NCBI RefSeq assembly: GCF_000264995.1
Contig: NW_006767456.1
Coordinates: 162,052-226,051, forward strand
DNA: 64,000 bases
Direction: 5' to 3'
Source of the DNA: Punctularia strigosozonata HHB-11173 SS5
Taxonomy: Eukaryota; Basidiomycota; Agaricomycetes; Corticiales; Punctulariaceae
Of this stretch, positions 1-64,000 are shown piece after piece. The position numbers and the translations under genes were made by a program. The notes beneath the pieces were generated by a model. The model had not been told where the DNA came from. It ran no database searches and worked only from the letters and a program-made list of their open reading frames with translations. Each line of letters begins with the position of its first letter. Position 1 is the stretch's first letter.

Positions 1-339
1 GAGAGTGCACAGACATGCCAGTCGTTGGGTCCGGCGGAGAGCCTGTGGGGCTGATGCCGCGCGTATCCGTACGTCCGACTCCCATGGAGAGTTCCCAGAA
101 TGTTCGTAGACTTGCTATGAATAGTTCCTGTCCAGTTCATGCCTGGACTTCCGGTCAAATCCCGGTCAAAGAGATGACTTGACTTAGAAGACTGACACGT
201 GCGCAGGGCTGACCGGCATCCGGCATCTCATTGACCGGGAAGCGCGGGGTAAGAGTAACGCCCCTTGGGTATAGCTTGGACCTTACCCAAACGCATCGGC
301 GACTACATTCAGATCTGCCCACCGAAACCGTCTTGAATA
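1..339. other. Upstream region, no gene recognised
   Basis: No coding frame in this stretch resembles a known protein. It probably holds the promoter and 5' leader of the MaoC-type hydratase gene that begins at 340. Confidence 0.4.
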
Positions 340-1823
340 ATGTCGGACAGCTCCGTGGACCTCTCGAAGGCGGTGGGATTTGAGTTTGATCCCCAGGAAG
401 TACGTATAGATGCTTCCCCGGCGTCCTGGACCTGTAGCTGACAACGGGGTCGCGTTTCACCCTGTAGGTATCGTGGAACAAGAGGGACCTCATCGTCTAC
501 GCGCTCGGGATTGGTGCTAAGAAAGATGACCTGTCACTTGTATATGGTGTGTACGGACGTTTCATCTGTGATATGTATGCAGGGCTGACATGAGAAGTAC
601 AGAACTTCGTATGGCAAACATCCCTTTACGGAACCTGGATAATGTGCTGAATGGTGTTTCATAGACCCATCCTTTACGCCGTTCCCCACATACCCTGCCG
701 TGCTTGGCTACAAAGGCACCGACCATGACACTAACGTCTACGCCGAACGTGCCTCGCTGAAGAGCGCCCCTGGTCTCCCGAAGTTCGACCCGAATCGCGG
801 GGTGAGTACATCATTCTCCTAAACCTACGATCTCCGACGTAGAATCTGGTATAGATCCATGCATACCAGACTTTGGAGGTCTTGAAGCCGCTTCCGACCG
901 TCAGTGGACCAGGATGGAAGCTGAAGAGGCGGCTGACGACTGTCCAAGAAAACAGTGTGGTCATTACTTATTCTTCTTGATGTCGACTGATTACATCTCC
1001 TGCAGAGTCTGGCATCATTGTTGAGGCCGAGATTTTACTGGTCTCTCCTGACGGCACGCCCTACGCCAAAATTTACAGCGCAGGATTTAACCTCGGCGCG
1101 AAAGCTCATGGTATATCGTTGCTTTTTTCGTGTCCCTGAATGGCACTGGTAACATATGTGACAATGTCACAGGAACCAAGTTTGCGAAGTCGATCGGTGG
1201 CCCGCCCAAAGCGCCCGCTATCCCGCAGCGCGAGCCGGATTACGTCTTTCAAGACCAGACGACGCCAGAACAAGCGGCGATCTACCGCCTCAGCGGAGAT
1301 TACAACCCGCTGCACATCGGTATGTGGCAGGCTACGCTTTGTCCTCGTCGCACGAGCCCTCATGCTATCGGGTTGTCGATGCAGATCCGCGGATCGGACA
1401 AAAGACCGGCTTTGGCGGTGTTATACTGCACGGGCTCTCGACGTATGGGTTCGGCGCGCGCGCGCTGGTGAACACCATCGGAGGCGGAGACCCGAACGCT
1501 CTAAAGTGAGGCCGGCCTCTCAGTCTAGAGGTTGAATAATGACACCGGTCTGCAGATACATCGGCGTGCGTTTCACGTCCCCAGTCATCCCTGGCGATGC
1601 GCTCGAAACGCGTGCGTGGGACGTCGGCCCAGCCCCTTCGTCCGCTGGAGAAGGCCTACGCGAGATCGCGTTCGAGACGAAGGTCGTCAAGACCGGCAAG
1701 GTATGTCACAATACATTGCTTCGGTATGCGCAGCCGTTTACAATGAACATTGCCGTGGTGCAGGTTGTGCTTGGTTCCGGGCATGCATACGTGAAGAAGG
1801 CTGCAGGAGGGGCGAAGCTGTGA
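340..1823 (+). CDS. MaoC-like enoyl-CoA hydratase 2, peroxisomal
   Basis: This gene encodes a double hot-dog MaoC dehydratase, the family that hydrates trans-2-enoyl-CoA in peroxisomal beta-oxidation. I trace ten exons: 340-399, 468-546, 603-608, 665-801, 855-954, 1006-1110, 1173-1319, 1385-1505, 1556-1700 and 1764-1823. They total 960 nt, an unbroken 319-codon frame plus stop. The N-terminal half carries the family segments SWNKRDLIVYALGIGAKKDD and PFPTYP. The C-terminal half carries the hydratase-2 signature around SGDYNPLHIDP, with the catalytic Asp and His, followed by GFGGVILHG. The last three residues, AKL, form a peroxisomal targeting signal type 1. The third exon is only 6 nt; including it restores the conserved Glu-Leu after the Tyr that ends exon 2, although skipping it also keeps frame. 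The gene is a stand-alone hydratase, without the dehydrogenase modules of the fungal multifunctional enzyme. The family call is firm; the substrate chain length is unknown. Confidence 0.9.
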
Positions 1824-2761
1824 GCTGACCACAAGGCGTAATTTTCTGCTGTATTATTAGGGCTGCCGCTCGATCTATAGCTGTGCCAAACGCGGAATGG
1901 AGGGCGCATCGATTCGTTGACAGTCTCTTTCATTGACCGCTGAGCTATACGAGTCCTGAGCACACATGGCGATGTGGAAGTTCACCTGCAAGCTGTCTCA
2001 TCTACGGGCTGCGGTGGCAGGATGTCGTTGTTGTCGGCTGGTTGCAACAAGCAGCCGAGCGTCGAAAGGGAAGGTTAGGATAGAGTCGGACAAAATCGGA
2101 TACTGATAACTCTCCCACGATTAGCTAGTGCCGTCGAAACTGACTTCACACTGTGTTGCAAGGGTCGCTCACCTGAAGCATATTGCTCCTCGGATCTGGT
2201 GGCGTCGTCAAACGGCGGTCCTTCGCCTTCCTTCGCGCCCTTTCGCGCCCCGTCGGGCTCGAACGACGAGAGTCCCTGATGCAGAAATTTGATGCCGAAA
2301 CGGCTCGCCGCAGCGCGGCGGTACCACATATGCGTGGCGCGTACGGGCCTCGACGCCATCTCGTTCTCTCATCTCCTGTCGTTGGACCGCCGTCATGCGT
2401 TTGATATACGGGTTGACGTATGTGCCGGTCAACATGGCGTGAACCCCGGATCGAGTCGAGGGCCAGAGTGGCGCATACATCCATCCCATCCGCCTCCCTG
2501 GAGCCTTCTGCACCTCCACTGCGTTTTCCTCCGTCGCACTGCCTCCGGACCCAGCGTTGCGTTGATATAACGCTACCGCCAGCCCGCTACCGCACATACA
2601 TTCTCGCTTGCACGCCATACATATAGAGGTACCCCAGTGGCTTTGGCCTCTACATAATTCGCCGTGTTCCTTTCACGCTCGACAAGGCTCTCACGCTATA
2701 CCCGATAATCATCAGCGACGACCCCAGGAGCAAACCAAAACCACCCTCACGCTCCTCTGCA
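1824..2761. other. Intergenic, no gene recognised
   Basis: About 940 bases between the hydratase and the transporter. Overlapping short open frames occur on both strands, but none shows a recognisable domain or convincing splice structure. It presumably includes the hydratase 3' end and the transporter promoter. Confidence 0.4.
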
Positions 2762-4724
2762 ATGTCCGCAACGCCCTCCCCCTCTGCGACGCCCGTCACC
2801 ACCGAACACGTTGGTAAACTCGCGAGGCGCATACACGGTTGGAGTTGGCAAGCGGTGAGTGGTCGGCGTTTCCCACGCGTTCTATCACTTACAGGTTCCC
2901 CTGTCAGTTTCCTATAGGCATGGGCACCGGCGCTGTCTATGTCTCGCTTGTGGACATCCATCACCAATCCTCCGTACTCACGCACATTGAAACCGTGTTC
3001 TTCTTCCTCAACATCGTCCTATTCCTCTTGAACACGTCCACTCTCGCGCTTCAAGCTATACGTACGCGCGGGTACTCGTAGAATGTGCTTTGCGTATCCT
3101 TACATTCACCTAGTGTATCCGCGACAATCGTGGCGCTTAATCAAGGATCCCGCAAAAGGCGTCTTCGTCCCTCTCATCGTGTTGTCCTTCGCCACTATCA
3201 TCATCGGAATAGTGAACACTGCCGTACCCCTTGGCCACGTCAGCACAGACACAATATATGCGCTGTTTTGGTGCGTCAAACTTCGTAACCATGCGCGAAA
3301 TCTTTATAACTCGTATTCACAGGACCTATGTGGCTTTTGCCGTCATCGTCTGCTTCCCTATGCTGATGATATGGTGAGGGTCGTCGTCTGTACGGCACTC
3401 CTGTGATGACTAACGAGTACGCAGGTTCAACAAACCACACGATATCACCACTTTTACTCCAGGTATGCTGCTACTGCGCTGTGCATGCTTTCTGGATTGC
3501 TGACATGGTCTCAAAAGCATGGGCTTTCCTCATTTTTCCCATGGTTCGCGGTTCCCGCTTGTGCGACCGGGTTTTTAGCTAAAAGACACCACAGATGCTT
3601 GTCGGCGTTGTGGCTTTCAACGTCCTGGACGTCATCCCTGCAACAGAAACCCGTGCCATCGGAGTTCTCCTTACGGGATACTTCTTCCAGGGCCTCGGCA
3701 CTTTCATGACATTATTCTATATCTGCATCTACTTCGTCAGGTTAATATTGGCTCTCCTCTCGAGTGATCCGCAATCTCACGTTACGCGTAGGCTCATGAC
3801 GACAGGTTTCATGGATGGGCAACAAGCCAACGCTGCATTCGTGGCTGTCGGTCCTCCAGGATTTACCGCGCTCGCACTTCGCAACCTTGGTGACCACGCT
3901 AGAGAGATGTTCGTATCTTCCTTACGTCCACTAGATGCGAATTTGACATGTTCTTATCTTCAGCCTCCCCGCACACCACCTCGTCTCCGATAATGCCGGC
4001 GAAATATTCTACGCTGCGTCTGTACTCGCCTCCTTGATGTTGTTTGGACTGGCGGTATTCCTGTTCCTCTTTGGTGCCCTGCCGTGGTGGTCTAAGGTAC
4101 GTCATGTCTCGCTGAATCCCAACCATCTCGCGCCTAACGCAACATTATTCGTAGATACACATTCATCTGCGCGAGATCCTCGGATGCTGGTCCTTAACTT
4201 TCCCCAATGTGAGTGCGCCTTGCGGAGTATCCCCTCGCTGTGTAGCTGAGCCCCTCGATCAGGTCGGGTGGATCGCCACGATCCGCGTCCTCGGCGATAC
4301 ATTTGCCATCTCCGGCTTCTACACCCTCCACCTCGTCCTAGTCGTCGCCATGTGCGCCGTATGGCTCGTCCTCTTTGTCCTCACCCTCGCAGCCTTCTGG
4401 AAGGGCAAGATCTTCCTCGACAATGACGAGGACGTCCTCCGTGACCACCGCCACTTCGCGGTGCACGCCCACATCCTCCACGAGAAGGGGAAGTCTGAAG
4501 CCCATCGCGAGAACGATGTGCATGGGCACGTGATGCCCGCCTTGTTGCACGCGCCCACGCCGGTCCGGAACGACCTCGAGCAAGGATTGAGGCCGACGAA
4601 CTGCGAGTGCCGGACAGCGTCGTGCAGCATCGGCGGCGTCTATTACTCGTCCACCGCACCGACCTTGGTCGACGTTACCGATCAGACGCAGATGCTGCGA
4701 CTAGCCACCCCCCGCTTGCCCTAG
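2762..4724 (+). CDS. SLAC1/TDT-family anion transporter (Ssu1/Mae1-like)
   Basis: A multi-exon membrane protein of the tellurite-resistance/dicarboxylate transporter family, whose fungal members export sulfite (Ssu1) or move malate (Mae1) at the plasma membrane. The start at 2762 gives a short polar N-terminus. A first intron at 2855-2907 leads into the family motif FPIGMGTGAVYV; a second at 3062-3113 precedes YPRQSWRLIKDP. Hydrophobic segments then follow at regular spacing, including GVFVPLIVLSFATIIIG, VGVVAFNVLDVIPATETRA, GYFFQGLGTFMTLFYICIYF and GFYTLHLVLVVAMCAVWLVL, consistent with about ten membrane helices. The C-terminal tail is long, polar and rich in His, with no recognised domain. 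Malate or another dicarboxylate and sulfite are both possible substrates; the sequence alone does not decide. The exact positions of the middle introns were not all resolved. Confidence 0.85.
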
Positions 4725-5091
4725 CACCACCACCACCACCATCACGAACACCGCCTCTCCCTATCACTGTTTTCGCCTTCTTCTCATGGTCAGCATTTTC
4801 ACTCGACATTCGACTCGACTCGTTGGCACAGAGGACTTAGAACCGCCCCGCGTAGATCTCGCATTGATTGTTATGTTTGTGTTATGGCAACGCATATGTA
4901 TAGTATATACCCTCGCATGCCTTATTAGACATTATCCGTATTGTGTCTACATATATTGACGCACGTCGTACGGAACATCACTGGCTACGTTCTTCGGAGG
5001 GCATCATTGGCTTAAGGTTCGGGGCGCGCAGTATCTAAGTCACTGCTGTGGTTGTTTCGCAAGCGGGTCGGTGATCATCGATCACCAGACA
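4725..5091. other. Convergent intergenic region
   Basis: About 370 bases between two genes that end toward each other. No gene or clear structured element was seen; it should hold the two 3' UTRs. Confidence 0.4.
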
Positions 5092-8000
5092 TCACCCTTC
5101 GAAACGGACTCGTGCGTCTTTTTTCGCGGACTTGCGGAATAGAGTAGCAAGGAGGCGATCTCTTGCCTCAATTACATGCTGAGATGATCCTGCGTACGCG
5201 GCTTGCGTCAGCAAATCATTACGAGCATCGCACAGTCGCGACCTACCCGTTATCTGCAGCAGCTTGGCGCCCTCGGTACTCGGGAGCACGCGTACCAACG
5301 TCTTCGTGTCGCGCTCGAGCTTCCGCAAGCTTTCTTCGTTTCTCGCCAGCAAATCTGGCACCGCAGGTGCAGGCACCGTCAGGAACCCGACACTTTTCTC
5401 ATTCCGGACGAACTCGTAGGCCTCGTTGATGACCTTTTCTGCCAACACGGTGCCCCTCTCGTCCCTGGCCACAACGCGCCACGTCACAGAATTCGTGTCC
5501 TGCGGGCTGAAGCGGTCGACGAGTGACCATTGTACGCCGTTGCTGTACACGTGGTTCGGCCGCGTAGGAGGCTTGGGGTGGTACTCGTGCTCCGCGAGCG
5601 GTTCGGGCGTAATCGTGACGCCAACGGACTGCAGTTCGTGACGCACGCGCCGGAACATGGCATGCCGGTACTTGCTGCGTATAACGATTTCTACCTCGCG
5701 CTCTTGGAGCGATTCCTTGAGACGCTGCCAAGAGAACAAAGACGCCTCATTAACGCGATGCCGCGGAACCTTCGACTATAGACCACTCACTGTAAGCTCG
5801 TCGAATGCCGCCTTATACTCTCTGTGTGTGCCTTCGATCTTGACCACAGTACTGCGATCCAGGTTGTCGCACCCGTACGGTTCTCCGCACTGATCGTAAC
5901 CGGACTCTCCGGGAAACCAGACGTCAGCGCCGGAGACCGCTTTAATATGCGCAGCAGATTTCATCAGTTCGGCGTGGTACCGAACGTCGATCGCCCGACC
6001 ATAGACCTCCCTTGACTGAGCGGCGACGACGCGTCGAATTTCCAGTTCGAGGCGATCCAACAGCTCTGGCGAGCCGTGTAAGCGTATCTTATCCGAGGCC
6101 TCCGCGCTGGATGTGATGTCAGTGTGGTGCGGCAAGTTTTTCAGCTCGGAGAAAGCGCTCACACTTCAATCAATTCCCGTTGAAGGGCGGGTTCAACCGG
6201 CCCATCGCAAGCCGCAACGATGCGGTACCAGGCACGCCAGTCATTCCCAACGATGAGATGATGTAGATTCCGCCGAATAGATAGCACACGTTCGGCCTCG
6301 GCAGATACCTGGGCGTGGATCTTCTTGACCTCGGCCTCGGCGCTGGCCACAGCATCGCGGGTCCCTCTAATGATGATCTTCCGAGATCCGTCCACTCCGG
6401 CGTCGTCAGACAGGCGTAAATCCGCTTTGGCGAGCCTTATAAGTCGATTGAGCTCGAGGGCCACCCGCTTCGTGGTGCGGGCAGGAAGCCGCAAGACAGT
6501 CGGAGCCGCCACTTCGTCAGCAAGCTAAGCAAAAGAATCAGAAACATACTCAAGACCTCGCAGTGACGCTTGTTTACCTTTAAAATGTCTTTCTCAGCCG
6601 CGACAACGTCTTTAGTCATTCCACGTATCACGACGCGGCTTCGGGTTCGCTGAGGTAAGATATCCACGCCATGTCTGTCTTTCAGACGCTTGAGCTTATC
6701 GCCGCTCACGTCGATCACTGCTCTGGGAACCTGGACGGCTTTCTCCTTCGCCGCCGCCTGTACCAGCAGTCAACACTCGCGTAATTCTGATCAACGTTCG
6801 AGTCACCTTCCCCACCGCCAACGACTGTAGACGCGACTTCGCCTCCTCTATGTTATCCGGAGGACCATATATCTGCGCGAAACCCAGTCAGTTACGGGCA
6901 AGGTTAGTGATACGGGATACTAACCTGTATCTCGGCTCCCTCTGACTTAATCTTGACGAGCAGATCACTCTCGTAACTCTTGACGGATGCTGCGTAAGTC
7001 GTGACGATGCGCCTGAGAACCTTGTCGTTCAGGCGTACGCTGCCCTACAAGGAAAGTCAGAGACAACCTAGCGATGGGCCGTTTGAACGAACCATCTATA
7101 TGGTGTATGAGTTTCACCGTTCAAGTGTACCCATAGACATCAAGCTTACTGTCCAAGGCCGATTATCGCTTCTGATAGAGGCCGGCGATACCCATACAGA
7201 TGCCTTCTCTTGGAAGAGATCGACCAACTCGTTCAACTTCGGTCGCTTGGCGGGGTCCTTATCCCAGCAGGCGTATAGCTTAGACCAGACGTCGTTCGTG
7301 AGTCCGCGAACGACAGCAGACCACCCCGGTTGAAGTGGCCTCTCGTCCTGAGCTTGAAGAGCGCTCAATACCGCCATGTCATTTCGTTTATCACTGAAAG
7401 GAAGGTCTCCCGTCAGAAGCTCCAGCGCAAGCATCGCGAATGCCCATCTACAGGGATGATACTTTAGTAGATATACGAAATGAATTGTGAGGGTGCGCTG
7501 ACATATCTGTCTCCTTGTTGATGGTGGGTTTATCAAGGATGCTGATGAGCTCAATTGCCATCCACCGGACGGAACCACTGTCAAGAGCCGAAGACATCGT
7601 GGCGCCGTTGTAGCGAAGAGTAGCCAAACCGAAATCGCATAGCAGTGGTCTCCCGTCATCGCTGACCAGTACGTTCGCCTAGCACCGTGTCAGCGGTTGT
7701 GATGAAGATTTATATCAAGGGACTCACGCATTTCAGATCGCCATGGATGATGGTCGGGACGTGATTATGCAGATAGGTTAGGGCAGAGCCGATGTCCGCC
7801 AACTATTCCGAACTGATGACCTCAAGCAGTACTATCACAGTACTACGCGCTTACCTGCTGAAGTCGGTTGATGTATGCGTTGCGCTGTTTCTTACTGTAG
7901 TCGCTCAAGTTCCCATTGCGGCACCAGGGGGCCACCATACTGATGCCCATATAGGTCTCTGTCTCCGTGATCCCAATCAGCGGAAGGATGTTGGGGTGCT

Positions 8001-9072
8001 CGAGGAGAGACCAGAGGAGGATCTCTGTGCGAAGTGACTGGCGGGAATTTGAGTGTCAATCACATCGTCAGTCAGGAAGCAATGCAAACCTTCAGTCGCT
8101 TTGTGTTGTCCTGGGCGGAATAGAAAGTGATTGTCTTGACGGCTACCGTCCTTCCGTCGGATAGATTGCCTTTCGATACGCGGCCAAAACCGCCGCTTGC
8201 GCGTTCTTCGAGATTACGAGGGGCGGTAACCCGAGGCACGAAGGTGTAGAATGCGGCAAGGTCACGTTTGCATAGCTCGTTGAGAATCTTGTATGCTTTC
8301 GTGCGACACCCGTCTTTATGATCCGTTGTGCGGAGCACCTATGCAACCTCAGTCGGTACCGATTCTAGATGTCGATCGTGGACCGCGTACCTGACCCATG
8401 ACTTTGGCGATGCAGAGCGCGTCATCGCCTTGTACCTTGCAGCAATCGCGATAGAAACTGATATCGTCGAGAGCCAGACGAAGACGACGCAGTATATCGC
8501 CCCAGTCCTCTGCTGGATATTCCGGGGCGGCAGAGGTCACAGCCGGGGAAATTATAAAGCCGAGCGACTAGAAGCGAACGTCAACATATTTAGCATGGAA
8601 CAGTGGCGAAGAAGGATTATCATCACGTACTGCATCAAGGATCTGCTTGATCTCCCGTTCGAACGCTTTGAGCTCCCGAGGCATGCGCAATAGAAGAGAT
8701 AGTAAATCGTTTCCAAGCTTTAGCCATTCCGCACATTTCTGCAGTAAACGTCGATAGAAACTGGGCGGAATGTCAGCAACGCCCACGATTAGACCTAAGA
8801 GCGTGATTTACTCCTCAACGTCGCCCAACAGATCGATCGTACTCGTCGTGGAAACCTGGTCTTGCAATACCCTGCATTGGGCCATCAATTTGCAGAAACG
8901 ACACTGCGCATACGTGAGCTCTCATGCACCAACATGTGATATGAGATAGGCCCACCTTGAATGCGACCATGTGCGACTCATAGGGCACGAGGCGCGAGTA
9001 CAGGTCTACGATCTTCTGGCGCCTCTCTTGCTTCTTCGCTTCCTTGTAAGCGTTACGAGAGTGCGTGTTCAT
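5092..9072 (-). CDS. Protein kinase fused to multiple KH-like domains (copy 1)
   Basis: Multi-exon gene read from 9072 down to 5092. The N-terminal 250-300 residues are helical and unrecognised (for example RRQKIVDLYSRLVPYESHM). A tyrosine-kinase-like kinase domain follows, with ASGGFGRVSKG as glycine loop, VAVK as ATP-anchoring Lys, HGDLK catalytic loop at 7731-7745, DFGLA, then VRWMAIELI and a C-lobe ending near LVDLFQEKAS. A single intron region (about 7048-7203) then joins in phase 0 to GSVRLNDK, the start of a KH-like repeat. Several KH-like units continue, such as YGPPDNIEEAKSRL, VSGDKLKRLKDRHGVDI and GSRKIIIRGTRDAV, resembling the repeats of vigilin/Scp160 RNA-binding proteins. No stop or start separates the two halves. 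A paralog with the same order lies on the other strand at 12.8-17.2 kb. Role inferred: a signalling kinase guided by RNA or ribosome binding. The true start could lie in a further upstream exon. Confidence 0.75.
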
Positions 9073-10673
9073 CTTAGATGAGATAGTAGGCGGAGGGCGG
9101 TTGCGATATGAAAGACGCCTCGTCGATCTTGCGGAAATCGAGCCCGCGTGGCCCTTCTTATGTACACAACGTCACATCGCCTATGCTGTTGATGAGGCAG
9201 GAGTGGCTTGCAACCTACGATATAGCAGTTAGCCTATAATGGAACACAGGGGCACCATGGGATGACTCGTTCAAGGATCCTGTATCGCCTCGTACAGCAC
9301 GACCATACGGGGCGATGCGGGCGCCTATTACGAACGCAGTCCAGAATATGTAAATCGGGGCTGCGTGTGTGCTGATCATATGCGATTCTGGAAGTAGCCG
9401 GCCCGGTTAGAAGACAGACTCCGGTACTGCGAATATATGCTCCAAGTTAGCATTGACATATCAGGGGCATGTGATGGGAGACATCGGGCGCGTTCGGCGT
9501 CGCAGATTTGACTACCCTGTCTCCACGGGTTAGAAGGTACCGCCATACTTACTGGGGAACTATGCATTAGTTTGGCCCCGTCATGCTGTCGATTACGCGC
9601 CGATGAAGGACAGGGCCGTGAGAATAGCTCGCCTTGCAAAGGAGATTGATAGACATCTATAGGATTCAATGAAACCCCTTTCCCATCATTCATTGCATGG
9701 CAGCGCATGGACGCGAGGCACTGTAGTCTGTAGGTTGCTTGCCTCAGCCAGTAGAGCGGAGACACAGGACTAGGCTGTGGGTTAAGTATATGCGCCCATC
9801 CCAAAAGATACCATGAAACCGTATGAAGTCGGGCCATCCTGGAGCTGGAGCCTAGAAGTATCTGTTGGTGTATGAGGCATGATGAAGGCCTCAGCGCATG
9901 TTAGCATTTGATAGGCAGCCGGGCTTGAAGTCGATTATCTAACTCGAGGCGATGAACGCCGACGAATGGGACCGTCCTTCTGCTCTGTTAGCTTTCCACG
10001 CTCCGAGCGTAGAACGGCGCATGCTCTCCAGGTTTAACCCAATGTAAGCGCGAAGGAGAATGGAATCAATGGATGTGGTTGCATACGAGGGTACAGTTTC
10101 GGACCCATTTCGGACTTCACCGCATGATTAACAGAGGCAAACAATAGGATGACCGAAACACCGACGTTTTCGGATTTTACGTCCTCGTAGTCTTCACCTA
10201 CGACCGTCCATAGAATACAGCGTTGGCCGGTTTACGATCTCGACAACGAATATAGCGACTTGAAGACTATCGATAGGAGCTACATTAGACGCCTCTCTAC
10301 TGCAATACAACCTCGGCACAGGATGAGGTCTCAATCACCGGCTTCCGGCCCCGCTAAGGCTCAGGCCTCAGGCAAAGTTATACTCCATGCGCATGTATCT
10401 GCAACCGGATGCAGAAACCGAGTGAGCCTCGCTTGCGCTTAGTGTGCGCCGGTGGTGCGTAGGAACCAGGGTGAGTTAATCGATTCCCATTTTAGGGGAC
10501 GGTCAACTCACCTGATCGCACGCAAGCTCAACCCCAGGCCGAATTTTGCGATTCCGGGGTTGAAGCTTCTGTCCAAGCCACTGTTGCTTAAAACGCCCGG
10601 CTATCACGACAAGCATCAGCGAATTCTCTCTTCCCCACACTGCTCCCCAAATCGTCTTTGTTCGACATCCACC
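9073..10673. other. 1.6 kb divergent intergenic region
   Basis: No gene recognised. A 153-codon open frame on the minus strand (9376-9837) has no domain, composition or neighbour support. The stretch lies between the divergent kinase-KH copy 1 and the ALDH gene, so it must hold both promoters. Confidence 0.4.
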
Positions 10674-12648
10674 ATGGTTGAGTTGAAGCATACCGTCGTC
10701 GACGAGTTGCCGAAGGTATGTGTATTTGCGATATCGTGTATCTAAATTCATATTCGTTCGTCGCTGCAGATTGCGGAAGAACTCAGGGCGACATTCCGCA
10801 GTGGCAAGACGAGGCCCCTCGCATGGAGACGGCACCAGTTACACCAGGTCGCTCGCATGATGCAAGAGAACAAAGACGAGTTCACGAAGGCCATCGCCTA
10901 CGACATGCGCAAGCCTGCCCTGGAGGTATACGCCGCGGAAATTGGGCCCATCACCGAGCGCGCACTGAAGAGCGCCGAGCAACTGGAGGAGTGGGCCAAA
11001 CCCGAGCTGGTGTCCGTCCCCGACTGGCAGAAATCGTGGCAGCCAACCCTGACCAAGATGCCCAAGGGTGTGGTGCTCAACATCGCGTAAGCTGTCCCGT
11101 TGCCCGTGTTTCGCAACTCGCTCAAAGAAGAGCGCGGACGCAGTCCTTGGAACTACCCCATTATTCTCACGCTGCAGCCCCTGATTGGGGCAATCGCCGC
11201 GGGGTGCTGCTGCGTCGTCAAGCCCTCTGAGCTCGCGCCTGCTATCGCGCAGCTACTCGCCGATCTCGTCTCTCGTTATCTCGACCCGTCCGCGTACCGC
11301 ATCGTGAACGGTGCTGTCACAGAGACGACGAAGCTTCTCGAGCTAAAATGGGACCACAGTGCGTTCCCCCGTTCCCAGCCCCGTTATCATGAATCGCTAA
11401 TCCCGCGCACATCTTCCAGTCTTCTACACCGGAAATGGCAGGATAGCCAGGATCGTGGCCGCCGCGGCGGCGAAGCATCTCACGCCCGTCACCTTGGAAC
11501 TCGGCGGCAAGTCGCCGGTAATCGTCGACCCATCCTACGACCTCGAGTTGGCCGCCAAACGGATACTGTTCGGCAAGGCTTGCAATGCTGGCCAGGTTGG
11601 TGCACATCACTATCCATGAGCTCCTGCGCTTACGGACGGCGACGTTCAGATTTGCGTTGCGCCGGACTATGTCCTCATCCCTCGTAGCCAGCAGGACGAA
11701 CTAGTGGAGGCGATGAAGGCTCGGATTGCTGAGTGTTACCCTGAGGGTACCCTCAAGTCCGATTCATACGGGCGCATCATCTCGGACCTTCATCAAAAGC
11801 GCCTGAAGTCGTTGCTTAATGCCACGAAGGGCGTTGTCGTCACAGGAGGTCAGACCGACGACGACCGAGGCTTCGAGCTCACAATTGTCAAAGACGTTGG
11901 AAAGGGCGACTCACTGATGTCCGAGTACGTATGCCATAGCCGGCTTATAACTACGATTGACGAACGTCGTCACAGAGAAATCTTCGGGCCCATTCTTCCG
12001 ATCGTTCCTGTCGATAGTATGGACGAAGCTATCGCGTTTGTGAACGAAAGGTATGCCGGGCCTTTGTACTTTCATCGCCTGCGCAGCATGCCAATGTTGA
12101 TATTAGACCGCATGCGCTCGTTCTGTACGCGTTCACCGAAGATCCTCAGGTGAAACAGCAGAGTAGGTTTCGTTCGTCCACCCGACGATGCGCAGCTGAC
12201 CCATCATGTCCTTACTCAGTCACAGATACAACGGCAAGCGGCAGTTTGGTCTTCAATGACACCTTCCAGCAGCTTTCAGGTGAGTGAACAGCATCGGCTA
12301 CTCAGTAGGACCGTCTCGCTCATCAATATTAATCTAGTTAACGAGACTCCATTCTCCGGCGTGGGAGAGAGCGGTTGTGAGTGGCTCGCTTCCGGCTTCC
12401 CCTTCATCTCTCACGATCCCCTCAAGACGGTGGACAAGTGATGAAGTACACATTCGACGGCTTCACACACCTACGGACCACGATAGACATCCCCAAAGAG
12501 TAAGCCCGAATTTACGGAAGGGCATTCGTTGGCTTACATGCAGTGCAGAGCCGAGCCCACCCTCGAGGTCCGCTACGCGCCGTACACCGCAGAGAAGCTT
12601 AGCATCATGACTGGCTTGTTCCAAAGTAGCATCCCAAGCGCAGCATGA
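10674..12648 (+). CDS. Aldehyde dehydrogenase, class 3 / fatty aldehyde type
   Basis: An NAD(P)-dependent aldehyde dehydrogenase that oxidises aldehydes to acids. The size (about 500 residues) and the PWNYP block place it with class 3 and fatty-aldehyde enzymes such as yeast Hfd1. The start at 10674 sits in a strong CACCATGG context, followed by an intron after codon 13. Visible blocks in order are [79 protein letters not shown] with the general-base Glu, [16 protein letters not shown] with the catalytic Cys just after an intron, EIFGPILPI and [12 protein letters not shown]. The C-terminus reads [11 protein letters not shown] and ends SIPSAA. Many short introns interrupt it; those near 12150-12380 were placed only approximately. 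No C-terminal membrane helix is obvious, unlike some fatty aldehyde dehydrogenases. It sits between the two kinase-KH paralogs and on the same strand as copy 2. Confidence 0.88.
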
Positions 12649-12803
12649 GCTAGTATGGGAGCATCGCGGGCATCGCATATCCAATTAGGTGATATCGTGC
12701 GTCCCGCAGCTGCATGGAGATCAGGTGCAGAGAATAACATTTTCCGTAGTTGTCGGGATTACGTGTACACTTTTATCTATCGGACTCATCAGATAGGTCG
12801 CCG

Positions 12804-15800
12804 ATGAAGGCGCCTGATTATGACACCTCTGTTTCCCTTGAGGATGCGTCGAATTCGATGGAATTTGTTCCGCGCTTTCTCAGGAAGCTATGTAACATCG
12901 AGGCAACCCTGGCGGATATAAGCGGTGGAATCAGAGCGGCAAGCGCCCATAGCCAACGTGATATATGTCGGGATATTTCGAACACTGTTGTGTGCGGCCA
13001 TGTCCCTGGACTCGCTGACCGTCACCGGCCAGCCTACATTACGCTCGGTTGCAACCTTGCACTTGCAGGGCGCATTTGAGGACTTGCGACAGCAACGTCG
13101 AATCGACAACCTCTATTCTGTCATCACTGACCATTCAAGAAATATCACACAGTATAAGGTATGCTCCACCTTTACGTGGACTCGAGATTGATTGGGTATG
13201 GGACTCAATTCTTTAGGCCTGGGTTGTAGACATTATACGATCTCTTGATAGTTTGCGGGAATTGTGCAATATATCGCGCGGATATGATGAGCTTGAAAGG
13301 TGAGCACACTTTGGTCCCACTTTGAATCAAGCCTCGCTTATACGCAACCCTGTTAGTCTACTGCAAGATGCTGCGACGGAGTTCTCCAAGTGGACGGGTC
13401 TGAACACGCACGATCATTTCATCGAACTTCTTGTACGCTTGCCCGCCGACTTGACCAGATTGGATGGTACAATCAAAGGTTTCCGGGACCGTGTACGTAG
13501 TCCATTTATTGCACTCGCATATGCTAAATTCCTCGCAGATTGTCAGATCTTCACGTTTACCACCGCTTGTTGACGGATTTGTTTGGCACGGCGAGGATTG
13601 GCAAGATCTCTACCTGTTCCTCCGGCGGTTCCTGCCTTCGACACAGTTCTACGATGCAGCATTATCGTTACGTGGCGATGAGGCAGAGCGCATGATGGTG
13701 CTCATGCAAAAGGCAAGAACTCCCGATGCGCTACCTGTCTATAATCCCTTGACCTGCATTGCAGTATCTCGACCACAGCAACCCCACAGATACGTTGCGA
13801 AACCAGGCCTTCAAGACACTAAGCCGCCTGTGCAAGATTGCACAGAGATTCGTGGCCATTTCTGTGTTGACCTTACAGGGCGACAGCCTCGTCGTCACAG
13901 CCGGAGGGTTTGGTTCCATTTCCAAAGGACGTCTGTTCGATGGGCAGATGGTCGCAATCAAGACGCCTCTGAGGCAATGTACCGCAGGATACAATGATAC
14001 TTTACAAAAGGTTGGCTCTATCTATGTGGCAACATGGGGCTGGGCTTACGGTCGCCACAGATTCTGCGGACGGAAGTCTTGATTTGGCGCCAATTACGCC
14101 ACGAGAATATACTTCCTTTACTTGGCATAACGCACACCCGGATTGCCGACATCAGGCTGGTGACGCCTTGGCAATCGAAGGGCAACTTGTCCCAGTTCAT
14201 GAAGCAGCCGGAGGCGGAATCGGTCAACCGGTTGGATATGGTAACTTTCGCAAAATCGCGTTGCCCAGGCATTCCATGATTCTGACTCTTGCTCGTAGTT
14301 GTTGAAGATAGGACGGGCTGTCGATTATCTCCACAATCACCAGCCAAACGTCATACACGGGGACTTGAAATGTGTGAGTCACTTACGTCTTGATCAATCT
14401 GAGACTGATTGGAAGTAGGTTAATGTCCTGGTCGGATCTGATAACAACCCTCTCATTTGCGACTTCGGACTGTCAGCTGCTCGCTATGCCAACTCTTCAA
14501 GTACTTCATCGCCAGACGGAGGATCGTTCCGCTGGATGGCGGTCGAACTACTCGCAAATGAGCAGGACATCAAGCCCTCTACTCAGTCCGACGTGTGAGC
14601 TCCATGGCTTGCTGTTTATGCTCTTTAGTCACGCTAGTTGTATGTAGATGGTCGTTTGCATCGCTTGCATGGGAGCTTCTCACCGGAAAACTACCCTTTG
14701 CCGACAAGTTGACAAACAATGCAGTCAGGGCCGCAGTCATCTCTGGCGAGCGACCGCCTCAAGGAGATTTCCACGCCGTTCGTCGTGGTCTATCGCATAA
14801 GCTCTATCGTCAGCTGCGAGCATCGTGGTCGGTCGACCCGGATAAGCGACCAACGATTGGTGCGCTTCTTCCAGTGATATCCAATTTATCCTCGGAATGG
14901 GAGCAGTTCTTCTCCATCTCCACACAACCTCGCAGAAGAACGGTGAGTGTTGATGTTCATCTTCCATAACAGTGACGAGTTCATACCAACCCATCTGTAG
15001 ACGGTAAGGATGAATAGTGTTGTGCTAAGGCTCTAAATAATCATCCGCTCTCAACCTAGGGTAGTATAGTTCTTGATGGCGAACTTCAGGGACGTCTGAT
15101 CGGCATGGACGGTGATAGCGTTCGTCAATGCGAGCAGGATCTCAATGTTCGGATCAGCGTCGTCGAGCGCGAGCTCATCATCGAAGGTCTTCCCGACAAC
15201 GTCGAAGAGGCTAGGGCGCGCATGCGAGAACTCGCTGATGGAGAGGTGAGTCTAGAACCTGTCTTTGGGCTGATGATATACTCAGTGAGGACCTTTCAGA
15301 GCGACATCGAACGAAGGGTCATTATACCACAGCATTTGCGCAACAAGTGGATCGGTCTTCAGAGCGCAGTCATCAAGCAGAGTCTGCAGGCAAAACATGA
15401 CGTTGTCGTGACTTTCCCAACTCCCGGGGAGTATGCGGTTGTTCGTGGAGCGATAAAACATGTGTTGGCGGCGGAGAACGAGCTTCGGGACGTACGTCCT
15501 TCTTCAATTTGCTCAATGTGACCGATGTGGTAACTGAAGTTTGGACCAGGTTATCGATCCGCAAATGGAGAAAAAGACCATGAAAGTTCCACGAAGAATG
15601 GTCGCAAGACTCCAGGTCTGTTTGGAGGAACTCAGGAAGGAATCCGGCGCTGCAATCACTTTGACACATCCGCGGAAGGAAGGGGATCCTACCCTCGTTG
15701 TCATCAGTGGGCGCAGAGCTGCCGTCCGCGATGCGAGCAAAATCCTCAGAGTGTGGAGCGCTCAGCTACGTCCCCAAGAGAAGGTGATCCATGTAAGTCG

Positions 15801-17201
15801 CACATAATACATACATTGGTCACGCCTGACGAGATCGTGGCAGATATGCCATCGAACTGCTTGCCGTCTACGACTTCCTGACCAACTGCGCGCAATAACG
15901 ACGGCGTCTGGCGCGTTCGAGATCGTGGTTGGTGCATATGATCAGCGCCGAACTGGTGTCGAATGTCCCATCTTGCTCTCCGCCAATGATCGAGAAGCAT
16001 TGGAGGAGTGCGAAAAGCTTGTTCGCCAGATACAATCCGACATCTCCGAAGAACATGTAAGGTGGATCGCACTTCCGGAGAGCAAGCAGGAACAGGTGCT
16101 TGGCCATGAACTACAGCAATGGGCAGAGGTCGTCACAGCCTGCGGAGGCCCCATGGATCCGTCCGTACAACGGGAAATGCTACTCGACACGTACGTGCAG
16201 CGATGATGATATACCGACCTCGTTTGATAATTGAGCCGAGCAGAACTCCTCACGCGATTCACGTTCGAGCCAAAGTCAAGCTATTGGATGCCATCGAAGC
16301 GCATATAAAGACACTCATAAGCAGCCACACAGTCTGCGTATACGGCACGTCGATAGCAACGCACCTTCACGCTACGCTGCAGGCCCACCTGCGAGACCGC
16401 CCAGAGAGAACGGAGGCGATAGTATTATTCCCCGATGATGACACGTACTCTTCGATTGGGAAACCCATCAACTATTCGGGGAAGGGACCGGAGACGATCG
16501 TGAAGATCGTAGGAACGCCGTCGGACTATCAGAAGACGAGAAAATACCTCCACGTATGTACTCTTCCAGCTTAGATCATAACAACAGCAACACTGATGAA
16601 CATGCAGTTGCTAGTTACTGAGTTCGAAACCAAGGAACGTTCAGTGCAGGTACCCCTCAAGTATAAAGTCGCTATATATGAACTTGCCGAAGAGCAATTG
16701 TCTCGCCTTGGCGTCAGTGTCGTCGGTCAGCCTGAATCTATTGCGGAAAGATCGACCCAGTCGGGTCCAACCCCCATCCTCCATCGAGCCGACGAGAACG
16801 CCACCATCTGGGAGCTCAAGAGCAGATACGATCCTTTGGAAAGCGGTAACGTCTCTTGGATCATCCACGGCGAGTCTTCGGAAGCATTGGACGAAGCCGA
16901 ACGTTTGATCCGCGATGCATGCGCTAGAGCGCGAGAGGCCAGAAAGGTCGGGTTCCTCACATTGACGCGAGGCGCCGACATCGGAGACGAGGATTTGGCG
17001 AGGATAGCCAAGCGCTTCAAGATAAAAATATGGCGACTTCCCGAGAGCGAGGCCGTAGTCCCGGGACGTTTAACGATCACCTTCATCGGTGAGGAGCGAA
17101 TAAATCATCGCTCGAGGTTCTTCACTCACAGGTTCATCTCAGGATCGTCGAAGGAGATAATGGATGCCAAAGCGACTGTAGAAGCCATTGCCGGAATCTA
17201 G
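12804..17201 (+). CDS. Protein kinase fused to multiple KH-like domains (copy 2)
   Basis: Paralog of the minus-strand gene at 5.1-9.1 kb, with the same domain order. The helical N-terminus includes RRIDNLYSVITDHSRNITQY and VDIIRSLDSLRELCNISRG, each followed by an intron at the same place as in copy 1. The kinase shows TAGGFGSISKG, VAIK, HGDLK (14356-14370), DFGLS (from 14461), FRWMAVELL and a C-lobe ending LPVISNLSSEWEQF. A phase-0 splice then leads to GSIVLDGELQGRLIGMDGDS, whose GMDG matches the GxxG loop of KH domains. At least five KH-like units follow to the stop at 17201; later ones have degenerate GxxG loops, as in vigilin. Estimated length is about 1,200 residues. The first ATG (12804) needs an intron near 12950-13070 to reach the next exon, so the extreme N-terminus is uncertain. 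Function is inferred: a kinase with an RNA- or ribosome-binding module. Confidence 0.75.
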
Positions 17202-17257
17202 GTTCCCTCTACCTCGGCAAAGAGCAGGCCCTGCCAGCGGAAGGGATGTCGAATTGC

Positions 17258-19390
17258 TCATACCAACATCATGGATAGACCTGTCACCACGAATGCGAAC
17301 ATGATAGCTACCAAAGATTGGCGATTCTCCCTTGGGGCGCCACTATCTGTACCCTGTCCCGCTGCCAGTTTGGTCACGACATCCCGGCAAAGCGTCGAAT
17401 TCATAGCGCTTAGGACCGACGCTGGCATCAAAACCTGCAAGCCATGGTCGATTAGATTCCTACCTATCACCATCTGCATCGCATCGAGCAAGACATACCT
17501 GAGGCATGCCATGCTCCCTCTTCACATGAATCTCGCCCGTTTCACCGGTGCGCCACTGGGCACAATTCAAGATGTCGATAACAGCGGTGTTGTTGCCCAA
17601 TCCCGCGTCCGGCAGACCATAAACTACGGTGGACTGGTTGCCGAGGTTGGTGAGGAGAGCGAGCAGGGGTGGCTTGGAGATGGCGATGGTGGGCGCTTCC
17701 CCAGGAGGACTAACGAACTTCATCTGTGGGGACGGTTAATCGCGAATTGTTACATATAGAAAGGGCGGGATATTACCGGAGATTCTAGGAAGGAGTATCC
17801 CGGGGCGGAGATGGCGGCCTTGCGGGCTGCATTGAGGCGCCCAAGCTGATCCAGAAGAGGTCGCTGCGCTGGATCATCTACGTAGTCCGACAACCAAAGG
17901 CTAGATAGGGGGCGGGCGTGAGCGTACGCTTGTGGATAAATATGTGGATCGCATACGCTTCACGGTTATCAGGATCTGAAGCGCCTTGGAAGCCTTGCTC
18001 CTGGCCTATTCTCGTATGTCACGAAGGCCTCTGGTGATAGTGTGCGTACACGTACCATAATAGACAATTGGAATGCCGTCATGGATATAGGGCAAGACCA
18101 TGGCGTTCCGAACCAGCTATATAGGTGTTGGAAGTTATCGGAGGCTAATCACAACGCACGAGACTCACCGATTGATCTGAAGTGGTCGACGCGAATCTGG
18201 GTTGGTCATGGTTGTCGAGGAAGGCCCCTGTGCTAAATGCGCCGCCTTTGTAGCTCTTCTGGGCTTGGGTGATGATGTTGGCTATATTTGAGAGGTTTCC
18301 GCTCGCGGATTTGAAGCCGTCCGTAAGGGCAAAATAGGTCGGATAGTCAAGGATGCTGTCGAGGACCTCTGCGCGAAATCAAGAATCAGATGCACATTCG
18401 CGTCCAGCTCAGAGAGGCTCACGGGTATAAGGTGCTGTATAATCTGTGCTGCCCTCGAGAATCTGTATCAACTTGTCAGACATACAAAGGTCACATGGAT
18501 TACAATCCCAGACTTTACCTCTGCTATGGTGAACACTCCTGCGGCTGACGCAAATCCGGGCCAAAAGTCCTTCCTGATGTGTTTGGCTGTATCGATCCTG
18601 AGGCCGTCGATGTCGTATGTCTTGACTAGATCGCCGATCCATTGATACATGATGTCGACCGTCGTCTGATTTTCGGTGTTGAGGTCAGCGAGCGGAAGGT
18701 TGACGTCGCCTAGCCAGCACTGCTCCACGTCTGTCTGGTTATTGTAATCTTGTATGAAACACGGCGCATGATAATCCGTTGAGGTGCCAAAAGGTGTGAT
18801 GGTGCTATAATCGAGGGCTGGTACTCCCGCCGTGGAAGCGCTGGTATTATCTGGGAGGGCGACCATATGATTGACTACGACGTCAACCATGAGATACATC
18901 CCACGTCCATGGAGAGCGGTCACGAGGTTTTTGAGGTCGTCGGGGGTACCGAAATGCGGGTTGAGGTTGTTGATGTCGCTCGGCCAGTATCTGCGAAGGC
19001 CCGATCAGAGAATCGTTGCAGCGTGGGTCAAAACAGCGTACCCATGATATGCTTCCCCGTACGATGTGTTCCCGGCCACGTTGGCAACGATTGGGGATAT
19101 CCATACCGCGTCAAAACCCATGTTTTCGATGTAGTCCAGTTTGTTAATCAGTCCATCCCAGGTGCCCCCGCAGTACCGACGGTCACCAGTGAAACACGGA
19201 GGACTTGAGCCGTCACTGGTAGCAAAGCGATCTACGACGACCTGGGGAGGCATGGTTTAGTAAAGGGTATATGGCACAGCCGGGCACGACACACCTGGTA
19301 TATAGAGCGTTTTTGCCAGTCAGCGGCCGATGCGGCGAACGCGCCTGCAGTGAGGGCCGAGAGGACCAGAGAGAGATGAGGCGCTTTCAT
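17258..19390 (-). CDS. GH13 alpha-amylase, secreted, probably GPI-anchored
   Basis: A secreted alpha-amylase of glycoside hydrolase family 13, which cleaves alpha-1,4-glucans. The start at 19390 gives a signal peptide (MKAPHLSLVLSALTAGAFA). The mature part begins with DWQKRSIYQ and, after an intron, VVVDRFA. The GH13 regions are all present: DVVVNHM (region I), GLRIDTAKH with the nucleophile Asp (II), TIAEV with the acid/base Glu (III) and FLDNHDQPRF with the third Asp (IV). Cysteine-containing loops typical of fungal amylases are present (PPCFTGDRRYCGG, APCFIQDYNNQ). After the C-domain the protein ends with a small-residue stretch (AAGQGTDSGAP) followed by a 19-residue hydrophobic tail, the pattern of a GPI-anchor signal. 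Active-site His residues are kept, so it differs from the Aspergillus AgtA-type glucanotransferases, which replace them. A cell-wall role (alpha-glucan processing) is inferred from the anchor. Read through at least seven introns. Confidence 0.87.
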
Positions 19391-20166
19391 AGTGACCTTT
19401 GTCTAGATATGTGAACGCGTAGAAGATGCGATTAGTGTGCTTGAGGGTCGTCGAGGGTTAGATGGATCGTATAGTCTGTCCCGGTGTCTGAACGGGAGCG
19501 TGAACCGCGTAAAGCGACGCGAGGGAGGTGAAGAGGACTTGACCGGCGGTCGAAATGTTGCCACTGCCAGCGCTGGGTGCAACCTGCACCTGCGACCTGT
19601 CAATTCGATCTGTCAGGGTGAAACCGGTGTCATGCTCACCTCGAGCGAACCATGTCCCAATGGCATTGACAAGTATATTCATGACAAAGGACGTCCATAC
19701 TACAATACCCAGTGCCGCAAGGCATGTAACTTTTAAGTGCTGAGCGCTGAGCGCTGATCTTGCGATGCTCAACGTTCTCCCTGGCTCAGCGCTCAGCCTA
19801 CAGGCATCACCAGAAAGCCGAGTCTTCGCAGTTTCATGCGTCTCGATCATATCTTCGTTGGGGACAAGATTGAGACAGAAAGTTTCAAATCGTCGAGAGT
19901 AGGTCCACCGCATTAAGTATTGATAAACATCTGAACAGACAGGATCAGAGACGAACGTCAAGCAAGAATCGCTTGCCGGCGCGGAGGCGTATTACCACAT
20001 GCGTGGCGGTGCCCCAGTAGGCATTGGCCCCTATTCTGGACGGCAAGCAATACTTACCAGCCAAGTGGAGATACTTACACAGATTATATACTCGACGTGA
20101 TATGCGGTGTGCGCCCCATACGAATTATCATGCCATTGAAGTCATCGTATACATCCCGGGTGGTGC
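19391..20166. other. Intergenic region with a 14-bp inverted repeat
   Basis: A 167-codon minus-strand open frame (19458-19961) shows no recognisable family and is probably not a gene. The region carries a perfect inverted repeat at 19739-19797. It holds the promoter of the amylase gene and the 3' end of the flavin oxidoreductase. Confidence 0.4.
19739..19797. repeat. 14-bp perfect inverted repeat
   Basis: The arms GCTGAGCGCTGAGC (19739-19752) and GCTCAGCGCTCAGC (19784-19797) are exact reverse complements separated by 31 bases. Each arm also contains the palindrome AGCGCT. It could form a hairpin or cruciform; no function is known. Confidence 0.7.
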
Positions 20167-21587
<1,421 letters not shown>

Positions 21588-23136
21588 GGTCCTTCTCTTC
21601 TTTCTCAAGGAAAGGGTTTGTCAAGCCAGAGGGACAGCGGAGAGGTATGATCCCTCCTGCATATCGTCGAGATTTATGAGCACTTGCGATCAAGGCCGGG
21701 ATGGCAGGCCCATCGTTACTAAGGTCTCAGTCATCCACGGAGGCCTGCGAGGTCGGATCTTAGAGATGGCATCACTCCCGCGAGAGAGACACAATGGTGC
21801 GGAAGGATTGTTGCGACAAGGCCGAAGGATGCGATGCGTAAGCACGCCTGAATTCCGTAATCATACTTGTACGCGTAAACATACGCGCCCCGGGCAGATC
21901 GGAATGTCAGCCACGCACCCACTGAAGCCACGAAGTCTTGAGCGACGTGTGCGGTTCCTGTTGAGGGACCTACGCTCATATTCCACCACCAGAACGAGGA
22001 AAGTTCGTGAATTCCCAAGACCGCACAGTGGCGAAGACCCCGCGCCTTAACCGAGCCTGATCCAGCAACGCAGTACGTGTGACTCGATCTGTTTGACGTT
22101 CATACAAGCGCGTTATACAAGTATCATCGCATTATACAAGGAGGCAAGGAGGGGTCTGTAGGGATAGCTGGCCATGGGGTCACCGTGACGTGAGCGTGAC
22201 GTGAGCGTGACGTGAGCGTGACGTGGGGCATTTTTCCTCGTTGTTGCTTGCATCTGGACGTCAAACCCTGGTGTTTACATCTCGTCTATCGAAATTTGAA
22301 CTTGTAATTGGAATGTGAGATGGCTCTGAACCCCAGGAAGGCCGTACGTTGATGTGCGTGGGATCACCATTGCTGCCTAGTGCGTTTCGAGTCGTTCGCA
22401 ATCATCTGACTTTGCCTTGGGCGAGAGTCCATGTGCTTATGCTAAAGATATTAGGTTTCGAGAACCCGATATACAGCGGAGAACGCTGCATGATGGTTTC
22501 ACGGGAGGATGCCCCCGCTGCTGAACTGAGATACTTCTTCATGGAAGTGCTTCTTACATCCCGCTCGAGGTATAAGTAGACGGTCCCAATCTTGGAGAGG
22601 CTCTGTTTACATGTTCTCGGGACAGATTTGGTTCAAATCCATCATGCATGGTTGAGAAGCGAAAGCGTAGTCAGTTCTCGTCATCCGCGCCCATTCATGG
22701 TATAGGTGCTCATGCTAAAACAGATCCTCTGGGCTGCTTCAGACCCGCGCCGGTAGTCACCGCCCTGCGCATCTTGACTAGTCGACTACGTGCCGGGCGC
22801 AAAGAAGGCTATCTTCCTGTGGCTCAGTGGATCTCAATTCACCTTCGTAATCTATTGCCGCTGTCTTGGCTGTTCCATCTTGTTCCATGCGCACAGAAGC
22901 AGCGTTCATCGGTTGTGCCATGTGATCTTTCCTTCACTGCGCGTAGTACTTATGGCTTTCGTACCGATTGCTGCTTGCAGCTCGTTCAGACGACTTTCGA
23001 ACCCCCCATAGATCTCCGTGACATTCCCAACATCGTGCGCCATTCACCTTCCACGGATATGATGTTCCGCACTCCCGTCATAAAGTGTGTCACACTGCAT
23101 AGGTCTTCCGTCTTATTTTTAAATTACCTCCCCCAG
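21588..23136. other. 1.5 kb region, no gene assigned; unresolved 5' end of the CHAT gene
   Basis: The left part holds the promoter of the flavin oxidoreductase and an 11-bp tandem repeat at 22185-22225. The right part (22648-23130) should contain the missing first exon or exons of the TPR-CHAT gene, because that gene has no in-frame ATG at its visible 5' end. I could not place those exons. A 163-codon plus-strand frame (22648-23139) lacks recognisable content. Confidence 0.35.
22185..22225. repeat. 11-bp tandem repeat containing TGACGTGA
   Basis: The unit GTGACGTGAGC occurs three times exactly (22185-22195, 22196-22206, 22207-22217), with a fourth partial copy from 22218. Each unit contains TGACGT, the core bound by CREB/ATF-type bZIP factors. 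It lies about 600 bases upstream of the minus-strand flavin oxidoreductase start and about 900 bases upstream of the visible CHAT coding sequence. Regulatory function is inferred only. Confidence 0.8.
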
Positions 23137-26100
23137 TGATACAGAGCTTGACACGAAAATTCTACAATGGGACCTATATTTGAGGTGGACGCCCTATGAC
23201 AATCCGGACTTCCATGTTTTGAGGAAGGCCGCACAATTGACGTTTACCAGATACCTGAAGCATGGGTCTTTTCACGATCTACAGGACAGCATAGTTCTTC
23301 AGGAACGCGTGTTGGACCACCCGTCAGTTCAAAATGCGCACTCTTATGGATCCCTGGGCGCACTAGCCATCGCTTTGGCAGAGCGCTGGTACCAGATCTC
23401 GCAGGTGGAAGATATCCAGAGAGCCATATCTCTTCACGAGGAAGCTTTGGACTTGCACGTCACACCAGACGAGGATAGGGCGTTGCTGTTAGGAAATCTT
23501 GCCTTGACGCTCATATATCAGGATTTGTCCGATGCTCAACCGCTCCGCATTCGCCGAACGATCTTCTTACTCCGAGAAGCCTTGGCCATCTCTCCCATTT
23601 GCAATGACACGGCAGCGATTCTCAACGCCAGGCTCGGCCGTGCTCTTGAACGGTTCTACTCATGCTCAGAGGGACAGATGAGCGATCTGGATGAGGCGAT
23701 CTCGGTCTGTAGGAAGGCAGTTGACCTTCTTCCCGCAGGCCATGTCGATCGGCCTGAGGCCCTGATGTCTCTTTCGAATGCTATCGGCCGGAAGGATGCC
23801 AAAAGCCGGGGCCCAGGCGCGGAAGAGTGCCGTTTCTTGTACCGTCTAACTCTCGACGAGATGTCTCCCACCCACCCGCGTCGCGTATCATGCCTCTCAT
23901 CCCTAGCGTATCTGCTGTGCATAGCATACGACACCAAGAGGGGGAGTAGAGCCGACCTTGATGAAGGCCTTCAAATGTGTCACGAAGCTATGGCCTTGCT
24001 CGATCCCGCGCACCTGATATATCCGGCCGTCGTCGGCCGGCTCGGTGTGGCATTGTCATGCCGTTTCTCATATTTCCCGCAAAATCGAGAGGACCTGGAC
24101 TACAGCATCCTGTTGCATGAGAAAGCGATGCATGCAGATCCCCTCTCAAGCGCATCGCGGTATATCCATGTGCACAATCTCGCACATGCACTTGAAATAC
24201 GCTATAACAAGTTCAAAGATGTAGCCGATCTGCAGCGAGCAATCGAGCTGGGTCGAGAAGCGCTCGAACTTTGCCCACCTGGCCATCCCGACCATCATTA
24301 CAGCGCTGGGGTCTTATCTCTACGCCTCATACTTCATCCATCTGTCTCAATTTCAGCGATTGACGAGATGGTGGACCTCTTCGCTGCGATCTTGCGAGAC
24401 GAGTTCGAGCCCACGCGTACAGGCAGATCTACTCCACTCAATACCACCGCTCGCCTCTTTCATGCTCGATTTCTACGTTCTGGAGAGCCCAGTGACTGGA
24501 GTCGGTGTATGGAACTCTTTGAGGCTGCGACAGCAGATCCGTACTCCGACTACGTGGAACGATTCGAGGCAGCAAAGGAATGGATCACCGTAACACAGTC
24601 CTCGAACTCGACGGAAGCCACAATGAAGGCGTATCAGATGGCCGTTGACATATCGCCTCATCGCATTTACCCTGCGCTGGACCTTTCGTCACAACTGGAC
24701 AATCTCAAGCGCGAGTTCGCGTCCGTCTCGTGCGATGCAGCTGGGTGCGCGCTGGCATTAGCAGATACTCTCCGAGCAGCAACCATGCTCGAACAGGGCC
24801 GAGCTACATTCTGGTCGCAACGGCTCCAGCTTCGATCATCGTTCAAAGGTCTGCCCCAGGAGCTCGCTGACCGGCTTTTTGAATCCTCCAGGAAGATGGA
24901 GGAGTATACCGATTTGAAGCGATCCCCCAGTGCATCCGGAGAGCAAAAGCTGCTTCAGCAGCGAGCGCAACACGAATCCTTTCAGCAGCTAGTCAGAGAA
25001 GTCCGCACCTATCCAGGTTATCACGAGTTCCTGCAACCACCTGGGAACGACTCGCTCGTCAAAGCTGCGGAGAAAGGGTCCTTGGTCATGTTGCTTTCCA
25101 GCCGACACTATGGTTCCTTTGCGATAATTATCCGGCACCATTCCTCTGTTGCGGAGCACATACCCTTCCCTTCCCTTGATTTTGATGACTTAACAAAGAT
25201 GGCGGGGTCATTCCAACACAGTGTACGGCGAGTCCGTGAGGAATGGCGCAGTGAAGCACGAGAGGGACACTTCCGCTTGAAGCTTGACAAACGCAGATTG
25301 GTTCCTGAAGAGGAACCAGACATTATGACACGCCTGTGGACGACGGTTGCTGAGCCTATCATACGCCGCCTTGGATTGAAGGTAAGCAGCGTCTTCACGA
25401 ACTTCATGTAATGCTATCATGCTGAAATACGCATATTTTCTGTAGAAATGTCCCTCGTACGATACTCGGCCACGAATATGGTGGTGTTGCGCTGGGCCCT
25501 TCGCATCACTCCCCATCCACGCCGCGGGAAGGGCAGGCGTTAACGCAGAATACCTCTCAGACTACGTTCTTTCCTCCTACGTCCCTACAATCGGTTGTCT
25601 CACCCAGGCAAGGAGTTATGCGCACTCCATGCCATTGGAGGTGAAGAAGGTTCTAATCGTTGCAGAGCCGGAAGTCGAGGGTCAGGTTCCTCTCCCAAAT
25701 GCTATCGCCGAGCGCCAGATAATTTACAATAAGCTTCGGGAGAAAGGCGTGCCCTTGTCATCACAGCCAAAGCCTCTCGCGAGGCAGCGTTTGACGGATA
25801 TCCTGCGAGACATGGAAGATGCGTCCATCGTGCATCTCGCGTGCCATGGACGTCAGGATCCCGACGAGCCGTTATCGAGCGGGTTCGTGCTACGGGATGG
25901 TCGGTTAACCATATCCGATGTGATTCGACTCAAACTCCACAACACCCACTTCGCGTTCCTCGCTGCCTGCGAGAGCGCTTCCGGGGATCGCGAGCAGCCC
26001 GATGAAGCGATACACCTAGGTGCAGCCATGCTGTTCATGGGCGTAAAGAGCGTAGTAGGAACATTATGGCGAGCATCTGCTCTTCAGTCATCACGAGCGA

Positions 26101-26298
26101 AGCTGATGGCTTTGCAGGTCGATGGATGATCAGGATGGCCCTATAGTTGCTGACGAAATTTATAGTGAGCTGTTCAGGAGCTACCCTTCTCTCGATTTCG
26201 ATCGAATTCCCTATGCCCTCGATGCCGCCACAAGGAAGTTGAGGAATGAAGGTGTTCCCTTTAGTCGGTGGGCAACGTACGTGCACATGGGTATATAA
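23137..26298 (+). CDS. TPR-CHAT protein (caspase-like CHAT domain)
   Basis: A large fungal protein with tetratricopeptide-like repeats followed by a CHAT domain, a caspase/separase-related cysteine protease fold. The first ~450 residues hold at least six TPR-like units of the form DLxxAIxLxxEAL, for example DLDEAISVCRKAVDLLP and DLQRAIELGREALELCP. The CHAT part keeps the catalytic pair: His in HLACHG (25845-25847) and Cys in LAACESA (25968-25970), followed by GVKSVVGTLW. The frame runs 23137-25383, then after an intron ending near 25445 it continues to 26068. The last exon (26118-26298) reads SMDDQDGPIVADEIY and ends YVHMGI. The intron before it (26069-26117, 49 nt) begins with GC and ends with AG. 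The amino terminus is missing: the acceptor-like CCCCAG at 23131-23136 suggests an upstream exon not identified. Substrate unknown; relatives are linked to cell-death-type signalling in bacteria. Confidence 0.82.
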
Positions 26299-26479
26299 AG
26301 AACAACAGGTGCAGCGCGTGCAATGTCACGTAATGGTCTGATCGAATCATAATTGCCCATGGTGCTGTCACTGAGGCTCTGAACAGTGATATCGCCTTCG
26401 AAATCGGATACTATTTGCCAATGCCTATACTTCTATGTATTTCTCAACGCTCATCTCTATGTAGTACCCCAACGAACGC

Positions 26480-27871
<1,392 letters not shown>

Positions 27872-28459
27872 GGCCGCAGAAATTTATGCTAAGGAGGTGA
27901 AGTGATACACCATCGTGGCGCAGCGGAACACTCCTTCTTGTATGCCGTCGACAGGTATTAGCAAGCACTATCGGAAGCTCATCCTTACCAAGACGAGGTG
28001 GATCGGGTACGATTCAATCGATACTTAGTAACACCATTGCCTCGCTTCCTGCCTCTTGAACCAGCAAGTTGTTGTTGGTACATAAATCTGGCCGGAAACT
28101 TCGCGGGTTCGTAACAGACGCCGACTATTCCAGCCCGCGCCGCACGCCGAACCAACCGCGAACAATGGGATGATGACGTATATAAGAGCACCAACAATCA
28201 CCAAGCAGAGAGGCGGTAGATACTTCAGTATAACGTATGTCGATGCATTGGATTTAAGGAGGCGCGGTTGGAATCAATGACAAGAGGAGCGCTCGCGCCG
28301 TTGCAACTTCGGGTCCATGCCGGGACTGTCAATGTTCACGTGACGGGAGCCAGAACTTCCGCCGGCGACCCCTTCGTGTCGGCGTTCACTCACTCAGTAT
28401 CGTGTTCGGTGGTCCAGGTCATAAGCTTTCGCTTTCGCGAGACGATAACCCGAAGGAGA
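27872..28459. other. Divergent promoter region
   Basis: Between the minus-strand flavin oxidoreductase and the plus-strand mitochondrial ribosomal protein gene. No gene recognised; open frames here have no family support. Confidence 0.4.
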
Positions 28460-29014
28460 ATGAGGCCTACTTTGGCTGTTCTATCCGGCCGGTCCGCCTG
28501 GAAAGGTATGTATCTCATTCGGATGCTCGTTCTACACGCTCATGCGTAGGCTCGGACCTTTACTACAGGACCGTACTTCGTCGCCTTCCCGAATCTGCGC
28601 GAGGCACTCGAGAACGGCACAACCATTAAGACGCAAGCCAGGTCGTGTACCATTCTGCCGAATTTCGTTGGGTCCGTATATGCATCCTGCCACCATGTTC
28701 CTGCTGTATCATGGGGCGCATGGAACATCTCGTACTGACCGCGACACGTTACAGAATCCGATTTCAGGTCCACAATGGCAAACAGTATCTGCCGGTGACG
28801 GTTACGCAGGACATGGTCGGGCACAAGCTAGGCGAGTTTGCGCATACAAAGAAGAAGTTCTCGTACAAGTAAGTCCCGCTGGCTATTTCATACGTTTGCG
28901 ACCGTGCGGTCGCGTACATTATGCAGCATATTTTTACCAGTCATATCACTCCACCAATTTCACGCTGTACTCATGCTGATTCGCTTTTTCTTCAGGCAAA
29001 CGAGGAACAAGTAG
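28460..29014 (+). CDS. RSM19: Mitochondrial small-subunit ribosomal protein S19
   Basis: Nuclear gene for the mitochondrial uS19 protein, which sits in the head of the small ribosomal subunit. Four exons, 28460-28505, 28569-28671, 28755-28868 and 28996-29014, give 282 nt or 93 residues, the usual family length. The start reads [19 protein letters not shown], with the S19 signature near [11 protein letters not shown] and [25 protein letters not shown], and the basic end KKKFSYKQTRNK. The second intron starts with GTCCGT instead of GTRAGT. The last intron is 127 nt, longer than most here, and its donor overlaps an in-frame TAA: retention would end the protein at SYK. No separate mitochondrial presequence is visible, as in other short S19 proteins. 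Confidence 0.92.
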
Positions 29015-29983
29015 AGATCCTTTGTTCCCTTCGGATTCGCATCCGGGATGCGGGGGTGACCTAGTGATCCCTACGACTGGCAGGCCTCCACACGACCAAC
29101 AGCTCGCCGCAGCGCGACGCGAGTGGTGGAAGCAACGTAGAGACCGGAGAGAAGGCATGTGCATTGATCGGGTCTGCCAACGTCCTCTTCCGCATCGAAT
29201 ACAATGTTCATGGGTAAATCCGTGTAATCATACGCAAGACGACGCATATACGCGCAGATGCGCCACATATCAATCTCTGGCCTGCGATCGTGGGCATTGA
29301 GATGCTGCTCACTGCTTCTTACTGCCTACCTCCGCCTCGGGTCATTGGCTAACGATGGCCGGCGCTCTCGGCAGTTTCTTGCAGCCAGGTAGGCTATGCT
29401 TATTGTCCCCACCATGTCACTCGCTCACTCAGCTCAGCTATAGGAGACAAGGCACGGTATTCCGTCCGTTCCGTGCCTGTGTGAGCGTCGAGAGCGTCCG
29501 TCGTCTTCTTCCGAATCTCATTTCAGTTGAGAGATTCGAAATGCGCCCTATTATCCCCGGGCTTCGACGCACCGGAGGAGCGCTGAGATTAACCTCCTTG
29601 CTTTACTCCTTCTGATCGGGGATGTGAGTGCCAGCAGCTGAGATCGTGGATCATAAGGCGTTGCCGTGGCAATCAGGCGGGGGTGATGCGCAGTGGCCAA
29701 CGCGGGATCCAAATGATCTGAGCATCGCCTCGCAGGTGCAGTTGCAAGCACCGCTGTGGCCTTGTAATCTCTCCTTGTCTCTCTCGTCCTCGACGCTGGC
29801 GCCATCGCCGAGCACATCGTCCGGCTTCATCAGACGTTCTCAGTCAGCAACCCGCCGCCTCTGTCTCACCTCCTCCGGCCCTCGGTGCCCCCGCGTTTGT
29901 TACATAGGTTGATTCCAGGATTGCGTTGGCGGTGCCCCCTCCGTCGTGCTTAGCTACATAGTATATTTTACGTCGTCTAGATC
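29015..29983. other. Intergenic region upstream of cla4 with two short hairpins
   Basis: No gene recognised. Two perfect 8-bp inverted repeats lie close together: AGGCACGG/CCGTGCCT (29450-29478, 13-base loop) and CGAATCTC/GAGATTCG (29512-29538, 11-base loop). A TATA-like GTATATTTTA lies at 29961-29970, just before the cla4 start. Confidence 0.5.
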
Positions 29984-32782
<2,799 letters not shown>

Positions 32783-34629
32783 GTGCACCACATTGATAGC
32801 ACCACCTGTTCGTCTGAACCGCGTGTATCCCGTGGGTGCAATACGTCCTGTTCTGGTGTTTCAGGTCGATCTTGGGACCCTGTCATCTCAGGGTTATCTC
32901 CTCCTCGCGCTTTATGCCGTATACGAATTTCCGTTACTGACTCATGCCTGCATGCCTCGACGCGACTGCTTTGCGTCTATGAACTGTCGCGGCTTTGGCC
33001 TGTGTTCCTTCCTTCTCTCCTCTTTACTCGTTGTCCTTTTATTTTTTTTCCGGCTTATGTCAAATGGAATTGTAGGAATTGTACGGTTTTTGGCGAAATG
33101 CTAGATACACTATTACGGACGCAGCGAAGGTGGAGGCGAAAGGTGCTTTCGCAAATCTTGTTCGATAAGTATTAACACAAGGTGATAGAAGGTCGAAGTG
33201 AGCGAGTCGTAGAGCATCGTGCTGCTGTAGCGGTCAGCTGAGTGGCTAGGCAGGTGCTGCCCATGTCGGGTCGACTTACGCGGCCGATGATTAGCACCAG
33301 AAGGCGACGTTGCCGCCGCTAGAGGCACTGAAGTCCCAGTCGGGAGGGCCGTCGTCTCGAGGTGGCTCGCTGGGGGCGTCCCGTTGCGGTTGCGGGAAGT
33401 ATATGGAGGCCGACGGAGACGACGAGAGGGACATGTACACGGAGGAGGATATATTTTCCTCGCTAGTCGGGATCATCGTTATTGTCTGAGAGACAACAAG
33501 GCGAACTGGCGTGTGGACGAAGCAATGGCGGGCTATTTGAAGGGTGATGACAATAGAAAGACCAAAGCGGCGAGACCGGCGGAATGCGACGAATCCCACG
33601 CCTGGACACAAAAACAGGTACGGTCCCGAAAATGCATGATGAGATCAGCGCCATTCAATGGAGGCCTGGGGGCGAGAGTCACGGTGCAAGACGGAGGGAC
33701 ACGAAACTCGAGCCGCTGCATCATGGAAAGTCAGATGGAACGACAGCCCTTCTAGCTGGGACGAGATGGACCGAATAGACGTGATGGGAGGCAGCATTGT
33801 GCACGAGGCAAGGTAGCCCAGATATATGTTCTCCGGACGACAATTGGGAGACAGGATCGGCTGGTACGCTTATTGTTGCGGACCGAACTCGGCGGTAAAG
33901 CCGACCAGATGCATGGGCATGCCGCAACGGGTGGAATGGATGCTATCGGAAAGCGACCGCGCCTGCTAGAAGATATTTCATGAATGCGGTCCAGATATTC
34001 GTGCCCGCCTAGCTTGCGAAGGACTAGAATGCAAGTTCTGGTTTGGTAGTTCAAGACGGTCATCGTATGCATAGTCATTGATAGCGCGACCACTGCACAG
34101 ATGCCTTGACGAATCCCTGCGTATCCCTTGAGCTTTGCAGTCAATCCATGTTATCAAGAGCGCGTTTTCGTCCCGAACGGAGTCAGCAAGTTGCTAAATG
34201 CTGCCGGAGGATGCCCACGCGATGGTGGTCAAAGACAAAAGACGCATCCCCGCACGTGGATGCGCGCGCCTTACTTACCTTCATCCATCGTGCCTCCGTA
34301 CTCACCTCTATTCTCTACGTGCGCTCGCCGTTCCTGACCCAGGTCGTATCTATGGATACGGACAATTAGGCGCGCAACAGGTAGCGGCAGCGCCCTCGCA
34401 CGACCGCCCTCACGCCCTCATTGTCTGGCCCGGACATGCCGGACGCATGGACTACGGCAGCGGACGCTGCATTGCCCGATACAATAGCACGACAAGGCGC
34501 AAAGACATAAAAGCTAGAGGTGGGACCCACACCGTTCAGAGCAATCGTACCTTGCCACTCCCCGAGCAGTCACCCCGCCGCTCAAGCAACCGCACGCCAA
34601 TTCAGCGACTTTGCTTGACATACTGCGCA
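32783..34629. other. 1.8 kb between cla4 and first pheromone gene
   Basis: The left end is the cla4 3' UTR. One minus-strand frame beginning at an ATG near 33474 encodes a 61-residue Ser/Pro-rich peptide ending FWC (stop at 33291). It is the size of a pheromone precursor but lacks a CaaX end, so it is not called as a gene. No STE3-type seven-helix receptor was found on either strand. Confidence 0.4.
34420..34513 (+). promoter_or_regulatory. Putative promoter of pheromone precursor gene 1
   Basis: ATTGTC at 34420-34425 is a possible HMG-box factor site, the type bound by pheromone-response regulators. CATAAAAG at 34506-34513 resembles a TATA box, 117 bases before the ATG. An ATTGTC also lies 150-215 bases before each of the other two pheromone genes. 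Function is inferred. Confidence 0.4.
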
Positions 34630-34767
34630 ATGGACTCGTTTGCCTCCCTCGAGATGATCCCCGTCGCATCCGCGACCGAAACCTCCTGCTCTGAATATGA
34701 GCCTCAGGACCAACTACCCATCGACTACGACTCGAAGGGCTCGTCCGGCTCCTGCGTGATCGCCTGA
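34630..34767 (+). CDS. Mating pheromone precursor 1 (CaaX lipopeptide)
   Basis: A 45-residue peptide beginning MDSFASLEMIPVAS and ending YDSKGSSGSCVIA. The C-terminal Cys-Val-Ile-Ala is a CaaX box for farnesylation, removal of the last three residues and carboxymethylation, as in basidiomycete mating pheromones. The MDSF start, acidic middle and short Gly/Ser-rich C-terminus fit the precursor pattern. The mature peptide would be about 10-13 residues ending in farnesyl-Cys and would be sensed by an STE3-type receptor of another mating type. No signal peptide is expected, since export uses a Ste6-type ABC transporter. There is no intron in the coding part; a GTATGT just after the stop may start a 3' UTR intron. 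The mature region differs from precursor 2 at only two positions. Confidence 0.85.
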   Translation: MDSFASLEMIPVASATETSCSEYEPQDQLPIDYDSKGSSGSCVIA

Positions 34768-35306
34768 ATGGTATGTATTCTATTTCCTGTGACGAACCAT
34801 CGCCTTATTGAGGATGTTCCTGGCATGCAGGCGCTCGCCGACTTCTGAACCATATGCATTTCCCTTGCTCGTGCTGAGCCATACTTCAGCTATTTGTACG
34901 CACCCCCTCTAGTCTCTCCCCGCTTAATGCCGCTGACATCGATCCTCCGCAGATCTGTATTCGTTATCGACGGACGCCCGCAACAGAGCGCAACACACTC
35001 ATTGTTTACACCACCTGATTTATCAAGAACATTGTATTCTTTGGCCGACATCACACCGACATTGTATTTTCCCAGGAGGGTAGCATAGAAAGCTCACATA
35101 AACCCCGGTCTACACCTTAGGCGACACACCTCTTCTTCGTACACCTACCTTCGATCCGCCTCTAATCGGATATTTGTACACACAATACACCTTATTTTTC
35201 GTTTTTACTATGTTCGGATGAACCGATGCGCTTGTCAAAGTTGGGTGATCATCCACACTAGCTAACAAGACCCAATTGCGACTCTACCATGGCCGAAATG
35301 TCACTC
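34768..35306. other. Pheromone gene 1 3' region
   Basis: No gene recognised. It includes the 3' UTR of pheromone precursor 1, and the convergent CNOT11-like gene ends at 35307. Confidence 0.4.
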
Positions 35307-36794
35307 TCAGTATCCGAATCCAGCCGCAGCGTTGGCAAAGATTCGATATAGCGAGTTCGCCTCCTCAAACCGTGAGTTGCTGAGCGCGAAATGCGCCATC
35401 TCGGCTGTCTCGATATCCGATGTGGGGTCGACGATCCCAAGTTTGATCAGCGAATGGTAGAACCTGCACAGCTGCGCGTGTTCCAGTTAGCCCACACGTT
35501 TCGCATATGAAAAACAGACGTTCGCACGTTTCTGACGCCTACAGCGAAGCGGTCGTCGCTAATCATACCCTCCTGCTCTTCCCTCTGAGCGCGCTCGAGC
35601 CATTCGATCGCTTCGTGGATGAACTGGCCCAGCACTTCGGCGCGGATGAGGTCCGCAACCGTGGTCTTTGCGCCGCTTGTCCCAGAGCCGGTCTGAACTG
35701 AGATGGGGGAGGTGTCCTGGAGTAACCGCCCGAGAAGGTCGTAGGTGGGGAGCGAAGGGGGTAGCAAGGAGAGCGTGGCGAGGTAGGGCGCCGGATCGGA
35801 CGAGGAAGTCAAGAGAGCGACGAAGAGAGGGTGAGCAAGCGCAGCGTTGTGAGAGACAAATGAGGGTATGTCGATCAGCGCTGCTGACAGTGGCAAGCTT
35901 GGGATGAGAGGGAGAACGAGCTGAGATACAAGCCTAGTCAACGATAGCTTATTTAATCGCGTATTGCTACTCACCCTTTGCTCGGAGAGGGTCAGCACTC
36001 GAGTAGCACCGGACTGGAGCAAGCTCAGGGCGCGAACGGCATCCATACCCAAACCTGGACTGGCTTGATTTTCTTGGTGTAATCGAGACGCTCCCGATTG
36101 CCCGATATTAGGCAAAGTAGGATGACCTTCTCGTAGTTCCTCGGCAACGCCGTGATGAGCCAGCATTCTCGGGGAATATGAACCAAGCTAAGATACGTGG
36201 TCAGATTGAATGCAGCAAGAGCAGCCTGGACGTACTCACATAGTTTCCTTCCCCTTGCAAGACCTTTGAGAGAACCCAGATGACCCGCTCGTTCACATCC
36301 TCGTTAACCGAATTACGCTCCTTCTCGAGGGTCTCCTCCAGCGTGCTCTTGAACGGGTTGAGTTCGAGCGGGTACGCCGCGTAGAGCGCGTAAAGCACGT
36401 ATGCGACCAAGACGCGTTCCTCGGCCGTCTAGCTTGGATCTCAACTGACGATCTCAGGCTGAATGCAACGGGTATTGGGATGCACCTTTGACCGGTCACT
36501 TAGAGCGGGGAGCAGGACATCAAGTGAGATCTGAAAACGTGCCATTTCCGGGACCAGCGCCATGAATGTCTGTGCGGCGGTGGAGCAGGGCGAGCTCGAC
36601 GCAGTGGCCAGAAGAGTCCTGACGGAGGATTTCATGGCTTCTAGAGACGCCCTAGCATCAGAGATCGTGGTCCTGTCGGTACTGTATACTGTCTGCATAG
36701 CGATGTCGTTGCACGGAGTCAGGATGGTTTTTGGATGAAAACGACAGGATCGGGGCGCAAGCACTGAATAGTCACGCCTACGGCGACTCGGCAT
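35307..36794 (-). CDS. CNOT11-like CCR4-NOT complex subunit
   Basis: A conserved protein resembling CNOT11, a peripheral subunit of the CCR4-NOT mRNA deadenylase complex that binds CNOT10. The visible family region includes YVLYALYAAYPLELNPFKST, then NERVIWVLSKVLQGEGN and PRMLAHHGVAEELREG. The C-terminus reads DPTSDIETAEMAHFALSNSR and FEEANSLYRIFANAAAGFGY, the pattern of the CNOT11 domain end. Several introns interrupt the gene. The start is either at 36794 (MPSRRRRDYS) or at 36698 (MQTVYSTDRTT). The second looks more natural, since the first 32 residues are not family-like. The gene lies between pheromone precursor genes 1 and 2 and may be a passenger within the mating-type region. The family assignment rests on remembered motif patterns. 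Confidence 0.65.
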
Positions 36795-37769
36795 GGTGCA
36801 AGTTGATCTTGAACTTTCAAGCTAATCTACCGTTTCTGCACTCCCTAGTCGTCGACCGCCATGCGAGGATGGACGAGTGAGGTTTCATAGTCTTTGCTCA
36901 GACCGATATCAACTATCCACAAGCTGGACTGGTGGCTGAAATGCATCATGCTGGAAAAGCCCTAGAAGGATGGCGATGGCTTCTATTTGACCGCGTTGCG
37001 TGCAATGTCTTTTGTCTTATGGAAACCTCTCCCATTGCTCCGCTCTTCTATGACTGCGCCTTGGATGGTATCAATACGACAACGCCGGAACGACCGCGCC
37101 CGGACGATGCCACTTTCGTATCCGTTCATCTCACCGCGTCGCTGATCCTCTCATGCTACTCGGAACTGGCTCGCTCATCCGTGTGGGCCTCAGACAATCC
37201 GTCTATGACGACCATGGCTTCCTCCACTCAATCTTTTTGTCTTTCCGTACCGCTGATTAAAGCCATGATCGGTCTGCCAAGCTATGTCGGCAACGTCCGG
37301 TCTGCTGATGGTCTGCGCACTATCCATGGTAGCGACTTCTGAGACACCAACAGGCTTTCGTCGAGCAAATGTGTTGTGCTGCGCTCTGCCGTCGGTGGAG
37401 TGCGTAGAAGAATATGGCATGAATCCCCGGGTTTACTCATATTCGCAATGCACCAGGGCTTGGCCGCATGCTTGACCGGTCACACAGATCTAGCTTCGCG
37501 AATCGCGAAGTCTAAGTCAACTTTAATGGACGATGATTCCATTACGCCTCCACAAAACAATAGAAACCATCGGCGGACCCTTTGGCTCCGGGGCCGTCCC
37601 TTATTGTCTTGACCGCTCCCCCAAAAATTCATGTGCGATTTTCAAGGCTTTGCCTATGGTGGCCCTCCGCCTACAGTAAGGTATAAATATGCGCGCATCC
37701 GTGCTATTAGCGCTCAGCGGACCCATCAGCTATCCTCAGCGCCATCTCGTTCATACATCACCGCTAACA
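36795..37769. other. Region upstream of pheromone gene 2
   Basis: No gene recognised. A 136-codon plus frame (36932-37342) has no family resemblance. A 20-base stretch near 36934 resembles one at 49236. It contains the putative promoter of pheromone precursor 2. Confidence 0.4.
37603..37690 (+). promoter_or_regulatory. Putative promoter of pheromone precursor gene 2
   Basis: ATTGTC at 37603-37608 is the shared hexamer. GTATAAATAT at 37681-37690 is a good TATA box, 80 bases before the ATG. An ACAATAG also occurs just upstream, near 37556. Role inferred from position. Confidence 0.45.
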
Positions 37770-37889
37770 ATGGACTCCTTCACCACCATCACCTCCTACT
37801 TCACGAGCGGATCCTCCAAGGAGTCCAACCAGGACGCTCCCATCAACTATGATTCGGGCGGCAGCTCGGGCTCGTGCATCGTCGCCTGA
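37770..37889 (+). CDS. Mating pheromone precursor 2 (CaaX lipopeptide)
   Basis: A 39-residue peptide that starts MDSFTTITSYF and ends NYDSGGSSGSCIVA. The Cys-Ile-Val-Ala end is a CaaX prenylation box. The last 13 residues before processing match precursor 1 except Asn for Asp and Gly for Lys, so the two mature pheromones should be nearly the same. No intron in the coding part. A strong TATA box lies 80 bases upstream. Like all fungal lipopeptide pheromones it should be farnesylated and exported without a signal peptide. The gene is too small for most automatic gene finders. Confidence 0.87.
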   Translation: MDSFTTITSYFTSGSSKESNQDAPINYDSGGSSGSCIVA

Positions 37890-39244
37890 AGGTCCACGCC
37901 AATGGTAATTGCAATCCCACTGCTACATACATGGCCATGCTCTAACTCGCTTCGATAGACGTCTGTGTCGCCTACGGGCTCGAGCGCCGACTTTGCTCGC
38001 CTCAGACGGCATCCCCATCGACGCATCACCATCTTCGCCTTCACACCACACCCAGTTTGGCGGCCCTCCCGTCGCGCTGTTCATCTCAGCGTCCACATTG
38101 TATCCATTAGACCGGACTATTTCGTTCCCGTTCGCCCGCATCATCGCACTTGTATACTTATGCATTCCATTATCCCCGCCGAATTATATAGAGCTCCGTA
38201 GGAGACCGTTCGAATGCGATGTAAAACTTAGTGTACTGTAGTTTTTCGACCGTAAGTTCGGCCAGACCCCCTGGGGACAGGGGACACCCTCCAAGTTCGG
38301 ACTCGTGGGAAGTTCGCGAAGTGATCCTCGGTCAGTTTAAATACTCACACGGTCAGACCATGATTCTCCCACGGTCAGTAATTGGGCGAAAAAACCGGAA
38401 GGGGACAAGGGACAAATGGGCGAATAGGTTTGGTTCGCAGGTAGGTGGAGACAGGGGACGAACTAATGGTCGAGAAACTACAGTACTATGCAGAATTACT
38501 ACCGCCAGACACTGGCAATTCATTCCGTCAGCCAGCGCAACATTCCTGGTCAGTTGTTTGATAGATGAGGTGGAATCTTTGATGACCGATCCGGATCTCC
38601 TGGCGATATTCCGAAAACGTGGACGGCAGCGGATAGACGGAAACAATTAGACGCGGCCGTGTAGGTGCGACCCGGCGCGCAAAGCACTCGCGAAGCATCT
38701 CCCAAGATGCGCACACGTGACTCCTCCTTATTGTCATTTGGCTTTGCCTCCCTTTGCTCCAACGACTGATTCACAATAAGGAGGACCGCAAAGAGCAAGA
38801 ACATCAGCAAAAGCTGCGGACATGAGCCCGAAGAACTTGCTCTGCGCCGTCTTTGCTCAGAACCATGTGAATCGGCCCGTAAGACTCAACCCGGCGGGTA
38901 CACCGGTGTGCTAGACAATTGGGGCCCTCGGCCACGACGGATGCTAGACAAAAAGCTGGGCGCAACATATTCGGCGCGGATGTGCTGTCCGTAATATACT
39001 CAACGTCCTCTGTGTGCTCACGGTCACCGAAGAGGCACTGGGCGCGTTGCCGATATAGACCTGCAAGGCACCCCGGTCCCCGAGCGCTCTATTGTCCTCG
39101 CGGATGCAAAGACAGCATCTGTTAACGTCAAGGCTATAAGTAAGGGACGCACACGTTACTCGAGACTCATCGGTCTTTCGAATCATCTCGAGCTACCGAC
39201 CCAGAGGCAGACGCACCAGCCAACCCATTACTGCTGTGCTACCA
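37890..39244. other. Region between pheromone genes 2 and 3
   Basis: No gene recognised in 1.35 kb. The motif GGGGACAxGGGACA or close variants appears three times (near 38275, 38401 and 38450). No receptor-like hydrophobic frame was found. Confidence 0.4.
39091..39140 (+). promoter_or_regulatory. Putative promoter of pheromone precursor gene 3
   Basis: ATTGTC at 39091-39096 is the hexamer shared with the other two pheromone promoters. CTATAAG at 39134-39140 is TATA-like, 105 bases before the ATG. Role inferred. Confidence 0.4.
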
Positions 39245-39370
39245 ATGGACGCCTTCACCTCCTTCACCTCGCTCCTCCCCAACTCCGCCGACTCGTCTTC
39301 GAACGGCCCTCAGATCCCAGCCGAGGAGGACCGGAACACCAGTGTACAGAGCTACTGCGTGATCGCCTGA
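39245..39370 (+). CDS. Mating pheromone precursor 3 (CaaX lipopeptide)
   Basis: A 41-residue peptide beginning MDAFTSFTSLLPNSAD and ending EEDRNTSVQSYCVIA. Cys-Val-Ile-Ala is a CaaX box. The mature part (about NTSVQSYC) differs clearly from precursors 1 and 2, so it may act on a different receptor specificity. An acidic-Arg step (EEDR) before the mature part fits the charged processing site of basidiomycete precursors. No intron is needed in the coding part; a GGTACAT soon after the stop may begin a 3' UTR intron. The gene ends about 450 bases before the 3' end of the convergent ABC transporter gene. Confidence 0.84.
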   Translation: MDAFTSFTSLLPNSADSSSNGPQIPAEEDRNTSVQSYCVIA

Positions 39371-39817
39371 TGACAGGTACATATTTTTCGTGCTCAGTGC
39401 GCCTTGCTCGAACGCTCACAACCTGTTCTGCAGATCACACTGCCTGTCAGGCAGCTGGCACGAGTCGCGACAACACTTATGCATCGAGCCGTTGCAATCA
39501 GCGATGCGCATGCGTGCAGCCAACACCTTCGATTTCTCCGCATCAACACTTTCGCATTAACCAACTGTTGTACACTACCAACATATCTTATCACTCAGTT
39601 AGAAGGGGAGGGTATATGGATTCAGGACGAATGGGATTATGAACGCTACATGTACCATGCAACCATTGTAGTCTCATGGAGCAAATGGCGTGCTGCCAGC
39701 CTAACACATTATCATGCAATGATCCTGAGTGCAGACCATAATGCCAACCGAAGGTCCAAGCCATTGATTGCGTTCGTATCACCGTATGTTTCTAACCAAT
39801 ATCAAATCATTTCATCT
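39371..39817. other. Convergent intergenic region
   Basis: Holds the 3' ends of pheromone gene 3 and the ABC transporter. No gene recognised; the 169-codon plus frame over this stretch overlaps the ABC gene's last exon and looks like a shadow. Confidence 0.4.
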
Positions 39818-42800
39818 TCAAAGCCCGGCCTTAGCCTTTGCGGCACCCTCCAACTCCGAGTACGACCCGCTCTTCAAACACATGTTGCGGAAAATTCCAT
39901 CTGGATTTTGTAGGAGGTTGTAGGGGGTATCGAACTCGGCGATCGTACCCTTATCGAGGACGATCAGGCGGTCGTAATCAATGACCGTGCGCAGACGATG
40001 GGCCACTTCAAGGAGCAAGTTAAGCACGAAGAAGTACAGAAGTTCGGGCATACACTCACCCGTCAACAACAACGAATCACCGAACTCCTCCCGTATTGTC
40101 TGCTGGATTTTGGCGTCGGTAGCGAAGTCGATACTCGAAGTAGCTTCATCCAGGATAATAATGGAGCTCCGGCGTAGGAGAGCGCGGGCCAGAGCGATCA
40201 GTTGCCTACCCAAACAGATGAACATTCGTAACAGCGCGATATGTAGGAGTGACCTGCCTCTGCCCCTGAGAAAAGTTAGTACCCCCTGGAGATACCTGCG
40301 TATCCAGGTTGATGGACGTCTTCGCATCCACCTCGGTAACCGTAGTGCTCATGGTCGGGGAGGTAGATCCGCTGTCGCTGGTACTCTCACGTTCGTGGAT
40401 GGACGGAGCGCGGGATGCCTCCCTCGATGTGCGCTGGGATTGGTATGCGCTTTCTGTAATCATCTGCACCCTAAACAGGACATCGAGACATTCCTCGTCC
40501 GTGTGTTCGATGAACGGATCCAGGTTTTCCTGCGATACGCGTGTCGGTGAGCACGAGGAATCGAGAGAGAACTTCACTCCGTACTCTGAGCGTCCCTGAG
40601 AACAACGTCGCGTCCTGTGAACAGTCAGCGAAACTATCGGATTTGCGGGTAACCATCATCTACCTGAGGGATGAAAGTCTACCAGAGTTTATTTGAGAAA
40701 ACTCAAAGCATCAGGATGAAGGCAACTCACAAGTCTTGAACGGAGGTCATGAAGGCCAATCGTGGAGATATCGATCCCGTCGATTACGATCTTGCCGCTG
40801 GCCGGATCGACCTGCAGCATGCTTAGTGCCATTCTCCTCAATCGAGGGATATATGCTCACAAAACGGAGAATCGACATTGCGAGCGTACTCTTTCCGCTC
40901 CCTGTATAGAACATAGAGTGAGCCCGACGAAGGTCCTGCAGTTAAAGCGACAGGATCGTACCAGTACGTCCCAGGAGACCGATCCGTTCTCTCGGTTTCA
41001 GGTCGAATGATACTCCGTGCAGCACCGGTGGAAGCTCGGGCGCATATCGTACCACGAGATCTTGCACGCTGATGAGCGGATTCTGAGTGGTACTCGAAGG
41101 CCAATAGGCTATTGGGGCGTGAGCTCAGGGAATGCACTGCACAATATATAATGTGGTACCAGGCGGGCGATGTGATTCAATGATTGCTGGAGGTTCTTGA
41201 GGAAGATTCAAATACTCGACAACTCGCTCCACAGAGCTGCAAAAGTCTCGTTAATGATATTTTCTGGTATAAGCTCAAGATTGAACCTCACTTCAGGTCA
41301 AGTTCAAGGGCTGTCCAAAAGCGACATGCCCAGTATACGCTGGTGGTGAACGACATCGCTGAGGTGATGCAAAGACCTGCTAAGCCGGCTGAAACCAATC
41401 CAGATAGAGCGAAGAGCGTCGTAATCAATACACCAAGAGCGCCGAGGGCATCAAAGTGAAGCAATAGCCAGCGGTTCGTCATCTATAGGCACCAATAAGA
41501 ACGAGATCTTCGTTTTATGAGGCATCGAAATAGCGTACCCAGAAATTGTACCACATCTTCAGAAGCGTGGGTAAGCACTTCGATTATACCGACATATAAA
41601 ACGATCTTACCTTCGTTGTCATGTCCACCTTTCCGAAAAGGTCGTTCAAGAACTTGCTCTCGGCAGAGAAAGCACGAACAGTGACAATACCCTCCAACAG
41701 TTCACCGAAACCAGAGAAGATGGGGGAACGGCTGTTTGACTCCATACGTCTCAGGTCTCGTCCCGTGTTGAGATATCCTATCGCGAGGTGACGGTACACA
41801 AGGCCGATGAGCACCGCTGGGATGAGGAACGTAGGGAAAACCACGGTAACAGCAATCACGGATGCCAAGAAAGTTGCAAGTGACGAGTTCACGGCCTGAA
41901 GGGATCCCGCAAGAGAGGAATCCACGGTGTCGATGTCCTGCGCGAACGGTGAGCATATCTCGGGCGGACATCGTCGCGTAGTTTTACCTTGCTAAACCGG
42001 TTCAGCATCCTTCCAGCGGGCGTCACATCATGCCTACGGACGAGGTAAAGGAATGAGCTGGAGTCATGGGAGGAAAGGACGGACACTTACCATCGCATGG
42101 TCGCGCATACAACGCTAACTAACAATTGACTGAAGAGTCGACGAGATGCCCTCAACGCACCAGTAAAGTTCGTTACCGACGACAAAATGCTGATCGTGGC
42201 GGATGTCAAACCGATGCACGCATAGACGGCGACGTAGAAGAACGGATGCTCGCGCGCATCTGGAAGCCTATCCTGTATACCCGAGGCTGTAGGCACGCGG
42301 TTGAAATTGTGCAGATGTTGAGTAGAAAGAGACCCTTCCATCGGCATCTCATGCTCCGGTGTCGCGAAGGAAGTGAACGCGAAAAACGACGATGCGTCGG
42401 AGCGGCCATAGGCATCACCCCAGGTCTACTCCAGTTAACCTTTGGTCATCTGTCTGCAAGTAGGCAAGGACTTACCATGATCCACAACTTCTCCACGATA
42501 GTCATGCACTATGCGAGCTACGTTAGCCGCATTTTTCTGCGGATCTCTGGCCGCACTTACCTGACTGCAGATGATCAGGAAGAAGATGATCCCCCAGGTC
42601 CAATACGAACTACGTCTCCTGTGAGTATAGACCCCTTCGCCCAAGATTGAGAAACGTACGAAGCCTTCAGGTAGGTATTGTAAATGTGCCTGTAAGCAAC
42701 AGTGAGTGGATGGGCACATTTGGGGATCATGAAAACAAATCACCATTTCACGCTGCCTGTCTCTCTGGCCTCGTCCTTGACAAGCTTTCTGGGCTTTTTG

Positions 42801-45800
42801 GCCTTATCATCCAGCTTCGTTGCTGGTGCAGCCTCTCCTTCGATGGCTTCCACAGCTGCCTCCTCAGCGGCTTCCTTTTCTCCCTCCTTGATATCCGCAC
42901 TGGCATCGTGAGTTATTTCTTCTAGCACTCCTTGGGCGCGAAGGTCTTTGATGAAGCCCTGGGTGTCTATACGTCCGTCAAGCATCCGAACCAGATACTG
43001 TGCGCCCGGGAGAACGAGTTCCACGTGATGGGTAACGAGGATCTAGGTGGTCGTTATGGGCGTGTCTTATTCCCAAGAGGTATAAGCTACGTACGACCGT
43101 ACGGTTTGCAAGCAAAGGGCCACACAGCAGCTTGTCGAACAGCACGCGGGCTGTATGACTGTCCTGTTACGAGTGTCAATGTAATAATTCGGAGGACAGC
43201 AGCACAATACCAGCGACATACGACTGCACTGAGAGGATCATCCAGCAACACGTATCTAGACATGGTCCTCAGAAAAACTGTAAAACATCGAGGCGTGAAG
43301 CGAAACGACCGACCTTGTCCTGGCATAAACTGCACGCGCGAGCGCCACTCTAGAATTATATGAGTAACGAAGCCAGGTATTCTGATGATTGCCGCATACC
43401 TCGCCTTCTGTCCGCCACTCAGAGACACGCCTCTTCATAGGAACTTGAGTCATGAACGCCGTGCGATGCTCAATCGACGTACCTGGCACCGATCTCCGTA
43501 GCATCACCATCTTCCAAGATGTCGAGGTCAGTAGTGAGCGCACAGCTTTCGATGACCTCGTTGTAGCGCTCTTCGTCATACGGGTAACCGAAAAGGATGT
43601 TGTCGCGTATGGACTGATAACATCCATCAGCGAAGATCTTCGTTGTGTCCGGAAAGCTTACCTGGTGCCTCAACCAGGGAGATTGTGCGGCGTACGAGAT
43701 GATGCGCATGTTACCATGCTCGTCGACCCTCGATGCATCCTTGGACATTACGAGCTTCCCCTCGAACTGCGTCATTTCTCCCAGGAGCGCCATCTGCGTA
43801 CATGTTACTCGACAATCGCACACAACGCCTGGCGTGGAGACTCACCAGCAGCGCTGTCTTCCCGCTGGCAGTGGGTCCGGTGATAACGCTGAGCGCGCCG
43901 TCGGGGAACATAACGTCGATATCCTTCAACTCGAAACGATGATCGCCGTTCTGCCCATTGACAGAGGCGCTATCTACGGCAGTATCCGTTTCATCCGTAG
44001 GAGACGCTGGCTTGTCTTCCTTCTGTTCCTCCACCTGGTTCCATCGGAACGAGCCGTGCTGGATGCCCAAGCCTTTTTCCTCCGTGTCATCCGGAGGACC
44101 CGCCTTCTTCTTAAGCGATGAAACCTGCTCGCTGACTTCGTCCTCGCCGAGGTAGGTCGCGATACGGTTAACCGCCACGAGTGTTTGCAATACCTGCACG
44201 ATCCACGTCGGGATGACGTTCAACGGCTGCCTGATCATCGAGAACAACGCGATCGCGGTGAACGCGACCGGCACCGTCAGTTCGTGCCCGGTGTAGATGT
44301 AAGTCGCGAACGACACGACCGACACCAATATCGGCGCGAGCGTCCACAGCAAGCTGAAGAAGATGGAGTTGATCCGGCTTTTGATCATCCACTGCATCTC
44401 GACCTCGCGAGCGTCCATCACTCGTTTGATCCAGCGGTCTTGCCATGCCATGAACTTGATGAGCTTGATGGACGTGATAAGCTCGTTGAGAACGCCCATG
44501 CGCTTGTCTTGTGCGTTGAGCACGCCCTTGTGGATACGAATGCGGCGCCGCGCGATGTACGAGTTCAAAGGCCAGCCGGCGACAAGCACTGTGAAACCGG
44601 CGAAGGCGGACCAACCAAGGATTTGGTAGAGGAATATACTGGCGATGATGATTTCGAAGGGGGCGCCGTAGATGAAGTAGGCGCCGCTGACCAAATTGGC
44701 GCAGCGGTTCGCATCACCAGCCCTAAACAAAAGAAAGGTATCAGAAGACGCGGAACGAGACTCAGCAGCAGACGTACATGAGATTGACGATCTTCCCGAT
44801 GTCGGCACCGGCCTTCGGGTCGTCCGAGGTGTCCTTGCCCTTGCCCATGGCTTTCGCCCTCTTCTTCGCCTCCTCCGGGCTAGCGGCCGCTTTGCCCTTG
44901 TCCTTGTCCACGATGCCGGAGAAGTCTTTGCGCTTCAAAGCCTTGTCGTAGATTGAGGTCATCAGCTCGGACCGGACGCGGACCGCCGCTCGCCGGCCGT
45001 ACCACAAGTGCTGCACATCCGCCTCGGCCTTGCAGAGCGTCGCGACGAAGGCAAGGAACGCGAAGATGTACGCGTTCGCGCGGCTTCGCGGGTCCTCCGG
45101 GTGGTCGATCGACTCGAGGATGCGCTTGAGGAAGAACGGCCCGGCGTAGTTGAAGACGACGGAGGTGAAGGTGAGGACGAAGTCGAGGATGAGGTCGAGG
45201 GAGTTGGCGGCCCAGAGGCGCCGGAGGAGCGAGCTGCGCTGGATGCGGCTGAACTTGGTGAACACGGGGCGGGCTTGCATCGTCGGGCTGAGGCGGGGGA
45301 TGTCAGACTCGTTGAGCGTGTTGTAGGTGCCGCGTTTGATGAGGGGCGAGACCCAGTGGAAGGTGATCCAGCCGAGTAGGGTGGTGTAATCCTCCGCGGA
45401 GACGGAGAGGCCAATGTCTTCCGGCTTGACACGGGAGCTGGGGATCGCGAGCGGGGTCTTGAGTTGCACGATGAGGAGGAGGAGGATGAGTGCGAGGTTG
45501 ATAGACTCGACCACAACCGACGTCACGGGGAGAGGGACGCCTTCCACCTTGTCATCGTAGACGTAGCCGCCGAGGACGAATACGGTGGAGATAAAGAATA
45601 CGATGTAAAGCGCGAACAAGCCGTAATGAGGCGTCGGCTTTGGGTTGAGCGCGGGTTTGGCCGCCGCGTATATCCAAGATAGGGCCACAACTACGGCAAC
45701 AACCCCATGCAGTGCGTTTTGGGATCCCTGGGTGAACAGCCTGAACGATCCCACACCGAGCCATGCGAGCGCCAGCAGCAGCGCTGTCCATGACAGCAGC

Positions 45801-46084
45801 AGGGTCCTCCACAACGGCGTCCGCGGCTTCTGCGTCTCGGCGCTTGTTCCGTTCTCGCCTGATACTTCCGCGTCGATGGCTTCGGCCTCTTCCAAGGTCA
45901 AATACGTCCTGAAAGGCGCCTTCACGAAGTCGATAACGCCTTTCGTGCGCGAAGGCAGAGGAATAGACGCGATGCACAGCAGTGCCACCAGCACAGCAGG
46001 GACGAGGGCCGTCCAGAAATCGCGTACGCAGGCCGACCCGAAGTCGAGGAGACGCGTCCCGCTGCAAACGGCGGCGACGGTCAT
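39818..46084 (-). CDS. ABCC-type ABC transporter (Yor1-like multidrug exporter)
   Basis: A full-length ABC exporter of subfamily C with an extra N-terminal membrane domain. From 46084: five or so N-terminal helices (for example [20 protein letters not shown]); a cytoplasmic stretch with [20 protein letters not shown], typical of Yor1/Bpt1-type proteins; the first transmembrane domain ([20 protein letters not shown] onward); NBD1 with [19 protein letters not shown] and LLDDPLSAV; the second transmembrane domain (about 42.9-41.2 kb); and NBD2 with [26 protein letters not shown] and a C-terminal end KAKAGL at 39818. NBD1 has Asp where the catalytic Glu normally sits while NBD2 keeps Glu, the usual ABCC asymmetry. 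Many short introns cut the second half. The protein probably exports drugs or lipophilic anions at the plasma membrane or vacuole. It is not the a-factor-type Ste6 exporter, which lacks the extra N-terminal membrane domain. Confidence 0.88.
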
Positions 46085-46543
46085 CTTCGTCGACGGTGTT
46101 GGTGCCGGGCAAAAGACAGGAGTGGCAAAGGACTGCGCTCACGCGGGAGCACATGGCGAGTGCCTTCATCATCCACAGCCGTTGGTAATAATAGATAAGC
46201 GGGGGAAATACGCCTACGAAAGTCCTGGTGGATGAGCTGATTGGACATCGCGTATTTACTTATCAATCCGAAATTCGTTCGTATCGACGCCGGCATGTCA
46301 TGGAATGAGCGTTTGAGTCATTGGCGAAAACAGAGACGGGACGAGGGGCCGAAGCCCATGAAGATAAGTCACCCGGTGGCTTGGCCCATTCAAAGCTATC
46401 AGATGATAACATAGAACAAAGCGAAATCAAGTTAGCTGTGACGTGTTATCCAGTCACATCAACGCGACACCTTCACATCCGGTTCGGTAAGTTTCAGCCC
46501 GTCTATCTTTGCCTCTCTCCGCCGTCCCCACCGACTCCGCCCC
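46085..46543. other. Divergent promoter region
   Basis: About 460 bases shared by the minus-strand ABC transporter and the plus-strand HAPSTR1-like gene. No gene seen; pyrimidine-rich stretches lie before the plus-strand start. Confidence 0.4.
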
Positions 46544-47705
46544 ATGGAATCCCTCAACACCCTCGCCAACTCACTAACGACCAACTCGCCACCCAGCCTC
46601 ATCGCCGCCGAAAAGGAGCTGCTCAACAATTTCAAGGGTACGTACAGCGCTTACAACCTTCGCGTTGCTATCTCTGTCTTGTCGTTGATCTCACGCTGGT
46701 CTCTCCTTCCCGTAGCGGCCGCCTTGAGTATCACCACTCTCTACCGCTCTTCGCGACACACGTCCAAGCGAGCGTTCAATGCCGGCTACGCATCAGCATG
46801 TCAGGACCTCCTCATGATGATCCAACAGGGAGTGTCGGACGGTGGAATCGGCACGGGCAGTGACGAAGGGCACTCCGACGCGCACGGGATGACGGTTGGG
46901 AAAGTGATGGATTGGTAAGTTTTACACAACCTATGCGTGTTTTCTGCGTACTGAATGCGGTGGCTTCTCTGTATGCAGGATTGAAGCGAGATTGGACGCG
47001 ATCAAGGCCAGAGAGGAAGAAGAAGACGAGGACGAAGAGCGAGAGAAGGAGCGCGAACATGCTCGCACCGAACGCGCCTCGGCGCCCACCAAGCCGCACA
47101 ATCGCTCAGGATCTCCGCCGGTATCGGTCATCAGCAAACCCAAGGACCACGGTACCGAACCAGCGACCACCACCCGGTCACCGGCGCCCGTGGCCCAGCC
47201 TTCGTCTGCGACAGCATCCTCGCCGCCGAGGCCGACCAGTCTCCCACTTCAAACCCTTGTCCGTCTCTCCCGCTCGAAACACAACAACAAGGAGAAGGAC
47301 TTCCCGGTCGCCTCCGCCTCTACCTTTCCCGCCGCCGTGGCCACACGCGACGCCTCTCCCTCCGCGGACGTCCCCTTCGCTTTCCTCGCACGCTCTGCAC
47401 CGGCAGAGACACCCGTGACGGAAATCAGCGCAGGCTCGAAGCGGCGGCACGGACTAATGATGATGCTCGACTCTCCCGCTTCGGCGTCACCACTCGGTGC
47501 ACTGTCTGTCTCCTCCGCGCTCGGCGGCAGTGGCCCGACCAACTCGACGATCAGCACCTCCGGACCAGGCACAAGGAGACGCACGAGGAGCACACGGGGA
47601 CTTCCGCCTTCCCGGGCGTTACACGATCAGAACACGAATCAGTCAGGAGAGGCGATGGACGTCGAAGAGGAGGGCAGGGAGCGGAAGCGAGTGGCACGTC
47701 GGTGA
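46544..47705 (+). CDS. HAPSTR1/TAPR1-like (DUF4588) nuclear protein
   Basis: Three exons from the ATG at 46544. The conserved N-terminal part reads AAEKELLNNFK, then after the first intron AAALSITTLYRSSRHTSKRA and FNAGYASACQDLLMMIQQG. This resembles the helical core of human C16orf72/HAPSTR1 (HUWE1-associated stress regulator), where a similar alternation of AxxxTxLY and FxxGYxxxxxDLL is found. The second intron follows GKVMDW and leads to an acidic run (EEEEDEDEER) and a long Ser/Pro-rich disordered tail ending RKRVARR, a likely nuclear localisation signal. About 320 residues. In animals the protein links stress signalling to the HUWE1 ubiquitin ligase; whether that holds in fungi is not known to me. 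Family assignment is from pattern memory and moderate in strength. Confidence 0.6.
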
Positions 47706-49462
47706 TGACGACGATGTTCGAGACGATGATGCCAGGGTGTATGGCTGGCTGTTGTTAGACGTGGAGGAGGGGGGCGATAGCAGGCCTGATGAGGCTCCGT
47801 GCATTTCATCACGATTCATGCGACGATCCACACATTCATTCCCTCATTCGCCTTCTACTTATTACCACCACACATAGCATTGTAATTGTGCCGTGTTCAC
47901 TTGCTCTTTCTATGCCATGGATATCCATCTCGGACGCACTCGGTCTCAAGAGCTCGGTTTGTCTACCTCTCGTCCGCCTGTTAGTATTACAGCATCTTCA
48001 TATGGCAGCCGGCGATCACTCATTGCATTTGCAAACCACGTTTGCTTCCAGAAGCTGGCCACCGTTTCTGCCATACTCCTTGTGAACGCTTTGAGGAGAT
48101 CGATATCGAAGCAACAGCGAGTTCAGAAATATAATCTATATCCTGACCTACTTGCATCCGAACCCGTCCCGTCATGCCCGCACCCCAAGAATGCATGTCT
48201 AGCATCTAGCGTGAAATGACCATATATGTGTCCTGCCTGATAGCTTACCGCCGCCGTCGAGACCCGCGGCGTCGCGGGGTCTATAGTGGCAGTACCGCAG
48301 ACTAGCTTCGCTCTTTTCTTACCCTTGCATTCATCCCATCCTGCACTCTACGTATTCCGGTGGTTTTGGGACACGATGTCTAGATTCAGTCGTCCGATCG
48401 ATGCAGCATCGCCCGCATGATGCGCTCTGGTTGCTCTGACTCGGACGTCACTCCGCTTGACGACTCGCTCAGAGCAGCTCACATGCGGTTGGAAAGCAGC
48501 AGCTAAGCGATAGCTCGCGCATATATGCGCTCCAAGATGTCGATGTCTGACTCCGTTGCGACTGCCCGAGCCCCTCTCCGTCATCCTGCTCGGAATAAGC
48601 GCGGACAATCTGCCAAGACACAATGGAGAAGCGGTTTCACATCATGTTTCTCTCCTTTGCGACCATGCAGCTCCAGCTGCGGCGCTGTGCCTCGTCCATC
48701 CACGGACCGTCGGCGTTGCCGCCATCGTACCCACGTCTTCCGCCAATTCCATGGACTCTGGGGTGCATGTCCTCGGGCCGACGGTACGATGGCCCATATA
48801 GCGAACAAAGCGCACCTCCACACGAGCCCTTCTTCGGGCACCTTCGAGGTTCTCTACCGTATGGCATCGACAGGTAATTCTATCGAAGGCGCTGGCGTGC
48901 GGCCATCGTGCTCTCCTCGCATCGGCCGCACTATCATGCGTGGCCGCATATGGTCATGCCCAGAAGCGGGACTCGCCTCGTCCAGCTACGGGCGTACTGC
49001 TTCAACTTACATCGAAGCGCAGAGGCAAGGCGGGTAGGCACGGTGCCTACCCCGATCCGGTCGCGGAGACATTATAATATTCACCTTCCGAGTGAGCGCC
49101 ATTATAACGACTCAGGATAGCGCGGGAATATCGACATGCTTTCTGTCATTCGCGGCCTCGTCGGAGAGATCCTTATACCAGTTTTGGCGACTGCGTGCCG
49201 CCGGAGAGGGCGATTTCTTGAGTCACCGAGTGTTGGGCTGAAATGCATCTTGCTGTGGCGATGGCTTCAGAAAGGGAACCGTACTGCCTTGCCCCCTCTC
49301 TTTCCATGGCTTCCCGTTTGGGTACGTACGGGTAAGAGCTAACTTGTGGTCGGACTCAGGGTTATGCGGCGGAAAAAATAACCTTCCGGGTAGTAGCGTT
49401 GTGGGGGGGGGGCATAAAAGGAAGGGGGTGCTGAGCGGGAGCAGCCCAGCATCTTTCGCCCC
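47706..49462. other. 1.75 kb intergenic region
   Basis: No gene called. Several long overlapping frames occur on both strands at 48.5-49.0 kb without recognisable family or consistent splice sites. A near-perfect hairpin (AGACCCGCG/CGCGGGGTCT, one bulge) sits at 48260-48282. Just before the carboxypeptidase lie a run of ten Gs (49403-49412) and a TATA-like CATAAAAGG (49413-49421), about 45 bases upstream of the ATG. Confidence 0.45.
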
Positions 49463-52418
49463 ATGCTTTCGACGATATTCATCCTCGCGGCCGGCGCTGT
49501 ACTAGCAGAAGCCCAGGCCGGGATCAACGGATCCTTCCCTCATGCCTACCCTGGACAACCGGAGGGAGATTACAGTCCTCGATGGCAGAAATGTGAGTTA
49601 CCATGACGACATGCACCTTCGATTATCACTGAGAAGCGCATTGTAGACTTCGAAGTGACGAAACCATTGCCGAACGTTACGTTCCCCGTTGCCCGCAGCT
49701 TTGCAGGAAACATTCGGGTCAATCGACCCCATCATCCTAACGACACACTCGTAAGTCGGTTCACACAGAGAAGGGTCCCGAGCAAGACTCACGACATCGA
49801 ATAGTTCTACTGGGGCTTTGAGCATTCACACGGCTCTTTGACAGCAGGATCTGGTCAGAATGCCCATGCTCCTTGGGCTATCTGGCTGAACGGGGGTGCG
49901 TCTCCGTAGCAACAACCGTTCGCAAAACTTAATTTTATTGGTAAGGTCCGGGATCATCGAGCATGCCAGGCTTGACCCTCGAGAATGGCCCGATCCACAT
50001 CAACCCGGATTACTCGGTCACTCATAATCCTTATGCATGGACTGCTTTCGCGGATTATTTCTGGATAGATCAGCCTGTGTAAGTTTACTTTATCAGAACT
50101 GTTGTGGCCGCATCTCAATCAATCAAAATTATGTAATTAGTGGCGTCGGGTTTTCCACCTCGGATGCCGAAAGCTATGGTATGTGATACGCAAGGCTGAT
50201 AGGATTGATCCATCACTAACATCCTCCGGCAGTCACGGATGAAGACCAAATGGCTACTGACTTCGTAAGTGTATCCGCGTGACCGATTATTTGCGCCATC
50301 TGAACATCGAGCGCAGTTCGGTTTTCTCGAGAACCTGGTGAAGGTCAGTTCATCCTCCCTGAAACTTGTTGCGGATAAGGTTAACCTCGGTCATCACATC
50401 CAGGTCTTCCCTAGCTTAAGGACACGTCCATTATATCTCACCGGCGAGAGTTATGCTGGTACTTACATAGTGAGTATCGATCAGTTACCCAAGTGCACGA
50501 CCTCACGCACCTCCATTAGCCATACATCACGAAGCATTACTTCGGGTTGAAGAATCCTCCGGTAAGGCTTGCCAGGATAGCCATGGGGGACGGATCGTAT
50601 GCAGACCAGTCGATTGTCACGTTGCTCCCGGTGGTGAGTCGTTCACGTCCTCGAATTTATGATCCCATTCAGATCCCATTCATGAAGGTGCAAATAATCG
50701 AGACATACCCTCAGATTATTGGCTACAATTCTACCGTGTTCGAATACTTCCGCGAGCAGTGAGTATGCTGTTTTTGCCTAGTATTTTCATCGGTCGAAAG
50801 GCGCTCGCCGCAATTTATCAGGGAGCATCTATGCGGATATGACTTGAATTTGACGTACCCCCAAACCAAACCCCTACCGCCGGTGTCGTTCGCGGGCTCG
50901 CCGTCGGACGATGGGAGCAAACAGCACTTGAAGTTCCTCTCGAAGAAGCCAACACGGTTCGATCTGGCTAAGCGACTGGCCGACGGGCATGCCCTCAGGA
51001 AGCGCGATGACGCGAGTGCGAATAGCTTACGGTCGTTTGACCCTCATAGCCCTCTTGATCCTTTTTATGGGTGAGGATTTCTTTGCTTGGGGTGGATAAC
51101 GCTGACGATCGGCGATAGATGCGACATTTACGACGAGGTTATGGGTAGGTTTACGCCAGTTCCCATTTTTGAAATCCTCATGGAGTTCCAGACTACGCTC
51201 TTAACTTCACTTTCCCTTGGAACCTTACTCAGGGCTTCGATGTAGGTCGCGCCCGTCGCCCTTCCATAATACTCTCACATATTACTCAGGTCTACGATAT
51301 ACCTGACGCTCTCAATCCGGAGGTGTGCTTCCATGAGCTTTGCGCTACTAACACTGCTGACGACCGCAATTGCAGGTACCCATGGATCCATCGGTCTTCT
51401 TCAATGGTAGGTAGAACGGCCGTTCATATCTCGAGGCATCCATGGGCTGACCACGATGCGCGCAGATCCTAAGACCGTAGCTGCGCTGCACGCTCCCACA
51501 AGCAAGGAATGGACCTTCTTCTTCTCCGGCAATGTCGGGTATCCCTTTGGCGGAAGTGAGCTACGCGATTCGATAATTCGGGAGATCCTGAGCCGATGTC
51601 CTGTCTAGATTTCGTAGACCCCGAAGATCCTAGCCCATCGTAAGCCCTCAGACTCACCGCTTTGCGCAGCGCCTGACTGTCCTCGACAGACCCGAACCTG
51701 CGTTTTTCTCCGAGCTCGCTACCAATGCTTCGTTGCATCACGTCAGCATCGTCTTCTATTCTGGGAACGACGACTCGTTAGTACCGCACAGGGGTACTGA
51801 AGGTGAGCATTACGCCAAATCATCCCACCAGCGCTCACCGGTTCTTCTCGCAGTTGTGATCCAGGTATGGCTACAAAGCATGTTTTAAGCAATTGACGAA
51901 CCTCATACTCTGATCAACGTAGAACACCACTTTCGGCGGTATCAGAGGGTTCACACGTCGACCGTCGACGCCGTGGACACTGGACAACGGCACTTTCGGA
52001 GGGATTGTCCATCAGGTTTGATTGCCCGTGACGGATCAATCATCCTGCTGATTCTTCGCTTTAAGGAACGCAATTGGACCTATGTTTTAATCAACAACGC
52101 AGGGCACGTAGTCCCCTACACCAACCCTATTTCTGTGAGCCTTGGACCCTGCGTTAATTCACGGTCATTCACGAATACCACTAGGCATTCACGATGGCAC
52201 GGAACTGGATATTCGGCAACAACCAGACCGGCCTTGTCGTCGGTTCCAAGGTCATCGGAGGCGAAAACGCTTCCGAGCTGTCGGGCGATATCCTTCCTGG
52301 CAACGAAGCCATCTTTTACGGCAGTTTGAGCACGCAGTCGTCATACGTCTTCCCAACGGCGACGATCAACTCGTGGAGCAGCTTCATTCATACCGCCACG
52401 GCCACGGCCACGCCGTGA
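49463..52418 (+). CDS. Secreted serine carboxypeptidase (S10 family)
   Basis: A secreted or vacuolar serine carboxypeptidase removing C-terminal residues from peptides. The start at 49463 gives a signal peptide (MLSTIFILAAGAVLAEAQAG). Blocks in order: FYWGFEHSHG, WLNGGPGSSSMPGL (oxyanion-hole region), ADYFWIDQPVGVGFS, LTGESYAGTY with the nucleophile Ser, YSGNDDSLVPHRGTE with the catalytic Asp, and NNAGHVVPY with the catalytic His. All three residues are kept. Many NxS/T sites point to glycosylation. A dense row of short introns (at least twelve) interrupts the gene, some exons being under 60 nt. The C-terminal tail is Ser/Thr-rich, ending TATATATP, without a clear GPI signal. A TATA-like site with a G10 run lies just upstream. 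Confidence 0.9.
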
Positions 52419-52576
52419 AGCACATGCGTTCGGATTCAGACGTGTATCATGTTTTATATCCCCTCCAATGGGACCCGGGACGTTGGTGGCTTCGATATTC
52501 GTGTAGGAAATTGTTGTATTAAGAAGTGTCAATGCATACGACCCCACGATCATATGGATATGGAATTCGAACAGTC

Positions 52577-53622
52577 TCATGACGTGACCTTGGTCACTTG
52601 GACGTTACGAATCTGGTATGTGGTAGTCCCAGTCGGTCCCGGAGAGCCGGAGCTTCCCTCCATCTGAAGATCGATGATCCTGTGTGGATGCATCTTCAGT
52701 CTTGCTACCAGGCTGCGCGAACTAACGTACAGGTAAAGTGGTGCACCCAAGAAGTCCGCGCCAACGTGTGTCGCCTGCAAGACATTGTCGAGGTAATAGT
52801 CGATGGTGACGTCGCTTGAGTCGCCTTCGATGGACGACAGCACTGCCTTCACAGAATGGAATTCTCCGTCGTCAGGCCAAGCCACAATTGTGCTCTTGAC
52901 TTCCGAGCTCGTGCTGACATAGTTCCCATCAAAATCCAATCCGCAACTGGCATGGATTGAGCACTCACTTGAATGTATTGAACCAGGTTTGCTGGGTGCC
53001 TGTATTTATTGAGCATTAGTCACAGGTCGGCGAGGGGAGGAATGCTCGCTCACCTTTCCACTCTCCAATGTCAGCCTCGGGAGGCCAGGAATTCACTGCT
53101 GTGAGCCAGAACGCAGGCCAGGTGCCTACAGCAGTCGGAGCAATGAACTCTCCTTCTACGACATATCCGACAACATCGGTTCCATCGACAGTGATGTCAT
53201 CTTTAGCGTAGATCGTCCCTGCCCACAGGAAGTTGAGGCTGGAGTAGAATTTAGAGGTCTCGGATGACATACCGCTGAAGTAATCGATGGTGAGGTGCGG
53301 ACTCTCGCTACTTGTTCCCTGTCCCGAAGTCGGGGTGGCAGTGAGCGTCAGGACGCCGTTGGCAACGGAGATATGTGAATGATCCGTGGAGTTTCCGACC
53401 ATTCGGGCCGCTGTGGAACACCTTCAGCACGGAATACGAGCCAGTGAGAGACGGTACGGACTTACATCCGTTGTGGTCGCTCCCCCATGGATACAAATAG
53501 TTCCAGTATGTCTCTAAATCGGCGTAGCTATCAAACGAGGAGGTGGGAATCACTACAGTATCCGCATGCGAGAGCGTGGCGATTGCCACTGTTAATGTTA
53601 ATGGGATGAGAGGGGACAACAT
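52577..53622 (-). CDS. GH16 family beta-glucanase, secreted
   Basis: A secreted glycoside hydrolase of family 16 (concanavalin-like fold), most members cutting beta-1,3(4)-glucans or related polysaccharides. The preferred start at 53622 gives the signal peptide MLSPLIPLTLTVAIATLSHA; an earlier in-frame ATG at 53646 would add eight residues. After the first intron come STDHSHISVANGVLTLTATP, FLWAGTIYAKDDI, GEFIAPTAVGTWPAFWLTA and the catalytic block PPEADIGEWKG, matching the E-x-D-x-x-E signature. The C-terminal half reads FHSVKAVLSSIEG, VTIDYYLDN and ends RNVQVTKVTS. About 290 residues and three introns. Substrate is not decided by sequence; a role in plant or fungal cell-wall breakdown is likely. 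Confidence 0.83.
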
Positions 53623-54411
53623 GCTCGACTGCGTGCCGGAGCGCAATCAAGGCTCTTCCTTGTATCCCATATATAATATAGGTAAGGAACCGAGGCGGGC
53701 CGGTGGACGGTTCTGCATTGGCATGGAGAAAATCGCGTGACTACGCGGAAGCGATGGGCGGACGACGGCAGCTTCAGCATTGGCGGAAGAATACTCGCTC
53801 CAGTGACACAAATACATACCGAACGGATTCTTTCAACAGTGATTTGTTAGACCCTACTCGGTGATCGGAATGGAAAAACCGCGTCATGGGCTGCAATGGG
53901 AACTCGCGGAAGAGAATAGAAGCGCGACGAGCATCGGGTTACGGGTTGCTTGCATGTGTGCAACCACATGGCGCGTCGCTTCAGGCATATCACGGTATTG
54001 GCAAGGACGATAAAGGAGAGACTACATAACGCACGTAGGAGCGAAGCTTCGAGCAAACTGGGCCTGGCACTGGCACAGTAGTGGCACTGGCAGTGGCTGG
54101 CCAAGACTGATATCACATGCTGAATCACAGGTAGGTGCCCAACCATTGAGAGGATTCGTGGGTTTCAGCCGATGGAAATAATAAGAAATGCGCACGAGTG
54201 AACTCGGTAGACTTCGTCAAGTTCGATAATTCTCATATCAGGATCCTTGTCGAGCTAATACCGGAATTGTCCTGGGGAATACATAGGAGTAGTCGATATA
54301 GTCTGGTCACGATATAATACAAAGACATGAAGGTAAGGCATAATACGCCGGGCCATATGAGGATAATGTACTATGGCTCGAGTATCAGGAGAAAATGGAG
54401 ATGGTCGAGTC
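53623..54411. other. Intergenic region
   Basis: Lies between the GH16 start and the DUF6535 gene end. No gene recognised; a short degenerate GGCACTGGCA repeat occurs near 54060-54095. Confidence 0.4.
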
Positions 54412-56338
54412 CTACAGCGCTTGACATGGAGTATCCTGTTTATATAATCCTTCAGTCGTGGTATCGGCGGTGACTGCATAACATCCTACCTGAGGCGCAC
54501 GCCTATATATCTGTATATTTTCGAGGAATTGTCCCTTTCCCATCCCCGATGTTGGCCATGCAAAGAGATCACAACATGGTCGTATCTCATCTATGAGTCT
54601 GGCCAGTTCTTGAGAAAGTACTTCCTCACTCTGAGATAACATGAGCATGAAGGCCAAGGAGTTTAGAGCAAGGTATTCCAAATCCCCCGGACGGAGCGGA
54701 TAGGTATCCTGGAAATAACACGGCGCTCCGCTGTTGAGAATTGTGGTAAGGGATGAATGGAGCATCCAGAACATCGCATGCTTCTGCGCGATGCTCAATG
54801 CCTGCATTTCGTCTTGGAAGAAGCCAGTGATGTTGTTGAAGTAACGTCGAGCGGCGTTGGAATGAAGCGAGGTGGCTTCATATTTCTCGCGAAGATGATC
54901 GTATGCAGTCTTCGATCGGAATGTTGGGTGCGCGTGATCATGTAGCGTGTCAGATATTGCAAACCAGATTCCACAAAGGCGTTTATGCGGGTTATCCGGC
55001 CAGTTGGCAAGTGTACAAGCGCCCCTTTCATCTTCTGAACGCTTGACGGTCGACATCCATCTTGGTGTGACGCTGAGGTGTTTGGTGCACCTCCGTATGA
55101 GATCGTCGTCGAGGTTCTCATGCGCACATGCCCAGAGGAGGCAGCGGCACATCCAGGATGTGACATACGCAGGGCCTTTGCGAGCAGCATGAACTGCCAA
55201 GTCTCTGCGCACCCACGTCCCATACGATTCCCTCATGCGATCTTCCAAGGCACTGTAGAAGGTTTCAAACAAGTGGCGAAGTCTCTCGATGCGACCCTCG
55301 GGTTGACGAGATCCTCTGAACCCCTCTTCGTCTGGGAGTCTCGATTTGCTGTGGCGTAGGATACCTGAGCGACCGATGGAGGCAACGGATGTGACGGACC
55401 ACAGTATAACGCTGTGTAAAAGCCACGCTATGGGAGTCTTGTATGGACAATCCTCGTGTATGAGCGAAATGCCGACGGTGAGGATGTAGCAGACTAATGT
55501 GACCGCCACTAGGCTTATGACGCATATGCTCACGAACACGTTGAGGGACCATAGCAGCGCGACAAGTCCTCCAAAAAAGAGGACAAGCGCCAGTTGAAGG
55601 AGCCCGGGAAGGATCGTCGCGATAGCAGGAACTCGCCACCGTAGCAGGGCTTCGTATCTGAGTTGTCGGATCTGGACCGCGTGTTCGACGGGATGGACCG
55701 TAATCCAATTCAGGTACTCTTCGAGCCATTCTTTGACCGAAATGCCGAGGAGAACGGAGGAAAGTGAAAGTATGAGGCTCATGAACCATAGGGTGTTGAC
55801 CGCCACGATCGCGAATGAAGCTGGAGGTGGTTGCAGCGAAATAGAGGACGTGGAAGATTCGATCGACGGGTTCTGTAGCTGCTTGAGGATGTCAAGAAGT
55901 ATGGCGGTCGATAGTTGCTGAGAATTGTCCGGCCGAAGTTGTGTGTATGTTTCCACGACGAAGGATGTTAAGACCGCGGAGAACAAGCTAGCCTATCGCA
56001 CGAATGAGAACCGACAGCGGTAATTCGAGTAATATACGACTTACAAACAGAAGAAGATTATCGATGTCAGCCTTGTGCCCGTCTATCGTAGCTTTGTCGA
56101 ATTTCTTGAGGCGGGAATGGATTGTATGCCATCCACTGAAATGCGGACGTGCTTGACCGTCGGAAGGCTCCTAAACACTATTATGGTCCGCGTAACATAC
56201 AGATGTTCGGAATCTTACATCTTCCTCCGGCTCTGTGTCGGGGTCCTCCATCGCATTGGCCATCTCTACCGCGAGCTGACGAAACATCAAACAATGAATC
56301 TGCAAAGAGAGAAGAGCGCTCACATCCGTGATAGACAT
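54412..56338 (-). CDS. DUF6535 membrane protein
   Basis: A basidiomycete-type integral membrane protein with a DUF6535 domain of unknown function. The start at 56338 reads MSITDVSALLSLQIH, followed by an acidic segment (AMEDPDTEPEED). An intron ends with TTTAG and leads to WHTIHSRLKKFDKATIDGHK and DIDNLLLF; a further intron is followed by ASLFSAVLTSFVVETYTQL, the first membrane helix. Later helices include FAIVAVNTLWFMSLILSLSS, IATILPGLLQLALVLFFGG and VISLVAVTLVCYILTVG. The segment ISVKEWLEEYLNW between helices is a family hallmark. The C-terminal 300 residues are soluble and unannotated. Length about 600 residues. An exon upstream of 56338 cannot be excluded. Confidence 0.8.
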
Positions 56339-57335
56339 CGTTGCAGAAGCGGTTGGTACTCAAGAACGCAGACGGGGCTGGGTCTTTTATCACGAATGTG
56401 ATCAGGCCTAAGGGCATCCCGCACGAGGGAGCTGTCAGAATAAGGTTCAGCCCCCCAGCGTCTGATAGGCAGGTTAGGATGAGATACAGGCCTCATGTAT
56501 ACCAGGAATACGCCGACCGCAATACAACAGCGGGAGAAGACCTGGAGGGTTAATAGAGCCGTTGAAGGCAGGCGCACAAGGTTTGATGGCTTGAATGTGG
56601 CGGTAGTAAGCTTTTGGTAGCATGGAAAAAGCCAGATGTTGCAATAAGTATAGCATTCTCAGGAGGACGACAAGCAACAGTCTTGCAATTGCAGCTTGAT
56701 GCATCGTATTGAGCCAACGCACATGAACGTCATTTGGCTTCCAGCCTAAGGTTCCACGGTTTCAAGCCTGGCTGTGTACGAAGCACAGTTCGTGGAGCGT
56801 GTGGCTGGGTACACGATGTGATGCATGTGATGATTGGTTTCAAGGCGGACGACTCCAGAGCAAGAGGTAGTCCCATATTACTGTCCCATTCGGGAAATGC
56901 CAGAAACCGTGGTCACTGGACGGACCCGCTGTTTCGTGTCGAGCGCTAAGAGTTGTGGACGCCCGTATATAAGTGTCCATTTCCATGTGTGATAAGTGGC
57001 TGAGGGGACGACAGCAGGTCATGCATGGAGCGGATGCAGAGCAACAAATCGCGGACGTGCGTTCGGGCGCTTGTATATGTGACAAGTTGCTCCGCGCGTC
57101 CAGGTTGCTCGCGTCTCCAGCCATGTTCGACTCACAGCCAACCCGCAAACACGGCATTACTTAACCTGTAATGGACATCCGAAGCGGCCTCATGGTCGGA
57201 AATGGAGTGCGGCTTCTCCTTTGAAGGAAGCGCCGCCTGCCCCTAAGTGCAACACATCCCCCACAAGTACATGGATTCGGTTTCATCTCACAGAATTCGT
57301 TTCTGATACCCCCACCACAATCACCATCTTCCCCG
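56339..57335. other. 1 kb divergent intergenic region
   Basis: No gene recognised between the DUF6535 gene and the acyl-esterase gene. Short frames on both strands show no family or domain. Confidence 0.4.
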
Positions 57336-58917
57336 ATGAAGCATCGTATGCGCCAGCTCGCTCCCTCGACGCGATGGAAATGGGCCTATTTCTCCGTCGG
57401 GGCCCTTAGCACCCTGTTCTTCATACACGCTCACTCGGACTTGCCACTGCATGCCATCTCGGCATTGCCACGTCCCTTTGGCTTTCATAAACCAGTGATA
57501 CTCGGACCTACGCTGAACGATCTTGAAGCCGGGACATGGACGAAGCGCGATCCACCGCTGGACCTCGAGCACTTTTGGAACGGGGACTACACGTGGGTCG
57601 AGAGCGCAGGCCAAGAAGGAGAGGGCCTGGAGGGCGAGGCGTTGCAGACGGCTAGGAGGGAGCGTGCGGAACGCCTCGCGAGTTGGGAGTGGGCAGGCCC
57701 CGGCGCGGTGGCAGATCTGGACGCGGAGTGGATGCTGGTTCGCGCCTTGAGGAGTCCAGGCGGCATCATCCTTGTCGGAGGTACGGTTCTCACCTCCGCT
57801 ACAGCCTCAACCCTGACTTGGCCGATTTCAGACAGCATCCAGTTACAACTCTTCGAGCACCTCGTCAAATGCATCCCTCGCACGGTCCCGCACGAAACTG
57901 TAAAGTCACAGTCCGAAGTTCATTATCGAGTTCCCTTAGACGAACCGCACATGGTCGACGGTAGCTACGCCGTGTTTCTGTCGTCGTCGGATTCGTCAGT
58001 CGTCCTGGACCTGTTACGGGCGGCGAACGCGCCCTTGGAGCGGCTCTCCCGACCTGTCATCACGTTTGTCAGGGAAGATCTGCTTTTGACAATCGAGAGC
58101 GCCAGCGAGCTGGTTGGCGAGGTCATGGGAGAAGTGGACGGCCAGCATCGACTCAACAACGTTGTCTTCGGCAACTGGACCGACGTCCTCGCTGCGAACA
58201 GCCTGCCCATACGCACTCAGGGGACAGGCCGCGACTGGAGCGGTGATAGGAAGAATGTGGTCCTACTGAACAGCGGAGCGCACTGGAGCCCAGGCTGCTT
58301 CCATGACCTCGGGGAGGAAAGCCTTTGGCAGACGTATTCGGCGATGGTCCGTGCTCTCATCTTTCCTCGTCGGAGGTTGCGGACTGACCTCGAGTTGTAG
58401 GTTCACGAAGTGGTGTCTACATTGTCCGCCTTGCCCGCGACGACGTTGCTCTACCGACCCACCATCCCTGGCCATGCGTCGTGCGCGTCGTTTCTTGGGC
58501 CCGTCTCGAGCCCAGATGAGCTCGTACCGCTCACCTTCGACGGTGACTGGGGTTGGACGCTATTCCCATCCTTCAACGAACTCTGGGTCAACGTCCTTCG
58601 CGGAGGTATCACCGGTCCTCATATATCCGAGGACCGCGACGCGCCGTCTATGGGGCCGAAGCCCCCGGGCTACCTTCCGGTGTATACCCGCAGTTTGCTG
58701 CGACCAGAGTACGTTTCTTTATCCAACTGTTCAGGCTGGACCACACTTCTAACGCGTCTCCCCTTTCTTCAGCGCGCACAGGATAGTTGGCAACGATTGT
58801 CTCCATCTAGCAGGGCCGGGTGTGACGCATGAATGGGCAAAGTGGGCGATGCAGGAGATCGGGGCGCTTGATAACGGCATGGACCGTGCGCACATCTTCC
58901 TCCACGGCGCGAGTTAA
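57336..58917 (+). CDS. PC-esterase/Cas1-like GDS acyl-esterase, type II membrane protein
   Basis: A probable Golgi type II membrane protein with an SGNH-like esterase fold, related to the PMR5/Cas1p group that handles O-acetyl groups on glycans. Four exons, 57336-57780, 57832-58346, 58401-58708 and 58773-58917, total 1,413 nt or 470 residues. A membrane anchor lies at residues ~15-35 (WAYFSVGALSTLFFIHA), then DLEHFWNGDYTW. The first splice creates LVGDSIQLQLFEHL with the catalytic GDS Ser; the last creates RPDAHRIVGNDCLHLAGPGV with the Asp and His of the DxxH motif. Between lie VVLLNSGAHWSPGCFHDLGE and LPATTLLYRPTIPGH. The first intron is 51 nt, in frame and without stops, so unspliced message would read through and lose the GDS motif. 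The second intron starts with GTCCGT. Substrate is unknown. Confidence 0.8.
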
Positions 58918-59697
58918 TCGCCATACACTTGACGTTTACCCGACCAACGAGCCGCAGCAACTCACTCCATCTTCATGTAGGCTGCATGAGCCAAGTCCAA
59001 TACCATTCGCATCGCATAACTTATATAGATAGCCACCTTTAGAATCACTCACTTGTATCCAGCAACAGTCTCCTTGAACAAGGATCTCCTGTTGAATTTG
59101 TCTCATAAAAATCTCCGTTACACTCTATCGCAGAGCGACTGCGGTTGCGAGTTGTTCCGGCAATACCGGGACAACCTCGGACCGGTCCGAGAGGCCGTTC
59201 CGCTCGGCGATCAGACGGAAACGCTTGCTCTTCCCACGGCTACGATGACGATTACCGGACTTCCCCGCGTCGGCTTCACCTCGGCGGCATCGTTTCCCCC
59301 CGTCCCCGCCGATCACGAGCAGACGGAAACGGCGCGTCCACCGCGCGTTATCCTCACCCACTCCAGAGCTATTTCCTACTGGCATAATCTCACCGCAGTC
59401 GGGGAAGGCAGTACTCTTTGGGTACGATAGCCCATATACGGGGAAAGTAACATCTCACGGTACTGCGCATCGCCCACGACCTCGTCTACTTCCGTCGCCG
59501 AGACAGAGGTAGCTGCGGGCTTGTCGGCGTGTCTCCTCTGTCGTCCTCTTTATCCTCGTCGTCGACATCGAGCAGCACGACCTCTCCCCATACCAAAGGC
59601 TACCGGATGACAATTGGCACGATATCGATCCTCTGATTATACCCGACCTCTGTAATCTATATTGAACGCGATCCGCGACAATACCCGGCCAAACGTA
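58918..59697. other. Intergenic region
   Basis: About 780 bases. A 125-codon frame (59053-59430) has no recognisable content. Contains the 3' end of the esterase gene and the promoter of the next membrane protein. Confidence 0.4.
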
Positions 59698-61610
59698 ATG
59701 TCTTCCTCAACGACCACGTCGCAGTCTGGCTCGGACTCCTCCACGTTTACCGCAGCGTCGTCCTCGAGCTCGTTAGCATCCTCGGCGCAATCGGGCACGG
59801 TGACTTCGAGTCCGACGACCACCTTTCCCCCGTTCACGCCAGCGCCGATACCGTCATCCGACTTCAGCCCTGCTGCCACGGCTGGTATGCACTCCTGTCC
59901 ATCTATGTACTGTGCAACAGAATTCTAACCTAAAAGCATGTCCGTAGCCAGCAACAACAGTGGCAACCCCGCGTTCGGAACAAGCAGTACGTTGTATTGT
60001 GAGTCGCTATTCATCTCCTCAATGTCGCTTGCACTTCGCTCGCGGTATACACCCCGTGCCCCTTGACCGGTGACTTGTCGGTTCTCGTGGCTTGATTCCG
60101 GATGAGCGCATTCGTTTGTTTACATGACTTCATCGGCAATGGTCTTGTGTCGCTGCCTGTTACGGCGATGCACGTACTTCTTTTCTTGGATCTATGAAGA
60201 TCAGATTTCTCAATGCTCGAATTGCCTTTCTACTTTGCGTCTGTGCAATCTTTGCGGCCAATGCATTGACATATACAACTCGATCGCGCCGGGATCGGGA
60301 GGCCGCTCCGGTCCGGCATCTAATGACGCCGTCACCCGGCCGGCTTCTTCTCCAGCCCGCGCCCCCAACGTCGTCGGTCGTATCGGCGCGATCAGGACCA
60401 GAGGGGACGAGCTTCACACTCTGCTCCGCTTCCGTTCCCGTTTTGCGCGTTACTCGCCTCCCTTTTACCCGCCGCTCCATGTGCCAATCGTCTTCCCTTT
60501 CCCCCTTTCGCCTTGACCTGAACGATGACCAGCCGGACTGACGCCCAGCGGACAGTGTACACCTTCCTGGCGACGCTCGTCCTCCTCCTCGGCGTCTCGC
60601 TCGCGATCGTACTGCGCTCGCTATGCCTCCGACGCCGACACCGGCGTATGGTCGAGGAGGCGATCCGGAACGGGACGTTCCATCCGGGGATGCTCAACCC
60701 CTCGCTGGACGCGCGCGATCGATGGCGGCTGCGCACGAGCGGTACGGTGCCGACGCCGCTCGAGAAGCCCGGGATGATGGAGGTGCACCTCGGCCAGCCG
60801 ATGGGGTACGCGCAATACGTCGCGCCCGGGCCCGAGCGGAAGTCTGTGGAGGCAGATGAGGGCAAGGAGGATAGCTGGCGAAGTATCAACGTACGTGGAC
60901 TATGGAGATTCAACTTCCCGGATCGTCTCGTTGACGATACATTTGCTAGCCGATATCGGCCGCTGTCATATCGCCCCCAGCCCCTGCTGTGCTGGCCCAT
61001 GCAGGTGTTTCACCGATACCGCCAGTCGTGTCTCCGGCACCTCGAGAACGCTCAAGATGGTTGCCGCATATATCACCCGATTTGCCATGGCGTTCCCGGC
61101 ATCGTCAACGAGATGCGGAGAATGGTGGCGTCACCCCTCAAACCGTCCAGACAGACTTGCCCGCCACGACCCCTTTGCAACCGCGTCCGGGGATGCCAGC
61201 GCCAGGTCCTATACCGCTCGAACCTATGCCGACGCCTGGTCCCAAGACCGCGACTGAGGGTGGATTCAGTGCTGCGAGCGCGAGCTCGGGGCTGAACTTG
61301 ACTGTTCTGATCGCCATGCCCTCGCCCGCTGTCTCCGCCCAACGCGACACCGGACATCAACGAACGAACAGCACGGACAGCATCGACCGAGAGAAAGGTG
61401 CGTGTTTTTATGCCCGGATCGTCGACGACGACGTCTGATGCGTCATGTGCACTAGGGAAGCAAAGGGCTTCGGTCGATGCGAGCAGTTCGGTGGATGGTG
61501 ACGGCGAGGGGGTGCCGGACGTCGTCTTTGGCGTGGCGCAGGTGAAAGTACGGCCTGATGTTGACGCGAGCGCGGAGACGAGTAATGTTGGCGTGAAGGC
61601 GGCTTCATGA
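59698..61610 (+). CDS. Single-pass membrane protein with Ser/Thr-rich ectodomain
   Basis: The start at 59698 gives a Ser/Thr-rich N-terminal segment (MSSSTTTSQSGSDSSTF and following), likely O-mannosylated, continuing in a second exon (SNNSGNPAFGTSSTLY) up to about 60000. A long intron of roughly 550 nt then leads to a single membrane helix (VYTFLATLVLLLGVSLAIVL) and a basic stop-transfer stretch (RSLCLRRRHRR). The cytoplasmic part reads MVEEAIRNGTFHPGML, then a Pro-rich disordered tail ending SNVGVKAAS at 61610. The layout recalls basidiomycete membrane proteins of unknown role and, loosely, Wsc/Mid2-type wall sensors, but no WSC domain is present. The join between the first and second half is inferred from layout, so two separate genes are possible. 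Confidence 0.6.
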
Positions 61611-62513
61611 CATTGAATTAAGACGACAACACGATCCCATGTGTACCAATTGATTTTGCACTGACCAGAACGGTGACATGAGAGTAAACGTGGTCGAAGG
61701 TGACCCAGGCATGTCGATGCACCGCACGCCGCAGCTATGCAGACGAGCTTCTTGCCGCATGGCAACACCTTCTGTCTCGCATATTCCTGGAGATATGCTG
61801 GTTAGGTTTGAGCAGTGGAACGATGGCATTGCGGAGACCCAACGCACTGCTGTACATGTTTTCACGTCACGCCCCACGTCATACGCGTGTTCCATACACC
61901 GTGCCAGTGGACCTCGGTGGACGACAAGCGCTAACTCGTGTACACAGCTTGCTATAGCTTTATGTGCTTATAGCTTTATGTGCTTGTAGCTTTATGTGCT
62001 GGAGGATGGCCGAAGAAGCAGGGACGCTGGACGACTCAGTCGATCGGATGATTTGCCGTGGACTGGACGGTCTGGACACTTCCTCGGTTTTCCCTATACT
62101 CATCGTGCCGAAGAGGAATGATGCTCAAAGGGAACCTATTTCGAGTGAGGAGGAAGTCCGGGGCGGAGTTATGTTTGTCTTGCGAACGTGCCATCTCACG
62201 TCGTCGTGCCTATCTGCGCCGACGAGCCCCTGTCTTACATTGCCTGCGACAACCTCCTCGTTCCTCCAGGATATTACCACACCCTACACTACATTCTATC
62301 TACATAGCACCCGCTGGGATATATGTAGCCCAAATTGCCATTCATATCACAAACTCATCGTCGCACAAGCCTCTCCGGTCATTGGCAACTGCGACGCGCT
62401 CTTCGCTAGCAAAACAGACCTCGCGTCCGTGCTTCGGACGGCCCGTCCTGGTGAGCGCTTCATTGACTGAGATGACATTCCTTAATATGATCTGTTGCTC
62501 TTGAAGCTTGAAG
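61611..62513. other. Intergenic region with 16-bp tandem repeat
   Basis: No gene recognised. Contains a three-copy 16-bp repeat at 61953-62000 and the promoter of the RdRP gene. Confidence 0.4.
61953..62000. repeat. 16-bp tandem repeat, three copies
   Basis: The unit TATAGCTTTATGTGCT occurs at 61953-61968 and 61969-61984, with a third copy at 61985-62000 that starts TG instead of TA. A recent slippage product is likely; no function inferred. Confidence 0.85.
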
Positions 62514-64000
62514 ATGGACATCTACATGTCTGGTATCGCCTACGCCGCGTCGGCGGATACGCTCACGCAAACTCTCGCATCGATCCTCCACTCCAAGAGA
62601 TACGCCCGTTTCTCTGACGGTGGAATCCTCCTGAACTTTCAAGTCAACCTCTTTCCCGACCAGAGGAGGGCATACGCGCATGGCGGAGCGGGTATACTCA
62701 CCATACCCTCCCGCGAAGTAGCTCTGCAGTTCCTGGCGGAATTTGGTGGTAAATTCCCGCTCCGCGTTGTACAGGCACATGGACGTTATATCACGTTCCA
62801 ACAGAGCAAAAAGGCTTTGCGTCAGGACATCATCGAGTACTGTCGGCGCATGCCGTACCAGGATCCGCGACAAAAGGCGGAGCAGCAACAGAGGCGGGCA
62901 GAGTTATCCGACGTCGTCGATATCGAAGCCGTGCAATTCGGATGGGAATGCAGAGACGGAGCGTTCTCTCTTGAATGGGAGAGGACCTATGCCTCGTGCA
63001 CTCTTCGATTCGACGACGATACTCGACGGCTCCGCATCACGGGCCGTCGCGCGCCCGTAGACCAGCTCTATCTCGGGACGATTAGTTCCAGCCCGCAACA
63101 CTATGTCGTTCGATACGCCCACATCCTCTATCTCGGCATCAGCGAGAGCGACGAGTCGCTCTACTTCACGCTTGGCGCGCCGCCTGCTTTCGAAAGGGAC
63201 GTGACGTACTACGAAGATACGGATACGTTCACCGCTTCGTATCACTACCAGAAAAACCCTGTTGCCTCGCAGACTCGGAAGCCTCAAGGCTACCTGAGGC
63301 GCGTGAGCCACTTCGGTGGCGATCACGAGCGGGTAGCGTCCTACGTGTCGCTCGCTATGCGCCTGAAACTGGGTTCGTCCGGAGCTCTACAGCAGTTTCG
63401 GCATATGGCGGGCGTCGCAGGCCTCCGCACCCATGATTACACCATCGCCGTTGAACGGCGTAACCTATTCTCGGAGGCAATCCTCCGAGAGCTGGCGGAG
63501 TGGCTTAAGACACTCCGCTGGATGGTTGCTTTCCATATAGAGGCTATACATCGGAAACTTCTGTTGGATCCTACAGAAATATTGCAGCTTCGTAAAGACG
63601 TGGATCGCATATTTCGACTCAGGGGGGTCAAGTACACGAGTCAGCTACTTCGTCATTTCGCGAACGGTATGTCTTCTCGACCTCTGGTAGAGCACATTTC
63701 AATCTCACCTTGATTGATAAGGTCGGGCTAGGGAACTGGGGTGAAACACACGGCGAGACTACTTTGCGTATATTCATTTTCGCGTTTTTGCACTAGGCAC
63801 GATCGCTCCGTGAATCAGCGACCTATGACGGCCAAGAAGGCATTCCAGATGGCAGCTAAAGAGTTCAAGTACAACAACGCAACGTGGCTCACGGACACTG
63901 CGGACGGTCTATTCGACTGCCTCCACGTCATAGTGACACCCTCTTCCATCGTCCCTCAGGGTCTGTTCATGAGGCTTCACGGTGCTGCAGATCAAACTGA
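62514..64000 (+). CDS. RNA-dependent RNA polymerase, RNAi type (5' part, runs off window)
   Basis: The N-terminal third of a eukaryotic cellular RNA-dependent RNA polymerase of the QDE-1/RDR group, which makes double-stranded RNA for small-RNA silencing. The start at 62514 reads MDIYMSGIAYAASADTL, an RRM-like N-terminal module found in basidiomycete RdRPs. Further blocks are ALRQDIIEYCRRMPYQDPR, VQFGWECRDGAFSLEWE, VVRYAHILYLGISESDESLY, FTLGAPPAFERD and LLRHFAN at the end of the long first exon (about 63665). After an intron the frame continues as MTAKKAFQMAAKEF, then DTADGLFDCLHVIVTPSSI. The exact splice joining these was not settled: the GTATGT donor at 63667 does not give the right phase with the nearest AG, while a donor near 63690 with an acceptor near 63814 does. 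The catalytic DxDGD region lies beyond the window. Confidence 0.85.

Follow-up and report, generated by a model that had tools for sequence, protein, structure and literature searches.

Two paralogous genes of Punctularia strigosozonata join a TKL kinase to the C-terminal half of Scp160/vigilin

The window, a 64,000-nucleotide stretch of contig NW_006767456.1 of P. strigosozonata, contains two genes, A and B, whose history can be read from their exons: a TKL kinase gene almost certainly took up, via a phase-0 intron, exons 7-13 (the last seven) of the Scp160/vigilin gene and was later duplicated. The initial annotation had proposed two paralogous kinase-KH fusion genes here, and both were indeed found (Table 1), each with a PF07714 and a KH_1 match above cut-off. 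The two proteins align at 33% over 709 aa (E 8e-110) and are paralogues. Each gene has 15 introns, all GT-AG save one GC-AG intron in B. An unrelated aldehyde dehydrogenase gene (Pfam) sits between them.

Table 1. Coordinates of genes A and B and of their parts within the window.
Feature	Position	Strand	Description
Gene A, kinase-KH fusion	5092..9072	minus	16 exons, 1038 aa, hand-spliced, open throughout
Gene A exons	9072-8956, 8903-8812, 8760-8631, 8567-8391, 8338-8090, 8037-7855, 7802-7728, 7678-7503, 7447-7150, 7044-6925, 6872-6807, 6757-6578, 6524-6163, 6106-5791, 5724-5247, 5189-5092	minus	
Gene A N-terminal region	8391..9072	minus	no Pfam match
Gene A kinase exons and stretch directly before the domain	7150..8338	minus	kinase aa ~219-476
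Gene A junction intron	7045..7149	minus	kinase/KH boundary, 105 nt, phase 0
Gene A KH array	5092..7044	minus	seven units of KH type, corresponding by homology to residues ~633-1219 of Scp160; GXXG complete in none
Gene A last intron	5190..5246	minus	57 nt, no stop codon, length divisible by three; matches the last intron of Scp160 in place and phase
Gene B, kinase-KH fusion	13000..17201	plus	16 exons, 1113 aa, hand-spliced, open throughout
Gene B exons	13000-13158, 13217-13299, 13357-13492, 13539-13712, 13765-14010, 14061-14240, 14299-14373, 14419-14594, 14648-14942, 15060-15245, 15300-15491, 15550-15792, 15844-16190, 16244-16553, 16608-17088, 17143-17201	plus	
Gene B GC-AG intron	13713-13764	plus	
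Gene B kinase exons	13765..14942	plus	kinase aa ~228-484, PF07714 1e-39
Gene B junction intron	14943..15059	plus	kinase/KH boundary, 117 nt, phase 0
Gene B KH array	15060..17201	plus	eight units of KH type: one extra, the other seven with Scp160 homology
Gene B KH unit 1	15060-15245	plus	sole B unit with a GXXG loop (GMDG)
Gene B extra KH-type unit	~15769-16040	plus	no Pfam match of its own
Gene B last intron	17089..17142	plus	54 nt, no stop codon, length divisible by three; matches the last intron of Scp160 in place and phase

The whole-protein Pfam runs were carried out on models in which the last intron was read as coding (A 1057 aa, B 1131 aa). PF07714 matched A at 1e-36 (aa 219-476) and B at 1e-39, while KH_1 reached 6e-14 in A (three stretches at E <= 1) and 2e-12 in B (two stretches), above the curated cut-off in both cases, so that the KH assignment passed its profile check. 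The motifs VAVK/VAIK, LRTE, HGDLK, DFG and WMA(I/V)E are all found in both kinases (at aa 237, 257, 336, 356 and 380 of A; at aa 247, 268, 346, 366 and 390 of B). The catalytic Lys, Glu, Asp of HxD and DFG are thus in place, as had been noticed earlier for the Lys, HGDLK and DFG motifs, and both proteins are predicted from these motifs to be active kinases. Among the best 60 of 2197 solved chains compared with the B kinase, 58 are CTR1, RIPK2, B-Raf, roco4 or TNNI3K, which we take to be members of the TKL group; the other two are tyrosine kinases, namely an EGFR chain in the top row and an Src/Abl ancestor. Pfam gave no match for the N-terminal region of A or B, which was also considered as a possible MLKL-like four-helix bundle. 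The later part of this region in A aligns to the pre-kinase regions of some other kinases. A genome search with the N-terminal region of B to E 10 returned only the query itself (5/5 matches); since it also missed the N-terminus of A, it is a weak guide to other copies.

The KH arrays are collinear with residues ~633-1219 of the full-length Scp160 of the same genome (BLASTP 1e-27 for A, 1e-13 for B), at an identity of ~26%. Moreover, the introns of the C-terminal half of Scp160 are kept in place and phase, 7/7 in A and 6/7 in B, and the joint between kinase and array falls on an Scp160 intron. The junction introns may in addition hold an exon of 3 nt. Because of this collinearity and the shared introns, the array is, by sequence comparison, the C-terminal half of vigilin/Scp160 by descent, and a fresh invention or a general KH likeness is ruled out; the resemblance to Scp160/vigilin first pointed out in the initial annotation thereby becomes a matter of ancestry. 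The recurrence of Scp160 introns in A and B and the position of the joint indicate that an intron-bounded block was captured and then duplicated. The shared introns further imply that the block was passed on as genomic DNA rather than through a retrocopy, and the break behind the fusion apparently lay inside an intron. By homology to Scp160, seven units follow the kinase in A and eight in B, in line with the five or more proposed before. The best scores of the extra unit in B are weak, to unit 6 of Scp160 and to units 6 and 3 of B (z 2.4-3.3, 14 units tried).

As the gene models were made by hand, a separate kinase gene and a separate KH gene in tandem might have been joined wrongly twice. We consider this highly improbable. 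The kinase and KH coding parts lie only the length of the junction intron apart, the identical phase-0 splice junction recurs in both copies, which are saturated at fourfold sites, and, with the junction at the site of an Scp160 intron, the KH part has no start exon of its own. Taken together, the short junction introns, the common phase-0 junction and the joint at an Scp160 intron led us to reject separate tandem genes.

The type I KH fold (beta-alpha-alpha-beta-beta-alpha) is recovered in the array, and the conserved hydrophobic columns of the KH part remain hydrophobic in two thirds of cases. In contrast, a complete GXXG at the aligned loop positions is present in 0/6 cases in A and 1/6 in B, compared with 6/6 in the Scp160 of the same genome and 6/6 in that of Tilletiaria. 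The KH core thus persists while nearly all of the GXXG loops are incomplete. When single glycines are counted, loss in A is quicker for the loop than for the remaining conserved columns (2/12 vs 79/255); in B it is not (4/12 vs 82/255). A structure model of A unit 3 has a continuous helix in place of the GXXG. Cut singly (five of the seven units of A and five of the eight of B), the units score weakly in Pfam, with KH_1 at E < 0.001 in 1/5 (A) and 2/5 (B) and its cut-off passed by 0/5 and 2/5, respectively. A search of the A array against solved structures by sequence gave no match up to E 1, and Foldseek gave none at E <= 0.001 for either of two models.

The loss of GXXG with the KH core kept makes direct mRNA targeting doubtful. 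It is therefore unlikely, in our estimation, that the array still binds RNA and carries the kinase to mRNAs, where mRNP proteins would be phosphorylated. The array does derive from a portion of a protein that binds RNA and whose last KH domain has itself been reviewed as RNA-binding (PMC8783092), B unit 1 keeps its GMDG, and the array of A is basic (pI 9.45). Against these points stand the missing loops at positions intact in Scp160, the acidic array of B (pI 6.4) and the continuous helix in the model of A unit 3. The charge of the A array speaks against the doubt on RNA binding, and this array may, to judge from its composition, bind nucleic acid in a non-canonical way. The earlier proposal of an action on mRNAs or ribosomes is consequently split: the mRNA route through KH-RNA binding is weakened, while ribosome targeting is possible via protein contacts.

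Alternatively, the KH half could be a leftover, slowly decaying or a mere spacer beside a kinase that works alone. Divergence is more rapid in the KH part than in the kinase (28% vs 47%), and a transcript that kept the junction intron would already encode the kinase alone, reaching a stop codon 11 residues (A) or 8 residues (B) further on. However, frames and splice sites are intact across ~540-600 KH codons in both copies despite the saturated fourfold sites, and the hydrophobic columns are largely preserved, which renders this reading improbable.

Since most of the RNA-gripping loops are lost, the array probably guides the kinase towards partner proteins. We tentatively propose an active kinase whose KH half, having lost canonical RNA gripping and kept its fold and some surface, would serve as a docking arm on the protein partners of Scp160. 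This arm would most likely set the kinase on the partners of the Scp160 C-terminus, beside Scp160 or in competition with it; by analogy with yeast, these may be Asc1/RACK1 on the 40S subunit and eIF1A. There the kinase might phosphorylate translation-associated targets, triggered by whatever the N-terminal region senses. Yeast Scp160 is described as associating with the ribosome and Asc1, its KH domains being required, yet not sufficient, for polysome association (PMC6492140). Against docking, the Asc1-binding surface may be gone, since only ~26% identity to Scp160 is left, and the last units do not stand out in conservation. The GMDG of B unit 1 also counts against it.

No kinase-KH fusion was found among 164 database matches, with ~8000 best candidates scored per search, a depth at which we estimate that an orthologue below ~45-50% identity could escape. 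Within this limited reach, and in the literature searched, the remark that no kinase with a multi-KH array had been described holds. The top database match for A (P0003, 208 bits) is a double kinase without KH and was rejected as an orthologue. A possible third kinase-KH gene at C22:50252-50461 was likewise rejected, as the adjoining reading frame has zinc knuckles and, judged by eye, resembles the splicing factor SF1/BBP.

This case of exon shuffling is unusually legible, with the donor gene, the breakpoint intron and the module all identifiable within one genome. It also yields a direct prediction on the conversion of an RNA-binding array into a protein-docking arm. A natural kinase is here joined to the half of vigilin turned towards the ribosome in yeast, so that a connection of signalling with translating ribosomes can be put to the test. 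More speculatively, it is conceivable that a fungal kinase gained half of a ribosome-associated hub by intronic recombination and stripped its RNA binding to leave a bait or docking arm; the product could compete with Scp160 as a kinase stationed at the ribosome to read or write the state of translation, or it could be the fungal equivalent of the kinase fusion receptors of plants, with vigilin as the integrated decoy.

Taken strictly, the latter idea holds that the kinase senses attack on translation, the worn vigilin half baiting a factor directed at Scp160 and encoded by a virus, a competitor or nonself. This picture fits an apparently active kinase, by its motifs, that carries a degenerate host-protein copy and has been duplicated and has diverged, but we know of no attacker of fungal Scp160 and regard it as quite unlikely. 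Its precedent is the integrated decoy proposed for plant kinase fusion proteins such as Sr43, Lr9 and Pm4, in which a kinase is combined with another domain (PMC10260397).

Compared with known systems, A and B resemble the fungal TKL kinases, which are described as expanded in some Agaricomycetes (PMC2838846, PMC3937382), in their TKL-type domain with HGDLK and in a pre-kinase stretch alignable to some other kinases; they differ in the array, as 0/163 kinase matches hit a profile of the A/B KH array. With Scp160/vigilin (HDLBP), they share collinear homology across the array and introns, restricted to the C-terminal half. Whereas ~14 KH domains fill almost all of Scp160/vigilin, the units of A and B stand behind a kinase that replaces the N-terminal KH half, the RNA-binding GXXG loops are lost and B has its extra unit. 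The KH-like domains of PARP9, DTX3L and PARP14 are likewise KH folds without GXXG joined to signalling enzymes, where they are used in protein contacts (PMC11080071); those are different enzymes, and the resemblance is cited as an analogy. Finally, Sr43, Lr9 and Pm4 share with A and B the fusion of a kinase to another domain. They are plant immunity genes, and the likeness is drawn as an analogy.

The initial annotation had described two paralogous genes, here called A and B, that fuse a protein kinase to KH repeats. Both gene models were spliced and searched with Pfam profiles, whereby the kinase and KH_1 domains exceeded their curated cut-offs in both proteins, and the kinase catalytic motifs are intact by sequence, in agreement with that description. 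All intron borders are GT-AG, the sole exception being a GC-AG intron in B (13713-13764). A terminal stop-free stretch, a multiple of three in length (57 nt in A, 5190-5246; 54 nt in B, 17089-17142), was taken out as the last intron because it is flanked by GT/AG and the genome's own Scp160 gene has its last intron at the same position. The last Scp160 intron (L022 about 2663-2719) is likewise stop-free, and forms of A, B and Scp160 retaining it could exist. The A and B proteins are 33% identical across 709 aa (E 8e-110) and 26% identical across another 365 aa. In the pairwise alignment, 13 of the 15 B introns share column and phase with an A intron; B intron 830 and A intron 741 are two columns apart, B intron 715 has no counterpart in A, and A intron 539 is missing from B.

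Genes and other features, with positions in the window unless a contig is named
Feature	Position	Strand	Structure or match	Remark
Gene A	9072-5092	minus	16 exons, 1038 aa	hand-spliced; start codon predicted
Gene B	13000-17201	plus	16 exons, 1113 aa	hand-spliced; start codon predicted
Aldehyde dehydrogenase gene separating A from B	about 10674-12480		PF00171 in two exons	ends approximate
Alpha-amylase-type exon	18471-19004	minus	PF00128 9e-24	
Further protein kinase	31806-32684	plus	PF07714 matches, ORFs	presumably Ste20/PAK-like (by eye)
Further multi-KH gene	G000:C1:1450952-1452501		four KH_1 matches	weak Scp160 similarity, E 4e-6

Compared with solved structures, the B kinase matched chains of CTR1, RIPK2, B-Raf, roco4 and TNNI3K in 58 of the best 60 of 2197 cases; the remaining two are tyrosine kinases, namely an EGFR chain, which ranked first, and an Src/Abl ancestor. 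The N-terminal region of A and B has no match among Pfam profiles. From about aa 118-200 onward, depending on the match, it aligns to the region preceding the kinase domain in a number of other kinases, fungal ones included.

A KH_1 search of the genome gave 17 matches, one group of which, on contig C3, belongs to a full-length Scp160/vigilin gene (1234 aa and 13 exons when spliced). The proposed likeness of the KH arrays to Scp160/vigilin was borne out, as both align in order with the C-terminal half of this protein (A 536-1019 with 689-1219, 24.6% identity, E 1e-27; B 513-1053 with 638-1166, 21% identity, E 1e-13). This half contains seven introns, after residues 632, 692, 714, 791, 918, 1035 and 1206, in phases 0, 0, 0, 0, 2, 0 and 1, respectively. 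The A array also has seven introns, all within 3 alignment columns of a Scp160 intron and identical in phase, five of them exact, an agreement equalled by 0 of 200,000 random placements. In the B array, 4 of the 7 Scp160 introns are matched at this tolerance (as good in 1 of 200,000 random placements); exact matches number only 2 of the 7 (equalled in 4 of 20,000 random placements). Another two introns of B are 4 and 6 columns distant from Scp160 introns, at alignment gaps; because they coincide with A introns in the A-B alignment (one exact, one two columns off), the shared introns of B were counted as 6 of 7. B lacks the intron at 692 and has a private intron inside an inserted unit. The kinase part of both genes ends no more than 1 column away from the position of Scp160 intron 6, in phase 0, so the captured module corresponds to Scp160 exons 7-13, joined inside an intron. 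Combined, these results demonstrate a fusion at the DNA level and an Scp160 origin of the array. As the shared introns show, the copied source was genomic DNA and not a retrocopy. No third kinase-KH gene was found among the best-scoring candidates of the genome searches, in which, as a control, the B query recovered A via its kinase exons and three late array pieces.

An alternative reading of the junction intron between the kinase and KH parts is a 3-nt exon flanked by two introns of the ordinary kind (A, 7045-7149: 54+ATG+48; B, 14943-15059: 58+ACG+56). This reading is suggestive only, since 19% and 29% of shuffled sequences (A and B) allow some such split; the arrangement may be left over from a pair of introns where the two parts were joined. 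If the junction intron (from 7149 in A, 14943 in B) were retained, a stop would follow after 11 and 8 extra residues, respectively, leaving a kinase-only form in both genes.

At fourfold sites of matched codons (21 to 83 per region), A and B agree in 0.16-0.24 of cases versus 0.26-0.27 expected, i.e. not above chance, while amino-acid identity is still 25% in the N-terminus, 47% in the kinase and 28% in the KH part. Together, these values indicate an old duplication and suggest that the KH part is probably still under selection, albeit loosely. Identity is 44% between the genome's own Scp160 and that of Tilletiaria, and 26% between A or B and the former.

Protein database searches, each scoring about 8000 best candidates, returned 1, 68 and 95 matches. 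The named ones include Mycena, Marasmius, Tephrocybe, Arthromyces, Rhizoctonia and Tulasnella proteins, all from Agaricomycetes, so such proteomes are covered by the collection. Against these 164 matches and one B exon, an HMM of the array matched solely Tilletiaria Scp160, itself part of the HMM alignment. One protein, P0003 (974 aa), has two tandem kinase domains and no KH match. In agreement with the initial annotation, which knew of no described kinase with such an array, none of the open-licence PMC papers listed in literature searches concerns a kinase with a KH array. The phrase 'KH domain' is absent from the main text of a survey of fungal kinases and associated domains (PMC2838846), and Agaricomycete kinases are treated in PMC3937382.

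The kinase motifs are intact and the RNA-gripping GXXG loops are mostly lost in the predicted arrays of both proteins. We propose that the Scp160-derived half would anchor the kinase to Scp160's protein partners, on the 40S side. According to the literature, the yeast Scp160 C-terminus contacts Asc1 and eIF1A (PMC6492140), and Asc1 is needed for polysome association of yeast Scp160 (PMC8783092). Regarding RNA, binding is ascribed to the KH domain nearest the vigilin C-terminus (PMC8783092), one tested RNA was bound more weakly by the five C-terminal KH domains of human HDLBP than by the whole protein (PMC9117268), and a contrary statement places most RNA-binding sites in the C-terminus (PMC12984401). 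A change of GXXG to GDDG is used to abolish RNA binding while the protein stays stable (PMC7371183). The boldest alternative would be a decoy role for the vigilin half, an idea put forward for kinase fusion proteins of wheat (PMC10260397). Docking through a KH array without its loops would resemble PARP9, DTX3L and PARP14, where protein contacts are mediated by KH-like domains that lack GXXG (PMC11080071).
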